Position numbers and translations under genes: made by a program. This document shows, piece by piece, positions 1-64,000 of a DNA stretch of 64,000 nt (position 1 is its first letter; each line of letters opens with the position of its first letter). Source of the DNA: Gordonia sihwensis NBRC 108236 (GTDB taxonomy: Bacteria > Actinomycetota > Actinomycetes > Mycobacteriales > Mycobacteriaceae); contig NZ_BANU01000010.1 in assembly GCF_000333035.1 (NCBI RefSeq), positions 62,001-126,000 on the forward strand. The letters run 5' to 3'. The notes below the pieces were generated by a model that was not told where the DNA came from, searched no databases, and saw nothing but the letters and a program-made list of their open reading frames with translations.

Positions 1-1821
1 GGGATCGGTGAGAACCTCACCGAGCGCGCCGAGTCGATCTTCGCGATCCGGAAATCGCACAAGGCATTCGGACACATCCAGGAAGTGATCGTCCAGAACT
101 TCCGCGCCAAGGCCGATACGGCGATGCGCGGGGTACCGGACGCGGAGATGTCGGAGTTCCTGGCCGCCGTGGCCGTCGCCCGTCTCGTTCTCGGGCCGGG
201 AATGCGGATTCAGGCGCCGCCCAACCTGGTGTCGGCCGACGAGTGCCGGGCACTCGTGGCCGCCGGTGTGGACGATTGGGGCGGCGTCTCGCCGCTCACC
301 CCCGATCACGTGAATCCGGAGCGACCGTGGCCGAACTTGGACACCCTCGCCGAGATCACGGCGTCCACCGGATACCGGTTGGTGGAGCGGATCGCCGCGC
401 AACCGAAGTACGTCAAGGCCTCGAACCCCTGGATCGATCCCCGGATCGGACGGCATGTCGCCGCCCTCGCGGATCCGGTCACCGGTCTCGCGGCCGATGT
501 GAAACCGGTCGGGCTGCCGTGGCAGGAGCCGGACGACGACTGGGACTCGTCGGGTCGCATCGACCTCAACTCGGCGATCGACGTCGACGGCCGCAACACC
601 GACACCCGCAGCGACATCGACAACGCGTTCGGCGACTGGGACACCATTCGCGAGCAGGTGCTGGCGCTGGGCGGAGGGACCGGGGCGCCCGAGCACTTGG
701 CGTCCGACGTGGCGGCGGCGCTGCGCCGGGCCGAGAACGATCCTGCCGGACTGTCGGACGACGACTACCTCGCGCTCGCCGAAGCCGACGGTCCGGGACT
801 CGACGCGCTGGCCGCCCTGGCCGACGCCATCCGCGCGGACGTGGTCGGAGACGACGTCACCTACGTCGTGAACCGGAACATCAACTTCACCAACATCTGC
901 TACACCGGCTGCCGGTTCTGCGCCTTCGCCCAGCGTAAGGGCGACGCGGACGCCTTCACCCTCTCGACCGCAGAGGTGGCCGACCGCGCCTGGGAGGCGC
1001 ACGTGGAGGGGGCCACCGAGATCTGCATGCAGGGTGGCATCGATCCGGAGCTGCCGGTCAGCGGGTATGCCGACCTGGTGCGCGCGATCAAGGACCGCGT
1101 GCCCGGGATGCACGTACACGCGTTCAGTCCCATGGAGATCGTCAACGGCGCCTCGCGCGGCGGCGAGTCGATCCGCGACTGGCTCTCGGCGCTCAAAGAG
1201 GCCGGTCTCGGCTCGATCCCCGGCACCGCGGCCGAGATCCTCGACGACGAGGTCCGCTGGGTGCTGACCAAGGGCAAGCTCCCGACCGCATCCTGGATCG
1301 AAGTGATCACCACCGCGCACGAACTCGGCATCCCGTCGAGTTCGACGATGATGTACGGCCACGTCGACTCTCCGCGCCACTGGGTCGGCCACCTCAACAC
1401 CTTGCGCGGTATCCAGGACCGCACCGGCGGATTCACCGAGTTCGTCCCGCTGCCGTTCGTGCACCAGTCGTCGCCGCTGTATCTCGCGGGCGCGTCGCGT
1501 CCGGGGCCGACGCGGCGGGAGAACCGTGCGGTCCATGCCCTCGCGCGGCTGATGCTGCACGGCCGGATCGACCACGTGCAGACCAGTTGGGTCAAACTCG
1601 GTATCGAGGGGACCCGCGTGATGCTCCGCGGCGGTGCCGACGATCTCGGCGGCACGTTGATGGAGGAGACCATCTCGCGTATGGCGGGCAGCCAGCACGG
1701 TTCGGCGAAGACGGTCGCCGAACTCCACGAGATCGTCACCGCGATCGGTCGCCGCCCGCGGCAGCGGACGACGGAGTACGGACAGGTGTCCGCGCCGCTG
1801 CTGGGAGTCGGACTGGCCTGA
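1..1821 (+). CDS. fbiC: FO synthase FbiC, 3' part (start lies before the window)
   Basis: Makes FO (7,8-didemethyl-8-hydroxy-5-deazariboflavin), the chromophore of cofactor F420, from tyrosine and a flavin precursor; cytosolic radical-SAM enzyme with two catalytic halves (CofG then CofH). The frame is open from base 1, giving 606 visible residues against about 856 in the M. tuberculosis protein, so the window opens inside the CofG half. The second radical-SAM cluster is visible as [10 protein letters not shown], with cysteines at 898-900, 910-912 and 919-921 that bind the 4Fe-4S cluster. It ends in TGA. fbiA and fbiB lie about 16 kb away in the same window. Identity is secure; an internal ATG at 85 is not the true start. 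Confidence 0.97.
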
Positions 1822-1836
1822 GCCGTCCCCGGATCG

Positions 1837-1995
1837 TCAGCGACGCCCGAACAGTCGTGCCAGCAGTCCCGGCTCGTCCGGGTGGCCCGGACAGCGCTGA
1901 GATGCGGGCACACCGCGCATGACGCGGTCGACATGGCGGCCGCAGCCCTTCCACGTCGTCTTTCCGCAGGTCTTGCAGGTCGCGCGCTGGCACAT
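1837..1995 (-). CDS. 52-aa Cys-rich putative zinc-binding protein
   Basis: Small protein beginning MCQRATCKTCGKTTWKGCGR, with Cys2, Cys7, Cys10, Cys18 and His21 spaced like a compact zinc ribbon, and a Pro/Arg-rich tail containing one further Cys. The ATG is preceded by AGGAG at a good distance, which supports it as a real gene. I recall similar short Cys-rich proteins in other actinobacteria, but no function. It starts 51 bp after the stop of the CoA-disulfide-reductase gene on the same strand, so the two probably share one transcript and the upstream CsoR-like operator. A role in metal or sulfur handling is inference from that context only. Confidence 0.8.
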   Translation of the reverse strand: MCQRATCKTCGKTTWKGCGRHVDRVMRGVPASQRCPGHPDEPGLLARLFGRR

Positions 1996-2046
1996 GGTGA
2001 TACTCCTGGGTTCGGTTCGGATGTGGTGGGTGTCTCGTGAGGCCGG

Positions 2047-3687
2047 TCAGGCGCTCTGGCTCGCCCGCAGGGTGAGCAGGCCGCCCGACAGGTTCGCGGA
2101 CGGCAGGCCCGCGGCGCGCAGCACGCGGTACGCGAGATACGACCGCATGCCGCTGGCACAGAGCACCCTGATCGGCCGTCCGGCAGCGGTCGCACGGATC
2201 TCGTCGAGACGCTCTCGGACCTGCGTGTGCGGGATGCACAGTGCGCCCGGAACGGGATCCTCGGACTGCTCGTCGGCTCCGCGGACATCGAGCAGCAGGT
2301 GGCCCGGTTCGTCGATCTGGTCGGCGTACCACAGCTCCAGGGAGCCGTTCACGACGTTCTCGGCGATCATTCCCGCGAGGTTCACCGGATCCTTCGCCGA
2401 GCCGAAGGGCGGCGCGTACGCGAGGTCGAGGTCGATCAGGTCGGGACCGGTGAGCCGGGTGCGGATGGCGGTCGCGAGCACGTCGATGCGCTTGTCGACG
2501 CCGTCGGCACCCACCGCCTGAGCGCCCAGGATGAGGCCGTCGTCGGACCGGATGTGCATCAGCAGGTGAATCTGTTCGGCGCCGGGGAAGTAGCCGGCGT
2601 GGCTTCCCGGATGGAGGTGGACCGTGCGGTAGTCGATGCCCGACCGGTCGAGTGCCGCGCGATTGGCCCCTGTCATCGCGGCGGTGAGCCGGCCGACGCG
2701 GACGATCGCGGTGCCCACCGGCTGGGGAATCGCACGTGCTCGATCGGGGTCGAGGATGTGGTCGGCGACCAGGCGACCCGCACGGTTGGCGGGGCCGGCG
2801 AGGGCGACCGGCCGGCGCAGTCCGGTGACGGCGTCGGTGCTCACCGTCGCGTCGCCCACGGCCCAGATGCGGTCCAGATTGGTCCGGCCGTGCTCGTCGA
2901 CGATGATCGCGCCGCGGTCGCAGGCCACTCCCGCGGTCTCGAAGACCTCGGTGTCGGGGCGGACGCCGACGGACAGCACCACGATGTCGGCGTCGAGCCG
3001 GGATCCGTCCGCGAGGACCACGGTGTCGGCCTCGTCGCCGTGTTCGATCGCGGTGGCGCCGATCCCCGCGTGCACGGTGACGCCCATCGCGCGGAGTTCG
3101 TCGTGCACCCCAGCGGCCAGTTCGCTCTCGAGCGGAGGAAGAACGTGTGATGCCAGTTCCACGACGTCCACGCGCAGCCCGCGCATCCGCAGGCCTTCGG
3201 CGGCTTCGAGTCCGATGAACCCGGCGCCGAGGACCACGGCGCGGGTGGCCCCGGACTCCACCTCGTCGCGCATCCGCGCGGCGTCGCCGACGGTACGCAG
3301 CGTTTGAACACGGGACGAGTCGAGACCCGGCAGCGGAGGCCGCAGGGCTTTCGCGCCGGGGGAGAGGATCAGCGCGTCGTAGTTCCAGACGGTGGTCGTG
3401 CCGTTGTGGCGAACCTGCACCGTCCGTTCCCGAGGGTCGAGGCCGATCACTTCGTGCCGGACGCGCACGTCGATGTCCAGGGCACTCTTCAGAGATTCGG
3501 GCGTCTGGACCAGGAGGGAGTCCTCGTCCTCGATCTCCCCGCTGACGTAGTACGGGAGGCCGCAGTTGGCGAACGACGGATGATCGCCGCGCTCGAAGAC
3601 GACGATCTCGGCGTCCTCGTCGCGGCGCCGGGCCCGTGCCGCTGCGCTCATCCCTCCGGCGACGCCGCCGACGATCAGAATTCTCAC
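2047..3687 (-). CDS. CoA-disulfide reductase-like flavoprotein with C-terminal rhodanese domain
   Basis: FAD/NAD(P)H-dependent oxidoreductase of the CoA-disulfide/persulfide reductase family, 546 aa. The N-terminal FAD-binding glycine motif (GGVAGGMSAAARA) is followed by SFANCGLPYY with the single redox Cys42 typical of this family. A second nucleotide-binding region (VVLGAGFIGLEAAEGL) and the dimerisation domain follow. A rhodanese domain occupies roughly residues 450-546 with active-site loop CASGMRS at Cys510. The fusion suggests reduction of CoA or protein persulfides and sulfane-sulfur transfer. The GTG start has AAGGAG 7 nt upstream. Two CsoR/CstR-type palindromes lie just upstream, consistent with induction by reactive sulfur species or copper. 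The 52-aa Cys-rich gene follows. Confidence 0.9.
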   Translation of the reverse strand: MRILIVGGVAGGMSAAARARRRDEDAEIVVFERGDHPSFANCGLPYYVSGEIEDEDSLLVQTPESLKSALDIDVRVRHEVIGLDPRERTVQVRHNGTTTVWNYDALILSPGAKALRPPLPGLDSSRVQTLRTVGDAARMRDEVESGATRAVVLGAGFIGLEAAEGLRMRGLRVDVVELASHVLPPLESELAAGVHDELRAMGVTVHAGIGATAIEHGDEADTVVLADGSRLDADIVVLSVGVRPDTEVFETAGVACDRGAIIVDEHGRTNLDRIWAVGDATVSTDAVTGLRRPVALAGPANRAGRLVADHILDPDRARAIPQPVGTAIVRVGRLTAAMTGANRAALDRSGIDYRTVHLHPGSHAGYFPGAEQIHLLMHIRSDDGLILGAQAVGADGVDKRIDVLATAIRTRLTGPDLIDLDLAYAPPFGSAKDPVNLAGMIAENVVNGSLELWYADQIDEPGHLLLDVRGADEQSEDPVPGALCIPHTQVRERLDEIRATAAGRPIRVLCASGMRSYLAYRVLRAAGLPSANLSGGLLTLRASQSA

Positions 3688-3708
3688 CGTGCACTCCTTC
3701 GTGTCCTG

Positions 3709-3750
3709 GTACCCCCTGGGGTATGCGGACGATCATACCCCAGGGGGTAT
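3709..3750. promoter_or_regulatory. Two inverted CsoR/CstR-type operators
   Basis: Two copies of a 16-bp palindrome lie in opposite orientation: GTACCCCCTGGGGTAT at 3709-3724 and ATACCCCAGGGGGTAT at 3735-3750, 26 bp centre to centre. The A/T-flanked C-run/G-run layout matches operators of the CsoR family of copper and persulfide sensors (CsoR, CstR). They sit 22 bp upstream of the GTG of the CoA-disulfide-reductase/rhodanese gene. The target favours a CstR-like persulfide sensor, but the regulator gene is not in the window, so copper sensing remains possible. Confidence 0.75.
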
Positions 3751-4001
3751 GTAATCGGCGGTGGCGACGGTCACGATGGGGCGGTCCTGCGGCGCAAGGG
3801 CGGTGGGGTCGCGCTGCAGGTCGCCGGTTTTCATCAGCGTGCGCAAAATTCTGTGCAGGTGACGCGGATGCGGGTGCCGAGTGCCGGGGTCGACGATCGG
3901 AGGTGAAGTGCGACAGTGGATACTCTTAGAGTCGACACGATTCCTCTGCGCTCATCAGCCCTGAGTGCGGGGTGGGAAACGTGCAGTGAAGGAGAAGCGT
4001 A
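3751..4001. other. Intergenic region upstream of fdxA
   Basis: About 250 bp between the operator pair and fdxA. I see no convincing gene on either strand. A short palindrome ACTCTTAGAGT lies at 3922-3932 and overlaps a plausible -10 element (TACTCT) for fdxA. A clear AAGGAG ribosome-binding site precedes the fdxA start. Confidence 0.5.
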
Positions 4002-4328
4002 GTGACGTACATCATCGCTGAGCCCTGCGTCGATGTCCTCGACCGGGCCTGTGTTGAAGAGTGCCCGGTGGATTGCATCTACGAGGGCGGGCGCATGCTC
4101 TACATCCAGCCCGACGAGTGCGTCGACTGCGGTGCGTGTGAGCCCGTCTGCCCGGTGGAGGCCATCTTCTACGAAGACGACGTGCCCGACGAATGGGAGC
4201 CGTACGTGAGCGCCAACGTCGACTTCTTCGAAGAACTCGGATCGCCCGGCGGTGCCAGCAAGGTCGGCAAGACCGCGTTCGACCCGGCATTCGTCAAGGC
4301 ACTGCCGCCGATGGGCGAAGAGGGCTGA
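4002..4328 (+). CDS. fdxA: 7Fe ferredoxin (3Fe-4S/4Fe-4S)
   Basis: Cytosolic electron carrier of 108 aa, the FdxA/FdxC type of actinobacteria. Cysteines visible are Cys9, Cys17, Cys21 and Cys25 in the first cluster region and Cys40, Cys43, Cys46 and Cys50 in the second (CVDCGACEPVCPVEAI). The spacing of the first group is typical of seven-iron ferredoxins with one 3Fe-4S and one 4Fe-4S cluster. The GTG start follows AAGGAGAAGC. It lies just upstream of dapC, as fdxC does in M. tuberculosis (Rv1177-Rv1178). Its redox partner cannot be told from this sequence. Confidence 0.95.
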   Translation: MTYIIAEPCVDVLDRACVEECPVDCIYEGGRMLYIQPDECVDCGACEPVCPVEAIFYEDDVPDEWEPYVSANVDFFEELGSPGGASKVGKTAFDPAFVKALPPMGEEG

Positions 4329-4335
4329 TCGACCG

Positions 4336-5478
4336 GTGAGTGCCGCGCCCGGTTCCAGCAGCCTGCCGACCAGTCGTCTGCGGCCGGTGAGTTCCGGTCT
4401 GCCCGACTTCCCGTGGGACACCATCGCGGATGCGAAGGCCGCGGCCGCGGCGCACCCGGACGGGATCGTCGATCTGTCCGTCGGCACCCCCGTCGACCCG
4501 GTGGATCCGGTGATCCGGGACGCGCTCGCCGCGTCGTCCGAGTTTCCGGGGTATCCCGCGACGGTCGGCACACGTGAGCTCCGCGACGCGGCGGTCGGCG
4601 CACTCAGCCGCCGCTTCGGCATCACCGGCCTCGACGAGTCGTCGATCCTGCCGGTGATCGGCACCAAAGAGGTGATCGCGGGGTTCCCGGCCCAGATCGG
4701 CGTGCCCGCGGGCGACCTCGTGGTGATTCCGGAGGTCGCGTACCCGACGTACGAGGTGGGTGCGCTCCTGGCCGGTGCGCAGGTGCTGCGCGCGGACACC
4801 GTCGACGCGATCGGCGACCGCGAGCCCGCGCTGATCTACCTGAACAGTCCGTCGAATCCCACCGGTCGCGTGCAGAGTGCGGCGGAGCTCAAGGTCATCA
4901 TCGACTGGGCGCGCGAGCGCGGCGCCGTCGTCGTGTCGGACGAGTGCTACCTCGGTCTCACCTGGGAGGGGTCGGCCCACTCCGTTCTCCACCCCGAGGT
5001 CTGCGGCGGCGACCATCGCGGCCTGATCGCCGTGCACTCGCTGTCGAAGGTGTCGAACCTGGCGTCGTATCGGGCCGGTTTCCTGGCGGGCGATCGCGAG
5101 TTGATCGCCGAACTCCTCTCGGTGCGCAAGCACGCAGGCATGATCGTCCCGTTCCCGATCCAGGGAGCGACGGTGGCCGCGCTGAACGACGACGTGCACG
5201 TCGACGCTCAGCGCGAGCGCTACCGTGTCCGTCGCGACAAGCTGCGAACCGCTCTGCTCGGCGCGGGCTTCTCCATCGACCACTCCGAGGCGGGCCTGTA
5301 TCTGTGGGCGACGCGCGGCGAGGACTCCCGCACCTCCCAGCGCTGGCTCGCCGAGCGCGGCATCCTCGTGGCACCCGGCGACTTCTACGGTCCCGCCGGA
5401 GCCCAGCACGTCCGCATGGCGCTGACCGGCACCGACGAGCGCATCGACGCCGCCGTCGCCCGACTCTCCCGGAAGTGA
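4336..5478 (+). CDS. dapC: N-succinyldiaminopimelate aminotransferase DapC
   Basis: PLP-dependent class I/II aminotransferase of 380 aa that makes N-succinyl-LL-diaminopimelate in the succinylase branch of lysine and cell-wall diaminopimelate synthesis. Visible features are the substrate-loop NSPSNPTGRV, the PLP-binding lysine in SLSKVSNLASYRAGF (Lys238), and the DECYLGLTWEG segment before it. The GTG at 4336 is chosen because it lies 7 bp after the fdxA stop and gives the family's usual length; an open frame extends further upstream but overlaps fdxA. The pathway enzymes dapD and dapE lie just downstream. The last base of its stop codon is the first base of a 58-bp hairpin. Confidence 0.93.
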   Translation: MSAAPGSSSLPTSRLRPVSSGLPDFPWDTIADAKAAAAAHPDGIVDLSVGTPVDPVDPVIRDALAASSEFPGYPATVGTRELRDAAVGALSRRFGITGLDESSILPVIGTKEVIAGFPAQIGVPAGDLVVIPEVAYPTYEVGALLAGAQVLRADTVDAIGDREPALIYLNSPSNPTGRVQSAAELKVIIDWARERGAVVVSDECYLGLTWEGSAHSVLHPEVCGGDHRGLIAVHSLSKVSNLASYRAGFLAGDRELIAELLSVRKHAGMIVPFPIQGATVAALNDDVHVDAQRERYRVRRDKLRTALLGAGFSIDHSEAGLYLWATRGEDSRTSQRWLAERGILVAPGDFYGPAGAQHVRMALTGTDERIDAAVARLSRK

Positions 5479-5535
5479 ATCCCCGATACGCCGACTTCTT
5501 GGCGATAATCGACGAAGGTCGGCGAATCGGGGATT
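5478..5535. repeat. Hairpin R1 at the dapC stop, flanking the nuclease gene
   Basis: Imperfect palindrome: the left arm at 5478-5498 (starting AATCCCCGATACGCCGAC) pairs with the right arm at 5514-5535, with one A/A mismatch and one bulged base in about 21 bp. It begins on the last base of the dapC stop and ends 3 bp before the stop of the convergent nuclease gene. The outer sequence ATCCCCGATACG...CGAATCGGG recurs in R2 at the other end of that gene, with a different but still complementary inner stem. It could be a bidirectional terminator, though there is no long T-run, or an element boundary. Confidence 0.8.
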
Positions 5536-5538
5536 TGT

Positions 5539-6357
5539 TTACGTCGACGCCGCTTTGAGTTGCTTCCGGTGGACGCCACGCTTGAGCAACTCGGCGATGA
5601 GCGGGCCCACCCGATCCCACTGATAGACGACCTGTTGGTACGTGAGCCGGATCGGGTCGTAGCCGAGTGCGCGCGACTGCAGGTCGCGGAGCCGGTCCTT
5701 CTCGAACTGGCGGGGATCGGCATGGTATTCGTAGCCGTCGACCTCGATGATCATCGACGTGCCGACGACGAGGTCGACACGTCCGACCTCGGGGACGGCC
5801 ACCTGCGTTCGAATCCGCAGGTTCGGCGCTCGCAGTCGCAGTCGGACCAGCGTCTCCGTCCCAGATTCGGCACGCCCGTCCACCAAGGTCAGTGCGCGCT
5901 GCACCTGCTTCGGCGTCCCACTCAGCTCGGCCTCGAGCGCGGACGGAGTCAGCAGTCGACGATTGAGTATCGAATCGCAGACCACCACGAAATCTTCGGT
6001 GGACAGGCAGCGCGCGGCGTGCCGGAGCGCCGTGGGAAGTTCGTCGACGGCGCTCGTGACTCTCGGTGGTCGTCCGTGATGCCGGCACCAGGCCGGATGG
6101 TTCCGGACCGACGACGTCGATCCTCGGACGTGAAGCTTCGTCGTCGGCGGCACCCACACGCCGTAATGTCGCAGCGCCGTCGCGCAGGTCAGCACTCCGC
6201 CCGCCGACACGGCGCGAACCACCTCCGGATGAGCGGTCGGCTCGGCGAGCCACCCGTGCCGCAGCTGGCGCAACCCGCCCTCTGCGATCAGTTTGTCAAG
6301 CTCTGCGCGAGACATCGTCTCCAGCAGCTTCCCCCGTTTGAACACCCCCGAGTCCAT
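5539..6357 (-). CDS. DUF559-type nuclease-fold protein with AbiEi-like N-terminal region
   Basis: 272-aa protein of unproven function. The N-terminal part (about residues 10-110) resembles the winged-helix/AbiEi-like region of actinobacterial DUF559 proteins (TMSRAELDKLIAEGGLRQLR). The C-terminal part (about 165-265) looks like a Vsr/DUF559 PD-(D/E)xK nuclease: Asp195 in GRVDLVVG, then Glu205 and Asp207 in IIEVDGYEYH, followed by an Arg-rich helix and ALGYDPIRLTY. The upstream ATG has no visible Shine-Dalgarno, so translation may be leaderless; Met15 is an alternative. The gene is tightly bracketed by hairpins R1 and R2 and inserted between convergent dapC and dapD. No partner toxin or methylase gene is adjacent. 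Confidence 0.75.
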   Translation of the reverse strand: MDSGVFKRGKLLETMSRAELDKLIAEGGLRQLRHGWLAEPTAHPEVVRAVSAGGVLTCATALRHYGVWVPPTTKLHVRGSTSSVRNHPAWCRHHGRPPRVTSAVDELPTALRHAARCLSTEDFVVVCDSILNRRLLTPSALEAELSGTPKQVQRALTLVDGRAESGTETLVRLRLRAPNLRIRTQVAVPEVGRVDLVVGTSMIIEVDGYEYHADPRQFEKDRLRDLQSRALGYDPIRLTYQQVVYQWDRVGPLIAELLKRGVHRKQLKAAST

Positions 6358-6382
6358 TGGGGCATCGTGCTACACGCGGGTA

Positions 6383-6468
6383 CTTCCCCGTATTCGAATC
6401 CCCGATACGGGTCGAACTCGACCCGAATCGGGAAATCGGCGTGATTCGGGGATTCGAATACGAGGAAG
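6383..6468. repeat. Nested hairpin R2 upstream of the nuclease gene
   Basis: Outer arms at 6383-6407 and 6444-6468 (core GTATTCGAATCCCCGA) match at 22-23 of 25 positions. An inner hairpin pairs 6401-6415 with 6418-6432 with a single A/A mismatch and a 2-nt loop. Inner and outer left arms overlap, so the two folds are partly exclusive. The outer sequence ATCCCCGATACG...CGAATCGGG is shared with R1. It lies 25 bp upstream of the nuclease start and 26 bp from the dapD stop, so it could be a control element, a terminator for dapD or an element end. Confidence 0.8.
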
Positions 6469-6493
6469 GCGGCCGGGGCTGGAGTCTCGCGCG

Positions 6494-7459
6494 TCAGTTG
6501 TGCGCGTGCAGCGCCTCGTTGAGGGCGATGCCGTCGCCTTCCTTGGCGGTCACCTCGACCGCGCCGGTGGTGCTGTTGCGGCGGAACAGCAGGTTCGACT
6601 GTCCGGCGAGCTCGCGGGCCTTGACGACCGATCCGTCCGGGCCGGTCACCTTGGTGCCTGCGGTGAGGTAGAGGCCGGCCTCGACCACGCAGTCGTCGCC
6701 GAGCGGGATCCCGCAGCCGGCATTGGCGCCGAGGAGACAGCGCTGCCCGATGGTGATGATCTCCTTGCCGCCGCCGGAGAGGGTGCCCATGGTGGACGCG
6801 CCGCCGCCGATGTCCGAGCCGTCGCCGATGACGACGCCGGCCGAGATGCGGCCCTCGACCATCGAGGTGCCGAGAGTTCCGGCGTTGAAGTTCACGAAGC
6901 CCTCGTGCATCACGGTGGTGCCCGGCGACAGGTGCGCGCCCAGGCGCACGCGGTCGGCGTCACCGATGCGGACGCCCTTCGGGGTCACGTAATCGACCAT
7001 GCGGGGGAACTTGTCGATCGAGTACACGGTCACCTGGCCGCGGGCACGCAGCCGGGCGCGGGTGGTCTCGAATCCCTCGACCGCGCACGGGCCGAAGTTG
7101 GTCCAGACCACGTTGCTCAGCAGGCCGAACTGCCCGTCGAGGTTGGCGCCGTGCGGCTTGATCAGGCAGTGCGAGAGCAGATGCAGTCGCAGGTATACGT
7201 CGTGGGCGTCCGCGGGCGCGACCGCCAGGTCGGCGATGACTGTGCGGACCGCGATCGTCCGGACGCCGCGCGCCTCGTCCGTTCCGACCAGCGGACGCAG
7301 GTCGGCGGGGATCTCGTCGCCGGTCAACTCGGTGGATCCGGTGGTTCCGGGATCCTGGGTCAGTTCGGGGGAGGGGTACCACGTGTCGAGGACGACGGCC
7401 GATCCGTCGTTGTCCCACACGGTGGCGATTCCGATGGCAGCAGCACCTTGAGTAGTCAC
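6494..7459 (-). CDS. dapD: 2,3,4,5-tetrahydropyridine-2,6-dicarboxylate N-succinyltransferase DapD
   Basis: Transfers succinyl from succinyl-CoA to tetrahydrodipicolinate in lysine/diaminopimelate synthesis; 321 aa, the actinobacterial long type (Rv1201c). The C-terminal half carries hexapeptide repeats of a left-handed beta-helix, for example the [20 protein letters not shown] region and [16 protein letters not shown]. The GTG at 7459 (protein starting [15 protein letters not shown]) is chosen over an upstream ATG because the homologous proteins begin there and the extra 23 residues are Arg-rich and unlike the family. It is divergent from dapE, with 149 bp between the two starts. Confidence 0.93.
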
Positions 7460-7608
7460 GGCGACGAGTCTATCGAGCGCGGCGTCGCCGCCATGCACGC
7501 GCAGTAGACGCGACGCCCGGCGACGCAACCCCCGTCCCGGACCGGGGTTCTGTCGCCGAAGGTCGCGTCTGCGGTGCTCGGGCGGCGCCCGGCCTACGAT
7601 GGACCACC

Positions 7609-8715
7609 GTGAGCACTTCGAGGCTGGACCTGACCGCCGATCCCATCGAACTGACCGCCGCGTTGGTCGACGTCCCCAGTGTGAGCCGCGACGAATCGGA
7701 GATCGCCGACGCGGTGGAGGCCGCTCTCCGCGCGCAGACCGACGGCTTCGAGGTGGTCCGCCACGGCAACTGCGTCCTCGCGCGGTCGCATCGAGGCAAG
7801 CCGACGCGGGTGATCCTCGCCGGTCATCTCGACACCGTGCCGATCGTCGACAACGTCCCCTCGCGGCGGACCGTCACCGACGAGGAGGGCGAGGTGCTGC
7901 ACGGCTGCGGGACGGTGGACATGAAATCGGGAGACGCGGTGTTCCTCCACCTGGCCGCGACCCTCGAGGACCCCGCGCACGATCTGACGCTGATCTTCTA
8001 CGACTGCGAAGAGATCGCCGCGGAGTTCAACGGACTGGGGACCATCGAGCGCGAACTGCCTGACTGGCTCGAGGGCGACGCGGCGATTCTCGGCGAACCG
8101 ACAGCGGGCCAGATCGAGGCGGGATGCCAGGGGACGCTCCGCGTCCGATTCACCGCAAGCGGAACGCGCGCACATTCTGCGCGAGTCTGGATGGGCGACA
8201 ATGCGATTCACAAACTCGGCCGGATGCTGACGACCCTCGGGGCGTATGAACCGCGGCGCGTCGACATCGACGGCTGCGAATACCGGGAAGGACTGTCGGC
8301 AGTCGGGATTCACGGGGGCGTCGCGGGAAATGTGATTCCCGACGAGGCCTACGTCGATGTGAATTTCCGCTTCGCCCCCGACCGTTCACCGGAGCAGGCC
8401 TTCGACCACGTCCGGGAGGTCTTCGCCGCGGACCTCGCCGACGGGACGCTGACGGCGACGGTGACCGACTCGGCCGCGGGGGCGCTCCCGGGGCTGTCTC
8501 ATCCGGCCGCCGCCAAGCTGGTGGAGGCCGCGGGCGGACGCTTCCGGGCGAAGTACGGGTGGACGGACGTGTCGCGGTTCGCGGCCCTGGGCATCCCCGC
8601 GGTGAACCTGGGTCCGGGTGACCCGAGCCTGGCGCACCGCGTGGACGAGCGCGTTCCGGTAGTGCAGATCACCGAGGTCGCTGAGATCCTGCGCACCTAT
8701 CTCACCGCCGACTGA
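7609..8715 (+). CDS. dapE: Succinyl-diaminopimelate desuccinylase DapE
   Basis: Zinc-dependent M20-family amidohydrolase of 368 aa that removes succinate to give LL-diaminopimelate. Metal-ligand motifs are visible: GHLDTVP, then [13 protein letters not shown], and DCEEI with the catalytic glutamate pair. The dimerisation domain is in the middle ([20 protein letters not shown]), and a late His ligand lies near the C-terminus (PSLAHRVDE). Start is GTG, with little leader evident. It matches Rv1202 in position next to dapD. Together with dapC and dapD this puts three steps of the succinylase pathway within 4.4 kb. Confidence 0.94.
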
Positions 8716-8816
8716 TCTCACCGCCTACTGGGCGGAGCCGCCGGACCGCCGAACAGTGGTCCATCCGAACTGCGCCTCACCCGAACAGCAGCGCGGCCGG
8801 TTGCTAGTGTCGCGAC

Positions 8817-9644
8817 ATGACCGACCGACCCGCACCCGATGCGCAGGGCGCCGACGCGCCCGTTCCGACGTGGAGGTCCGACACTCCGGACCCGGCCGAC
8901 GGGAGTCTCCGAAACGTCGGCGCCGCGCAGGTGCGCGTCGAAGAGGGCGTCGAGGTGGTCCCCTCCGACCGATTGCTGCTGGAATGGATCGATCCGCGCG
9001 ACCCCCGCCGTGCCGAACAGCGGATGATCCGCGACTCCTGGCGGGTGCAGCGCATCCAATCGGAGTTCGTCGCAGGCTTCGACGCGCTCGAGAACGTGGC
9101 CGAGGCGGTCACCGTCTTCGGTTCGGCACGCGTCAAGGAGCGGACACCCGAATACGAGCTGGCGCGCGAGCTCGGCCGCCGGCTGGGGCACGAGGGCTTC
9201 GCGGTGATCACCGGAGGCGGTCCCGGCGCGATGGAGGCCACCAACCGCGGGGCGTACGAGGCGGGTGCGCAGTCGATCGGTCTCAACATCGAACTGCCCT
9301 TCGAGCAGCACACGAATCCGTGGCTGACGTTGACGATGAACTTCCGCTACTTCTTCGTCCGCAAGACGATGTTCGTCAAGTACGCCCAGGCCTTCGTCTG
9401 TCTGCCCGGCGGATTCGGCACGCTCGACGAGCTCTTCGAAGCCCTCACGCTGGTCCAGACCAAGAAGGTGCTGCGGTTCCCGATCGTCCTTATAGGCCGG
9501 GAGTTCTGGGGCCCACTGGTGGACTGGCTCCGCGGAACGCTCGAGGCGGGCGGCAAGATCTCGCCGGGTGACGTGGATCTGCTGCATGTGGTCGATACCG
9601 CGGCCGAGGCGGTCGAGATCGTCGTGCGGGCGGCGCGGTCATGA
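8817..9644 (+). CDS. TIGR00730/LOG-family Rossmann-fold protein, longer paralogue
   Basis: 275-aa protein of the LOG (cytokinin riboside 5'-monophosphate phosphoribohydrolase) family. It has about 90 extra N-terminal residues, then the Rossmann core with VFGSARVKE, GGGPGAMEATNRGA and the signature PGGFGTLDELFE. The family cleaves nucleoside 5'-monophosphates at the N-glycosidic bond; the actual substrate here is unknown. A TAGTGT -10-like hexamer lies 10 nt before the ATG, so the message may be leaderless. Its stop overlaps the start of a second LOG gene by 4 bp (ATGA), indicating translational coupling. Confidence 0.9.
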   Translation: MTDRPAPDAQGADAPVPTWRSDTPDPADGSLRNVGAAQVRVEEGVEVVPSDRLLLEWIDPRDPRRAEQRMIRDSWRVQRIQSEFVAGFDALENVAEAVTVFGSARVKERTPEYELARELGRRLGHEGFAVITGGGPGAMEATNRGAYEAGAQSIGLNIELPFEQHTNPWLTLTMNFRYFFVRKTMFVKYAQAFVCLPGGFGTLDELFEALTLVQTKKVLRFPIVLIGREFWGPLVDWLRGTLEAGGKISPGDVDLLHVVDTAAEAVEIVVRAARS

Positions 9645-10177
9645 GCGCGATCTGCGTGTACTGCGCCTCCGGTCCGGTCGATTCCGCGTATCTGGCTCTC
9701 GCCGCCCGTACCGGTGAGGCCATCGCCGCCGCCGGGCACACCCTCGTCTCCGGCGGCGGCAACGTCTCGATGATGGGTGCGCTGGCACGCGGCGCGCGCG
9801 AGGCCGGCGGTCGCACCATCGGCATCATTCCGGAGCATCTGATGGCCAAGGAGGTGGCCGACCTCGACGCCGACGAGTTGATCGTCACCGACACCATGCG
9901 CGAGCGCAAACGCCTGATGGATGAGCTCTCGGACGGATTCATCACCCTGCCGGGCGGAATCGGCACGTTCGAGGAACTCTTCGAGACATGGACGGGAGCC
10001 TATCTGGGCGTGCACGACAAACCGATCGTGCTGCTGAACCACGAGGGCTTCTACGACCCGCTCATCGGCTGGCTCGACGATCTGGCGGCTCGCGGTTTCG
10101 TCGCCGACCAGGCACTCGGCAAACTGAAAGTATGTGCAACCGTGGGTGACAGTATCGCGTATCTGACCACCCGGTAG
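9641..10177 (+). CDS. LOG-family phosphoribohydrolase, short paralogue (Rv1205-like)
   Basis: 178-aa canonical LOG protein. Motifs are CVYCASG at the N-terminus, SGGGNVSMMGALARGA and LPGGIGTFEELFE, the nucleotide-monophosphate and catalytic loops of the family. In M. tuberculosis the homologue Rv1205 makes cytokinins whose breakdown yields aldehydes. It starts within the stop of the longer LOG paralogue (4-bp overlap) and precedes fadD6, as Rv1205 precedes Rv1206. Two linked LOG paralogues may form a hetero-oligomer or split substrates; this is inference. Confidence 0.93.
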   Translation: MSAICVYCASGPVDSAYLALAARTGEAIAAAGHTLVSGGGNVSMMGALARGAREAGGRTIGIIPEHLMAKEVADLDADELIVTDTMRERKRLMDELSDGFITLPGGIGTFEELFETWTGAYLGVHDKPIVLLNHEGFYDPLIGWLDDLAARGFVADQALGKLKVCATVGDSIAYLTTR

Positions 10178-10218
10178 GGTTGCGGCGTTCACCTGAAGGG
10201 CGAGGAGTGAGGCAGTCG

Positions 10219-11991
10219 ATGAGCACGAGCGTTCCGAACAAGGTCGGTATCACCGATATCGTGCGGGGAGTCGCGAGAATGGTGCCCGACCTGCCGTCGA
10301 TGGCCACCCACGTGCCGGGCATGGTGGTCCGGCCGCCCACCGCCAAGCGGACCATCGGACAGATCTTCGCCAAGCGCGCCGCGGCTCACCCCGATCGGCC
10401 GTTCATCCGCTGGCAGGGCGAGTCGATGACCTACGGCGAAGTGAACCGCCAGGTCAATCGGTACGCCGCCGTGCTGAGCGAGCGAGGTGTCCGAACCGGC
10501 GACGTGGTCGGGATCCTAGCGAAGAACAGCCCGACCGACCTGATGGTGATCCTCGCGGCGCTCAAACTCGGCGCCGTCGCCGGAATGCTCAACTACAACC
10601 AGCACGGCGAGGTGATCGATCACAGCATGAAGCTGCTCGACTCCGCCGCTCTGATCTACGACCCCGAGTGCGCTGACGCCTTCGCCTCGATCAGCCCCGA
10701 GCGGCTGCCCGAGCACGTTCTGGACTTCGCGGCGCTCGACGCGGCGGCCGCCGACAAGCCGGACACCGACCCGGCCGTCACCCGAGACCTGCCGGCGTCC
10801 ACCACCGCCTTCTACATCTTCACCTCGGGTACCACGGGGTTGCCCAAGGCCAGCGTGATGAGTCACAACCGCTGGCTGGCGAACTACGACGGCATCGGCG
10901 GTCTGGCCGTTCGCCTGCGCCCGTCGGACACCATGTACGTCTCGCTGCCGCTCTATCACAACAATGCGCTGTCGGTGTCGCTCGGCGCGGTGCTCGCCGC
11001 CGGCGCGTGCATCGCGATCAGCAAGCAGTTCTCGGCGTCGCGGTTCTGGGACGACGTGGTCACGAACCGGGCGACGGCGTTCTGCTACATCGGCGAACTG
11101 TGCCGCTACCTGCTCGCGCAGCCGAGCAAACCCACCGACCGCCGGCACTCGGTGCGGGTGATTGTCGGCAACGGCCTGCGGCCGGAGATCTGGGATGAGT
11201 TCACCGAGCGCTTCGGAATCGACCGCGTCGTCGAGTTCTACGGAGCCAGCGAGCTCAACCTCGCGTTCGTGAACGCCTTCGACGTCAAGCGGACCGCCGG
11301 ATTCTGCCCGCTGCCGTTCCGGGTCGTCGAATACAACGACGACGGCACCGCCAAGCGTGACGCGGACGGGCGCCTGCGCAAGGTCCCGAAGGGGGAGCCG
11401 GGACTGTTGATCGCCGAGATCAGCGACCGAGTGCCCGTCGACGGCTACACCGATTCCGGCGACACCGAGAAGAAGATCATCCGCGACGCCTTCAAGAAGG
11501 GCGATGCCTACTTCAATTCCGGCGATCTGGTGCGTGAACTGGGGTTCGCGCACATCGCGTTCGTCGACCGCCTGGGCGACACCTTCCGGTGGAAGGGCGA
11601 GAACGTCGCGACCACCGAGGTGGAGGGTGCCGCCGACGGAGTCGACGCGGTGGCGCAGTCGGTCGCCTACGGCGTGGAGGTGCCCGGATGCGACGGCCGC
11701 GCCGGGATGGTGGCGGTCCAATTGCGCGACGGAGCCGAATTGGATCCGAAAGCCTTCGCCGACGAACTCTACGAGGCGCTGCCGGGGTACGCGGTGCCGT
11801 TGTTCGTCCGCTTCGTCCCCGAGATCGAGACCACCTCCACCTTCAAGAACCGCAAGGTGGAGTTGCGGAAAGAGGCGTACACCGACACCGGTGACGACGA
11901 GGTGTGGGTGCTCTGCGGCAAGGCCGACGGCTACGTTCCGTACTACGACGGTTACGCCGCCGACGTCGCGGCTGCGAAGGTCCCGCGCTGA
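10219..11991 (+). CDS. fadD6: Long-chain acyl-CoA synthetase, FadD6 type
   Basis: AMP-forming acyl-CoA synthetase of about 590 aa that activates long-chain fatty acids, related to FATP/very-long-chain synthetases. The AMP-binding signature FYIFTSGTTGLPKAS spans residues 198-212. Further motifs are VEFYGASELN and YFNSGDLVRELGF followed by the DRLGDTFRWKGENV hinge region. The ATG at 10219 has GAGGAG upstream at 10 nt; GTG at 10207 is an alternative. Position between LOG and folP2 matches Rv1206. Probably a membrane-associated lipid-uptake or activation enzyme; chain-length preference cannot be read from sequence. Confidence 0.92.
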   Translation: MSTSVPNKVGITDIVRGVARMVPDLPSMATHVPGMVVRPPTAKRTIGQIFAKRAAAHPDRPFIRWQGESMTYGEVNRQVNRYAAVLSERGVRTGDVVGILAKNSPTDLMVILAALKLGAVAGMLNYNQHGEVIDHSMKLLDSAALIYDPECADAFASISPERLPEHVLDFAALDAAAADKPDTDPAVTRDLPASTTAFYIFTSGTTGLPKASVMSHNRWLANYDGIGGLAVRLRPSDTMYVSLPLYHNNALSVSLGAVLAAGACIAISKQFSASRFWDDVVTNRATAFCYIGELCRYLLAQPSKPTDRRHSVRVIVGNGLRPEIWDEFTERFGIDRVVEFYGASELNLAFVNAFDVKRTAGFCPLPFRVVEYNDDGTAKRDADGRLRKVPKGEPGLLIAEISDRVPVDGYTDSGDTEKKIIRDAFKKGDAYFNSGDLVRELGFAHIAFVDRLGDTFRWKGENVATTEVEGAADGVDAVAQSVAYGVEVPGCDGRAGMVAVQLRDGAELDPKAFADELYEALPGYAVPLFVRFVPEIETTSTFKNRKVELRKEAYTDTGDDEVWVLCGKADGYVPYYDGYAADVAAAKVPR

Positions 11992-12048
11992 GGCGCGAGC
12001 GTCGGGTCCGGCGCGCGAGGCGCGTGAGACGCACCGTAGGCTGACATC

Positions 12049-12927
12049 GTGAGCACTGCCCGTCCGGCCGCGACCCTCTGCGGCCGGCCCGTCGCCACCG
12101 ACCGTGCGCTCGTGATGGCGATCGTCAACCGCACTCCCGACTCGTTCTACGACAGGGGCGCGACCTTCGCCGACGATGCCGCCAAAGCGCGGATCGACGA
12201 GGTCGTCGCGCAGGGCGCGGACGTGATCGACGTCGGGGGAGTGAAGGCCGGTCCCGGCGAAGAGGTCGACGCGGCCACCGAGGCCGAGCGCGTGGTGCCG
12301 ATGATCGCGTGGATCCGCCGCACCCATCCCGACATCCTCATCAGCGTCGACACCTGGCGTGCCGAGGTGGCCGAACGGGCCTGTGAGGCCGGTGCCGACC
12401 TGATCAACGACACGTGGGCGGGCGTCGATCCGGCGCTGGCCGCGGTGGCCGCCCGGGCCGGTGCGGGACTGGTGTGTTCGCACACCGGCGGTGCGCGCGT
12501 GCGCACCCGACCGCACCGAGTGGCCTACCGGGACGTGGTGGCCGACGTCGTCGCCGAGGTCACCTCGGCGGCCGAGCGCGCCCGGCGGGCCGGGGTGCGA
12601 GAAGACGGCATCGTGATCGACCCCACGCACGATTTCGGCAAGAACACTCACCACGGTCTCGCGCTGCTGCGGAACCTGGACCGACTCATCGACACCGGAT
12701 GGCCGGTGCTGATGGCGTTGAGCAACAAGGACTTCATCGGCGAGACGCTCGACGCCGAACTCGGCGATCGAGTGGCGGGAACCCTCGCCGCCACCGCACT
12801 CGCGGCGGCCCAGGGCGCGCGGATGTTCCGAGTCCACGAAGTGGCCGACACTCGCCGCGTGGTCGACATGGTGGCCTCGATCGCCGGCACTCGGCCACCG
12901 GCCCGGACGGTGCGAGGACTGGCGTGA
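12049..12927 (+). CDS. folP2: Dihydropteroate synthase paralogue FolP2
   Basis: 292-aa TIM-barrel protein of the dihydropteroate synthase family. Characteristic segments are LVMAIVNRTPDSFYDRG near the N-terminus and DVIDVGGVKAGPGEEVD. It corresponds to Rv1207, the FolP2 paralogue found beside gpgS; in mycobacteria FolP2 is not the main folate enzyme and reportedly lacks ordinary DHPS activity, so the substrate may not be the folate precursor. GTG start; its stop overlaps the GTG of gpgS by 4 bp, showing tight coupling. Confidence 0.9.
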   Translation: MSTARPAATLCGRPVATDRALVMAIVNRTPDSFYDRGATFADDAAKARIDEVVAQGADVIDVGGVKAGPGEEVDAATEAERVVPMIAWIRRTHPDILISVDTWRAEVAERACEAGADLINDTWAGVDPALAAVAARAGAGLVCSHTGGARVRTRPHRVAYRDVVADVVAEVTSAAERARRAGVREDGIVIDPTHDFGKNTHHGLALLRNLDRLIDTGWPVLMALSNKDFIGETLDAELGDRVAGTLAATALAAAQGARMFRVHEVADTRRVVDMVASIAGTRPPARTVRGLA

Positions 12928-13889
12928 ACCCGGGACACGAGAGTGCGCCGTGGGTCGACCGCGGCGAGGGCGAGGCGCGCTGGTCGCACACGCACACCTG
13001 GGACCATCCGGAGTGGGACGTCGACGAGTTGGTGGCCGCGAAGAACGGCCGGACGGTCTCGGTGGTGCTGCCGGCGCTGAACGAGGAGGAGACGGTCGGC
13101 GGAGTCATCGCCTCCATCGCGCCCCTGCTGGACTCGCTGGTGGATGAACTGATAGTGCTCGACTCCGGCAGCACCGATCGGACGGCCGAACTCGCCGGTG
13201 CGGCGGGCGCGCGAGTGGTGAGCCGCGAGGAGGCGATCCCGGGCGTGCCCCCGGTAGCCGGCAAGGGCGAGGCGCTCTGGCGCTCGATCGCCGTCGCCAC
13301 CGGCGACATCATCGCCTTCGTCGACTCAGATCTCATCGATCCGGACCCGATGTTCGTGCCCAAGATGATCGGGCCGCTTCTGGCCGACCCGGAGATCCAC
13401 CTCGTCAAGGGCTATTACCGGCGTCCGCTGCGCACCGGTGACACCCAGGAACCGGGGGGCGGCGGCCGGGTCACCGAACTGCTGGCCCGACCGCTGCTGA
13501 CCGCGCTCAAACCCGAGCTCGGGGAGGTGTGCCAGCCGCTCGGCGGCGAGTACGCCGGCACCCGGGAGCTTCTGGCCTCGGTTCCGTTCGCCCCGGGCTA
13601 CGGCGTGGAGATCGGGTTGCTGATCGACACATACGACCGGTACGGGCTGGCGGGCATCGGCCAGGTGAATCTCGGGGTCCGCAGTCACCGCAACCGGCCG
13701 CTCCACGAGTTGTCGGTGATGAGTCGACAGATCGTGGCCACGCTCCTCGACCGCTGCGGCGTCGCCGACTCCGGAGTCGGTCTCACCCAGTTCGTCCCGG
13801 AGCCGGACGGCGGGTTCACCCCGCACACGACGCAGCTTCAACGCGGGGAGCGGCCACCGATCCGAGACCTCGATCTCTCGCTACCCTGA
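12924..13889 (+). CDS. gpgS: Glucosyl-3-phosphoglycerate synthase GpgS
   Basis: GT81-family retaining glycosyltransferase of 321 aa that joins glucose from a nucleotide-sugar (UDP-glucose in the family) to 3-phosphoglycerate, the first step toward glucosylglycerate and MGLP. Visible features are the GT-A start VSVVLPALNEEETVGG and the metal-binding DSD at Asp134-Ser-Asp136, matching the M. tuberculosis enzyme (324 aa). GKGEALWRS and the acceptor region GGEYAGTRELLASV follow. It starts inside the folP2 stop and is followed closely by an Rv1209-like gene. Confidence 0.95.
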   Translation: MNPGHESAPWVDRGEGEARWSHTHTWDHPEWDVDELVAAKNGRTVSVVLPALNEEETVGGVIASIAPLLDSLVDELIVLDSGSTDRTAELAGAAGARVVSREEAIPGVPPVAGKGEALWRSIAVATGDIIAFVDSDLIDPDPMFVPKMIGPLLADPEIHLVKGYYRRPLRTGDTQEPGGGGRVTELLARPLLTALKPELGEVCQPLGGEYAGTRELLASVPFAPGYGVEIGLLIDTYDRYGLAGIGQVNLGVRSHRNRPLHELSVMSRQIVATLLDRCGVADSGVGLTQFVPEPDGGFTPHTTQLQRGERPPIRDLDLSLP

Positions 13890-13894
13890 ACATC

Positions 13895-14260
13895 GTGGTG
13901 ACTATCGGGCTCTATGTGATGGGTGTGGCCGTACTGGTCGCGCTGATCTTCGCCGTGGTGTGGTTCGTCTTCGGCCGAGGCGAGGATCTGCCGCCGGTGG
14001 AGAAGGGGACGACGCTCACCCGCCTGCCCCGAGCGGGCATCACCGGCGACGACGTGCGTGCCGTGCTGTTCCAGCAGACCTTCCGCGGTTACAAGGTCTC
14101 CGAGGTCGACTGGGCGCTGGAGAAGCTGGCCCGCGAGATCGACGAGCTGCGAGCCGTCGTCCACGACCTCCAGGCCCGCGATGCGGTGGATTCGGCGGCG
14201 ACCGACACCGGGCCGATACCGGTCGCCGATCCGCCGGACGGTCCGGCCCGCGGACGGTGA
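13895..14260 (+). CDS. Rv1209-like single-pass membrane protein with DivIVA-like segment
   Basis: 121-aa protein with one N-terminal transmembrane helix (about residues 5-27, VTIGLYVMGVAVLVALIF), a Pro-containing stretch, then a short DivIVA-like motif: GITGDDVRAVLFQQTFRGYK followed by YKVSEVDWALEKLAREIDEL, a likely short coiled coil. DivIVA domain proteins sense membrane curvature at poles and septa. Length and place match Rv1209 downstream of gpgS. Two adjacent GTG codons at 13895 and 13898 are both possible starts. No enzymatic residues are seen. Confidence 0.85.
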   Translation: MVTIGLYVMGVAVLVALIFAVVWFVFGRGEDLPPVEKGTTLTRLPRAGITGDDVRAVLFQQTFRGYKVSEVDWALEKLAREIDELRAVVHDLQARDAVDSAATDTGPIPVADPPDGPARGR

Positions 14261-14354
14261 CCGCACTGCCTCGCCGGACTGCCCGGAGTGCACAGGTGTG
14301 CGCCAAGTATCATGAGCGTGACATCGTGAAATCCACGTGAAGGGAGCACGACAC

Positions 14355-14522
14355 ATGGCGGCGATGAAGCCACGTATGGGGGACGGTCCGCTTGAGGCGG
14401 TCAAGGAAGGGCGTGGGATCGTCGTCCGGATCCCGATCGACGGAGGCGGCCGTCTCGTCGTCGAACTGAACGACGAAGAGGCTTCGGCGCTGGGCGAGGC
14501 GCTGCGCGAGGTCACCGCCTGA
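14355..14522 (+). CDS. DUF3117 family small protein (Rv1211-like)
   Basis: 55-aa protein (MAAMKPRMGDGPLEAVKEGR at the N-terminus) that matches the strongly conserved actinobacterial DUF3117 family in length and sequence. Function is unknown. The ATG at 14355 has GGGAG upstream; a GTG at 14337 would add six residues. In M. tuberculosis a 3-methyladenine glycosylase gene (tagA, Rv1210) lies before it; that gene is absent here. Its stop codon overlaps the apparent start of the methyltransferase that follows. Confidence 0.9.
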   Translation: MAAMKPRMGDGPLEAVKEGRGIVVRIPIDGGGRLVVELNDEEASALGEALREVTA

Positions 14523-15373
14523 TCGAGGCCCGAGGTCCGCGGTGGGAGACCGCGGCCGAACTCCTGGCCTGTCCGATCTGTTCGGACGGCCTGTTCCCGG
14601 CGGGCGCATCGTTGCGATGCGCCGCCGGGCATTCCTTCGACATCGCCCGGCAGGGCTATGTGTCTCTTCTGACCGGCAAGGGCAGTGCCCACCGCTCCGA
14701 CACCGCCGACATGGTCGCGGCGCGCAGCCGGGTCTTCGAGGCGGGACTGTACGCGCCGATCGTCGCGGCCGTGGCCGAGCGCTGCGCGCACTCGCGAGTG
14801 ATCGTCGACGCCGGCGGCGGACCGGGACAGTACCTCGAAGCGGGGCTGACCGCCGCCGGCGACCACGCCGTCGGCATCGGCGTCGATCTCTCGAAGTTCT
14901 GCGCGCGAAGCGCCGCGCGGCGTCATCCCGCCGCACTCTCGGTGGTGGCCGACCTGTGGGCCGGGCTGCCGCTGCGGGACGGCGTCGCCGACACGGTGCT
15001 CTCGGTGTTCGCGCCGCGCAACGCATCCGAGACCGCCCGTGTCCTCGGAAGCGGTGGTCGTTGGGTGGTCGTGACACCCGGCACGGGCCACCTGGCCGAG
15101 ATCGTGCGGCCCATGCAGATGCTCTCGGTGGGTCAGGACAAGACTCGCCGGCTGGCCGAGGAATTCGGCGACCGCTTCGGTGAGGTCGTCGAGCAGCGGG
15201 TCCAGTCGCAGGTGCGCCTGAGCGAATCGGCCCTCACCGACATCGCGGCGATGGGCCCGGCGGCGTTCCACCGGACACCCGAACAACTCGCGGCCGCGGC
15301 CGCGGAACTGGCCTCGGGCGGTCCGGTGACCGCCACCCTGGACGTGACCGTCACCGTGGCCCGTCGCCGGTGA
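14519..15373 (+). CDS. RlmA-like 23S rRNA (guanine-N1)-methyltransferase
   Basis: SAM-dependent methyltransferase resembling RlmA/TlrB enzymes, which methylate N1 of a guanine in helix 35 of 23S rRNA. The N-terminal zinc finger is coded at about 14570-14640 (LLACPICSDG, then LRCAAGHSFDIARQGYVSLL). The SAM site is VIVDAGGGPGQYLEA, and VFAPRN follows. No ATG, GTG or TTG exists in frame before the zinc finger; the first TTG (14612) would delete part of it. The best candidate is CTG at 14519, overlapping the DUF3117 stop, giving 284 aa. The start is uncertain; the product family is fairly sure. Confidence 0.82.
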   Translation: MIEARGPRWETAAELLACPICSDGLFPAGASLRCAAGHSFDIARQGYVSLLTGKGSAHRSDTADMVAARSRVFEAGLYAPIVAAVAERCAHSRVIVDAGGGPGQYLEAGLTAAGDHAVGIGVDLSKFCARSAARRHPAALSVVADLWAGLPLRDGVADTVLSVFAPRNASETARVLGSGGRWVVVTPGTGHLAEIVRPMQMLSVGQDKTRRLAEEFGDRFGEVVEQRVQSQVRLSESALTDIAAMGPAAFHRTPEQLAAAAAELASGGPVTATLDVTVTVARRR

Positions 15374-15455
15374 TCCGGCCCGTGCGCGTCTGTGCCGAAC
15401 AGCCGATCTGCGAGGCCGGGTGGTCGGGTGAGCGGCGGCCGGATATGTTTGATCG

Positions 15456-16673
15456 GTGAGATCACAACCGCATGTTCTCGGAATCGTCCTCGCCGGCGGT
15501 GAGGGAAAGCGGCTCTATCCGCTGACCGTGGACCGGGCCAAACCCGCCGTCCCGTTCGGCGGCTCCTACCGGCTGATCGACTTCGTGCTGTCGAATCTGG
15601 TCAACGGCGGGTACGAACGGATCTGCGTGCTGACGCAGTACAAGTCGCATTCCCTCGACCGGCACATCTCGCAGACCTGGTGGTCGTCGGGATTCCACGG
15701 AGAGTTCATCACACCGGTTCCGGCTCAGCAGCGGCTCGGACCCCGCTGGTACACCGGCAGCGCGGACGCGATCTACCAGTCGATGAACCTCATCTACGAC
15801 GAGGAACCCGACTACATCGTCGTCTTCGGTGCCGACCACGTCTACCGCATGGATCCGGCGCAGATGGTCCAGTCGCACATCGAGACCGGCGCCTCGGTGA
15901 CGGTCGCGGGCATCCGCGTTCCGCGCAGTGAGGCCCACGCCCTCGGCTGCATCGACGCCGACGGTGACGGCAAGATCACCGCGTTCGTGGAGAAGCCCGC
16001 CGATCCGCCGGGCACGGCGGACGACCCGGACGTCACCTTCGCCTCGATGGGCAACTACGTATTCACCGCCGAAGCGCTGGTGGAGATGCTGAAAACCGAT
16101 GCCGCCGACGGAGATTCCGATCACGACATGGGCGGCGACATCATCCCCGCCTTCGTGGCGCGGGGCGAGGCGTACGTCTACGACTTCGACGACAACGTCG
16201 TGCCCGGCCAGACCGAGCGCGACCGCGGTTATTGGCGCGACGTCGGCACCCTCGACTCGTTCTACGACGCGCACATGGACCTGGTCTCGGAGAACCCGGT
16301 GTTCAACCTCTACAACAAGAGGTGGCCGATCCGGGGTGAGACGAGCCACCTGCCGCCCGCCAAGTTCGTCCGCGGCGGCACCGCCAACGATTCGGTGGTC
16401 GGCGCCGGGACCGTGATCGCCGGCGCGACCGTCCACGGCTCGGTTCTGTCGACCAACGTCTACGTCGGCGAGGGCGCGGTGGTCCAGGGCAGCGTCCTGA
16501 TGCCGGGAGTCCGTATCGGCAAGAACGCCGTGGTGCGCAACGCCATTCTCGACAAGAACGTCAGGATCGTCGACGACGGTCAGCTCGGCGTCGACCTCGA
16601 CCACGACCGGGAACGATTCGTCGTCTCGCCCGGCGGCGTGGTCACAGTCGGCAAGAACACCGTCGTCGACTAG
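15456..16673 (+). CDS. glgC: Glucose-1-phosphate adenylyltransferase GlgC
   Basis: Makes ADP-glucose for glycogen, maltosyl phosphate and MGLP-type glucans; 405 aa, close to Rv1213 (404 aa). The nucleotidyltransferase motif [11 protein letters not shown] is at the N-terminus, the catalytic region has [10 protein letters not shown], sugar binding VEKP, and a C-terminal left-handed beta-helix ([19 protein letters not shown]). In M. tuberculosis glgA/glgM (Rv1212c) is divergent from glgC; here that neighbour is missing and a methyltransferase gene is upstream. GTG start with no clear Shine-Dalgarno. Confidence 0.95.
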
Positions 16674-16688
16674 GCCGCGGCGGCCCGA

Positions 16689-17261
16689 TCAGGCGGTGGT
16701 CGCCAGCGCTGCGGCGCCGAGTTCCACCAGCCCGGGCACCGACTCGGCGTCCACCTCGGAGGGCAGGTCGCCCACCGGCCACCACGCGAGGTCGACCGAC
16801 TCGTCACTGCGCACGATCGGCGGGAGCGAACCGTCCGCCTCACGGTCCGCGACGGCGGCGAACCGGACGTCGAGATGTCTGGTGGGTACGCCCAGCGAGC
16901 ACGTGATCGGATGGGCGTGCAACTGCACCGGCCGGTCGGACAACGTCAGCGAGGACAGTCCCGACTCCTCGAGCCCTTCGCGCAGAGCCGCCTCGGCGAG
17001 CGTCGCGTCCTGCGGCTCGCAGTGTCCGCCGAGCTGAATCCATTTGCCGACCCGCGGGTGCAGGGTCAGCAGGACGTGCGTCAGATCGGCGTCGAAGACG
17101 ATCACCGAAGCGGTGAGATGTCCTGCGGCGCAAGCTCTTCGGCAGGCATCGTCGGTGGCGGCCAGAAACGCGAGGTACGCGTGCCGGATGGAGTCCTGAT
17201 GGGGATCGGGCGCGGTCCACGCGGTCAGCGACTCGACCGCGGACGCGTGCAGCGCGCTCAC
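16689..17261 (-). CDS. NUDIX hydrolase in the fbiAB operon
   Basis: 190-aa NUDIX protein. The NUDIX box reads approximately [20 protein letters not shown] and continues EESG, with the REx2EExG core intact. It likely hydrolyses a nucleotide diphosphate derivative; the substrate is unknown. The GTG start overlaps the fbiB stop by 4 bp, so it is translationally coupled as third gene of fbiA-fbiB-nudix. That suggests a link to F420 or flavin-nucleotide chemistry, but this is only context. Confidence 0.88.
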
Positions 17262-18622
17262 AGCTCGACGACCATCGAGTCGACGTCGGCGGGCTCGCGC
17301 AGACCGGCCTCCTCGGCGGGGTGGCCGATGGCGACGGCCCCGAGGGGCTGCCAGTGGGACGGCAGGTCGAGCTCGCGTCGCACCACCTCTGCGGCGAAGA
17401 TCGTCGACCCCACCCAACAGCTGCCGATGTCGCGGACCGACAGGGCCACCAGCAGTCCCGCCACGGCGGCCCCGCCGGCGACGGTGAACATGGTCTTCTC
17501 GCACGCATTGCGCCGTGCGTCCGGGTACTCGTGCATACCGTCGCCGGTGACCACGGGAATCACGAGTTCGGGCGCGTCGTACAGGATCTGGCCGCGCCGA
17601 ATGCGCTTGGCCGTCGATTCCGGCGTCTTTCGGTCCGCGGTCAGATCGGCGCGCCAGGCTTCGGCCATCGCATCGAGCAGGCGACGCCGGCGATCGTCGT
17701 CGCGGATCCACAGGAAGCGGATCGGATGCGTGTGATGAGGGGCGGGCGCCGTCAGCGCCTCGGCGAACGCGGCCCGCATCGACTCCTCGGCGACTTCCCG
17801 TTCGGCGAACCGCCGGATCGACCGGCGGGTCAGCAGAGCCTGCCGACGTCCGAGGGCGACTGCCTCTTCGACACCGAGCCGGAACATGTCGTCGTCGAGA
17901 TCCCGGACCAGGTCGCGCGCGCCGGTGCCGTCGTCGACCGGCGTCATGCCGCGCACCACCGCCACCGGCACTCCGTCGAGTTTGCCCTTGACCAGGTCGG
18001 CGGCCGCCGCGAGTTCGTCGGCGACGGCGATGTCGGTCACCTGGAGGGTGTTGCCGTAGGGGTCGACGACCCCGTCGTAGCCGTGGCTGACGGCGATGCC
18101 CGAGGCGCCGATCGCGACGTCGGTCTGACCGGTCCGCCAGGCACGGCCCATCGTGTCGGTGACGATGACGGCGACCCGGAGCCCGAATTCGTCGGCCAGA
18201 CGCGCCCGCAGCCGGGCGGCACTGGCGTCCGGATCCAGGGGCAGCAGCGCGATCTGATCGGTGCGGACATTGGACCCGTCGACGCCGGCGGCCGCCTGCA
18301 CGAGACCGTTGCGGTTCGCGGTGATGAGCGTGCGGTTGCGTCGAGCCACGACGCGCACCGTCTCGTCGTCGATCAGCCTGCGGCGGAAGGCGTCGCGTTC
18401 CTCGGGGTCGGTGGGCGCGGCGACCATCCGCCCCTCGGTCTTGGAGAACACCTTGCTGGTGACGACCAGCACGTCGTCGTCGACGATCCATGGTGCGGCG
18501 GCGACGATCTCGGCTGCGAGATCGCTTCCGGGCCCGAACTCGCCCAGACCGGTGACGGGAAGGATCTGCAGCCCGGCGGCCGCGCGGTGGTCGGGCGTGC
18601 GCGAAGGCTCCGCGCCGGTCAC
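17258..18622 (-). CDS. fbiB: Coenzyme F420 ligase/FMN-dependent reductase FbiB
   Basis: Bifunctional F420 enzyme of 454 aa. The N-terminal domain (about 1-245) is the CofE-type F420-0:gamma-glutamyl ligase ([34 protein letters not shown]). The C-terminal domain is a nitroreductase-like FMN-binding domain ([30 protein letters not shown]) that reduces dehydro-F420-0. It adds the oligoglutamate tail and completes the cofactor. GTG start within the fbiA stop (4-bp overlap); GTG start of the NUDIX gene within its own stop. Corresponds to Rv3262. Confidence 0.96.
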
Positions 18623-19623
18623 GGCGTCTGCACTCCGACGAGGGCGCACGCGGCGCGGATCATCTCGGCGGTGGCCGCCGGATCGGTCATCAGCAACGGC
18701 GCCGACCCGACGGCGATGCCGTCGACGTGCGCCTCGTCGCCCTCGGCGATGAGCCAGCCGTCCAGGATGCCGTTGCCCGCGCGGGCGCCGAAGTGCTCGG
18801 CGATGCCTTGGGCCGAGGTCTCCACGCCGATCACCGACAGACAGCGGTCGGCCATCCCGCGCAGCGGCTTGTCGTCGATCACCGGGCTGATGCCGACCAC
18901 CGGGGCCGACGTGGTGCGCAATGCGCCGCGGATGCCGGTGACCGAGGTGATGGCGCCGATGCTGACCACCGGGTTGCTCGGCGCCAGCAGGACGACGTCG
19001 GCCTCGGCGATCGCCTCCAGCACACCCGGCCCGGGCTTCACCTCGTCGAGACCCACCTGGGCGAACCCGTGGGTGGGAACCTGGGCGCGGTGGCGCACCC
19101 ACCACTCCTGGAAGTGGATCGCGACCCGCTCGCCGTCCTGTCCGCCGGGCTTGTCGATCACGACGTGCGTCTCGTGGCGTTGGTCGGTGGCGGGGAGCAG
19201 TTCCACGCCGGGCTGCCACCGACGGCACAGGGCGGCGGTGACGTCGGAGAGAGGGAATCCGGCTTCGAGCATCTGGGTCCGGATCAGGTGGGTCGCCAGA
19301 TCACGGTCGCCCAGGCCGAACCAGTCGGGGTCGGCGCCGTAGGCGGCCAGTTCCTCTTTGGCGTTCCACGTCTCGTTCCTGTGCCCCCAGCCGCGCTCGG
19401 GGTCGATGCCCCCGCCGAGGGTGTACATGCACGTGTCGAGGTCCGGGCAGATCCGGACGCCGTGCATCCAGGCGTCGTCGCCCACGTTCACCACGGCCGT
19501 CACCGTGTGCGGCGTCGCCGGATCATCGGGGAGCCGGGGGAACGGGGTGCGTCCGAACAGTTCGCGTGCGCCCTGGAGAAAACGGGCGCCGCCGACGCCG
19601 CCTACGAGTACCGTCACCTTCAC
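18619..19623 (-). CDS. fbiA: Phosphoenolpyruvyl/2-phospholactate transferase FbiA
   Basis: Transfers the activated phosphoenolpyruvate (or lactate) guanylyl moiety to FO to make (dehydro)F420-0; 334 aa, CofD family, equal to Rv3261. The N-terminal motif [16 protein letters not shown] binds the substrate. [20 protein letters not shown] carries metal-binding Asp, and [12 protein letters not shown] is a family signature. GTG at 19623 is used because it gives the standard N-terminus; longer ORF upstream is not conserved-looking. Divergent from whiB2. Confidence 0.96.
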
Positions 19624-19902
19624 AGACGTCCACTGTAATGACCGCACGCGCGGTTCCGCGCGGCGGCGACACCCTGACGGCGCGACACGCCGTAGGACTA
19701 TGTCATTCACCTGGTAGGCGCGGTTTTGTCCGACCTCGGTGATAGAAATGAATCTTCGCCTTCCGCTTGACCGCGGCGGTACTCAGCGTGTCTAATCACA
19801 ACAGTGTCATTTGAATCGTCGGGGGACATTCTTCAGGCACATCGACCGGATCGCCGATCCGGTCGCGGGGTGGAATCAAGTCTGCGAGCTGGGAGGTGCC
19901 GG

Positions 19903-20250
19903 ATGACTTTGGATACGGGCGATGGTGCTGACCCGATCAGTGAGATCAGCGCGATTGAGATCAGTGAAGTCCACGCGAACCGCCATCTGTCGGTGGTAGC
20001 GAACGAATTCGAGGAACTGTTCGACGCCGTCGAGGAGCAGTGGCAGGACCGTGCGCTCTGCGCACAGACCGACCCTGAGGCGTTCTTCCCGGAGAAGGGC
20101 GGTTCGACGCGCGAGGCCAAGCGCATCTGCCAGGGCTGTGAGGTCAAGGCGGAGTGCCTGGAGTACGCGCTGCACAACGATGAGCGTTTCGGAATCTGGG
20201 GCGGTCTCTCCGAGCGCGAGCGACGCCGTCTGAAGCGTGGAATCATCTGA
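19903..20250 (+). CDS. whiB2: WhiB2-type iron-sulfur transcription factor
   Basis: WhiB-like 4Fe-4S protein controlling septation genes in actinobacteria. Four cysteines are seen: Cys in RALCAQTD, then ICQGCEVKAECLEYA, i.e. C-Xn-C-X2-C-X5-C. The GIWGG turn follows (FGIWGGLSERERRRL), then a basic C-terminus for DNA binding. The ATG at 19903 (115 aa) follows GGGAGG at a good distance; a GTG at 19804 would extend the protein by 33 residues and is less likely. Gene neighbours (fbiA, metallopeptidase, DUF3499) match the whiB2 locus Rv3258-Rv3262. Confidence 0.93.
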   Translation: MTLDTGDGADPISEISAIEISEVHANRHLSVVANEFEELFDAVEEQWQDRALCAQTDPEAFFPEKGGSTREAKRICQGCEVKAECLEYALHNDERFGIWGGLSERERRRLKRGII

Positions 20251-20282
20251 CGTCGTGATCGTCTGACGTCGTACGCCCCTGG

Positions 20283-20331
20283 CCGACCCCTCTCGTATCG
20301 GATCCTCCCGCCGATCGCGACGAGGGGTCGG
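20283..20331. terminator. Possible bidirectional terminator
   Basis: Inverted repeat CCGACCCCTC (20283-20292) with GAGGGGTCGG (20322-20331), loop 29 nt, between convergent whiB2 and the metallopeptidase-like gene. No T-run follows; the long loop lowers certainty. Confidence 0.45.
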
Positions 20332-20370
20332 GGCGTCTCCGGCGGCGTGCTCGCCGGCGTCAGCCCCCGT

Positions 20371-20880
20371 TCAGTCCTCGTCGGGGCCGTCCTCGACGGT
20401 CTCCTCGTCCAATCCCAGATAGGTCGCGACCTGCTCGATGAGCACCTCGCGCAGGATCTCGGGCAGTTCCTCGGCGTCATGCGCACGGAGTTCGAGCGGG
20501 CGCCGGAACAGGATGATCTGCGCCCGGGTGGGACGGCCGGCCACGTCGATGCCGGCCGGGATCAGCCGGGCCAGCGGCACCTGGCCGTCGGCGGTCACCT
20601 CGTCCGGCCATTCCACGGGGCCGTCTCCGCGCGGGAGCATCCGCGGGATGTCGTCCACAGCGACGTCCAGCCCGGTCAGGTGGGCATGCCACCGGCTGTC
20701 GATCTCGGCGAAGGCCTCCACCGCCGCGGCGTCGAACAGGTCGGCGCGCGTGCGGTGTCCCGGCATCGAACTCGGCATGAGCGGGCCGCGCAGACCGCGG
20801 CCGCGGCGGTCGCGCAAACGGCGGGGAGGAGGCGCGAGCAGGTCGCGACCGGACCGCAGCGGAACGAGTCGATAGCCCAT
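20371..20880 (-). CDS. Metallopeptidase-family (Zincin_1) protein with degenerate active site
   Basis: 169-aa protein of the Rv3259 family, classed with minimal zincin metallopeptidases (PF06262). Where active members have HExxH followed by FGL and acidic residues, this protein has LIEQVATYLGLDEETVED, so HExxH reads EQVAT and both zinc-binding His are missing. It is therefore probably not a protease in the usual sense. The ATG at 20880 is chosen; a GTG 9 bases upstream is possible. It is convergent with whiB2 and divergent from the DUF3499 gene. Confidence 0.85.
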   Translation of the reverse strand: MGYRLVPLRSGRDLLAPPPRRLRDRRGRGLRGPLMPSSMPGHRTRADLFDAAAVEAFAEIDSRWHAHLTGLDVAVDDIPRMLPRGDGPVEWPDEVTADGQVPLARLIPAGIDVAGRPTRAQIILFRRPLELRAHDAEELPEILREVLIEQVATYLGLDEETVEDGPDED

Positions 20881-21005
20881 ACCGCACACCTTAGTGTCCC
20901 GGCTCCGCACGGCCGGCGCGTCGCTCGTGGGCACGTCGACCGGGTCCGCATCGGATGTGCGTGTCGATTGTCCGCGTCCGGCGTCGAGGCGATAGGCTGA
21001 GCGGC

Positions 21006-21428
21006 GTGAGTGTCCCTCGTCAGTGCTGCAGGCCCGGCTGTTCGCGTATCGCCGTGGCGACCCTGACGTTCGTCTACGCCGAGTCGACCGCCGTCATCGG
21101 CCCGCTGTCGGCGTCCGACGAACCCCACTCGTGGGACCTGTGCTCCCAGCACGCCGATCGGATCACCGTGCCGGTCGGGTGGGAGATGATGCGGAGCGAG
21201 CGCGGGTTCGCGCAGCCCGCCGAGGACCAGGAGCTCACGGCACTGGCCGAGGCGGTACGTGAGGCCACCGCCACCTCGCCCCGCGTGGGTTTTCTCGCCC
21301 ATGCCGAGTTCGACGACACACCCCGCGGCAGGCACCGCGCACAGCAGCGGTCGGCAGCCACCCCCGCGGCGACGCCGCGGCCGGGCCGTCGCGGTCATCT
21401 GCGGGTACTGCCCGACCCGGTCGACTGA
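21006..21428 (+). CDS. DUF3499 family protein
   Basis: 140-aa protein matching the actinobacterial DUF3499 family (Rv3258c). The N-terminus has a Cys pair region QCCRPGCSR and, about 45 residues on, WDLCSQHADRI, a probable zinc-ribbon. The rest is low-complexity Pro/Arg-rich. Function is unknown; the family is almost always next to whiB2, manB/manA and a SIS-like protein, hinting at cell-envelope regulation. GTG start. Confidence 0.88.
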   Translation: MSVPRQCCRPGCSRIAVATLTFVYAESTAVIGPLSASDEPHSWDLCSQHADRITVPVGWEMMRSERGFAQPAEDQELTALAEAVREATATSPRVGFLAHAEFDDTPRGRHRAQQRSAATPAATPRPGRRGHLRVLPDPVD

Positions 21429-21493
21429 GCTTCGCGCGACCACGATCACGCTCGCGACCGCTTTCCGGCCGGGCGAATACTAGGCTGTGATTC

Positions 21494-22621
21494 ATGTCTG
21501 CGTTGACTACTGACCTCGACGACGTCGACGGTCTGCTCGCCGCCGACCGCGATGGTCTGCTGCGGGCCGCCGCCATGGCGGGTGCGCAGGTGCGAGCGGT
21601 GTCCCAGGCGCAGTCGGAGGGCGCGCTGGCACGGCTCGCCGACCTGCGACCGCGCGCTGTCGTCGTGGTCACGGGAGCGTCGGCCACCGCTCGGCGCGCC
21701 ACCGATCTGGTGGTGGCGACCGTCGCGGCCCGTTTCGACGTGCCCCTGGTCAGCGTGCCGACTCTGCCCGGCTGGATCGGTCCGCTCGACGTGGTCGTGA
21801 TCGCCGGGCACGACGCGGGCGATCCCGCACTCGCCGACGCCGCGGTGCGTGCGCTGCGCCGACGCGCCGAACTCGTCACCGTCGTACCGGTGGAAGGGCC
21901 GCTCCGCGAGGCGATCGGTGCCCAGCCGATCGTCGACCTGTCGCCTCGGCTCGTCGTCGATCCGCGCTTCGGCTTCTGCCATTTCGTCGCGGCGCTGACC
22001 GCGGTGTGCGTCGCCTTGTCCGCCGTCCGGTTCGCGCCTGCTCCCCCCGATCTCGCCGATCTCGCCGACCGGTTGGACGGGGAGGCCGCAGCTGACCATC
22101 CGGGCCAGGAGAGCTTTCACAATCAGGCCAAGCTCCTGGCCATGCGTGTCGCGGACCGGTCGGTGGTGTGGGCCGGTGACACGCCCGGGGCGAACGCCGT
22201 CGCCGCTCATGCGTCGGCGGTCGCCTTCAGCGTCGCGGGCACGGTGTCGAGCGCCGCGTCGGAGACCGTTCTGGCAACCGGGCTGCTCGACGGCTCGAAC
22301 CGTCCGGCACCGGTCGACGACATCTTCTACGACCCGGAGATCGACCCGCCGCGGTCGGCCGCGATCCGCGGGATACTGTTCACCACTGCTTCGCGGCGCT
22401 GGTACGCGCAGCAGCGCAATGCCGGGCGCGCCGAGATCGACGTGCTGGCGGAGCATCCTGCGGGGTCCGACTCGGGCGCCGGGGAACCGGATCAGGGATC
22501 GGTGGCCGCGACGAGCGATCTGTTCGCCGACGCGCCCGCGGATCTGGGGGAGTACCTGGTGCTGGCGCTGCGCGTGGAACTCGCGGCGGTGTTCGTTCGA
22601 TTGATGGGAGAAGCGGCCTGA
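21494..22621 (+). CDS. SIS/TobH-like protein, bifunctional PGI/PMI-related (Rv3256c-like)
   Basis: 375-aa protein related to Rv3256c. It shows a SIS-like nucleotide-sugar phosphate fold: RPRAVVVVTGASATARRATD near residues 50-75, VVIAGHDAGDPALADAAV, and a C-terminal isomerase-like region. The family is annotated as TobH or bifunctional phosphoglucose/phosphomannose isomerase-like, but substrate is not proven. It precedes manA with a 1-bp stop/start overlap (TGATG), so the two are coupled. In M. tuberculosis a phosphomannomutase gene (Rv3257c) lies between DUF3499 and this gene; it is not here. Confidence 0.85.
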   Translation: MSALTTDLDDVDGLLAADRDGLLRAAAMAGAQVRAVSQAQSEGALARLADLRPRAVVVVTGASATARRATDLVVATVAARFDVPLVSVPTLPGWIGPLDVVVIAGHDAGDPALADAAVRALRRRAELVTVVPVEGPLREAIGAQPIVDLSPRLVVDPRFGFCHFVAALTAVCVALSAVRFAPAPPDLADLADRLDGEAAADHPGQESFHNQAKLLAMRVADRSVVWAGDTPGANAVAAHASAVAFSVAGTVSSAASETVLATGLLDGSNRPAPVDDIFYDPEIDPPRSAAIRGILFTTASRRWYAQQRNAGRAEIDVLAEHPAGSDSGAGEPDQGSVAATSDLFADAPADLGEYLVLALRVELAAVFVRLMGEAA

Positions 22622-23865
22622 TGAAGCTGCTGGCTGGAGTGGTGCGGCCGTATGCGTGGGGATCGCGTACCGCACTCGCCGAGTTGCGCGGCACGCCGAG
22701 TCCTTCGCCGCACCCCGAGGCCGAACTCTGGTTCGGTGCGCATCCGGCTTCGCCCGCGCGGATCTGCGGCGAGGTGGAGGGTCCGCAGGACCTGCTCGGC
22801 GTGATCGAGGCCGATCCGGTGCGCGAGCTCGGCGCCGAGACCGCCGACCAGTTCGGTTCCCGCCTGCCGTACCTGCTGAAGATCCTCGCGGCCCAGGAGC
22901 CGCTGTCGCTGCAGGCGCACCCGAGTCTCGAGCAGGCAGTCGCCGGCTTCGAACGCGAGAACGCCGCGGGCCTGGCGCTGGACGCGCCCGACCGCAACTA
23001 CCGCGATCCGTCGCACAAACCCGAACTGGTGGTGGCGCTGACGGAGTTCGACGCGCTCGCGGGGTTCCGCGATCCGCACGTCACGGTGGAGATCCTCAAG
23101 GCTCTCGCCGTACCCGCCCTGGATCCCTATCTGGGCATGCTGGTGGAGCAACCGGACGAGACCGGTCTGCGAGCGGTCTTCACCACGTGGCTGACCCTGC
23201 CCGAGGCGGTCATCGGTGCGCTGGTCCCCGAGGTGCTCAACGGCGCGGTGCGCGTCCTGGGCGGGGACGACGACCGCTTCACCCTCGAACTGCGGTCCCT
23301 GCTCGAGCTCGGAGAGGCGTACCCCGGCGATCCGGGCGTGCTCGCGTCGCTGCTGTTGAACCGGATCCGGTTGCAGCCCGGTGAGGGAATCTATCTGTCC
23401 GCGGGCAATCTCCACGCCTACCTGCACGGGATGGCGGTGGAGCTGATGGCGAACTCCGACAACGTGCTGCGCGGCGGGCTCACTCCCAAGCACATCGACG
23501 TCCCGGAACTGCTGCGCGTCCTCGACTTCCATCCGGTGTCGATCGACGCCCTGATGCCTCAGGTGCGGAGCCTCGGGACCGAGCGCGTCTATCTGACCCC
23601 GGCGCCCGAGTTCCGGCTGTCGCGGGTGGAATTGGACGGCACCGGGCTACACGCCGCGCAGTCGATCAGCTTCGAGATGGCGGGTCCGCAGATCCTGGCG
23701 GTGATCTCCGGCCGGGTGGCCGTGGAGGGGAGCGGCGGCGAACTGCTGAAAGCCGGTCCGGGCGATGCGGTCTGGCTGTCGGCGGCCGATCCGGACGTGG
23801 TGGTGCGCGCGATCTCGTCCGGTGCCGTCTTCTTCCGTGCGATGGTTCCGGCCCTGCAGCACTGA
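22621..23865 (+). CDS. manA: Mannose-6-phosphate isomerase ManA
   Basis: Type I zinc phosphomannose isomerase of 414 aa; interconverts fructose-6-P and mannose-6-P, feeding GDP-mannose for lipoarabinomannan-like glycans. Visible motifs are PYAWGSRTALAEL at the N-terminus, SLQAHPS with a zinc ligand His, HKPELVVALT, and the signature region GIYLSAGNLHAYLHG. The start codon overlaps the preceding stop by 1 base. Corresponds to Rv3255c. It is convergent with the eccE-like gene 26 bp downstream. Confidence 0.95.
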   Translation: MKLLAGVVRPYAWGSRTALAELRGTPSPSPHPEAELWFGAHPASPARICGEVEGPQDLLGVIEADPVRELGAETADQFGSRLPYLLKILAAQEPLSLQAHPSLEQAVAGFERENAAGLALDAPDRNYRDPSHKPELVVALTEFDALAGFRDPHVTVEILKALAVPALDPYLGMLVEQPDETGLRAVFTTWLTLPEAVIGALVPEVLNGAVRVLGGDDDRFTLELRSLLELGEAYPGDPGVLASLLLNRIRLQPGEGIYLSAGNLHAYLHGMAVELMANSDNVLRGGLTPKHIDVPELLRVLDFHPVSIDALMPQVRSLGTERVYLTPAPEFRLSRVELDGTGLHAAQSISFEMAGPQILAVISGRVAVEGSGGELLKAGPGDAVWLSAADPDVVVRAISSGAVFFRAMVPALQH

Positions 23866-23891
23866 CCGTCCGCGGCTCGACCGCAACGGAG

Positions 23892-25325
23892 TCAGTCGAG
23901 TTCGGTGAGGCTTCGTTCGGCGGCGGTGGAGACCGGGCGCACCGGGACGGTGCAGCCGAGTCCGGATGCGAGGAGGAGTCCGCTGCCGGGATCGTGACGC
24001 AGGGTGGGCTCGCGTCCGCCGCGACCGTCGTCCATGCAGTCGTGCCTGCGCAGCAGGGTCGCGCCGGGCGGAACCTCGTGCCCGCCGGCGCGGGTGTCGT
24101 CGAACAGCACGTGCGGAGCGGTGGGTCCGCGATCGTTGACGGTGATCCACCGCTCGCCGACTGCATCCGCCAATCGCCGCCAGCGCTGGGGAGTGTCGGA
24201 CACGACGGCCACCGACATCCCGATCGCAGCCAGTCGCGCCGCCACTTGTCGTGCGAGCCGGTGGTCGCCGCAGATCGTGCTCGCGGCGACGCCGGGACCG
24301 GCCAGGCGAAGCGCCACGGGCGCGCCGGATGCCGCGGCGCCGACGAGCTGACCGTCACCGGCGCAGGGAACGGCCACCGAGCGGCAGATCTGTTCGGTGG
24401 CGGCCGGCGGCACCGACGCGGCCCCGCTGCCACGAGAACCGCTGCCACGAGAACGGTCGTCTCGACGATCCTCCGGTGGCGCAGCGATCGGCAGACCCGC
24501 GGCGAGCGCGCCGCGGTCGGAGGCGTCGACCGGGACCAGATCGTGACAGCCGTCGCGATCGGAGGCGTGTGCGCCGTTGTCGCGCACCGTCGCGGTCAGC
24601 CGCGGACCGGACCGGTCGGCCGTGAGGCTCAGCGTGACGGTCGTCGACACCGCCTCGCTCGAACCCGGAGCGGCCAGCAGCGCGGACAGCGATTCCGGAG
24701 AGGTCCCGGCCCATCGGTGGGCGGCGAACCGGAATCCGTCGACGTGTGCGCCGAGCACATCGGACGTCGCGCGCTCGACGGGAGCCCCCTCGGTGAGCCG
24801 CATCGTCAGGTCGGTGATCTCGGCAGCCGTCAGCGGACGGGTGGGGATGCCGGAGTCGGCGAGGCGAGCGCGCAGTCGGCGCAGGCACCACAGCGCCGTA
24901 CGCAGCATCCCGGCGGGCCCGTCACCGCGCATCAGGACCGCCTGCGGACAGTCAGCGGGCCGGATTCGGACCACCAGGTGCACGCTGCGGTGGGTGGGAA
25001 TCCGCAGTCCGCCGAGCAGCGTCCGATACGCGCCGGCCGCGATGCCGTCGTCCCAGCTGCGCATGGTGTGACTGACGACGTCGATCGCCCAGGGCGCGGC
25101 GTCGTGGGCCGACATCGCCGAGAGCACTGCGGGCAACAGACGCGGCGGTGTGGCCCGGGGTGTTCCGACCACCACCGGCGCCGGTTCGTCGGGGGCGATC
25201 GCAAGCACCCCGATCAGACTGTCGCCGCAGCGCCGCAGTCCGATGAAACCGTCGTCGGCGGGCACGTCGAACGGTGCCCGGACCTCCCATGGCGCGGTGC
25301 GACGCACCAGCATCCTCGCTTGCAC
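23892..25325 (-). CDS. eccE: Type VII secretion EccE-like protein lacking the N-terminal membrane helices
   Basis: 477-aa protein with the EccE domain in its N-terminal half (GFIGLRRCGDSLIGVLAI, IDVVSHTMRSWDDG, PTRPLTAAEITDL). EccE normally sits in the T7SS membrane complex through two N-terminal helices; here the protein starts directly with the soluble domain and I see no membrane segment. A tandem 15-base repeat near 24430-24460 encodes a repeated SRGSG stretch in a flexible linker. GTG start at 25325 (ATG 25313 possible). Divergent from eccB, 96 bp apart. No eccC, eccD, mycP or esx gene is in the window. Confidence 0.78.
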   Translation of the reverse strand: MQARMLVRRTAPWEVRAPFDVPADDGFIGLRRCGDSLIGVLAIAPDEPAPVVVGTPRATPPRLLPAVLSAMSAHDAAPWAIDVVSHTMRSWDDGIAAGAYRTLLGGLRIPTHRSVHLVVRIRPADCPQAVLMRGDGPAGMLRTALWCLRRLRARLADSGIPTRPLTAAEITDLTMRLTEGAPVERATSDVLGAHVDGFRFAAHRWAGTSPESLSALLAAPGSSEAVSTTVTLSLTADRSGPRLTATVRDNGAHASDRDGCHDLVPVDASDRGALAAGLPIAAPPEDRRDDRSRGSGSRGSGAASVPPAATEQICRSVAVPCAGDGQLVGAAASGAPVALRLAGPGVAASTICGDHRLARQVAARLAAIGMSVAVVSDTPQRWRRLADAVGERWITVNDRGPTAPHVLFDDTRAGGHEVPPGATLLRRHDCMDDGRGGREPTLRHDPGSGLLLASGLGCTVPVRPVSTAAERSLTELD

Positions 25326-25421
25326 TGAGTGCTCCCCCCGAACACGGACTTCGCGAAATCGCCGTGGGACGAGGCTAACCCGCGTCTAACCTCCTTGCGG
25401 GGGAATCGATCGGGGGGATTG

Positions 25422-26816
25422 ATGTCACGTCACATCACGACGCGTGCGCAGATCAGCGGGTACCGCTTCGGGGTGGCTCGGGCCGAACACGCGCTCGTGC
25501 GCCGCGACGTACGGATGACGCACGATCCGATGCGCGCGCAGTCGCGGGCGCTCGTCGCCGGGACGGTGCTGGCGGTCCTGGTGCTCGCCGGCGCGGCGAT
25601 CTACGGATTCGTCCGACCGCAACCCGACGTGCGCGATGCCCAGATCGTGGCCGTCGACGGCGGTGGGATGTACGTGCTGATCGACGGCGTGATGCATCCG
25701 GTGCCGAACGTCGCGTCGGCCCGTCTGATCCTCGGCAGGCCGCTGCCGGTGCGGCGGGTGAGCGAGCGGTCGTTGAGTCGCTTCCCGCGCGGTGCGGCCG
25801 TCGGCATTCCGGACGCACCGGGTGCGCTCGATCGACCGGCGGTGGCCGGACGGTCGACGTGGACCGTCTGCGAGGACGCCGAGGGCAGCGCAGTCGTGGT
25901 CGGCGACCTCGCGTCCGCCGCCGAGACGATCGACGCCGATCTCGTGCAGCACGCGGGAGTCGAATGGCTGCTGTACCGGGACCCGACCGGCAGCGGGACC
26001 TCCGTTCCGGTCCGGGCCCGCGTCGACCGGTCGCGGGTGGAGTTGGTCCGTGCGCTGGGACTGGAGGGGCGCGAGCCCAGGACGGTGGGGGCGGGACTGT
26101 TGAACACCTTCACCGCGCGGCCCGATCTGCGCGTGCCGGAGGTCCCGGATCGCGGGTCACCGGGCGTTCTCGGTCTGCCGGTCGGTTCGGTGGTCGCGAC
26201 CGCCGGCGTCGACGGAACCCTGCGCTATCAGCTGGTTCTCGCCGACGGAGTGCAGCCGCTGTCCGAGCCTGCGGCCGAGATGATGCGACTGACCGACCCG
26301 TCGGCCGCGGACGGAGTACGGCGAGTGGCGCCGGCCGCGGTGGCGGCGCTCACTGTCCGCGAAGTGGTGCCCGTCGCGCATTTTCCGCACGCGGTGCCTC
26401 GGTTCGGCGACCCTCCGTCGGTGCTGTGCCATCGCTGGAGCCACGACACCGAGGGGGCCGCGACGGCGGCGCTTCTCGGAGCGCGCCGACTGCCGGTGCC
26501 CGACGGCGCCAGACCGGTGGTTCTGGCTTCGTCGGACGGTCGGGGACCGGCGCTCGACCGGGTCTATCTGCGGCCGGGGACGGGTGAGCACGTGGTGTTG
26601 ACCGGCGTGGACCCGCGGTCGCCGCGCGCGTCGACGCCGTTCTATGTGAGCGATGCGGGCGTGCGTTACCGGTTGGCGGGCGCGGGGATCGGCGAGATCC
26701 TCGGGTTGCCGGAACCGGTGCGGGCGCCGTGGCCGATGATCGCGCTGCTGCCGTCGGGGCCGGAGCTGAGCCGGGAGGCCGCGGCGGTCACCTCCGACGG
26801 CGTCAGCTCCCGTTGA
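25422..26816 (+). CDS. eccB: Type VII secretion EccB
   Basis: 464-aa EccB, a single-pass core subunit of the T7SS inner-membrane complex with a large periplasmic domain of R1-R4 repeats. The N-terminal family signature is TTRAQISGYRFGVARAEHAL. One transmembrane helix follows at about residues 49-70 (ALVAGTVLAVLVLAGAAIYG). Then the repeat domain with two cysteines (WTVCEDA and VLCHRW) likely to form the conserved disulfide. The ATG at 25422 is chosen for the family N-terminus. Its 3' end overlaps the convergent TetR gene by 14 bp. Confidence 0.92.
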   Translation: MSRHITTRAQISGYRFGVARAEHALVRRDVRMTHDPMRAQSRALVAGTVLAVLVLAGAAIYGFVRPQPDVRDAQIVAVDGGGMYVLIDGVMHPVPNVASARLILGRPLPVRRVSERSLSRFPRGAAVGIPDAPGALDRPAVAGRSTWTVCEDAEGSAVVVGDLASAAETIDADLVQHAGVEWLLYRDPTGSGTSVPVRARVDRSRVELVRALGLEGREPRTVGAGLLNTFTARPDLRVPEVPDRGSPGVLGLPVGSVVATAGVDGTLRYQLVLADGVQPLSEPAAEMMRLTDPSAADGVRRVAPAAVAALTVREVVPVAHFPHAVPRFGDPPSVLCHRWSHDTEGAATAALLGARRLPVPDGARPVVLASSDGRGPALDRVYLRPGTGEHVVLTGVDPRSPRASTPFYVSDAGVRYRLAGAGIGEILGLPEPVRAPWPMIALLPSGPELSREAAAVTSDGVSSR

Positions 26817-27426
26817 CGAAGCGGCGCACCATCGCCTCCCAGTCGTCGGCGATCTCCTCGCATGTCATGCCGACGACGTCGAGAAGATGGCGCACGGTCA
26901 AGGCCATGAGCGGTGCCTGGACGGCGTGGGCGGTGACCTCCAGCCTGCCGTCGATGCCCAGTTCGGCCAGGAGCATCCGCACGTGGAGCGTCGACATCGC
27001 CCAGACCGGATGCGATAGATGGTCGGGCTGGTCGGCACCCGCCTCCAGCAGGATATCGAGGTGGTCGACGGTCATCTTGAGTCGCGCGCGGCCGTAGGCG
27101 ATCAGCCGGTCGAGCGGGGGAGCGCCGGGCCCGAGAGGTTCCGGTCCGGAGAGGAAGGCCTGCTGGAGGTCCGACTCCGAGTGGTCGAGGAGGGCGAGCA
27201 TCAGTCCCGTCCGGTTGCCGAAACGGCGGAATACCGTGCCCTTGCCGACGCCGGCGGCACGGGCCACCGCTTCCATCGTCACCGCGGACGCGCCCTGACT
27301 GTCGATCAGCGATTTGGCGGCCGCCAGCAGCAGCCGACGATTCCGTGCGGCGTCGGCCCGCTCCGGCGACGCAGCGGGCGCGTTCGCCACGTGCAGTTCA
27401 AGGGGGCCGGGGCCGTCGGGGAGCAT
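26803..27426 (-). CDS. TetR/AcrR-family regulator (Rv3055-like)
   Basis: TetR-type repressor of about 207 aa. The N-terminal helix-turn-helix is visible: ARNRRLLLAAAKSLIDSQGA, then VTMEAVARAAGVGKGTVFRR and FGNRTGLMLALLDH. The C-terminal ligand domain has no recognisable specificity. Start is unclear: Met at 27426 gives the family-typical N-terminus; ATG at 27444 and an upstream codon at 27540 are alternatives, and none has a good Shine-Dalgarno. Divergent from the FMN reductase gene, which it probably controls, as with Rv3054c/Rv3055. Confidence 0.88.
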   Translation of the reverse strand: MLPDGPGPLELHVANAPAASPERADAARNRRLLLAAAKSLIDSQGASAVTMEAVARAAGVGKGTVFRRFGNRTGLMLALLDHSESDLQQAFLSGPEPLGPGAPPLDRLIAYGRARLKMTVDHLDILLEAGADQPDHLSHPVWAMSTLHVRMLLAELGIDGRLEVTAHAVQAPLMALTVRHLLDVVGMTCEEIADDWEAMVRRFVNGS

Positions 27427-27542
27427 GAGTCGACTGTAAAGCATGTCGGCGTTGTCGCGATTGCGGACACCGGAGGCCGATCCGCGCGCGACCAGCACTT
27501 CCATGCTGTGTCCGGTGTCACGGACGGCACCGGGAATCACGG

Positions 27543-27582
27543 CGGACCGTGGTCCGTTTCATTGGAGGTATCCGTACGTACG
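27543..27582. promoter_or_regulatory. Candidate TetR operator region
   Basis: Two palindromes lie between the TetR gene and the FMN reductase: CGGACCGTGGTCCG (27543-27556) and CGTACGTACG (27573-27582). Either could be the operator of the divergent TetR. Assignment is by position only. Confidence 0.35.
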
Positions 27583-27601
27583 TCAGGAAGAGTGTCGCTC
27601 C

Positions 27602-28159
27602 ATGTCTGAAGGCAACATCACCATCGCAGTTCTCGTCGGCAGCCTCCGCTCCGGCTCGCACAACCGTGCGCTCGCCGAACTGGCCGCGGCCAATGCTCCC
27701 GAGGGGATCTCGTTGAAGATCGTCGAAGGTCTGGGCGAGGTGCCGTTCTACAATGAGGACATCGACACCCCGGATGCGATCCCGGCCGCCGCGGCCTCGC
27801 TGCGCGATCAGGTGGCGTCGGCCGACGCCTTCCTCTTCGTCACCCCCGAGTACAACGGCACGATGTCGGCCGTCCTGAAGAACGCCATCGACTGGCTGTC
27901 GCGTCCCTACAGCGCCGGCGCGCTCGCCGGGCGTCCGGCCGGCGTCATCGGCGCCGCACTCGGCCGGTACGCGGGCACCTGGTCCCGTCAGGACACGCGC
28001 AAGTCGATCGGCGTCGCGGGAGCGAATGTGGTCGAGGCCGTCGAGATCGGCATCGGCACCGGCGCGCTGGGCGACGAGGGCGTGGCGACCGCTGAGACCG
28101 CCGAGCAATTGGGCGAGGTGGTCCGGGTACTGGCCGACGAGGTCGCCGTCGCCGCCTGA
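27602..28159 (+). CDS. NADPH-dependent FMN reductase
   Basis: Flavodoxin-fold FMN reductase of 185 aa (Rv3054c-like). FMN-phosphate loop GSLRSGSHNRAL is at the N-terminus; the flavin contact PEYNGTMSAVLKNAIDW is in the middle; the protein ends with helix 5. It reduces quinones, chromate or flavins with NADPH in the family; physiological electron acceptor is unknown. The ATG lies 14 nt after an AGGAAGAG ribosome site. A strong terminator follows at once. Confidence 0.92.
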   Translation: MSEGNITIAVLVGSLRSGSHNRALAELAAANAPEGISLKIVEGLGEVPFYNEDIDTPDAIPAAAASLRDQVASADAFLFVTPEYNGTMSAVLKNAIDWLSRPYSAGALAGRPAGVIGAALGRYAGTWSRQDTRKSIGVAGANVVEAVEIGIGTGALGDEGVATAETAEQLGEVVRVLADEVAVAA

Positions 28160-28171
28160 TCGACGCTCCTC

Positions 28172-28211
28172 CGGCGGGGCCGGCCGCGGATGTCCGCGGC
28201 CGGCCCCGCCG
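28172..28211 (+). terminator. Strong GC-rich hairpin after the FMN reductase
   Basis: Perfect 19-bp inverted repeat (28172-28190 with 28193-28211) with a 2-nt centre, rich in G and C, 12 bp after the FMN reductase stop. No T-run, as usual in high-GC actinobacteria. Confidence 0.75.
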
Positions 28212-28384
28212 TCTGTGTCGAGCCGTCTGCGGCCGGGCTGCCGACGGTGTCAGACCCCGGTGGTGAACTGTGTGTGCAAGGGGCCGCACGGTCCCGGCCG
28301 AAGGCGCCGAATCGGCGTCCGCCGGCCCGTCTCGGGCACGCGGATTCGAGACACGCCGGACGCGCCGAGACACGCCGGTCCGCC

Positions 28385-28432
28385 TGTGGACAACTGTCAC
28401 GCGACCTGGGAGTTTCAAGAATGTTATTCACA
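28385..28432. promoter_or_regulatory. DnaA-box-like sites upstream of nrdHIEF
   Basis: TGTGGACAA at 28385-28393 is the exact complement of the actinobacterial DnaA box TTGTCCACA. TTATTCACA at 28424-28432 differs at one base from TTATCCACA and overlaps the first NrdR box. DnaA control of ribonucleotide reductase is known in E. coli; here it is inference. Confidence 0.45.
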
Positions 28433-28475
28433 AGTTCTTGTGGTCTAGGAAAACATCAGACACTAGGTGTAGTGT
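28428..28475. promoter_or_regulatory. Tandem NrdR boxes
   Basis: Two 16-bp palindromes, TCACAAGTTCTTGTGG (28428-28443) and ACACTAGGTGTAGTGT (28460-28475), lie 32 bp start to start, i.e. three helical turns, as expected for cooperative NrdR binding. The second is close to the consensus ACACTATATATAGTGT. NrdR represses RNR genes when dATP is high. The promoter of nrdHIEF is expected here. Confidence 0.8.
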
Positions 28476-28607
28476 TTGGGGTGTCCGGGGGGCGGACGGC
28501 AATCGACCGAATTACGGCGGTGTCGTTCACTGCGAAAGCAGGAGATCCGGTCAGAGAAGTCAAGCAAGTCACTCGCAGCAGATCATTCATCTCAAGGGAG
28601 TTCATCG

Positions 28608-28841
28608 ATGGCCATCACCGTCTACACCAAGCCCGCCTGCGTCCAGTGCAACGCGACCTACAAGGCTCTCGACAAGATGGGCCTGGAGTACGACGTCGTG
28701 GACATCAGCCAGGACGACGAGGCTCGCGATTACGTGATGGCGCTCGGCTACCTTCAGGCGCCGGTCGTCGTGGTCGGCGACGAGCACTGGTCGGGTTTCC
28801 GTCCCGACCGCATCAAGTCGCTCGCCACCAACGCGGCCTGA
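28608..28841 (+). CDS. nrdH: Glutaredoxin-like NrdH-redoxin
   Basis: 77-aa thioredoxin-reductase-dependent electron donor for class Ib ribonucleotide reductase. The redox motif is CVQC in [16 protein letters not shown], and the C-terminal WSGFRPDRI is a hallmark of NrdH. The ATG has AAGGGAG 9 nt upstream. First gene of nrdHIEF, controlled from the NrdR boxes upstream. Corresponds to Rv3053c. Confidence 0.97.
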
Positions 28842-28855
28842 CGGAGGCGAGCCAC

Positions 28856-29335
28856 ATGGCCGCCGACACTGAAACCCGAAATCCGCTCATCGTCTACTTC
28901 TCGTCGGTGTCGGAGTACACCCACCGCTTCGTTCAGAAGCTGGGGCTCCGCGCGGTCCGGATCCCCCTCATCGACCGCACGTCGTCGTTCCGGGTGGACG
29001 AGCCCTACATCTTGATCACGCCCACATACGGGGGCGGGAAGATCAGCGATGCGGGCAGCGTCACCGCTCATGCGGGCGGAGGCTACGTGCCCAAGCAGGT
29101 CATCAAGTTCCTGAACATCGAACAGAATCGGTCATTGATCCGCGGCGTCCTCGCCGGGGGCAACACCAACTTCGGCGAGGAGTTCGCCCTGGCGGGCGAC
29201 ATCGTCTCGCACAAGTGCCAGGTGCCGTTCCTCTATCGCTTCGAGTTGATGGGAACCACCGACGACGTCGAACGGGTGCGCGCGGGCCTGGCTCAGTTCG
29301 CCGCGAGTTCCGCGTTCACCGGCCGGGCCGCCTGA
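28856..29335 (+). CDS. nrdI: Flavodoxin-like NrdI
   Basis: 159-aa flavodoxin-like protein that supplies superoxide or oxidant to build the dimanganese-tyrosyl radical cofactor of NrdF. FMN phosphate loop is [13 protein letters not shown]. The FMN-binding loop is PTYGGG, and [13 protein letters not shown] lies near the C-terminus. ATG with GGAGGC upstream, 14 bp after the nrdH stop. A short direct repeat CACCAGTTTCCG (29347-29358 and 29362-29373) lies between nrdI and nrdE; no role is known. Confidence 0.96.
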
Positions 29336-29410
29336 CGGCCCGCGCTCACCAGTTTCCGGACCACCAGTTTCCGTCAAGTACGCAAACTTCAGTTTCACCA
29401 GGGAGAAGCA

Positions 29411-31645
29411 GTGTCGCCCACCGCAGTTTCTGTCAGCGAATCCACCGTCTCGGCGAGCAAGTCGGGGGTGCACACGGGTCCGGCCGGCCACGAGCCGGGC
29501 GACCTCGACTACCACGCGCTCAACGCGATGCTCAACCTGTACGACGCGGACGGTCGGATCCAGTTCGACAAGGATCGTGAGGCCGCCCGCCAGTACTTCT
29601 TGCAGCACGTCAACCAGAACACGGTGTTCTTCCACGATCTCGACGAGAAGCTCGACTATCTCCTCAAGGAGAACTACTACGAGCCCGAGGTCCTCGCGAA
29701 GTACGACCGCGAGTTCGTGAAGTTGCTGTTCGGGCACGCCTTCGCCAAGAAGTTCCGGTTCCCGACCTTCCTGGGCGCGTTCAAGTACTACACCAGCTAC
29801 ACGCTCAAGACGTTCGACGGAAAGCGCTACCTGGAGCGTTTCGAGGACCGCGTCTGCATGGTGGCGCTGACGCTGGCCGACGGCGACACCGCGCTCGCGC
29901 GCAATCTGGTCGACGAGATCATGGACGGCCGGTTCCAGCCGGCCACGCCGACCTTCCTGAACTCGGGCAAGAAGCAGCGCGGCGAGCCGGTCTCGTGCTT
30001 CCTGCTGCGCATCGAGGACAACATGGAGTCGATCGGCCGATCGATCAACTCCGCGCTGCAGTTGAGCAAGCGCGGCGGGGGCGTGGCGCTGCTCCTCAGC
30101 AACGTCCGCGAGCACGGCGCGCCGATCAAGCGCATCGAGAACCAGAGCTCCGGTGTCATCCCGATCATGAAGCTGCTGGAGGACTCGTTCAGCTATGCCA
30201 ACCAGCTCGGCGCGCGTCAGGGCGCCGGTGCCGTGTACCTGCACGCGCACCACCCCGACATCTACCGCTTCTTGGACACCAAGCGTGAGAACGCCGATGA
30301 GAAGATCCGGATCAAGACGCTGTCGCTGGGCGTGGTGATCCCGGACATCACCTTCGAGCTCGCCAAGAACAACGACGACATGTACCTGTTCAGCCCGTAC
30401 GACGTGGAGCGCGTCTACGGCAAGCCGTTCGCGGACGTGAACGTCACCGACGAGTACCACGCCATGGTCGAGGACCGGCGGATCCGCAAGTCGAAGATCA
30501 GGGCGCGGGAGTTCTTCCAGACGCTCGCTGAGCTGCAGTTCGAGTCCGGCTACCCGTACATCATGTTCGAGGACACGGTGAACAGGTCGAACCCGATCGA
30601 GGGCAAGGTCACGCACTCCAACCTCTGCTCGGAGATCCTGCAGGTCTCGACCCCGTCGGAGTTCAACGAGGACCTCACGTACTCGCATGTCGGCAAGGAC
30701 ATCTCGTGCAATCTCGGGTCGATGAACATCGCCAAGACGATGGACTCGCCGGACTTCGGCCAGAGCATCGAGACCGCGATCCGCGGACTCACCGCCGTCG
30801 CCGATCAGACGTCGATCGAGTCGGTGCCGTCGATCAAGCGGGCGAACGACGAGGGTCACGCCATCGGCCTCGGCCAGATGAACCTGCACGGTTACCTGGC
30901 TCGTGAGCGGATCTTCTACGGCAGTGAAGAGGGCATCGACTTCACGAACATGTACTTCTACACGGTCCTGTTCCACGCCATCCGCGCGTCGAACAAGATC
31001 GCCAAGGAGCGCGGGACGGCGTTCGCCGGCTTCGAGAAGAGCACGTATGCGACCGGTGAGTTCTTCGACAAATACATCGACCAGGTGTGGGAACCGAAGA
31101 CTCAGAAGGTGCGCGACCTGTTCGCACGCGCGGGCCGTGACGGCGAGAGCGCGCAGCTGTTCGAGTCGGGCATCCACATTCCGACCCAGGACGACTGGCG
31201 TGAGCTCAAGGCGTCGGTGCAGCAGTACGGCATCTACAACCAGAATCTGCAGGCGGTGCCGCCGACCGGTTCGATCAGCTACATCAATCATTCGACCAGC
31301 TCGATTCACCCGGTCGCGTCGAAGATCGAGATCCGCAAGGAAGGCAAGATCGGCCGCGTCTACTACCCGGCTCCGTACCTGACGAACGACAATCTGGAGT
31401 ACTACCAGGACGCGTACGAGATCGGTTACGAGAAGATCATCGACACGTATGCAGCCGCGACCCAGCACGTCGATCAGGGTTTGAGCCTGACGCTGTTCTT
31501 CAAGGACACCGCGACCACGCGGGACGTCAACAAGGCGCAGATCTACGCGTGGCGCAAGGGCATCAAGACGCTGTACTACATCAGGCTCCGTCAGATGGCG
31601 CTCGAGGGGACCGAAGTGGATGGCTGCGTCAGCTGCATGTTGTGA
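29411..31645 (+). CDS. nrdE: Class Ib ribonucleotide reductase alpha subunit NrdE
   Basis: Catalytic subunit that reduces ribonucleoside diphosphates; 744 aa. Visible signatures are [19 protein letters not shown] (the first active-site Cys), [14 protein letters not shown], the [18 protein letters not shown] loop and the C-terminal redox pair CVSCML that is re-reduced by NrdH. The allosteric ATP-cone of class Ia enzymes is absent as expected in class Ib. GTG start with AGGGAG upstream. An 1161-codon open frame on the other strand is a composition artefact. Confidence 0.97.
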
Positions 31646-31690
31646 GCTGTTGTCGCACAACGAGATCCAGTCGCCGACTACACCGAATGA

Positions 31691-32695
<1,005 letters not shown>

Positions 32696-32705
32696 CCTCT
32701 TGCGG

Positions 32706-32734
32706 CCGGTCCGGCGCCCGTCAGCGCCGGCCGG
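32706..32734. terminator. Possible terminator between nrdF and the SWIM gene
   Basis: CCGG-T-CCGGCGC (32706-32717) pairs with GCGCCGGCCGG (32724-32734) around a 6-nt loop, with one bulged T. It covers the stop of the convergent SWIM gene. Confidence is modest. Confidence 0.35.
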
Positions 32735-33479
32735 TCAGCACGTCGTAGTACGTCGTGAGGTCGTCGAGGGCCTCGCCGACCTCGGTCAGCGGCACCCCGG
32801 TGGCGCGCAGCGCCTGCCGCAGGGCCGTCGGGTCGAGGTCGGAGAGCGGGTCGACGGCGGGAAACGACGGGGGAGCGGGCGGCAGACGGTGGTCCCCGTA
32901 GGGGTCGTCGGCGACGAGCGGATCGTCGTCGCCCACCGCCGCGTGTCGGTCGCGGTCGCCGTCCTGCACCACCGCCAGCAGTTCGGGCAGGTCGGTGCCC
33001 ATCACTGTCAGCAGCGTGGTGGGACGCCGGTCGATCTCCGCCGCCACCTCGAACGACACCGCCAGGACATGGGTGCATCGGGGAGCGTCGTCGGGACAAC
33101 TGCAGTCGGACGTCACGTCGGCCGGCTCGGTGGGTGCGATCAATTCGCCGAGTCCGGTCGGTTGCTCACCGCGGGCGAGGTCGAGCAGGTCGTCGGTGCT
33201 GCCCGTTCGGCGCAGCAGTTCCACGACGGTGTCCGGGTCGACGGTGCGCATCTCGAGCCGGACGTCGAAGGGGTCGAGTTGGCTGCCGCGCACCGAAGCC
33301 GTCACCACACCGTGCCCGATCCGAAGACCTTCGACGTGCCGCTCTCGGAAGTATCGACGGGCGCCGGTGATGCGGCGGTGATCGGCACCCGACTCCACCA
33401 CGCCGACGAAGGCGCGCGACCAGCCGGTGATGCCGTAGCCGCGGACTGCGGCCTTCGTCCGCCGTCTGCCGGGACTCAT
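32721..33479 (-). CDS. SWIM zinc-finger protein, partner of the SNF2 helicase
   Basis: 252-aa protein with a SWIM zinc finger (CxCx-n-CxH) visible as CSCPDDAPRCTHVLAV near residue 125; SWIM fingers bind DNA or protein. The N-terminus is Arg-rich and contains WSRAFVGVVESGADHRRITG, common to this family. It begins 13 bp after the stop of the SNF2-type helicase, so the two form an operon. Such SWIM/SNF2 pairs recur in actinobacteria. Molecular role is unknown. Confidence 0.85.
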   Translation of the reverse strand: MSPGRRRTKAAVRGYGITGWSRAFVGVVESGADHRRITGARRYFRERHVEGLRIGHGVVTASVRGSQLDPFDVRLEMRTVDPDTVVELLRRTGSTDDLLDLARGEQPTGLGELIAPTEPADVTSDCSCPDDAPRCTHVLAVSFEVAAEIDRRPTTLLTVMGTDLPELLAVVQDGDRDRHAAVGDDDPLVADDPYGDHRLPPAPPSFPAVDPLSDLDPTALRQALRATGVPLTEVGEALDDLTTYYDVLTGRR

Positions 33480-33492
33480 GGACGCTCCGATC

Positions 33493-36384
33493 TCATTCGG
33501 CGACAGCCTCCTCGCGCAGAGCCAGCAGATCCATCAGGGTGTCGTCGTCGAGCTCGGTGAGCCACGACTCGCCGGTGCTGACCGTCAGGCGCGACAGTTC
33601 CCGCTTCGCCGCGACCATCTCATCGATCCGTTCCTCCAGCGTTCCGACGCACACGAACTTGCGGACCTGCACATTGCGCGTCTGCCCGATCCGGTAGGCA
33701 CGGTCGGTGGCTTGATCCTCCACCGCCGGATTCCACCATCGATCGGCGTGGATGACATGATTCGCCGCCACCATGTTCAGGCCCGTTCCGCCGGCCTTCA
33801 GTGTGGCGAGAAGCACCGGCGGACCGTCCTCGGCGGCGAACCGCTCGACCATCTCGTCACGCCCGTTGCGGGTGACACCACCGTGCAGGACCGGCACTGC
33901 GGCGCCGAGGACCGGTTCGAGCCAGGTCGAGAGCAAGTCGGCGAACGCAGCGAACTGGGTGAAGACCAGCGCGCGGTCGCCCTCGGCGATCAGCGTGGTC
34001 AGGACGTCGACGAGGAGTTCGACCTTGCCGGATCGATGGCGGCCCCGCCGCAGCATGGCCGAGCCGTCGTCGAGGTAGTGCGCCGGGTGATTGCAGATCT
34101 GCTTGAGCCGGGTCAGGGCAGCGAGGACCGTCCGACGGCGCGGGCCGCTCTGCTGGGTATCGGCGAGTGCCTCATGCAATTCGTTCAGAACGGCTTGATA
34201 CAGGCCTGCCTGCTCACTGGACAGGTTGGTGCGGACCATCAGTTCGGTCTTCTCCGGGAGATCGGGAGCGATGGTCGGATCGGTCTTCTCCCTGCGCAGA
34301 ATGAACGGCTTGGTCACGGCCGACAGCCGGGCGACGGCTCGCGCGTCCCGGTCGCGCTCGATGGGTTCGGCGAACCGGGCCCGGAACTTCGAGGCGGTGC
34401 CGAGCATGCCGGGATTCACCAGATCGATCACGGCCCGCAGGTCCTCCAGCCGATTCTCGACCGGGGTCCCGGTCAACGCGACTCGCTGGGCGGCCGAGAC
34501 GGCGCGCAGCGCCTTCGCTGCCGCGGTGTGCACGTTCTTGACGTGCTGAGCCTCGTCGACGACGAGTTCCTTCCATGTCAACGCCGCCAGTGAATCACGG
34601 TCGCGCGCGAGAGTCGCGAACGTGGTGAGCACCACGTCGGCGCGGTTCTCGGCGATCCGCTCCGTCGATCGGCCGGTGCCGTGATGGACCACCACCCGCA
34701 GATGCGGCGCGAACGACGACAACTCCCGTTGCCAATTGCCGATGACCGACATCGGGCACACCACCAGAGCCGGATCCGATTCCGGGTCGCGCTCGCGGCC
34801 GGCGGTGAGCAGCGCGATCACCTGCACGGTCTTGCCCAGACCCATGTCGTCAGCGAGGACGCCGCCTGCCCCGATGGCGCCCAACGCGGTCAGCCACTCC
34901 AGTCCGCGCTGCTGGTAGGGACGAAGCTCGGCGCGTAGGCGCGACGGCGGGGGCATCGACGGCGGCACGATGGTCCCGCCCGCGGCGATGTCGTCGAGCC
35001 AACCGAGGCCGGAGACCGTCCTGACCGGAACCGGAAGGGTGTCGTCGCGCTCGGTCACCAGAGCGAGGAGATCGGCCATCGTGGGCGCCTGGTCGCCGGG
35101 CGCCAGCGCACGTTGGGCCGCGACGAAGGCCGCGGCGCGGCCCAGTGCGGCGCCTTCGGCGCGGAGCCACGTGCCGCGGAGCCGGACGAGATCGCCGCTC
35201 TGCTGAGCGAGTTCCTCGATGTCGGACGATGACAGCTCTCGGGAGCCCGGGGCGTCGCCGAGAGCGAGCCGCCACTCGAAATCCGAGATCTCGTCGAGGC
35301 CGACGAATCCGGGCCGGGCTCCGCCGCCGGGAGTCTGTTGTGAACGGATCGACAGCGAGGGGGTGACGGCCGCGATCGACGACGGCAGAAGGACGTTCAC
35401 GCCCGCCGCCTGGAGGTCCGCGGCACCGCGGGCGAGGAGTTCGTCGACCACCGCGGTCGTGAGCAGATAGTCGAGGCTGTGCGGATCGGCTTCGGCGCGG
35501 CTCAGCTCGCCGAACGCGCCGACCGCTGTCGCGAGCTCGGTGGTGACGGCATCGAGTTCGTGCGCATCGAGGCGGTGCGGGACCACCGGGACGAGTTCAC
35601 CGCTCGGACTGCGGACGCAGACCTCGAGGCGCCAGCGCACCTGCTCCGGCGCCATCGGCGGCTCGTCGGGCTCGTCCGGAGGCACGTGAAGGCGCATCAC
35701 CAGTGCGGGGCGTCCCGGACCGGCGGTGCCGACCCAGTCGTGCCAGGCCTGTGCGCTGCGCGGTCCGATCTCGGCACCGAGATCGGTGGGCGCTCGTTGC
35801 GCCAGACCGGCGATGAGCGGTATCGGCGACGTCACCTCCGCTGCCGCGAGGAGCCGGCGGCACTCGTGGTCGACGGCCTCGGCGACGAAGTCGGTGACAG
35901 CTCCCCGGGTGGCCAGCGCGGGCGGCGCCGAGTCCTGTGCGATCGACAGCCAGCTGTGCCACGCGGCCCCGGGTACCGGGATCCAGCGCACCTCGTACAC
36001 CCCGCCGACCAGACAGGTGCTCGGCGCGACGGCGCCTGACGCGATGTAGCGGCGTACGCAGGCGAGGAGGTGACGGTAGTACGCGATGTCGCCGCCGACG
36101 CGGAGATGTGCGCAGCGATCGAGGAACTCGACAGCCGACGCCATGCCGAGTCCGCATGCCGGAAGGAACCGGCGCGTGCCGTCGGGGCCGGCGATCTCCA
36201 CTGTGTGCCGCAGCCGCTTGCGTGACACGAGATCGGTGAGCGCCGCGGGGACCTCGACCGCGTCGCCGAAGACGGTGCCCGGCTCGGTCGGCGCATCGGG
36301 CCACACGGCCATCCCGAGCCCGGGAACCCAGCGGATGCGCAGCGGTGCCCGGCTGTGCTGCTCGGCCACGGCGATCGCTGTCAT
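33493..36384 (-). CDS. SNF2-family DNA helicase/translocase
   Basis: 963-aa SNF2/Rad54-like ATPase. N-terminal about 450 residues belong to the SNF2-associated (DUF3670-like) region. Walker A is [14 protein letters not shown] near residue 515; motif II is DEAQ in [12 protein letters not shown] near 608; motif III is [13 protein letters not shown]; and motifs V and VI are [20 protein letters not shown] and DRAYRIGQT. It likely remodels or translocates on DNA. It precedes the SWIM gene. Related to Rv2101 HelZ but linked here to a different region than in M. tuberculosis. Confidence 0.93.
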
Positions 36385-36454
36385 GGCACCAGTTGTAGCT
36401 CAGCGGTACGACATCGGCGATGTCGGGAGCGCCGCGAGGCCCGGACCGGCGGAA

Positions 36455-37480
36455 TCAGCCCGCGGAACTGCTGTTGAGGGAGACCTTCACGTCGTTGAGC
36501 ACCAGCCACGCCGCTGCCAGTCCGGACGTGCCGTACCAGACGGTGTCGTCGACGGAGAGGACTCGGTTCCAGGTGGGCGCGCCCATGTCGAGCCAACGAT
36601 CGCTGAGGAGGACGCGCTTGCCGCGCTCCAGACCCTCGGGCCCCTCGTAGCTCACATAGATGAGGTCGGCGTCGGCGTCGGTGAAGTCGGCGTCGGTGGC
36701 GGGCACCGCCTCGGGCGTGCGCTGGGCGGCGGGCCGGGCGACCCCGATGGTCGCCATGATCTGCGCACCGAAGGAACCGGTGCCCTCGATCATCTCCGCG
36801 TCGGGAGTGAAACGGACCAGCGAGACCTCGCTGTGGGGTGCGTCCATCACGCGTCCCACGCGGTGCGCCTCGGTGGTGAATTCGTCGAGACGAGCATTCG
36901 CCGCCCCGGTCCGGTTGACGCCCGCCGCGACCGCGCGGAAGGCCGCCTGCCAGTCGGAGGCGGGATCGACGGTGACGATTCGGGCCGTGCCGAGCGCGCC
37001 GGTACCGCGCAACGCGTCGAGGCGCTGCCGCGTCTCCGGCGAGGTCAGGACCACCTGGGGGGCGGCGGTGCGCACGGCCGCACTCGCCGGTGCGTCGCCG
37101 AGCGCCGGAACCGACGCCAGCTGCGGGCCCAGATAGGCCGGGACCGACCCGGCCGGCGCGGTCACACCCGTGACTTGAGCGCCCATGCCGAGCGCGCACA
37201 GTGCGTCGAGGAGAGCGGGATCGGTGACGACGATCCTGGCCACGTCTGCGCGGCCCGGGTCGGGTGCGGTGGGAGCCAGACAGGTCTTGGCGTAGTCGCG
37301 GCCCGGATTCACGATGTTCACCTCGGCGATCCGGGTCACCGTCGTGGAGATGACCGAGCCGTCGGGCGTGCGCAGGACGTCGTCGTCGGCGGCACAGGCG
37401 CCGAGGCCGACGGTCAGCGCGACCGCCGTCGCCAGGGCACCGGCGCAGCGCCGCTGGGAGCGGGCAAGCATGGAGAACAC
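36455..37480 (-). CDS. FecB-like periplasmic substrate-binding lipoprotein
   Basis: 341-aa lipoprotein with a signal peptide and lipobox LGAC ([17 protein letters not shown]), cut before Cys at about residue 29. The mature part is a type III periplasmic-binding fold (siderophore/heme type), with [19 protein letters not shown] and [17 protein letters not shown]. Related to Rv3044 FecB; the M. tuberculosis protein binds ferric siderophores or heme. It is divergent from ctaD as Rv3044 is from Rv3043c. GTG at 37480 or ATG at 37471 is the start. No permease or ATPase is adjacent. Confidence 0.88.
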
Positions 37481-37699
37481 CCGCCTACGCTAGCATCGGC
37501 GGCTCGCCGTGAAATGGGGCTACCTGCGGCGACGAACGCGGTCTATCTTGGTAATACGACAGATCGTAGGACCCGGTCGGAACGGTGCGCCGGTCTGGTT
37601 TACGATCAGTACGTAGCGCTAGCGCCAGAGTTGGCACGACAGCAGAGTTTTGGGCCGTCAGGCCCGGTGCCCGCAATCGGCGCCGAGGAGGAGGAATCT

Positions 37700-40742
<3,043 letters not shown>

Positions 40743-40746
40743 TCGG

Positions 40747-41490
40747 ATGAGCGTCTCCGTCACCGATCAGTACCGGCGCCTGGTGTCGTACCAGGGTGCC
40801 TACGACGATCCCGAGGACCCGCAGAACGTACAGGCCATGCAGATGGTCCTGCACATCGAGAAGAAGGACCCACCCGAGCGCCATTCGCTGCTGGTGGCGG
40901 CGGCCCGAGCCGTCGTCCTGCTCTGTCTGGACCCTCGTGTCGCGGCGGGCGGGGAGTGGGCCGCACCGATGGACGCCTGGTGCGATGCCCGGATCCGCAA
41001 GATCGCCCGACGCGCACGGGGCGCCCAATGGGAGGCGGCTCAAGGCGTACCGGGAGTCACCGCGACCGTGAGCGGCGTGCAGGCTCGGGCGTATGTGCCG
41101 AGCCGCATCGGCGACGTCGACAAGCGGATCGCGAAATTGCAGATCGGCGGCACCGAGGTCGACGGCCCGCTACCGGGCGACGATGCGCCGGTGGACGGTT
41201 CCGCCGTCCTGATCCTCTGGGTCAATCCGGGCCTCGAGATGACGGTGGGGAAGACGGCGGCACAGGTCGGTCACGCGTCGATGCTGGGAGTCCGCCTGAT
41301 GTCGGAGACGCAGACCGCGGACTGGTATGCGGAGGGCTGTCCCCTGGAGGTCCGCCTGCCGGGACCGCAGCACTGGGCCCGTCTCGTCGACGCCGCCGCG
41401 GCCGGCGACGCCGTCCCCGTGCAGGATGCCGGTTTCACCGAGATCGCGCCCGGGTCGATGACCGTGATCGCTGAACTCGCCCGGCCGTGA
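40747..41490 (+). CDS. PTH2-type peptidyl-tRNA hydrolase-family protein
   Basis: 247-aa protein. The C-terminal part (about 150-245) has the PTH2 fold signature MTVGKTAAQVGHASMLG, normally of archaeal/eukaryotic-type peptidyl-tRNA hydrolase. The N-terminal half (HIEKKDPPERHSLLVAAARA) is not recognised as a known domain. It could recycle peptidyl-tRNA or have a related tRNA role. Directly follows serB2 by 4 bp, so likely co-transcribed. Ends in a bidirectional terminator. Confidence 0.85.
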   Translation: MSVSVTDQYRRLVSYQGAYDDPEDPQNVQAMQMVLHIEKKDPPERHSLLVAAARAVVLLCLDPRVAAGGEWAAPMDAWCDARIRKIARRARGAQWEAAQGVPGVTATVSGVQARAYVPSRIGDVDKRIAKLQIGGTEVDGPLPGDDAPVDGSAVLILWVNPGLEMTVGKTAAQVGHASMLGVRLMSETQTADWYAEGCPLEVRLPGPQHWARLVDAAAAGDAVPVQDAGFTEIAPGSMTVIAELARP

Positions 41491-41532
41491 GCTGTTCGGC
41501 TCCGCCGCACGGCGGTCGTAGCCGGACAGCTC
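41489..41532. terminator. Bidirectional terminator
   Basis: GAGCTGTTCGGCT (41489-41501) pairs with AGCCGGACAGCTC (41520-41532), one mismatch, with an inner CCGCC/GGCGG stem. Located exactly between the convergent stops of the PTH2 gene and the LLM oxidoreductase. Confidence 0.75.
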
Positions 41533-42574
41533 AGACGCTCGGGGCCAACTTCTCCACGGTGCCGAACCACACCTCGCGATCGCCCGCCAGCGGGGCGAGG
41601 ATCAATTCGTCGGCGCCGATACGCTCGGCGAACCGATCGAGTCGGCCCAGGACGTCGTCGGGTGTGCCGACCGCGGCGAGCCGAAGCATCTCGTCGACCT
41701 GAGCGCCCTGCGGTCCGTCGAGCAGAGCGGCGGCGTCCGCGTCACTCAGGTGACGTCCGCGGTTGAAGAGGAACTTGATCCGCTGCAGTTTCGCCGATCG
41801 GAGCTGCTCGTAGGCGCGGTCGGCGTCGTCGTCGGCGATGACGGTCGCGGCCGCCATCACGTACGGCTCGGTCTGTCCGCCGTCGGGCAGCGGTGCGGGC
41901 CGGAAGTCGCGCACGTAGAGTTCCACCGCCCGTTCCAGGGCCTGCGGCGCGAAATGCGAGGCGAAGGCGTAGGGGAGACCGAGGGCCGCGGCGAGCTGAG
42001 CGCCGAACAGTGATGATCCGAGGATGTAGAGCGGGACACCGGTGCCCGCGCCCGGGGTCGCGACCACACCGTGGACCGAGGAACCCGCGAAGTAGCGCTG
42101 GAGCTCCACGACGTCGCCCGGGAAGTTCTCTGCGGCCGCGGGAGTGCGTCGGAGCGCGGTGAACGTGGCCTGATCGCCGCCCGGCGCGCGCCCGAGGCCG
42201 AGATCGATGCGGCCGGGGTGGAGCTCGGCGAGGGTGCCGAACTGCTCGGCGATCGCCAGCGGCGAGTGGTTGGGCAGCATCACGCCGCCGGCGCCGAGAC
42301 GGATACGGGAGGTGTGGGCCGCCATGTGCGCGACGAGGACCGCGGGCGCTGCGGACGCGATGGCCGGCATGTTGTGGTGCTCGGCGTACCAGATCCGCCG
42401 GTAACCGGTCCGGTCCGCGAACTGCGCCATCCGGAGCGAGTGCGCGAGGGACTGGGCGACGGTCTCGCCGGGGCCCACCTGAGCGAGGTCGAGGAGGGAG
42501 AACGGGACGCGGGACCGCGCGGCGCGGGAATCGGCCGGCGAGTCTGAGGGATCGGAAACGACGGAATCGGTCAC
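41531..42574 (-). CDS. LLM-class (luciferase-like) flavin oxidoreductase
   Basis: Bacterial-luciferase-fold monooxygenase of about 347 aa, alkanal-monooxygenase-like subfamily. Visible motifs are YRRIWYAEHHNMPAIASAAP, IRLGAGGVMLPNHSPLAIAE and GRIDLGLGRAPGGD, typical of flavin-dependent LLM enzymes using FMNH2 or F420; the present sequence resembles FMN/alkanal types more than F420-dependent ones. The N-terminus (PADSRAARSRVPFSLLDLAQ) is leading Ser-rich tail then core. Start at GTG 42574 is uncertain; GTG 42616 adds 14 residues. Substrate unknown. Confidence 0.85.
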   Translation of the reverse strand: MTDSVVSDPSDSPADSRAARSRVPFSLLDLAQVGPGETVAQSLAHSLRMAQFADRTGYRRIWYAEHHNMPAIASAAPAVLVAHMAAHTSRIRLGAGGVMLPNHSPLAIAEQFGTLAELHPGRIDLGLGRAPGGDQATFTALRRTPAAAENFPGDVVELQRYFAGSSVHGVVATPGAGTGVPLYILGSSLFGAQLAAALGLPYAFASHFAPQALERAVELYVRDFRPAPLPDGGQTEPYVMAAATVIADDDADRAYEQLRSAKLQRIKFLFNRGRHLSDADAAALLDGPQGAQVDEMLRLAAVGTPDDVLGRLDRFAERIGADELILAPLAGDREVWFGTVEKLAPSV

Positions 42575-42648
42575 TGATGGTTCAGCGGTGCGGGGCGTCT
42601 TTGTATTCCGCCGCACCGGCGATGTGAGGCATCCGGCACCATGGAGAC

Positions 42649-43482
42649 GTGACCGAACTGATTGCTGACCCCGACCTGCTCATCGATTTTCGCGACGTCT
42701 CCCTGGTGCGTGACGGCAAGACGCTCGTCGGCCCGGTGAACTGGCAGGTGGAGCTCGACGAGCGATGGGTGATCATCGGGCCCAACGGCGCTGGGAAGAC
42801 GTCGCTGCTCCGGATGGCCGCGGCCATGGACTTCCCCACCCGCGGTGAGGCGTTCGTGGTGGGCGAGCGGCTTGGCCGCACCGACGTGCGTGAGCTGTCG
42901 ACCCGGATCGGCATGGTGAGTTCGGCGATGGCGGCCCGTGTGCCGGGCGACGAACTCGTCTCCGACCTGGTGATCTCGGCAGGCTATTCGGTGCTGGGCC
43001 GCTGGCGCGAACAGTACGACGAGATGGACCGGGCGCAGGCGGCGGACATCCTGGAGTCGATGGGCGCCGAACACCTCGCCGATCGCACGTTCGGCACGTT
43101 GTCGGAGGGCGAACGCAAGCGAGTGCTGATCGCCCGAGGTCTGATGACCGACCCGGAACTGCTGCTTCTGGACGAGCCGGCCGCGGGACTCGATCTCGGC
43201 GGGCGCGAGGAACTCGTCGACCGGCTGAGTGTGCTCGCATCCGATCCGGATTCCCCGGCGCTGGTGCTGATCACGCATCACGTCGAAGAGATTCCGCCGG
43301 GCTTCACGAACATCATGATGCTGTCCGAGGGCGCCGTGACCGCACAGGGTCCGCTCGACGAGGCGCTCACGGCCGAGAACCTCACGGCGACCTTCCGCCA
43401 GAACATCGCGCTCACCCGGGACGACGGCCGTTACTTCGCTCGTCGCGCACGCCGAGCGGGCGGTCACCGTCGCGGGGAATGA
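42649..43482 (+). CDS. ABC transporter ATP-binding protein (Rv3041c-like)
   Basis: 277-aa stand-alone ABC ATPase. Walker A is GPNGAGKTSLL, signature LSEGERKRVLIARG, Walker B ELLLLDEPAAGLD, and the H-loop ITHHVEEIP. No permease gene is beside it, as with Rv3041c, so its partner or soluble function is unknown. GTG start with GGAG close by. Divergent from the LLM gene. Confidence 0.9.
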   Translation: MTELIADPDLLIDFRDVSLVRDGKTLVGPVNWQVELDERWVIIGPNGAGKTSLLRMAAAMDFPTRGEAFVVGERLGRTDVRELSTRIGMVSSAMAARVPGDELVSDLVISAGYSVLGRWREQYDEMDRAQAADILESMGAEHLADRTFGTLSEGERKRVLIARGLMTDPELLLLDEPAAGLDLGGREELVDRLSVLASDPDSPALVLITHHVEEIPPGFTNIMMLSEGAVTAQGPLDEALTAENLTATFRQNIALTRDDGRYFARRARRAGGHRRGE

Positions 43483-43543
43483 CCCGACCGGCCCACCGAA
43501 TATCGATGCGGCGTTTCTTGGGTATGCGAGTATTGAATCCGGC

Positions 43544-43565
43544 CGACCGAGCGTAAGTTCGGTCG
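43544..43565. repeat. Short inverted repeat before the NUDIX gene
   Basis: CGACCGA (43544-43550) pairs with TCGGTCG (43559-43565) across 8 nt. It may be a weak terminator of the ABC gene or an operator of the next gene; too short to decide. Confidence 0.3.
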
Positions 43566-43594
43566 CAGACGATCGCTCAGTCGAAGGAACGTGC

Positions 43595-44419
43595 ATGTTT
43601 GCTGAAGAAGGTTCGGCCCAGGTGCCGCTGCGGGACGCCTCCACGGTCGTCCTCGTCCGAGACTCCGCCGACGGCATCGAGATCTTCCTCCAGCGCAGGG
43701 TCAAGCAGATGGCGTTCGCCGGCGGGATGACGGTGTTCCCCGGCGGCGGTGTCGACGATCGCGACCGCGATGCGGAGATCGCGTGGGCGGGCCCGGACGT
43801 GGACTGGTGGGGCGAGAAGTTCGGCACCGACGTCGAGACCGTGCGGGCGCTGGTGTGCGCCGCGGTCCGCGAGACCTTCGAGGAATGCGGGGTGCTCCTC
43901 GCCGGGTCGGCCGACGCCGTCCATCCGGACCCGGCGAGCCTGGCGGGTGAACGCGCCCGCCTGGTGAACAAGGAGATCTCGTTCGCGCAGTTCTTGAACG
44001 AGCACGCACTGGTGCTGCGCACCGATCTGCTCGCGCCGCTGTCGCACTGGATCACCCCCAAGAACGAGGTTCGCCGCTACGACACCCGCTTCTTCCTCGC
44101 GGAACTCCCCGCCGGGCAGAACGCCGACGGCGAGACCTCGGAGGCGGCCGCCACCGAGTGGCAGACCGCGGAGCGAGCGCTGGCCGACTGGGAGGCGGGG
44201 CGGCACTTTCTGCTCCCGCCCACGTGGTCGCAGCTCCGAGAGGTCGCCCGGTACGCGACGGTCGCCGAACTGATGGCCGCCGAGCACGTCATCGCGCCGG
44301 TGGAACCGGCCATCGCCGACCCGGCAGGACTCCAGGGGCTCCGCTTCGCCGACTCCGACGAGTACCTCGCCTCGCTCGCCGACGGCCGGATGGAACGGCT
44401 CGGGGACACCGCGTCGTAG
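43595..44419 (+). CDS. NUDIX hydrolase (Rv3040c-like)
   Basis: 274-aa NUDIX protein. The NUDIX helix carries AAVRETFEECGVLLAG (REx2EExG), with an insertion between the first glycine region GGGVDDRDRDAE and the helix, as in coenzyme A or peroxisomal NUDT7-like members. Substrate unproven. ATG has GAAGGA upstream. Follows the ABC gene by about 110 bp. Neighbour genes (enoyl-CoA hydratase downstream) make an acyl-CoA substrate possible, but this is inference. Confidence 0.88.
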   Translation: MFAEEGSAQVPLRDASTVVLVRDSADGIEIFLQRRVKQMAFAGGMTVFPGGGVDDRDRDAEIAWAGPDVDWWGEKFGTDVETVRALVCAAVRETFEECGVLLAGSADAVHPDPASLAGERARLVNKEISFAQFLNEHALVLRTDLLAPLSHWITPKNEVRRYDTRFFLAELPAGQNADGETSEAAATEWQTAERALADWEAGRHFLLPPTWSQLREVARYATVAELMAAEHVIAPVEPAIADPAGLQGLRFADSDEYLASLADGRMERLGDTAS

Positions 44420-44450
44420 CCGGAGAGGGGCGCGGCATCCGGCGCGGGTG

Positions 44451-45398
44451 CTACTCGCCGGCGAGTCCGTCTCGGTCGGCCCACTCCAGCAGGGGGTCGA
44501 GCCGGAATGCGCGGTCGTCGATCGCGCGGTGAAGGTCGCCGAGTTCGGCGTAGCGGGCGGGCATCGTCGCGACGGTGAAGTCGTCCGGCTCGGCGTCGTC
44601 GATCTCGTCCCAGCGCAGCGGCGCCGAGACCGTGGCGCGGGCGTTCGCGCGGATCGAGTACGCGGCGGCCATCGTGTGATCCCTGGCGTTCTGGTTGAAG
44701 TCGATGAAGACGGCGTCGGGATCGCGGTCCTTGCGCCACCACGTCACCGTGGCGTCGCCGGGCAGCCGTCGCACCACTTCGGCACCGAAGGCGTGTGCGG
44801 CGCGGCGCACGTCGCCGAATCCCCACTCGGGTTCGATGCGAACGTAGACGTGCAGTCCGTGCCCGCCGGACGTCTTCGGGAATCCGCGGATGCCGAGTTC
44901 GTCGAGTATCTCGTGGACCACGTGCGCCACCCGGCGGACGCGGGCGAAGTCCGCGCCGGGCATCGGATCGAGGTCGATCCGCCACTCGTCGGGCTGTTCG
45001 ACGTGCGAGCGCCGCGAGTTCCAGGGGTGGAACTCGACAGTCGCCATCTGTACGGCCCAGAGCACCGCCGCGGGCTCGGTCACGCACAGTTCGTGGACGG
45101 TGCGCGAGTACCGGGGGAAGAAGATGTCGACGGTCTGCACCCAGTCGGGCGCACCGGCTGGGAGCTTCTTCTGGTGGACCTTCTTCTCCGCCGTCCCGCG
45201 AGGGAAGCGGTGAAGCATGCACGGCCGTTCGTACAGAGCGCGGGTGATGCCGTCCGCGACGGCCAGGTAGTACCTCGCGAGGTCGAGCTTCGTGAGTCCG
45301 GCATCGGCGAAATAGACACGGTCGGGGCTGCTCACCCGCACGTCGCGAACCGACCCGTCGGGCCCGGGAACCTGCAGTACGACGGCTTCGTCACCCAT
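44451..45398 (-). CDS. LigD-type DNA polymerase domain protein (stand-alone)
   Basis: 315-aa archaeo-eukaryotic primase-polymerase domain like LigD PolDom, here without ligase or nuclease domains. Catalytic acidic motif is IDLDPMPG; other signatures are FPKTSGGHGLHVYVRIEP and AVFIDFNQNARDHTM, and an N-terminal GTAEKKVHQKKLP region binds 5'-phosphate. Such proteins fill gaps in non-homologous end joining or in repair. No Ku or ligD gene is in the window. Probably expressed from its own promoter, divergent from the enoyl-CoA hydratase. Confidence 0.92.
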   Translation of the reverse strand: MGDEAVVLQVPGPDGSVRDVRVSSPDRVYFADAGLTKLDLARYYLAVADGITRALYERPCMLHRFPRGTAEKKVHQKKLPAGAPDWVQTVDIFFPRYSRTVHELCVTEPAAVLWAVQMATVEFHPWNSRRSHVEQPDEWRIDLDPMPGADFARVRRVAHVVHEILDELGIRGFPKTSGGHGLHVYVRIEPEWGFGDVRRAAHAFGAEVVRRLPGDATVTWWRKDRDPDAVFIDFNQNARDHTMAAAYSIRANARATVSAPLRWDEIDDAEPDDFTVATMPARYAELGDLHRAIDDRAFRLDPLLEWADRDGLAGE

Positions 45399-45441
45399 GC
45401 GGCAACACTAATCCCTCTCGGGAGGGTTCAGGTGTCACATG

Positions 45442-45480
45442 CTTACCGCCCGGTTGGGTCGACGACCTGACTTACCGGTA
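45442..45480. promoter_or_regulatory. CTTACCG sites upstream of echA17
   Basis: CTTACCGCCCGGTTGG (45442-45457) matches 13 of 16 positions of the palindrome in front of etfB (CTTACCGGCCGGTAAG), and CTTACCGGTA (45471-45480) follows it. A shared regulator of fatty-acid genes is a reasonable guess but not proven. Confidence 0.4.
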
Positions 45481-45490
45481 GCCTGCCCTC

Positions 45491-46279
45491 ATGGCTGAGT
45501 TTGTGACGCTGGAGACGTCCGAGGAACATCCGGGCGTCGGGACGATCCTGCTGAACCGTCCGCCGATGAACGCGCTGAACCGTCAGGTCCAGAATGAGCT
45601 CGCGGCGGCCGCCGACGAGGCGAGCGTGCGCGACGACGTCAAGGCCGTCGTCATCTACGGCGGGCCCAAGGTGCTGGCGGCGGGCGCCGACATCAAAGAG
45701 ATGAACGATATGTCGTTCTCGGACATGCAGAAGGTCGCCGGACGTCTGCAGCGGGCGCTGGGGGCGATCGCCGAGATCCCGAAGCCGACGGTCGCGGCGA
45801 TCACCGGTTACGCGCTGGGCGGCGGACTCGAGGTGGCGCTGGGCGCCGATCGGCGCATCGTCGGCGACAACGCCAAGCTCGGCGTGCCCGAGGTGCTGCT
45901 CGGAGTGATCCCCGGAGGCGGCGGCACGCAGCGGCTCGCGCGGCTGATCGGTCCCTCGCGGGCCAAGGACATGATCTTCACCGGTCGGTTCGTCGGTGCC
46001 GAGGAAGCTCTGCGGATCGGTCTCGTCGACCAGGTGGTGGCACCCGACGACGTGTACGACGAAGCGCTGAAGTGGGCGGGCCAGTTCTCCGGAGCGGCTT
46101 CGGCCGCCCTCGCCGCCGCGAAGACCGCCGTCGACTCGGGTCTCGAAGTGGACCTGGCCACCGGACTCAAGATCGAAGAACAGGCTTTCGCGGCCCTGTT
46201 CGCGACGCAGGACCGCACCATCGGCATGGAGTCGTTCGTAGCCAACGGCCCGGGCAAAGCCGAATTCACCGGAAAGTAG
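45491..46279 (+). CDS. echA17: Enoyl-CoA hydratase (EchA17-like)
   Basis: Crotonase-fold enoyl-CoA hydratase of 262 aa, equal to Rv3039c in context. Signature KVLAAGADIKEMN (oxyanion loop) and ITGYALGGGLEVALGADRRI with catalytic glutamates in the next loop, VPEVLLGVIPGGGGTQRLAR. The usual role is hydration of trans-enoyl-CoA in beta-oxidation. Nearby are etfBA and lipid-related acyltransferases 14 kb on. It is followed by a methyltransferase gene within 15 bp, likely one operon. Confidence 0.92.
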   Translation: MAEFVTLETSEEHPGVGTILLNRPPMNALNRQVQNELAAAADEASVRDDVKAVVIYGGPKVLAAGADIKEMNDMSFSDMQKVAGRLQRALGAIAEIPKPTVAAITGYALGGGLEVALGADRRIVGDNAKLGVPEVLLGVIPGGGGTQRLARLIGPSRAKDMIFTGRFVGAEEALRIGLVDQVVAPDDVYDEALKWAGQFSGAASAALAAAKTAVDSGLEVDLATGLKIEEQAFAALFATQDRTIGMESFVANGPGKAEFTGK

Positions 46280-46293
46280 GGAAAGACCCGACA

Positions 46294-47313
46294 ATGACCG
46301 CCATCGACGACCAGAACCCCGCCGATCCGTCCCCCACGGGCGTCGACGCCGCCGATCAAGTGGACCCGGCACCCAATCCGCATGCCACCGCCGAGCAGGT
46401 GGAGGCCGCGCTGAAGGACACCAAGCTCGCGCAGGTCCTCTACCACGACTGGGAAGCCGAGACGTACGACGAGAAGTGGTCGATCTCCTTCGACGAGCGC
46501 TGCATCGACTACGCCCGCGGTCGTCTCGACAAGATCCTTCCCGATGCGCCGCTGCCGTACGGCCGGGCCATGGAACTCGGTTGCGGCACCGGCTTCTTCC
46601 TGCTGAACCTGATGCAGTCGGGTGTGGCGGAGAAGGGCTCGGTCACCGATCTGTCGCCGGGCATGGTGAAGGTGGCGCTGCGCAACGCGGAGAACCTCGG
46701 CCTGGACGTCGACGGCCGGGTCGCCGACGCCGAGAGCATCCCGTACGAGGACGACACCTTCGATCTGGTCGTGGGCCACGCGGTGCTGCATCACATCCCC
46801 GACGTCGAGAAGTCGTTGCGGGAGGTGCTGCGCGTGCTCAAGCCCGGCGGCCGCTTCGTCTTCGCCGGCGAGCCCTCGACGTACGGTGACTTCTACGCCC
46901 GGTGGATGAGCCGCGCCACCTGGTGGGCCACCACCAATATCACGAAGTTCGGGCCGCTCAAGTCGTGGCGCCGGCCGCAGGAGGAACTCGACGAGAGCTC
47001 GCGCGCGGCGGCACTGGAGGCCGTCGTCGACATCCACACCTTCTCGCCCGAGGATCTGGAGCGACTGGCGACCAGCGCGGGTGCGGTCCAGGTCGAGTCG
47101 GCCGCGGAGGAACTCGCCGCTGCCATGCTCGGCTGGCCGGTCCGGACTTTCGAGGCCGCGGTGCCGCCCGAGAAGCTCGGCTGGGGCTGGGCGGGCTTCG
47201 CGTTCGGCGGCTGGAAGCGCATGACCTGGCTCGATGAGAACGTCCTCCGCAAGTTGGTTCCGCCGAAGTTCTTCTACAACGTTCTGATCACCGGAGTGAA
47301 GCCGGAGAAGTAG
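46294..47313 (+). CDS. Class I SAM-dependent methyltransferase (Rv3038c-like)
   Basis: 339-aa methyltransferase. SAM motif I is AMELGCGTGFFLLNLMQ; motif II region DLSPGMVKVALRNAENLGLD; DDTFDLVVGHAVLHHIPD and LKPGGRFVFAGEPS follow. The long C-terminal part contains aromatic-rich FFYNVLITGVKPEK at the end. Substrate unknown; the M. tuberculosis locus suggests lipid or glycan methylation. ATG with GGGAAAG upstream, 15 bp after the hydratase stop. Confidence 0.9.
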   Translation: MTAIDDQNPADPSPTGVDAADQVDPAPNPHATAEQVEAALKDTKLAQVLYHDWEAETYDEKWSISFDERCIDYARGRLDKILPDAPLPYGRAMELGCGTGFFLLNLMQSGVAEKGSVTDLSPGMVKVALRNAENLGLDVDGRVADAESIPYEDDTFDLVVGHAVLHHIPDVEKSLREVLRVLKPGGRFVFAGEPSTYGDFYARWMSRATWWATTNITKFGPLKSWRRPQEELDESSRAAALEAVVDIHTFSPEDLERLATSAGAVQVESAAEELAAAMLGWPVRTFEAAVPPEKLGWGWAGFAFGGWKRMTWLDENVLRKLVPPKFFYNVLITGVKPEK

Positions 47314-47392
47314 GGCACCCTCCGCAAACGATCGACGCACCGCTCGGCATCGGCGACCTCCTCCGCGAGGGGCCGGAGCCGGGCGGTGATCG

Positions 47393-48088
47393 CTATGGCG
47401 GCCCGGCGCCGTCGAACACCGCCACCTGGAAGTCGGTCATCAGCCGACGGCAGCGCGTGTAGAAATCCCGCCTCGTGGTGCCTATCGCGCGCAGCGCCGG
47501 CCCGTGGTCCAATGCCACCACCGCGATCACGACGGTCGCGAAGGTCTGCCACGCGCCGCCCGCCGGCCTGCGCGCCCATCGCGGTGCGGGCGCGAACGCC
47601 TCGCGCAACCGGCGTTCCTGGAAGCGGACGTGGTGGCGTTCGTCGTCCAGGATCCGCGACGAGACCTCGCGCAGCAGAGGGTCGGACGATGCGGCGAGCG
47701 CGCCGTAGTATTCCAGTGCGATGAGCTCGGCGGTCGCCAGTACCAGCAGTTCGCTCCGCAGTCCGAGGGCGCGCCGCGTCGCGACGAACACGCGGTCGGA
47801 CCAGTGCCCGGCGATCGTCGGCGCCCCGGCTGCCCGAAGCAATTCGGCCAGCATGCGCGCGTGGTTCTGTTCCTCGGCGACGAACATCCGAACCGCCGCG
47901 GCGTAGTCGGGATCGCCGGTTGCTTCCGCAAGCCGGATCAGCGCAGCGCCGTCGCCGCTCTCGCCCACCTGGAACCGTTGCAGACTCCGGATCACCGGTG
48001 ACGGGAGTCGGCTGCCGGCTCGCCAGTCGGGGTCCGGATTCTGCTCCCGGATACGGGACCGTGTCACGAACTCCTCGCTCCATGTCAT
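47393..48088 (-). CDS. Ferritin-like diiron protein
   Basis: 231-aa helical protein with diiron-type carboxylate/His motifs: MFVAEEQNHARMLAE (ExxH), then TAELIALEYYGALAA and ILDDERHHVRFQERR (ExxH). This is the two-ExxH plus extra-Glu arrangement of ferritin-like four-helix bundles, as in MiaE-like and fatty-acid desaturase families. Reaction not assigned; a C-terminal helical extension is present. It is convergent with the Rv3038c-like methyltransferase gene and divergent from the THUMP-like gene (43 bp). Confidence 0.75.
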   Translation of the reverse strand: MTWSEEFVTRSRIREQNPDPDWRAGSRLPSPVIRSLQRFQVGESGDGAALIRLAEATGDPDYAAAVRMFVAEEQNHARMLAELLRAAGAPTIAGHWSDRVFVATRRALGLRSELLVLATAELIALEYYGALAASSDPLLREVSSRILDDERHHVRFQERRLREAFAPAPRWARRPAGGAWQTFATVVIAVVALDHGPALRAIGTTRRDFYTRCRRLMTDFQVAVFDGAGPP

Positions 48089-48130
48089 GGTGCCGGTTAT
48101 ACCGGTTATCGCACCGACTAGGGTTGCGCT

Positions 48131-49336
48131 GTGGGTTACGAGTTCAGCATCGACGACGTCGACTACCTGCGTTCCCGGTACGGCGACAAGGCCCTCCAGA
48201 ACGCGTCCGCGATGGCCCTGACTCCTGATTCGCTGCTGCGTGAGATGCCCGATCTGCGCTCCCGGTACGGCGACCTCGCGCCGGCGCTCGTCGAGACCGT
48301 CCTCAATCGCCGTAGGGCCGCCGGACGGTTGGCTCACGCCGATCAGCTGCTGGCGAGCGACACCGCGGTCCAGCAGGCCACGGCGGCGGCCGTGGCCGAG
48401 CACCGGGCGGCCGACATCGCGGCGCGCTATCTCGGAGCCATCGTGCACGACGTGACCTGTTCCATCGGATCGGAGATGATGGCGCTGTCGGTGACGAGCG
48501 GCATCGCCGGTGTGATCGGCAGTGACGTCGATCCGGTCCGGTTGGCGATGGCCGACCACAACATGTCCCTGGGCGACGAGCGGCGCTCGCCGTGGCTGCT
48601 GGCGCGCGCCGACGCCCTCGCGCCGGTGTCGAACGCTGACGTGGTGATCGCCGACCCGGCGCGCAGGAATGCGCGTGGCCGAACCTTCAAGCTCGACGAA
48701 CTCGATCCGCCGCTGTTGGAGTTGCTCGCGGTGTACGCCGGACGCGAGCTGGTCGTCAAATGCGCCCCGGGGCTCGACTACCGACTGCTGCGCGATCGGT
48801 TCGGTTTCGAGGGCCAGGTCCAGATCGTCTCGCTCGACGGCGGCGTCCGCGAGGCATGTCTGTGGAGCGAAGTGACGCAGCCGCGCCGCCGAGCGACCGT
48901 CCTGCGCTCAGCCGGCCGAGACTACGAGATCACCAGTGCCGATCCCGACGACATCGATCCGCCGGGAGTCGACGAGTGGATCATCGATCCGGACGGCGCG
49001 GTGGTTCGCGCCGGTTTGGTGCGGAACTACGCCCACCGACACGGGCTGCGGCAGTTGGACCCGCAGATCGCGTACCTGACCGGTGGCCGTGTGCCCGCGG
49101 GGGAGCGCGGCTTCCGGGTGCTCGACCAGCTGGGGGTCTCGGAGAAGAACCTTCGGGGCGCACTGGCGGCGCACGACTGCGGGAGTCTGGAGATCCTGGT
49201 CCGGGGGCTCGACGTGGACCCCGACCGTCTGCGAAAGCGGCTGAAGCTCAAGGGCTCCCGACCTCTTGCGCTGATCATGACGCGCATCGGTCGGTCGGGG
49301 ACCGCGTTCCTGTGCGAGCCGGGTGTCCGGCGCTAA
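48131..49336 (+). CDS. Class I SAM methyltransferase with THUMP-like domain (Rv3037c-like)
   Basis: 401-aa protein similar to Rv3037c. N-terminal helical region (DVDYLRSRYGDKALQNASAM), then a Rossmann methyltransferase core (VHDVTCSIGSEMMALS, VVIADPARRNARGRTFKL) and a C-terminal THUMP-like part. THUMP proteins bind RNA, so it may modify tRNA or rRNA; in mycobacteria Rv3037c has been placed with the MGLP genes instead, so function is open. GTG start. Its last 4 bases overlap the stop of the beta-propeller lipoprotein. Confidence 0.85.
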   Translation: MGYEFSIDDVDYLRSRYGDKALQNASAMALTPDSLLREMPDLRSRYGDLAPALVETVLNRRRAAGRLAHADQLLASDTAVQQATAAAVAEHRAADIAARYLGAIVHDVTCSIGSEMMALSVTSGIAGVIGSDVDPVRLAMADHNMSLGDERRSPWLLARADALAPVSNADVVIADPARRNARGRTFKLDELDPPLLELLAVYAGRELVVKCAPGLDYRLLRDRFGFEGQVQIVSLDGGVREACLWSEVTQPRRRATVLRSAGRDYEITSADPDDIDPPGVDEWIIDPDGAVVRAGLVRNYAHRHGLRQLDPQIAYLTGGRVPAGERGFRVLDQLGVSEKNLRGALAAHDCGSLEILVRGLDVDPDRLRKRLKLKGSRPLALIMTRIGRSGTAFLCEPGVRR

Positions 49337-50649
49337 GACGTCGACTTCGGGCTGTAGTAGTACACGGCGCCGATATTGGTGGCGACCGCCAGGCGGCCGG
49401 TCGGCGAGACCGCGACGCCCGTCGCGAATCCCTTGGCGTCCGGCATCGGCAGTGTGCGTTCGGTAGCGCCCGAGCGTGTGTCGATCTCCATCAATTCGAG
49501 GTTCTGGTCGGCGCCGGTGCGGACCACCGTCCACGCGGTGCCCGCCGCGGTCATGCTCGACAGTCCCGTCGTCTGGAGGTCGTCGCGGCGAACGACTTCT
49601 TCGGCCCTGTCGCCGGCGTCGCGCAAGATCACCAGCGGGGCGCCGATGGTGCCCGCCGGGATGATCAGTCCGTCGGGAGAGACGGACATGGTGCCGAACC
49701 CGTATCCGCCGTTGTCGTGGGTCCACTTCACCGCGCCGTTGGACGCGTCGAGTGCGTTGATCCGGCCGTCCCTGCTGAAGGCGTAGACGGTCTTGCCGTC
49801 GGCCGACACGGTGGGAGGGCCGACCACACCGCCGGGAAGATCGGTGGCCCACTGGTCGGTGATCGCCTGGTGGTCGCCCTGGCGGGCGTACGAGAGCGCC
49901 TTCACCTGCGACGATTTCGCGCCCTGCGGGAAGAAGTTGAGGAAGAGGCGCTGGTGCGCCCAGTCGACGGCCGGGGGCGCGGAGATCGCGCATCCCGGCC
50001 CGCCGCTCACGCAGTCGCCCAGCCCGGTCAACGGGTCGGCGGCGGGCGCCGACCAGAGCTCGGCCTGCGGCATCGCGAGATCGCCGTTCTGTGAATTGAG
50101 GATCGTCACCTGGCCGAGCGACGTGGTCACCAGCACGTGGCCGGGGCCGACGAACTTGGCCGACGTCGGTACTCCGGCCACGTCCTTGCGCCAGCGGATC
50201 GCTCCGCCGCCGGTGAGCGCCAGGAACCGGCCCGGCTCTCCGATGTACGGCTGCGAGAACTGATCCACGACGGCCGCGTTGCCCCAGAAGCCGTCGGCCA
50301 TGCGCTTGCAGAAGTTCTTCCGTCCCGCTCGCGAGTCGAGCACCAGGAAGTTGCAACCGACCGGCGTCCGTGCGCTGACGACGACGTCTCCGCCGCCGTT
50401 GAGGGTCACCGGACTGGTCACCGGGCCTCCGGTGGGCCGGGTCCACGACAGTTCGAGGTCGGCCGGCGGTCGTGCGAAGCTGTAGTTCGAGTTCGCATTG
50501 TTGCCGCCGTACGACGACCAGCCCGCCGCGGGCACCGACCGCACGTCCAGGTGACCGTCGGAGCAGGAGGCGACGATCAGCGCGGTCAGCGCCCCGAGAA
50601 CGGCGGTGCGGAGGATCGCGCGCATACGTCGGCGTGCGGCCTGGGTCAT
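49333..50649 (-). CDS. PQQ-like beta-propeller lipoprotein (Rv3035-like)
   Basis: 438-aa secreted lipoprotein: N-terminal signal with lipobox near VASC (LGALTALIVASCSDG), cysteine at about residue 28. The rest has outer-membrane-protein-assembly-like PQQ repeats (GGAIRWRKDVAG, WATDLPGGVVGPPTVSADGK, LDASNGAVKWTHDNGGYG), forming a beta-propeller. It contains several Cys pairs (CNFLVLDSRAGRKNFC). Related to Rv3035. Function unknown; probably envelope assembly. Divergent from the left-handed-helix acyltransferase. ATG at 50649. Confidence 0.88.
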   Translation of the reverse strand: MTQAARRRMRAILRTAVLGALTALIVASCSDGHLDVRSVPAAGWSSYGGNNANSNYSFARPPADLELSWTRPTGGPVTSPVTLNGGGDVVVSARTPVGCNFLVLDSRAGRKNFCKRMADGFWGNAAVVDQFSQPYIGEPGRFLALTGGGAIRWRKDVAGVPTSAKFVGPGHVLVTTSLGQVTILNSQNGDLAMPQAELWSAPAADPLTGLGDCVSGGPGCAISAPPAVDWAHQRLFLNFFPQGAKSSQVKALSYARQGDHQAITDQWATDLPGGVVGPPTVSADGKTVYAFSRDGRINALDASNGAVKWTHDNGGYGFGTMSVSPDGLIIPAGTIGAPLVILRDAGDRAEEVVRRDDLQTTGLSSMTAAGTAWTVVRTGADQNLELMEIDTRSGATERTLPMPDAKGFATGVAVSPTGRLAVATNIGAVYYYSPKSTS

Positions 50650-50776
50650 CGTGCTCCGATCTGGTCGAGATGCGCGACTGCCGTCGCGCCCGCGCACGAC
50701 TCTATCGTGTCGTGTCACCAGGCCAATCGTCCGCTGGCGGAGGTCTGTCGGAGACCGTCGTTTACTGTGTGTCTTC

Positions 50777-51538
50777 ATGACCACGATGTGGAACGCCTCC
50801 TATCGTTCACGCTGGCGTGCCGGACGCCGCCGCGACCCGCAGCAGGTTCGTTTCCTGACGATGGACTCGCTGCGCTGGGTGAAGCGCAATCGCGCGTGGA
50901 CACCGTGGTATCTCGTGCGCTACTACCGTCTGGCCAGGTTCCGGATGGCGAACCCGCACATCGTGCTGCGCGGCATGGTCTTCCTCGGCAAGAACGTGGA
51001 GATCCACGCGACGCCGGAACTGTCGCGGATGGAGATCGGGCGCTGGGTGCACATCGGCGACGGCAACTCCATCCGCTGCCACGAGGGCAGCATGCGCATC
51101 GGGGACAAGACCGTCTTCGGTTGCAACAACGTCGTCAACTCATATCTCGATCTCGAGATCGGCGGATCGACGCTGATCGCGGACTGGTGCTACATCTGCG
51201 ACTTCGACCATGTCACCGACAATCTCGACCTGCCGATCAAAGACCAGGGCATCGTCAAAGGGCCGGTGCGAATCGGCCCGGACACCTGGATCGCCGCCAA
51301 GGTGACGGTGCTGCGCAACACCACCGTGGGGCGTGGCTGTGTGCTCGGTGCCCATGCGGTGGTGCGCGGAGTGATCGACGACTACGCGATAGCCGTCGGC
51401 GCGCCCGCCCGCATGGTGAAGAACCGCAAGGAGGCGTGGGAGGCCGGCGCCGAGCAGCGCGCCGAACTCGAACGCGCCTTGGCCGACATCGAGCGCAAGA
51501 AGGCCGCCGCCCGGGGCGAGGACACCAGCGCAGAGTAG
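50777..51538 (+). CDS. Left-handed beta-helix acyltransferase (Rv3034c-like)
   Basis: 253-aa LbH-fold transferase. Hexapeptide repeats are seen in IGDGNSIRCHEGSMRIGDKT, FGCNNVVNSYLDLEIGGST, KGPVRIGPDTWIAAKVTVL and GRGCVLGAHAVVRG, ending GAPARMVKNRKEAWEAG. The basic N-terminus (SYRSRWRAGRRRDPQQV) is unusual. Similar proteins acetylate sugars; Rv3034c sits in the MGLP gene cluster, where an acyl donor for the methylglucose chain is needed, but the specific acyl group is not clear from sequence. Confidence 0.88.
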   Translation: MTTMWNASYRSRWRAGRRRDPQQVRFLTMDSLRWVKRNRAWTPWYLVRYYRLARFRMANPHIVLRGMVFLGKNVEIHATPELSRMEIGRWVHIGDGNSIRCHEGSMRIGDKTVFGCNNVVNSYLDLEIGGSTLIADWCYICDFDHVTDNLDLPIKDQGIVKGPVRIGPDTWIAAKVTVLRNTTVGRGCVLGAHAVVRGVIDDYAIAVGAPARMVKNRKEAWEAGAEQRAELERALADIERKKAAARGEDTSAE

Positions 51539-51545
51539 CGCCTCG

Positions 51546-51562
51546 GCCGATCCAGGATCGGC
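51546..51562. terminator. Short bidirectional hairpin
   Basis: GCCGATCC-A-GGATCGGC (51546-51562), 8-bp perfect palindrome with one-base centre, between the convergent stops of the acyltransferase and the signal peptidase fusion. Confidence 0.4.
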
Positions 51563-51592
51563 TCACCGCGGCTGCCGATCAGCCGCCGGAGG

Positions 51593-53176
51593 TCAGCCGG
51601 CCGGAGCCACCGGAACCGGTTCGACGGAGGTCTCCGGCTGGGCGGCCGGGGCCTCCGGGGACGGAGCGTCGGGCGCAGCGGTGGTCGGCGGCGTGCGCGC
51701 CTCACTCCAGACCCCGCCCGAGCGGCTCACCACGACGACGGTGCCGTCGGGTTCGGTGATCTCCAGCCGCTCACTCTGCGGCAACCAGCGCACCGAACTC
51801 GACGACGGGAAGCTGCCCCGGTAGACGACCTCGGTCGAGGTCGCGTCCCGGATCGTCACCGCGCCGCCGTCGTCGTAGAACGCGAACTGTCCGGACGAGG
51901 TGAGCGTTCCGCCCGGCGGAAGTTCGGGGGTGGCGCTCGGACTGTCGGTGGTGGACGGCTGCGCCGGCTTCGACTCCGACGACCCTGGAGCGGTCGACGG
52001 GGACTCAGACGTGGAGGGGGCCGCGGAGCTCGACGGGGCTGCGGAGGTCGAAGCGGTCGCGGAACCGCTCGGGCTCGCCTTGGGTGCGGCCCGCGAGACG
52101 GATGACGGCGAGAGACACTCGAAGTAGGGCAGTGCCGGTGGGAGAAGTCGCGCGGCGTGGAACTGGACTTGGACGGTCAGTGTCCGCTGCGACGGGAAAA
52201 GGTAATCGTAGGCCCGCAGGGAAATGGTTAGAACGGTGTCGCCGCCGCCGAAGAGCAGGTCCCAGAGCCAAGTCCAGAAGCTGCCCCCTGTGATGTCCTT
52301 GGTGATGGTCGAGTTTGCGGGGTAAGCACTGGTCAGGAAAGTGTCAGCCTCGGTGGACGAGCCTTTCGTCACCGACAGGACGAATTTCCGGTTCGGGTCC
52401 GGCTGTGCCACGTTGGGCCAGCTGAATTGCACCGATTTCGAGAGTCCGAATCCAGGATTCGAGGCGGTACAGGCCAGAGAGATGGGGTCGGCCTCCCACC
52501 CGGTGGCCAGCGCGCCGGTTGCGGTCGCCTGGTCTGACTGCGCGGCTCGAGCCGGCCCGGAACCGTGTATGCCGGAGGCTGCGACGGCGATGACGGTCAC
52601 CGCCGCGGTGCCGGCGAGCAGCCGATGAGCGATCTTCGTGTTCCGCCACCCCCGCGCGGGTGCGAATGCGATAGCCAGCAGGGCGGCTACCGCGAGGGCC
52701 TGGAGGGTGAGGGTGAGCGGGTTGGCGAGCCACGATGCGACGTACCCGAGGATCGGCACAGTGAAGAGAACGCGCCGTGCGTCGGCGACGATGTACCGGT
52801 TCGGGTCGGGCGCAGAGTTCGCATCGCCCTGCATCGTCAGTTCAGCGGACGCCGAGGACTTCGCGTCGACGGATACTACGCGATGGGTGACGCGTGTGCC
52901 GTCGTCGCGCACGACCGTGGCGACGTCTCCGGGCTCGAGGCGGTTCGCGTCGATGGTCTTCGAGATGCCGAGGGATCCCACGGGAATGGTCGGCGCCATC
53001 GATCCGGTCTCGAAGATCAGCGGCCGGATACCGAAGATCAGGGCCACGACCGTGGCGAGGAGGCAGAGTGCACCGAGAACCGCGCCCACGGTGAGCGCGC
53101 GATCGGCGAGGCGCCGAGGCCCGGCCGGCCTGGTCGGCGTGGCGGTGATCGGTTGAGTGGGGGCGTCGTCGTTCAC
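51593..53176 (-). CDS. SipW-type signal peptidase fused to an exported C-terminal domain
   Basis: 527-aa protein. The first 185 residues form an S26 signal peptidase of the SipW/ER type: TM about 27-48, catalytic Ser59 in FETGSMAPTIPVGS, His98 in VTHRVVSVD (instead of the Lys of bacterial type I enzymes), Asp118 in MQGDANSAPD, and TM about 153-173. It continues into a third hydrophobic segment (about 187-205, RLLAGTAAVTVIAVAASGIH) that resembles the signal-like segments of its neighbours, then a beta-rich domain, a Ser/Pro/Ala linker (about 350-425) and an end rich in Pro. Peptidase and substrate thus look joined. GTG at 53176, 4 bp after the preceding stop. Confidence 0.87.
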   Translation of the reverse strand: MNDDAPTQPITATPTRPAGPRRLADRALTVGAVLGALCLLATVVALIFGIRPLIFETGSMAPTIPVGSLGISKTIDANRLEPGDVATVVRDDGTRVTHRVVSVDAKSSASAELTMQGDANSAPDPNRYIVADARRVLFTVPILGYVASWLANPLTLTLQALAVAALLAIAFAPARGWRNTKIAHRLLAGTAAVTVIAVAASGIHGSGPARAAQSDQATATGALATGWEADPISLACTASNPGFGLSKSVQFSWPNVAQPDPNRKFVLSVTKGSSTEADTFLTSAYPANSTITKDITGGSFWTWLWDLLFGGGDTVLTISLRAYDYLFPSQRTLTVQVQFHAARLLPPALPYFECLSPSSVSRAAPKASPSGSATASTSAAPSSSAAPSTSESPSTAPGSSESKPAQPSTTDSPSATPELPPGGTLTSSGQFAFYDDGGAVTIRDATSTEVVYRGSFPSSSSVRWLPQSERLEITEPDGTVVVVSRSGGVWSEARTPPTTAAPDAPSPEAPAAQPETSVEPVPVAPAG

Positions 53177-53180
53177 GTGG

Positions 53181-53792
53181 CTATCCCGTCGCATCGAAGA
53201 AGAAGACGACGCTGCCTGCAGACCCGAGGTTGAGGCCCGCGTACTGCGCCGGCGTGTCGGTCCGGAGTGTGAGCTGCATGCACAGCCGCTCGCTGCTGCC
53301 GACCGCCAACGGCCGCGGGGGTACGCCAGTGAATTCAGTCTTCGCCGTGGAGACGTTCTGTGCCGAGACGAGGGTGGCCGATCCCGACGGACACACCGTG
53401 CCGGTCGACGTGCTGCCGACGGTGGCGTTCGCGGCGACGACTGTTGATTTCAGTGTCGTCCACCGGCCGACGTCGGTGGGCGGTGTGCCGGAAGTGCCGG
53501 TCGCCTGCACCGAGGGGACGTACGTGAGCGCGACCGAGCCGACATTCTGGACGTCCACCATTGCAGCAGTCGTGTAGGCCGGGAGCAGTGTTCCCGGGAA
53601 GGTGAGGGTCGCGGTGTGTGACCCGTTCGCCTCGATCTTGAGGACCCCGGTCGTGAACGTTCCCGACAGTGTCTGGGAGGTGGTGGACCACAGCGCCGAG
53701 GTACCTATCGCGCCGGTACCCAGGAGCACGCCGCACGCGAGCAGCGCGCGGACCCTCTTCGAGGTGACCGCCGTCTTCCATCCGGGTCTCAC
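53181..53792 (-). CDS. SipW-type exported protein C
   Basis: 203-aa exported protein. The N-terminus VRALLACGVLLGTGAIGTSA has one hydrophobic segment ending in SALWSTTSQ, the [ST]xALW motif that is the usual cut region for SipW-type peptidases (compare TasA and camelysin families). The mature part is beta-rich, with a CPSG...LCMQL Cys pair. GTG start overlaps the stop of the upstream signal peptidase by 4 bp. It resembles the other two exported proteins only in the signal segment. Function not known. Confidence 0.82.
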   Translation of the reverse strand: MRPGWKTAVTSKRVRALLACGVLLGTGAIGTSALWSTTSQTLSGTFTTGVLKIEANGSHTATLTFPGTLLPAYTTAAMVDVQNVGSVALTYVPSVQATGTSGTPPTDVGRWTTLKSTVVAANATVGSTSTGTVCPSGSATLVSAQNVSTAKTEFTGVPPRPLAVGSSERLCMQLTLRTDTPAQYAGLNLGSAGSVVFFFDATG

Positions 53793-54523
53793 GATTCTGG
53801 CTCCTTCGAGGAAGGTCGCTCGGGAAGGGGATCGTCGGCACTGGCGTCGGCGATCGGCTGGGTCTGCGCGTCGCTGTGCACGGCGGCGAACGTCTCGGTC
53901 GGAGTGTCGTCCGCCGGCCCCGCGGCCGCTTCGGCGGCGGCTCTGTCACGGCGCTCCTGTCTCCAGTCGGTGTAGAACTGCCACGCGCCGTAAGCGAAGA
54001 GCAGTCCGGCGAGGACGAACACCGTCAGGGTGCGTTTGGCGCCGCTGAACCAGGTGTTGACATAGCCCAGAAGCGGAACCGAGTACCAGAGCACTCCGCG
54101 GACCTGCACCGGCCGGACCGGTGGGTCGACGGCGCTGTTGGCGTCGCCCTTGGTGATCAGCCGCGGCTGACCGGACGGCGACTTGTCGAATCCGACCACT
54201 CGGTGGGTCACCACACCGGGCTGTCCCGACTTCACCTGATAGGTGACCACATCGCCGACCTCGATCGACGAGAACGGACGCGGCTTCACCACGATCAGCG
54301 TTCCCGGCGGATAATCCGGCCGCATGGACCCGGTGAGTACGGAGTACGGCCGCGTCCCGGCGACCTTCGGTATCACGATGGTCGTGAACAGCACGGCGAA
54401 TGCCGCGATGAGAAGAATCCAGCTGACCGTCTGCCACAGAATGTGCAGTGCTCGCTGACGCGGTGTGCGCTCCACCTCCGCCGAGCCGCCGGTCTCGGTC
54501 CGAGCCGATTCGTCGCCGGTCAC
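53789..54523 (-). CDS. SipW-type signal peptidase I
   Basis: 244-aa S26B-type peptidase, about half the length of the fused paralogue. A TM helix (about 29-52) is followed by Ser66 in LTGSMRPDYPPGT, His107 in VVTHRVVGFD and GDANSAVDP; a C-terminal TM lies near 158-178. The Ser-His pair is as in the SipW/ER class. It likely cleaves the three exported proteins made by the same operon. GTG start overlaps the preceding stop by 4 bp; acidic C-terminal tail is cytoplasmic-like. Confidence 0.9.
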   Translation of the reverse strand: MTGDESARTETGGSAEVERTPRQRALHILWQTVSWILLIAAFAVLFTTIVIPKVAGTRPYSVLTGSMRPDYPPGTLIVVKPRPFSSIEVGDVVTYQVKSGQPGVVTHRVVGFDKSPSGQPRLITKGDANSAVDPPVRPVQVRGVLWYSVPLLGYVNTWFSGAKRTLTVFVLAGLLFAYGAWQFYTDWRQERRDRAAAEAAAGPADDTPTETFAAVHSDAQTQPIADASADDPLPERPSSKEPES

Positions 54524-55107
54524 GGGTTCTGTCCCGGCCGCAGCTGTCCGACGGAGAAGTCGAAGTTGATCTGATACTGGGCGGGCTGGGTGCCGGTGAC
54601 GGACTTCAGCTGGGCCTGCACGCACCAGGTGGTCTCGGCGCCGACGTCGAGCACCTTCCAATCCGATGACGACGGGGACGTCGGCGCGATCGCCGTGTGC
54701 GGACCCGTGGTGTCGGTGGCGGGAAAGGCCCCGCTCAGATCCCCCGTGCCGCCGGGGCAGCCACCGACCGAACCCGACAGCCGTACCGTGACCGCCGAAC
54801 CGGAGGACGTGATCGACGGCCCGGCGCTCGCGAGCAGGAACTTGATCCGCGTGGAACCGGTGTTCTTGATCTTCAGCGGCGCCTGCGTGACGTTGCCGAC
54901 CGCGATGTTCGTTCCCTGCAGTGCGGGGAAGGTGTGGGACGACGCTCCGTCGCCATGTGCATCGAGGCCGATGGTGCCCGTCTCGATGGTGCCTGGATTC
55001 CGAGTCTCCTCATCGGCCCACAGAGCCCCGGTGGTGTACACCGATCCGAAGATCAGTGCCACCACCAGGACTCCGAGGGCTCCGAGCAGCAGTCTGCGCT
55101 GGGTCAC
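54520..55107 (-). CDS. SipW-type exported protein B
   Basis: 195-aa exported protein. N-terminal hydrophobic segment RRLLLGALGVLVVALIFGSV is followed by YTTGALWADEE, again the xALW motif after the membrane segment. Mature part rich in Gly, Ser, Thr, with one probable disulfide (GGCPG and TWCVQ). Not similar to known enzymes; structural or fibre-like role possible. GTG start, 29 bp after the previous stop. Belongs with the two peptidases in one transcript. Confidence 0.82.
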   Translation of the reverse strand: MTQRRLLLGALGVLVVALIFGSVYTTGALWADEETRNPGTIETGTIGLDAHGDGASSHTFPALQGTNIAVGNVTQAPLKIKNTGSTRIKFLLASAGPSITSSGSAVTVRLSGSVGGCPGGTGDLSGAFPATDTTGPHTAIAPTSPSSSDWKVLDVGAETTWCVQAQLKSVTGTQPAQYQINFDFSVGQLRPGQNP

Positions 55108-55136
55108 GGTCCGGGGTTTCGCTCAGCGATTCTCCG

Positions 55137-55661
55137 TCAGGACGGCCGGACCTGGTTGAGTGTGATCTTCATATTGCTGACCTGCACCGAGGCGTTGGTG
55201 TCCTCGGTACCCGGTGTCGATTCCTTGAACTCGACCTGGACGGTCACGGGGAGCTCCTGCCCGTTCGTGACGTCGATCGGCGTGGTGGTGGTGTCGGTGC
55301 CGTTGACCGAGGTGGTCACGACGAAGTTGTCAGACGGCACGTTGGTGGTGCCGAGGTTCACGCCGAGCGTGGCCTTCATGTTCTTACCGGTCGCCGTGAC
55401 AGTGCAGTCACCGGAGTACTTCCAGACGTCGCCGGGAACCATCAGGTCTTCGAGGGGATTGATCGCGCTGCCGCCGATCATGGTCGGCGAGACGTCGGTC
55501 CAGGTGCCGCCGGTGCCGCAGTCGAGCCCGAAGTCGCCGGTCGTGATGTTGCCGCCGACGATGTCCTCGGTGTCGTTCCACAGTGCGTACGATCCGACTC
55601 CGCCGAGCAGGAGGATCGCCCCCGCGCCGACGGCCAGTGCACCTTTGGTCTTACGGTTCAT
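55137..55661 (-). CDS. SipW-type exported protein A (alternate-signal RER_14450-type family)
   Basis: 174-aa protein, first gene of the operon. N-terminus MNRKTKGALAVGAGAILLLG then GGVGSYALWNDTEDI, which matches the alternate-signal exported protein family described from Rhodococcus (TIGR04089-like). The mature domain is beta-rich with CGTGG and DCTVTATG cysteines and Thr/Val/Asn-rich strands, as in TasA-like fibre proteins. ATG with AGAGG upstream. It is probably the main substrate of the nearby signal peptidases. Confidence 0.85.
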   Translation of the reverse strand: MNRKTKGALAVGAGAILLLGGVGSYALWNDTEDIVGGNITTGDFGLDCGTGGTWTDVSPTMIGGSAINPLEDLMVPGDVWKYSGDCTVTATGKNMKATLGVNLGTTNVPSDNFVVTTSVNGTDTTTTPIDVTNGQELPVTVQVEFKESTPGTEDTNASVQVSNMKITLNQVRPS

Positions 55662-55835
55662 ATCTCTTACCTCTGGTCGCGGTGGTCATCGTCGACGCCA
55701 CCGAACTCGAAAATCGTGACGTTGTGCCACTGACCAAGTAATCGCAGACGTCCGAATAGGCCGTTACCTTCTGTTATCGAACCGTTATGTGCATCGGGCA
55801 TGTCGTCCACAGGCGCATGGGCCGAAAGGCCTCGA

Positions 55836-57083
55836 TCAGGGCTGCGACGGGTCTCGATCGGGCATCGGGCGCATCGGAATGTCCGGACGGCCGAGGTCAC
55901 GCGGCGGGCGCCTGCGCGCAGCCGCGTACACCGATGCGGTGCGCTTGGCGATCGACTGCCAGGTGAATTCCTCGCCCAGCCGGGTACGGGCGCGACGGGC
56001 GCGCTGCTGCGTCGCCGCCGGGTCGTCCAGGGCCTCGCAGACGGCGACGGCGAGTCCCTCCGGATCGAAGGGGTCGAAGGTCCAGCCCGTCTCGCCGTCG
56101 GTCACCGCTTCGCCGAGCCCACCCGCCGTGGACGTGATCAACGGGATGCCGGTGGCGGCTGCCTCGAGGGCGACGATGCCGAACGGTTCGTAACGGCTCG
56201 GCAGGACGATCGCGTCGCAGCGGTGCATCAGTTTCAGCAGGCCGTCGTGGTCCTGCCGTCCGACGAAGTCGACCGCGGCCGTCACCTGATGTTCGAGGGC
56301 CAGCTGGCGCAGCCAGCCGATCTGGGTGCCGTCGCCCGCAACCGTGAGGTGCGTGCCGGGGTGCGCCCGCCGGATCACCGGGAGTGCCTCGAGCAGATCC
56401 TGCACGCCCTTCTCGAACTCGAGCCGACCGGCGAAGAGCAACTCGGGCGGACCGCTGCGCGGGCGTCGATCCACGAACCGCCAGGTGCCGACGTCGATTC
56501 CGTTGTGGATCACGGTGATCGGCGCCAGGTCGGGGCCGAAGAGAGTCGCCACCTCCTCGCGCATGGACGCCGAACAGGTGATCAGCGCGTCGGAGGCATT
56601 GGCCAGCCACCATTCGACCGAGTGAACCTGCCGGTTGATGTGGCCGGCCACCCATCCGCTGTGCCGCCCGGCTTCGGTGGCGTGAAGAGTCGAGACCAGC
56701 GGAACGTCGAAGTACTCGGCCAGCGCAACCGCGGGGTGGGCCACCAGCCAGTCGTGCGCATGCACCACGTCCGGCGGTGGGCCGTCACGCAGGAGGCGCA
56801 GGCCGGCGCGGACGAAGCCGTGGCCCATCGCCAGCGTCCACGCCATCATGTCGGCGCCGAAATCGAACGCCGGCGGGTCTTCGGCCACCGCGATCACACG
56901 GACGCCGTTCACGACGGTGTCGGTGGTGGGATGGGTCCGGGCGTCGGTGCCCGACGGTCGGCGGGTCAGCACCGTCACCTCGTGGCCCAGGCCGGCGACG
57001 GCCTCGGTGAGATGGTGGACGTGGCGGCCGAGGCCCCCGACCACCACTGGCGGGTACTCCCAGGAGACGATCAGCACGCGCAT
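55836..57083 (-). CDS. Alpha-glucan glycosyltransferase (Rv3032-like, MGLP)
   Basis: 415-aa GT4-family retaining glycosyltransferase, equal in length to Rv3032 (414 aa). N-terminal VSWEYPPVVVGGLGRHVHHL is the donor-loop signature of glycogen-synthase-like GT4; HAHDWLVAHPA, GRLEFEKGVQDLLEALPVIR and the E-x7-E motif region PSRYEPFGIVALEAAATGIP follow. It probably extends an alpha-1,4-glucan that becomes MGLP or glycogen. Its ATG overlaps the GH57 stop by one base (TGATG), so the two are coupled. Confidence 0.9.
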   Translation of the reverse strand: MRVLIVSWEYPPVVVGGLGRHVHHLTEAVAGLGHEVTVLTRRPSGTDARTHPTTDTVVNGVRVIAVAEDPPAFDFGADMMAWTLAMGHGFVRAGLRLLRDGPPPDVVHAHDWLVAHPAVALAEYFDVPLVSTLHATEAGRHSGWVAGHINRQVHSVEWWLANASDALITCSASMREEVATLFGPDLAPITVIHNGIDVGTWRFVDRRPRSGPPELLFAGRLEFEKGVQDLLEALPVIRRAHPGTHLTVAGDGTQIGWLRQLALEHQVTAAVDFVGRQDHDGLLKLMHRCDAIVLPSRYEPFGIVALEAAATGIPLITSTAGGLGEAVTDGETGWTFDPFDPEGLAVAVCEALDDPAATQQRARRARTRLGEEFTWQSIAKRTASVYAAARRRPPRDLGRPDIPMRPMPDRDPSQP

Positions 57084-58645
57084 CAGAACCCGCCTTCGCG
57101 GCTCGGCAGACGGCGGGCGTCGAGTGCGCCGAACAGATTGTCGGCGCGGCGCCACCCGGCGGCCAGCCCGGCGGCCCGCTGCTCCTTGCCCGCATCGGAG
57201 GCCTCGCAGATCTCTCGCGTGGCGTGCGCATGCTTGTACGCGCGGTCCTGGGCGTAGCCGGCGGCGGTGTCCTTCGAGATCATGAACGGCCAGTCGGACT
57301 GCACCGTCAGCAGCGTCTCGCGCAGAATCTGGTCGGCTACCTCGTCCCGCACGTCCGGAATCCCGTGACCGCCGTCGAGCCGCTTGTCGAGGCAATCGAG
57401 CGCGGTCGCGGTGACCTCCTCGTTGAGCCGCACCAGGTGCTGCACCTGCGGACCCTCCCAGACGCGCCAGTCCTTGCCCGAGCCCCACGACGAGTCGTCG
57501 ATCCGGACCGGGTCGCCGACGAATCCGTTCCGGCGGGCGGTGGCGAGCGATCCGACCGTGATCCCCGACTCGGGCAGCCTGCGCATGAGCCGCTCGAGCC
57601 ATACCGGTCCCTCGTACCACCAGTGGCCGAACAACTCGGTGTCGAAGGCCGCGACCACGTGTGCGGGACGGCCGATCCGGTCCGACTCGGCGATGAGCCG
57701 TGAGCGCACGCAGTCGATGAAGTCGTCGACGTGCTTGTCGATCACGGGGTCCACGAGAGCCGGATCGTAGGGCTTCTTGGCGTCACCCGGCACGTTCTTG
57801 CCGGTGACCCGAACGGGTTTGAAACCGGTCAGGTGATCGTAGGTGTGGAAGTCGCGGTAGTTCGCGTGCCCGGGGTAGCCGGACTTCGGCGACCACACGC
57901 GGTAGCTGACGGTCAGATCGCGTCCGAACGCGACGACGTCGGAGTCGCCCACCGGGCGGCCGAGCGCCGTGTCGCCGTGCAATGTGGGGCCGTCGACCAT
58001 GAAGTGGCCTACGCCGGCAGCGGCGTACTCCTGCTCCATGCCCGGCGTGTACGCGCACTCCGGCGCCCAGATGCCCGACGGCTGCGTGCCCCAGCGCAAC
58101 CGCGCGTCGGCGAGACCCTCCCGGAGGGAGAACTGCCGGAGTCGTCGGTCGAGCAGCGGCTGGAAGGGATGGGCGAGCGGTCCGCCGAGCAGTTCGATCA
58201 CCCCGGCGGAGACGAGCGGACGGATCTGCGGGCTGCCGCCGTGCCGCCACTGCGACTCGAAATCGGCCAGTGCTCCGGCGGCCGCACGGAACTCGCGGTG
58301 GCCCATCGCACGACGGTCGGCGTCCGGTGAGGTCGCGGCCTCCATCGCGCGCAACTGCCAGTCGGCCAGCCACTCGTACATCGACGTGGCGCAGTGCGGG
58401 TCGTCGAGCTGGGCGGCCAGCACCGGGGTGATGCCCAAGGAGATCAGGTCGGTGTATCCGTCGTCGGCGAGGCGTCGCAGGGCGGCGAAGACGGGCTGGT
58501 AGCAGTGTGCCCACGACTGGTACAGCCATTCCTCGCCGACCGGCCAGCGGCCGTGATTGGCCAGCCACGGCAGATGCGAATGCAGCACCAGGGTGAACTG
58601 GCCGGGTACCTTCTCGGCGCGCGGTGCAGCGGCGGTCGTGCTCAT
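57083..58645 (-). CDS. GH57 alpha-glucan branching enzyme-like (Rv3031-like)
   Basis: 520-aa GH57-family protein. N-terminal LVLHSHLPWLANHGRWPVGE is the classic GH57 start. The catalytic nucleophile region is GIWAPECAYTPGMEQEYAAA and the acid region VVAAFDTELFGHWWYEGP. Family members make 1,6-branches in alpha-glucans; Rv3031 has been assigned to MGLP assembly. ATG at 58645. It lies between the methyltransferase (23 bp upstream) and the GT4 gene, all in one operon. Confidence 0.93.
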   Translation of the reverse strand: MSTTAAAPRAEKVPGQFTLVLHSHLPWLANHGRWPVGEEWLYQSWAHCYQPVFAALRRLADDGYTDLISLGITPVLAAQLDDPHCATSMYEWLADWQLRAMEAATSPDADRRAMGHREFRAAAGALADFESQWRHGGSPQIRPLVSAGVIELLGGPLAHPFQPLLDRRLRQFSLREGLADARLRWGTQPSGIWAPECAYTPGMEQEYAAAGVGHFMVDGPTLHGDTALGRPVGDSDVVAFGRDLTVSYRVWSPKSGYPGHANYRDFHTYDHLTGFKPVRVTGKNVPGDAKKPYDPALVDPVIDKHVDDFIDCVRSRLIAESDRIGRPAHVVAAFDTELFGHWWYEGPVWLERLMRRLPESGITVGSLATARRNGFVGDPVRIDDSSWGSGKDWRVWEGPQVQHLVRLNEEVTATALDCLDKRLDGGHGIPDVRDEVADQILRETLLTVQSDWPFMISKDTAAGYAQDRAYKHAHATREICEASDAGKEQRAAGLAAGWRRADNLFGALDARRLPSREGGF

Positions 58646-58667
58646 CACGGCTCCAGATCGAGGGTCG

Positions 58668-59480
58668 TCAGCGGCGCACGGCCACGGCGAGCAGGTCGAG
58701 ACTCGCGTCGATGTCGGCGTCGTCGGCGGAGAGGATGTCGAAATCGGAGGTCGCCACCGCGGCGACGTCCGCGGCCAGGTCGGCGGGCCACTCGTCTCCG
58801 GCGAGTGCGCGGTCGATCTGGGCGTCGATGATCGATCCACCCCATTTCTCGTCGAGGTCGCGCAGCGCCGGGCCGTGGTGGACGCCGAGCATCTGCCGGA
58901 CGTCGAAGGCCGCCGGGCCGGCGTCGTCGGGCCCGTTCGGCGCGGCCGCTCCGGTCAGCAGTTCGGTCAGTTCGGCCGCGCTGAGCTCCCGGGTGTGGAA
59001 CGGGTTCAGCGGAGTGTCGCGGCCGGGGGAGAAGGTGATGCGGTTCGGGGTGCTCATCAGAAGCACCCCGCCCGGGCGGAGAACGCGGTGGCACTCGGCG
59101 ACGAAGGCACTCTGGTCCCACAGATGTTCGATCACCTGGAAGTTGACGACCACATCCACCGATCCGTCGGCCAGCGGGAGGTCGATCAGATTGCCCCGGT
59201 GGACGACCAGTTCGGGGTACCGGCGGCGTGTGTGATCGACGGCCTGCTCGTCGTAGTCGACGCATGTCACCGACTTCGCGCGCGCGGCGATCATCGACGC
59301 GCCGTAGCCCTCACCCGATCCGGCTTCGAGGACGTCGCGGCCCGCGCAGTGGTCGAGGATGTACTCGTAGGCCACCTCGTGCCTGCGGAACCAGTAGTTC
59401 TCCGCGGCGATTCCGGGTACGGTGCGTTCACCGGTGAGCGCGAGCTGATCGGACTGCGGTGTCGCCTGGTAATCGGTCAC
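58668..59480 (-). CDS. SAM-dependent methyltransferase of the MGLP cluster (Rv3030-like)
   Basis: 270-aa methyltransferase, close to Rv3030 (274 aa). SAM motif I DVLEAGSGEGYGASMIAAR, then DYDEQAVDHTRRRYP, VVVNFQVIEHLWDQSAFVAE and LRPGGVLLMSTPNRITFS. Location directly before the GH57 and GT4 genes points to O-methylation of the glucan chain. GTG at 59480 gives the standard length; an ATG upstream is possible. Divergent from etfB. Confidence 0.9.
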   Translation of the reverse strand: MTDYQATPQSDQLALTGERTVPGIAAENYWFRRHEVAYEYILDHCAGRDVLEAGSGEGYGASMIAARAKSVTCVDYDEQAVDHTRRRYPELVVHRGNLIDLPLADGSVDVVVNFQVIEHLWDQSAFVAECHRVLRPGGVLLMSTPNRITFSPGRDTPLNPFHTRELSAAELTELLTGAAAPNGPDDAGPAAFDVRQMLGVHHGPALRDLDEKWGGSIIDAQIDRALAGDEWPADLAADVAAVATSDFDILSADDADIDASLDLLAVAVRR

Positions 59481-59588
59481 CGCCACGACCTTAGTACCCG
59501 TGCGGGTGGGCGCCTGCATGCGGGAAGTGATCGGTGCCATGTTCTCGTCGCCGAGTACCAGCCGCTAAAGTGATGAGTGAACCATGGC

Positions 59589-59604
59589 CTTACCGGCCGG
59601 TAAG
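59589..59604. promoter_or_regulatory. Perfect palindrome in the etfB promoter
   Basis: CTTACCGGCCGGTAAG is a perfect 16-bp palindrome 35 bp before the etfB start, a typical place and size for a TetR-type operator. A similar site lies before echA17. Regulator unknown. Confidence 0.5.
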
Positions 59605-59639
59605 TTGCCGAACCCGATGCAGGAGGTCGACGTAGACCC

Positions 59640-60425
59640 ATGACGAATATTGTCGTTCTGATCAAGCAGGTTCCCGACACGTGGTCCGAGCGCAAGCTCG
59701 CCGATGGCGATTTCACGCTCGACCGGGAAGCCGCCGACGCAGTGCTCGACGAGATCAACGAGCGCGCTGTGGAAGAGGCGCTGCAGATCAAGGAAGCCAA
59801 CGGCGGCGAGGTGACGCTGGTGTGCGCCGGTCCCGAGCGCGCCACCGACGCCATCCGCAAGGCTCTGTCGATGGGTGCGGACAAGGCCATCCACATCAAG
59901 GACGACCTGATGCACGGCAGCGACGCGGTCCAGACCGCCTACGTTCTGGCGTCGGCGCTGGGCACCATCGAGGGCGTCGAGATGGTCATCGCGGGCAACG
60001 AGGCCACCGACGGTCGCAGCGGCGCTGTGCCGGCGATGATCGCCGAGTACCTCGAGCTGCCGCACCTGACCCACCTGCGCAAGCTGGAGATCGACGGCGA
60101 GACCCTGCGCGGTGAGCGGGAGACCGACGAAGGCATCTTCAACGTCGAGGCCGCCCTGCCGGCGATCGTCTCGGTCAACGAGAAGATCAACGAGCCGCGC
60201 TTCCCGTCCTTCAAGGGCATCATGGCCGCCAAGAAGAAGGAAGTGAATGTCGTGACCCTCGCGGAGATCGGCGTCGAGGCCGACACCGTCGGTCTGGCCA
60301 ACGCGGGCAGCACCGTCACCGGCGTCACCCCGAAGGCCGAGAAGACGGCCGGCGAGCGCGTCACGGACGAGGGCGACGGTGGCGTCAAGGTCGCCGAGTT
60401 CCTGGTCGCGGCGAAGATCATCTGA
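59640..60425 (+). CDS. etfB: Electron transfer flavoprotein beta subunit EtfB (FixA)
   Basis: 261-aa beta subunit of the ETF heterodimer, which carries electrons from acyl-CoA dehydrogenases to ETF dehydrogenase. N-terminal VVLIKQVPDTWSERKL and the AMP-binding loop VIAGNEATDGRSGAVPAMIA are visible. ATG preceded by AGGAGG. Upstream palindrome suggests regulation with fatty-acid genes. Equals Rv3029c. Confidence 0.95.
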   Translation: MTNIVVLIKQVPDTWSERKLADGDFTLDREAADAVLDEINERAVEEALQIKEANGGEVTLVCAGPERATDAIRKALSMGADKAIHIKDDLMHGSDAVQTAYVLASALGTIEGVEMVIAGNEATDGRSGAVPAMIAEYLELPHLTHLRKLEIDGETLRGERETDEGIFNVEAALPAIVSVNEKINEPRFPSFKGIMAAKKKEVNVVTLAEIGVEADTVGLANAGSTVTGVTPKAEKTAGERVTDEGDGGVKVAEFLVAAKII

Positions 60426-60476
60426 TCGCGCCCACCACTTCATCTGGCGAACCCATAGACATTCAGGAGAACAATC

Positions 60477-61430
60477 ATGGCTGAAGTACTCGTGCTCGTT
60501 GAGCAGGACGCCGAAGGTGGGCTGAAGAAGGTCACCAGCGAGCTCATCACCGCGGCGCGCGCCCTCGGCACCCCGTCCGCTGTCGTCGTCGGCAAGCCGG
60601 GCTCGGCTGCCGGCGTCACCGCGGGTCTCACCGAGGCCGGCGCCGAGAAGATCTACGTCGCCGAGTCGGACGACGTCGCGAACTACCTCATCACCCCCAA
60701 GGTCGACGTGCTGTCGCAGCTGGCCGAGGCGAACGGCGCCGCAGGCGTCCTCGTCGCCGCCACCGCGGACGGCAAGGAGATCGCCGGCCGTCTGGCCGTG
60801 CGTCTGGGCTCGGGTCTGCTGACCGACGTCATCGAGGTCAAGGAGGGCGGCGCAGGCGTGCACTCGATCTTCGGTGGCGCGTTCACCGTCGACGCGCAGG
60901 CCGGCGGCGATACCCCGGTCATCTCGGTGCGCCCCGGCGCCGTCGAGGCCGCGCCGGCCGCCGGTGCGGGCGAGGTCGTCGAGGTCGAGGTTCCGGCTCA
61001 GGAAGGCGGTGTGAAGATCACCGGCTTCGCGCCGAACGTCGGCGGCGACCGCCCCGAGCTCACCGAGGCGTCGATCGTCGTCTCCGGTGGCCGCGGTGTC
61101 GGTTCGGCCGAGAGCTTCTCGGTGGTCGAGGCACTGGCCGACTCGCTCGGTGCCGCTGTCGGCGCATCGCGTGCCGCCGTCGACTCGGGCTACTACCCGG
61201 GCCAGTTCCAGGTGGGTCAGACCGGCAAGACCGTGTCGCCGCAGCTGTACATCGCCCTCGGCATCTCGGGCGCGATCCAGCACCGTGCCGGCATGCAGAC
61301 CTCGAAGACCATCGTGGCCGTCAACAAGGACGAAGAGGCCCCGATCTTCGAGATCAGCGACTTCGGCATCGTCGGCGACCTGTTCAACGTCGCCCCGCAG
61401 CTGACCGAGGAGATCAACAAGCGCAAGTGA
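60477..61430 (+). CDS. etfA: Electron transfer flavoprotein alpha subunit EtfA (FixB)
   Basis: 317-aa alpha subunit binding FAD. The C-terminal FAD domain has [39 protein letters not shown] and [20 protein letters not shown], the ETF-alpha signature. ATG with GGAG upstream, 51 bp after etfB. Equals Rv3028c. Ends at a perfect hairpin terminator. Confidence 0.96.
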
Positions 61431-61456
61431 TGCGCTGATCTTCGCGTAAGCGTCGA

Positions 61457-61491
61457 GATCGCCCCGCCGCACCCCGTGCGGCGGGGCGATC
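61457..61491 (+). terminator. Terminator after etfBA
   Basis: Perfect 15-bp stem (61457-61471 with 61477-61491) with loop CCCCG, 26 bp after the etfA stop, followed by CGCATTTCC. Confidence 0.85.
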
Positions 61492-61595
61492 CGCATTTCC
61501 GCGTGAGCCGAGCACGACAGGAGTTCACCCGCAGTGTCCGGACACGTCACGTCGCATTGCCGGGGACGTTCAACGACGCGCCTTGACTGCGAGGC

Positions 61596-62426
61596 ATGAC
61601 AGTAACGGACGTCTCCACCGGATTCCCGTCTCCGATCCTCGCGCGACCGGTCCTCGCCGGGGGCGACTACCAGGTCCTGATCTCCGAGAACCCCTACGAC
61701 ATCGACGACGCGCAACGACTCCGATACGAGGTATTCAACGGCGAGCCCGGCTACTCCGACGCCATCGGCGACGCCGATTCGGGCCGCGACGCCGACGCTT
61801 TCGACGAGTTCTGCGACCACATGCTGGTCCGTCACATGCCGACCGGGGCACTCGTCGGCTGCGCCCGGGTGCTGCCGCCGCCCAGGGCGATCGCAGCCGG
61901 CGGCTGGTACTCGGCCGGTGAATTCGATCTCGGAGAGCTCTCGGAGATCCGCGGCGAGACGGTCGAGATGGGCCGCGCGGTGGTCGATCCGGGTCACCGC
62001 AGCGGTTCGGTGACGGCGATGCTGTGGGCGGCCGTCCTGAACTACCTCGAGGCGGGCGGTTACCGGTATCTGATGGGTTGCGTATCGGTGCCCCTGGAAT
62101 CGGCGATCGGCCGCGGTCGGGAACTGCGCGGGATCCGCGACCTCGCCCGCGACAGGCACCGGGCGCCCTGGCAGGTGTACCCGTACCGGCACGTGGAGGT
62201 CGACGGAGCCAGGCTCGACGATCTGGAGCCTCCCGCCGTCAACCGGCTGCCCGCACTGTTGCGCGGCTATGTCCGCCTCGGTGCCCGCGTGTGCGGGGAG
62301 CCGGCGTTCGACGAGGTGTTCGACGTCGGTGACTTCCTCACCGTCCTGGATCGCCACAACGGCGACCAGCGGTACACCGACCGTCTCCGGGGTGCGATGA
62401 CCCGGCTCGGCGCCGACGGGAAGTAG
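61596..62426 (+). CDS. OlsB-like N-acyltransferase family protein (Rv3027c-like)
   Basis: 276-aa GNAT-fold protein like Rv3027c, related to ornithine-lipid/acyl-homoserine-type N-acyltransferases. Motifs: RLRYEVFNGEPGYSDAIGDA, DEFCDHMLVR, GWYSAGEFDL and EMGRAVVDPGHRSGSVTAML. In ornithine-lipid systems such a protein pairs with a PlsC-type acyltransferase; here a PlsC-type gene follows within 6 bp, so this may be a lipid N-acyl/O-acyl pair. Substrate not proven. Confidence 0.85.
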   Translation: MTVTDVSTGFPSPILARPVLAGGDYQVLISENPYDIDDAQRLRYEVFNGEPGYSDAIGDADSGRDADAFDEFCDHMLVRHMPTGALVGCARVLPPPRAIAAGGWYSAGEFDLGELSEIRGETVEMGRAVVDPGHRSGSVTAMLWAAVLNYLEAGGYRYLMGCVSVPLESAIGRGRELRGIRDLARDRHRAPWQVYPYRHVEVDGARLDDLEPPAVNRLPALLRGYVRLGARVCGEPAFDEVFDVGDFLTVLDRHNGDQRYTDRLRGAMTRLGADGK

Positions 62427-62431
62427 GCGCA

Positions 62432-63298
62432 GTGGAGTCCAGTCCGTGGATGCCCGTCAGTCCGTGCGGTGTGCACTGCGTGCACACGCACACGCCCCCG
62501 GTGTCCCGGCTGCGAGCGAGCGTGCGGCTCACGTCGTTCGCTGTCGTCGGCGTGACGATCCTGCTCTTCGGACTGCTGACCGTGGCGTGCCCGCGCGGGC
62601 TGCGCCACCGGTACTGGCGCGCCGGCGCCCGAGTGACGCTGCGCTCGATGGGGGTGCTGCTCGAGATCGACGATCGCCGTCCGTCACATGCGCCCCGGTT
62701 GCGCGGCGCGCTGATCGTCGCGAACCACATCTCTTATCTGGACATCGTCGCGATCGCATGTGTGGCGCCCGCGCGTTTCGTCGCCAAGAGCGAGGTGCTG
62801 GCGATGCCGGGCTTCGGCCCGATCGCCCGCCTGTTCGGAGTACTGGCGCATCGGCGCGGCGATCTGCGCCGGCTGCGGCCGATGATTGACAGGGTCGGCG
62901 GCATTCTCGACGCCGGGCGCCGTGTGGCCGTGTTCCCCGAGGGCACCACCTGGTGCGGAACCGCGTCCGGCCGATTCCGTCCGGCGTTCTTCCAAGCGGC
63001 CGTCGATGCCGGGGTTCCGATCCTGCCGGTCCGACTCTCGTACACCGATCGCGGTTCACGGACCACCATGCCGGGATTCCTGGGCGAAGACACCGTCGCA
63101 AGCACGCTGTCACGTATCGTGCGATCGCGCCATCTCACCGTCACGATCACGATCTTCGACCTGCAGATGCCTGCAGGGGATCGACGCGGTCTGGCGGCCG
63201 CGGCCCAGCGACTGATTCTGCCGGCGGAGCCGATCTCGGCGATGCGGGAACTGGACGTGGATCTGTCCGGTCAGCCGCCGGTGCCGACCGCGGCCTGA
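62432..63298 (+). CDS. PlsC-family 1-acylglycerol-3-phosphate/O-acyltransferase (Rv3026c-like)
   Basis: 288-aa membrane-associated acyltransferase. One N-terminal hydrophobic helix (about 32-52), then the HX4D motif in VANHISYLDIVAIA, the second block KSEVLAMPGFGPIARLFG, and the third block VFPEGTTW. It most likely O-acylates a lysolipid, as the OlsA partner of the preceding OlsB-like protein or as ordinary phosphatidate synthesis. GTG start, 6 bp after the previous gene. Confidence 0.9.
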   Translation: MESSPWMPVSPCGVHCVHTHTPPVSRLRASVRLTSFAVVGVTILLFGLLTVACPRGLRHRYWRAGARVTLRSMGVLLEIDDRRPSHAPRLRGALIVANHISYLDIVAIACVAPARFVAKSEVLAMPGFGPIARLFGVLAHRRGDLRRLRPMIDRVGGILDAGRRVAVFPEGTTWCGTASGRFRPAFFQAAVDAGVPILPVRLSYTDRGSRTTMPGFLGEDTVASTLSRIVRSRHLTVTITIFDLQMPAGDRRGLAAAAQRLILPAEPISAMRELDVDLSGQPPVPTAA

Positions 63299-63424
63299 CG
63301 CCGACGGGTCGGCAGCCGCATCGCCGGACGCACTGTGACCGCGGGGCCATGGGCGCGGCAAGGCGCTTCCAAGGACCGCCCCGGAACCTGTTCTCGTCAA
63401 TCTCAACGAACGAGGTCAGGACTA

Positions 63425-64000
63425 ATGGAACACATTGATCGAGTTTCCCGGCGCGGCCGGGACCTCTCCCAGACGATGACGACCGCGGTGGTCTGCGCCG
63501 CCACCGCGATGCTGATGCTCGACATCGCCGTGGTGAACACCGCCCTTCCCGCGATGGCGCGCGAGTTCGATGCCGGCATGGCCTCGCTCAAGTGGGTGGT
63601 CGACGGCTATACGCTCGCACTCGCGACTATCGTGCTCAGCGCCGGTGCATGGTCGGACCGCTACGGGCGACGACGGGTGTTCATCCTCGGCACCGTGGGA
63701 TTCACCGGGGCGTCGATCCTCTGTGCGGCCGCTGTCGGCATGCCGATGCTGATCGTCGCCAGGGTGGTGCAGGGGCTGGCCGCCGCGCTGTTGTTCGCCT
63801 CGTCGCTCGCTCTGCTCGCCGGCGCGTTTCCCCGGCGGTCCGATCGGGCGCGGCCGCTCGCGGTGTACGGCGCGACCATCGGCGCGTCGTTCGCGGTCGG
63901 TCCGCTGCTCGGCGGTCTCCTCACCGAATTGCTCGCCTGGCGATCGATCTTTCTCATCAACGTGCCGGTCGGCCTCGTCATCCTGGCGGGGGTGCGCCAC
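63425..64000 (+). CDS. MFS multidrug exporter, DHA2/EmrB-QacA type (5' part, truncated by the window end)
   Basis: The frame runs open to the end of the window: 192 residues seen, of an expected 450-520. N-terminal helices begin MTTAVVCAATAMLMLDIAVV. The family A motif is SDRYGRRRVF after TM2, followed by RVVQGLAAALLFASSLALLA (motif C region) and GPLLGGLLTELLAWRSIFLI. The layout (DxAVVNTALP, WVVDGYTL) fits 14-TM proton-drug antiporters. ATG at 63425; ribosome-binding site GAGGTCAGG upstream. Confidence 0.9.
   Translation, partial: MEHIDRVSRRGRDLSQTMTTAVVCAATAMLMLDIAVVNTALPAMAREFDAGMASLKWVVDGYTLALATIVLSAGAWSDRYGRRRVFILGTVGFTGASILCAAAVGMPMLIVARVVQGLAAALLFASSLALLAGAFPRRSDRARPLAVYGATIGASFAVGPLLGGLLTELLAWRSIFLINVPVGLVILAGVRH

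Follow-up and report, generated by a model that had tools for sequence, protein, structure and literature searches.

A DUF559-type nuclease gene bracketed by its own palindromes in Gordonia: a candidate mobile single-gene unit

Introduction

Palindromic repeats that belong to a particular protein gene are described for the REPtron. According to passages of one account (PMC8266576), the gene of TnpAREP, or RAYT, adjoins copies of a palindrome that are also dispersed in the same genome, and these palindromes are specific to the gene. The same passages describe TnpAREP as an HUH tyrosine enzyme and the REPs as repeats of 20-50 nt, which are preceded by a conserved tetranucleotide, mostly GTAG (PMC8266576). 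TnpAREP is given there as mostly single copy, with no evidence of mobility (PMC8266576).

The EDxHD homing endonucleases offer a second comparison. In passages of a study on one of them, I-Bth0305I is described as dimerising on a target of nearly 60 bp (PMC3943268). The Vsr mismatch endonuclease, DUF559/NGO0050 and the AbiEi antitoxin of type IV toxin-antitoxin systems are considered below. IS200/IS605 elements and palindromic MITEs have hairpins at both ends and occur as short non-autonomous copies. In Pfam, DUF559 itself still figures as a protein of unknown function.

Here we describe a unit of Gordonia in which a DUF559-type nuclease gene lies between two palindromes. A search of the open-access literature, including DUF559 together with palindromes, mobile elements and AbiEi, found nothing on such a unit, which does not imply its absence from print. 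The neighbouring topics that came up were papers on REP/RAYT, on a mitochondrial double-hairpin and on EDxHD enzymes.

Results and Discussion

The unit between dapC and dapD

The window, i.e. the whole 64-kb stretch of Gordonia sihwensis DNA that was analysed, contains the following features:

5470..6462, no strand: whole unit palindrome-nuclease gene-palindrome, 993 bp, between dapC and dapD
5470..5543, no strand: R1, a 74-nt palindrome at the 3' end of the nuclease gene, 73.6 bits (covariance model built with R1 included)
6389..6462, no strand: R2, a 74-nt palindrome 31 bp upstream of the nuclease start codon, 74.6 bits (covariance model built with R2 included)
5539..6357, minus strand: gene of a predicted nuclease of 272 amino acids, with an AbiEi-like half and a Vsr-fold half (DUF559, MTES_1575)
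5878..6348, minus strand: residues 4-160, AbiEi-like half, presumed to bind DNA
5563..5871, minus strand: residues 163-265, Vsr-fold nuclease domain

The gene order is dapC (plus strand), nuclease gene (minus) and dapD (minus), with dapC convergent with the nuclease gene; dapC and dapD are also its neighbours in the stretch 4200-7700. R1 reaches into both genes, covering the final 9 nt of dapC and the final 5 nt of the nuclease gene.

An earlier note on this DNA had placed hairpins on both sides of the nuclease gene, which is borne out by shuffled folds, an inverted-repeat scan and the identity between R1 and R2. The surroundings of R1 and R2 fold on either strand with z of -5.2 to -5.5, and 0 of 200 shuffles were as good. 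In our own scan of the 64-kb window six inverted repeats scored at least 14; R2 ranks first and R1 sixth, and of the six just these two span more than 40 nt. Their ungapped identity is 45/74, while 20,000 random pairs of 74-mers from the window reached at most 38/74. The fold of R2 differs between its two strands.

The hairpin positions of the earlier note hold, and the repeat unit measures 74 nt instead of a 58-nt core, with the commonest form CGTAAATGAATCCCCGAT...ATCGGGGATTCATTTACG. Among BLAST matches between copies elsewhere, five hairpin-to-hairpin matches end exactly at 74 nt and the others within a few to about 20 bases.

A known RNA family is out, since a search of 5300-6600 against Rfam gave no match. 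A phage origin was rejected as well: 56 stretches of viral contigs fit a pattern, none of them confirmed, and a phage collection gave one match of 31%. The same applies to a plasmid origin, with three plasmid records that matched over dapC or (judging by coordinates) dapD only.

The predicted nuclease

The earlier note had assigned the protein to the Vsr/DUF559 type; Pfam DUF559 and MTES_1575 both match, though below their curated cut-offs. The predicted structure model has a pLDDT of 94.5. Its nuclease domain is Vsr-like with 3r3p, 3hrl and 1cw0 as top structure matches, and profile matches to the PDB agree. By this model, the Vsr-fold half appears closest to the homing endonuclease I-Bth0305I, with plain Vsr scoring nearly as well. 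Within the domain D195 is invariant, and E205, D207, H212, D221 and D225 are invariant or nearly so. These conserved acidic and His residues and the Vsr-like fold agree with an EDxHD-type catalytic fold, the agreement with 3r3p being at the level of the fold. The AbiEi-like half gives a weak structural match. In another unit, L020 (G004:C1:4208881), a long Asp-Gln repeat forms the end of the nuclease, close to the downstream palindrome.

The AbiEi similarity, together with a nuclease domain, might indicate the remnant of a type IV toxin-antitoxin system or a stand-alone defence nuclease with self-protecting palindromes. However, no AbiEii toxin gene is adjacent at the window locus, where dapC and dapD are the neighbours. 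A difference from the AbiEi antitoxin is that the AbiEi-like half is fused here to a nuclease domain. A known defence system is out, with PADLOC reporting just AbiEi (E=0.029) and an NCBIfam search of the nuclease returning nothing. Moreover, dispersed palindromes and flipped units would be left unexplained, and we find this reading barely credible.

Comparison with described systems

The unit resembles the REPtron, in the passages cited above, in that a gene for a DNA-cutting type of protein lies beside copies of a palindrome that are dispersed and specific to the gene (PMC8266576); in Gordonia, too, palindromes are dispersed in association with their cognate gene. The differences concern the enzyme, which has HUH and a catalytic tyrosine in TnpAREP and a predicted Vsr-like fold in Gordonia, and the palindromes, which are described there as 20-50 nt long with mostly GTAG, whereas those of Gordonia are about 74-76 nt long and follow no GTAG rule. 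By this comparison, the unit would work like a REPtron or a homing gene, yet it departs from the REPtron in two of the features compared, the enzyme superfamily and the type of palindrome.

With the EDxHD homing endonucleases, represented by I-Bth0305I, the nuclease shares the predicted Vsr-like catalytic fold. It differs from them in that no intron or intein was seen around the Gordonia gene, that the AbiEi-like half is additional, and that the gene stands between two full palindromes instead of splitting one target. Homing endonucleases cut alleles without their gene, into which it is then copied; in Gordonia there are sites with and sites without the unit (dapC-dapD, locus L115 and the G002 locus). 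Unlike the Vsr mismatch endonuclease and DUF559/NGO0050, the unit has no adjacent methyltransferase and possesses an extra N-terminal half as well as palindromes. The hairpins at both ends and the short non-autonomous copies recall IS200/IS605 and palindromic MITEs. In contrast to IS200/IS605 and to DDE elements with their MITEs, the unit contains no HUH or DDE transposase; in place of the Y1 HUH transposase TnpA of IS200/IS605, its sole gene encodes a protein with a predicted Vsr-like fold. By eye, no target duplication was seen around lone copies. Judged by its sequence, the unit appears categorically new relative to the known families, with a mechanism that we infer.

Occupancy of the dapC-dapD junction

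We found dapD in all 59 Gordonia genomes searched, and 30 of the dapD loci were read. In 3 of 30 loci the nuclease gene adjoins dapD, namely in the window, in Gordonia hydrophobica (G049) and in a Gordonia MAG (G024). Both dapC and dapD were found in 23 of the 30 loci, and 21 of these 23 junctions lack the nuclease gene: 14 have a gap below 210 bp, and the remaining seven contain 307-1172 bp of other sequence. No lone window-type palindrome was seen in these 21 junctions; the empty sites carry other hairpins (several, by eye) or other sequence.

At the G. hydrophobica locus a convergent-gene hairpin also lies between R2 and dapD. In the MAG (L045, G024:C104) the first 40 residues of the nuclease are unmatched, R1 is missing, dapC was not found, and a lone palindrome is located about 4 kb away at C104:15291. 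The unmatched residues, the missing R1 and the nearby lone palindrome suggest a rearrangement between palindromes. Long hairpins of a different family, with a CGAGGGCATA core like the Gordonia soli type, occupy the dapC-dapD junctions L060 and L061 (G066 and G054), where the window has R1 and R2; G054 also shows a weak match to the G. soli palindrome.

Matched palindromes across the nuclease family

The nuclease family is present in 56 of 59 Gordonia genomes at E 1e-20. At least 121 Gordonia loci had a match, 110 after the removal of duplicates, and 107 covered more than 80% of the query; these 107 are the better-scoring among the matches listed and not a random draw. We defined a matched pair as a local match score of at least 16 between two segments, one comprising the 400 bp upstream and the other 460 bp that surround and follow the stop. 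By this measure 61 of the 107 genes (57%) match their own flanks, compared with 267 of 11,342 mismatched pairs (2.4%), and 46 genes have no matching pair at the cut of 16. The window unit itself scores 14, is therefore under the cut, and is not one of the 61. Among the control flanks, those of dapD matched in 0 of 26 cases and the distal flanks of the same nuclease loci in 3 of 105. Outside Gordonia, 22 of 35 loci were matched versus 2.1% of mismatched pairs, with five of the 22 matches shorter than 30 nt; the loci derive from Jongsikchunia, Williamsia, Tsukamurella, Aestuariimicrobium, Rathayibacter, Propionibacteriaceae and others.

Of the 55 Gordonia units with a score of at least 18, 44 have matched pieces of 45 nt or longer, which in 38 of these measure 62-96 nt. 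The flanking repeats fold with z below -2 in 80 of 88 cases (mean -5.4). Of 71 pairs in which both partners have changed between the upstream and the downstream copy, 44 still pair, versus 25 of 75 in four slid controls together. As far as sequence comparison can tell, palindromes bracket the nuclease gene family in general.

The place of the copies and their agreement across the gene bear on two other explanations. The hairpins could simply be bidirectional terminators of the ordinary kind, or insulators, on either side of a cargo or defence gene, as R1 lies between convergent genes, several gene-less dapC-dapD sites have other hairpins (by eye), and the downstream copy starts before the gene end in 34 of the 55 units and at most 18 bp after it in 43. 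However, terminators need not match across a gene, yet the nuclease genes do so in 57% versus 2.4%, with 0 of 26 for dapD, and the palindrome sequence goes with the nuclease (see below). Moreover, no terminator-like site was called at 4000-8000 by a simple scan, which requires a T run and may miss actinobacterial terminators. The cross-gene matching is specific to nuclease genes, which excludes ordinary terminators as the sole explanation, and we hold a terminator account to be very improbable.

The second explanation is an operator or regulon, where an AbiEi-like regulator binds palindromes at the gene ends, for autoregulation or control of termination, and also at lone sites, while the nuclease domain would have its role at other places and inversion would be passive, by recombination of repeats that lie close together. 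AbiEi proteins bind inverted repeats, and the AbiEi-like half, although a weak match, would fit such a role. In the 55 units the end of the upstream copy lies 19-257 bp ahead of the estimated start, which is a promoter-like place, and the flips described below require repeats alone. On the other hand, autoregulation does not need a second matched palindrome at the stop codon, and neither the presence and absence of whole units nor a lone palindrome at a shared locus is called for. We consider an operator unlikely.

The palindrome sequence goes with the protein

Palindromes and proteins were compared among 43 Gordonia units with long repeats. At a protein identity of at least 0.7 the palindromes were similar in 20 of 20 pairs, at 0.6-0.7 in about half of 21, and below 0.45 in at most about 1% of 657 pairs. 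Descent explains part of this agreement, because many close pairs share a locus. We also compared the matching within units to that between units, with no preselection by palindrome. At 60-70% protein identity the values were 0.45 within and 0.25 between units (n=65), at 55-60% 0.28 and 0.06 (n=104), at 50-55% 0.41 and 0.09 (n=220), and at 45-50% 0.22 and 0.01 (n=249 of at least 249 pairs). The two palindromes of one unit thus appear to stay alike while those of different units diverge, and the palindrome sequence evidently goes with the nuclease protein.

Lone palindromes and covariation

A simple pattern made from R1 and R2 matches in 6 of 59 genomes (reversed control 0), at three places in the window genome, three in G049, six in G024 and one each in G020, G060 and G062; the top three genomes are those with the nuclease gene beside dapD. 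A covariance model from 14 copies found 36 places in 8 of 59 genomes at E 0.01, each place counted once and the 14 included, most of them in the two other genomes with the gene beside dapD. Among the 39 loci given, the nuclease gene of G055 has a hairpin of the window kind with 27-29 bits, and two paralogues in the window genome carry such a hairpin at their 3' ends with similar scores of 27-29 bits.

Twelve of the 14 window-family copies are 74 nt long and the other two 71 and 75 nt. They begin with CGTA, CGGA, CGCA or AGTA, and CGTAG occurs solely in the G020 copy. The arms comprise 18 nt with about 38 nt between them, and several copies of sister species have variant arms that mostly still pair (by eye). 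Covariation was assessed by five measures on these 14 copies. In the arms 90.9% of cells are paired; eight cells are changed on both sides, as high in 1 of 500 shuffles; and the covariation score is 0.128 versus 0.066 when shuffled, as high in 0 of 500. The two other measures failed to beat the shuffles, namely 3 of 18 pairs with changes on both sides (208/500) and the number of further pair types (150/500). The earlier note had asked whether the palindromes are more than terminators without covariation, and to this we have a partial answer, the covariation in the window family being modest.

A second example is the upstream palindrome of G. soli (G061), found at 12 places in this genome (20 matches, both strands), of which two flank the gene and ten are lone. 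Elsewhere it has seven matches in G050 and no more than three in any other genome, with some match in 20 of 59. The ten lone copies have stable folds of about 76 nt. In the window family two lone copies, one in G049 and one in G024, were compared with relatives; for each, the other two genomes that carry the gene beside dapD lack the copy at the corresponding place. A target-site duplication around lone copies was not seen by eye, the empty sites compared being too diverged for certainty. By these searches, lone cognate palindromes are dispersed in genomes that carry the gene. At L284 (G058) a hairpin of another family stands where G049 has a lone window-type palindrome (L176, G049:C9), and such junctions may be shared landing sites.

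Presence, loss and inversion of units

At locus L115 of Gordonia hankookensis (G047), 12 of 20 relatives fetched have the flanking genes 5-79 bp apart; these gaps are too short for a palindrome in most cases, and by eye it is absent. G050 has a gap of 33 bp here, with 89% identity on one side.

The 107 loci give 179 same-locus pairs, in 29 of which the unit is inverted relative to its neighbours, while 150 keep the orientation. The 29 inverted pairs belong to 4 of 21 locus clusters, and none of the orientations contradict one another. A safe minimum is one change per locus; the best trees, with weak nodes, give six. Between G022 and G002 the neighbours align on one strand up to and through the palindromes and the unit on the other, with 84-88% identity. 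Between L022 and L029 the inverted block extends from the outer edge of one palindrome to the outer edge of the other. The breakpoints lie at palindromes at both loci where they can be placed, and at the other two at least one partner has no matched pair. Passive recombination between the repeats or separate insertions could account for the inversions.

Several states coexist at the G002 locus: G053 is empty (34 bp), G023 has a lone palindrome in a gap of 123 bp, and the others carry the unit in either orientation. The best scores of the G023 palindrome against the seven units of this locus were 19.5, 17, 15, 13.5, 11.5, 10.5 and 6.5. By comparison, 46 other units gave at most 11, two units of a related family 13.0 and 10.5, and 500 random segments at most 13.5. 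It therefore beats the background maximum of 13.5 against just three of the seven comparable units of its locus. Taken together, the alignments indicate that the palindromes are the edges of the unit and that a single site occurs in several states: empty, with just a palindrome, or with the unit in one or the other orientation.

Two further loci were conspicuous. In L352 (G018:C1:1183300-1186600) a transposase insertion (Pfam DUF772, DDE_Tnp_1), presumably IS1182-like, lies in the middle of the upstream palindrome with ATAG on both sides, and other elements may use these palindromes as targets. In L321 (G068:C1:1328700-1331500) the outer edge of the downstream palindrome directly adjoins a segment of about 2.1 kb, which encodes an MFS transporter and a TetR-type regulator; this segment is absent from the closely related G047.

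Movement seems to be rare, because 150 of the 179 same-locus pairs keep their orientation and the window-family copies are diverged. That many units keep locus and orientation would also suit a domesticated system like the REPtron, in which a stable resident nuclease spreads lone palindromes and the movement of its own gene is incidental, and so would the ties of dispersed palindromes to genomes with the cognate gene. Against this stand the enzyme, which is not of the HUH type, and the longer palindrome without a GTAG rule. Moreover, in the passages on TnpAREP it is mostly single copy (PMC8266576), whereas Gordonia has several different units per genome and whole units that are absent or flipped. 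We regard this explanation as distinctly unlikely.

A model for the unit

We propose that the nuclease gene and two copies of its own cognate palindrome constitute a mobile single-gene unit in Gordonia, which moves, flips and is lost at these palindromes, and we give this reading a probability of roughly 0.6. A mobile element was already suggested in the earlier note, which has gained support from the dapC-dapD junctions without the gene (21 of 23), the other copies, the general bracketing and the lone cognate palindromes. Both the empty junctions and the further hairpin copies that it had proposed to look for were found, so the gene and its hairpins are not the same everywhere.

In the mechanism that we envisage, a protein dimer would bind the palindrome with one AbiEi-like half per arm, and the Vsr-fold domains would cut between the arms. 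Repair of the break from another copy would spread palindromes, could insert the gene at a palindrome in either orientation, and would keep the two flanking palindromes alike. Recombination between the flanking copies would invert the unit or remove it, leaving a lone palindrome behind. Binding, cutting, dimerisation and the enzyme as the driver of these changes are what we infer. Passive recombination on its own could explain flips and deletions, but the dispersal and the gene-specific matching would hardly follow from it. For the palindromes we favour a role as protein-binding or cleavage sites, because of the protein architecture and the unit inversions that break at palindromes; a role as structured RNA may exist as well but is not needed.

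More tentatively, and with slightly less than even confidence, we suggest that such units may represent a new class of palindrome-homing elements. Here, a fusion nuclease of AbiEi and Vsr type would recognise its own palindrome, about 75 bp long, which would serve as the border and also as the target, with non-autonomous spread of palindromes, re-entry in either orientation, flanks kept alike by break repair, and many diverged specificities across actinobacteria.

Overall, one large group of DUF559-type nucleases gains a concrete partner, a gene-specific palindrome that also occurs alone, together with sites that lack the unit and units that are flipped. One protein and one 74-bp DNA would suffice for a direct test of the model. 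If it is true, dispersed Gordonia hairpins that would otherwise be taken for terminators are accounted for. If the nuclease acts on its own palindrome, this would be a second, unrelated bacterial solution to what REP/RAYT do, and the family would provide a natural library of matched long-target nucleases and their sites.
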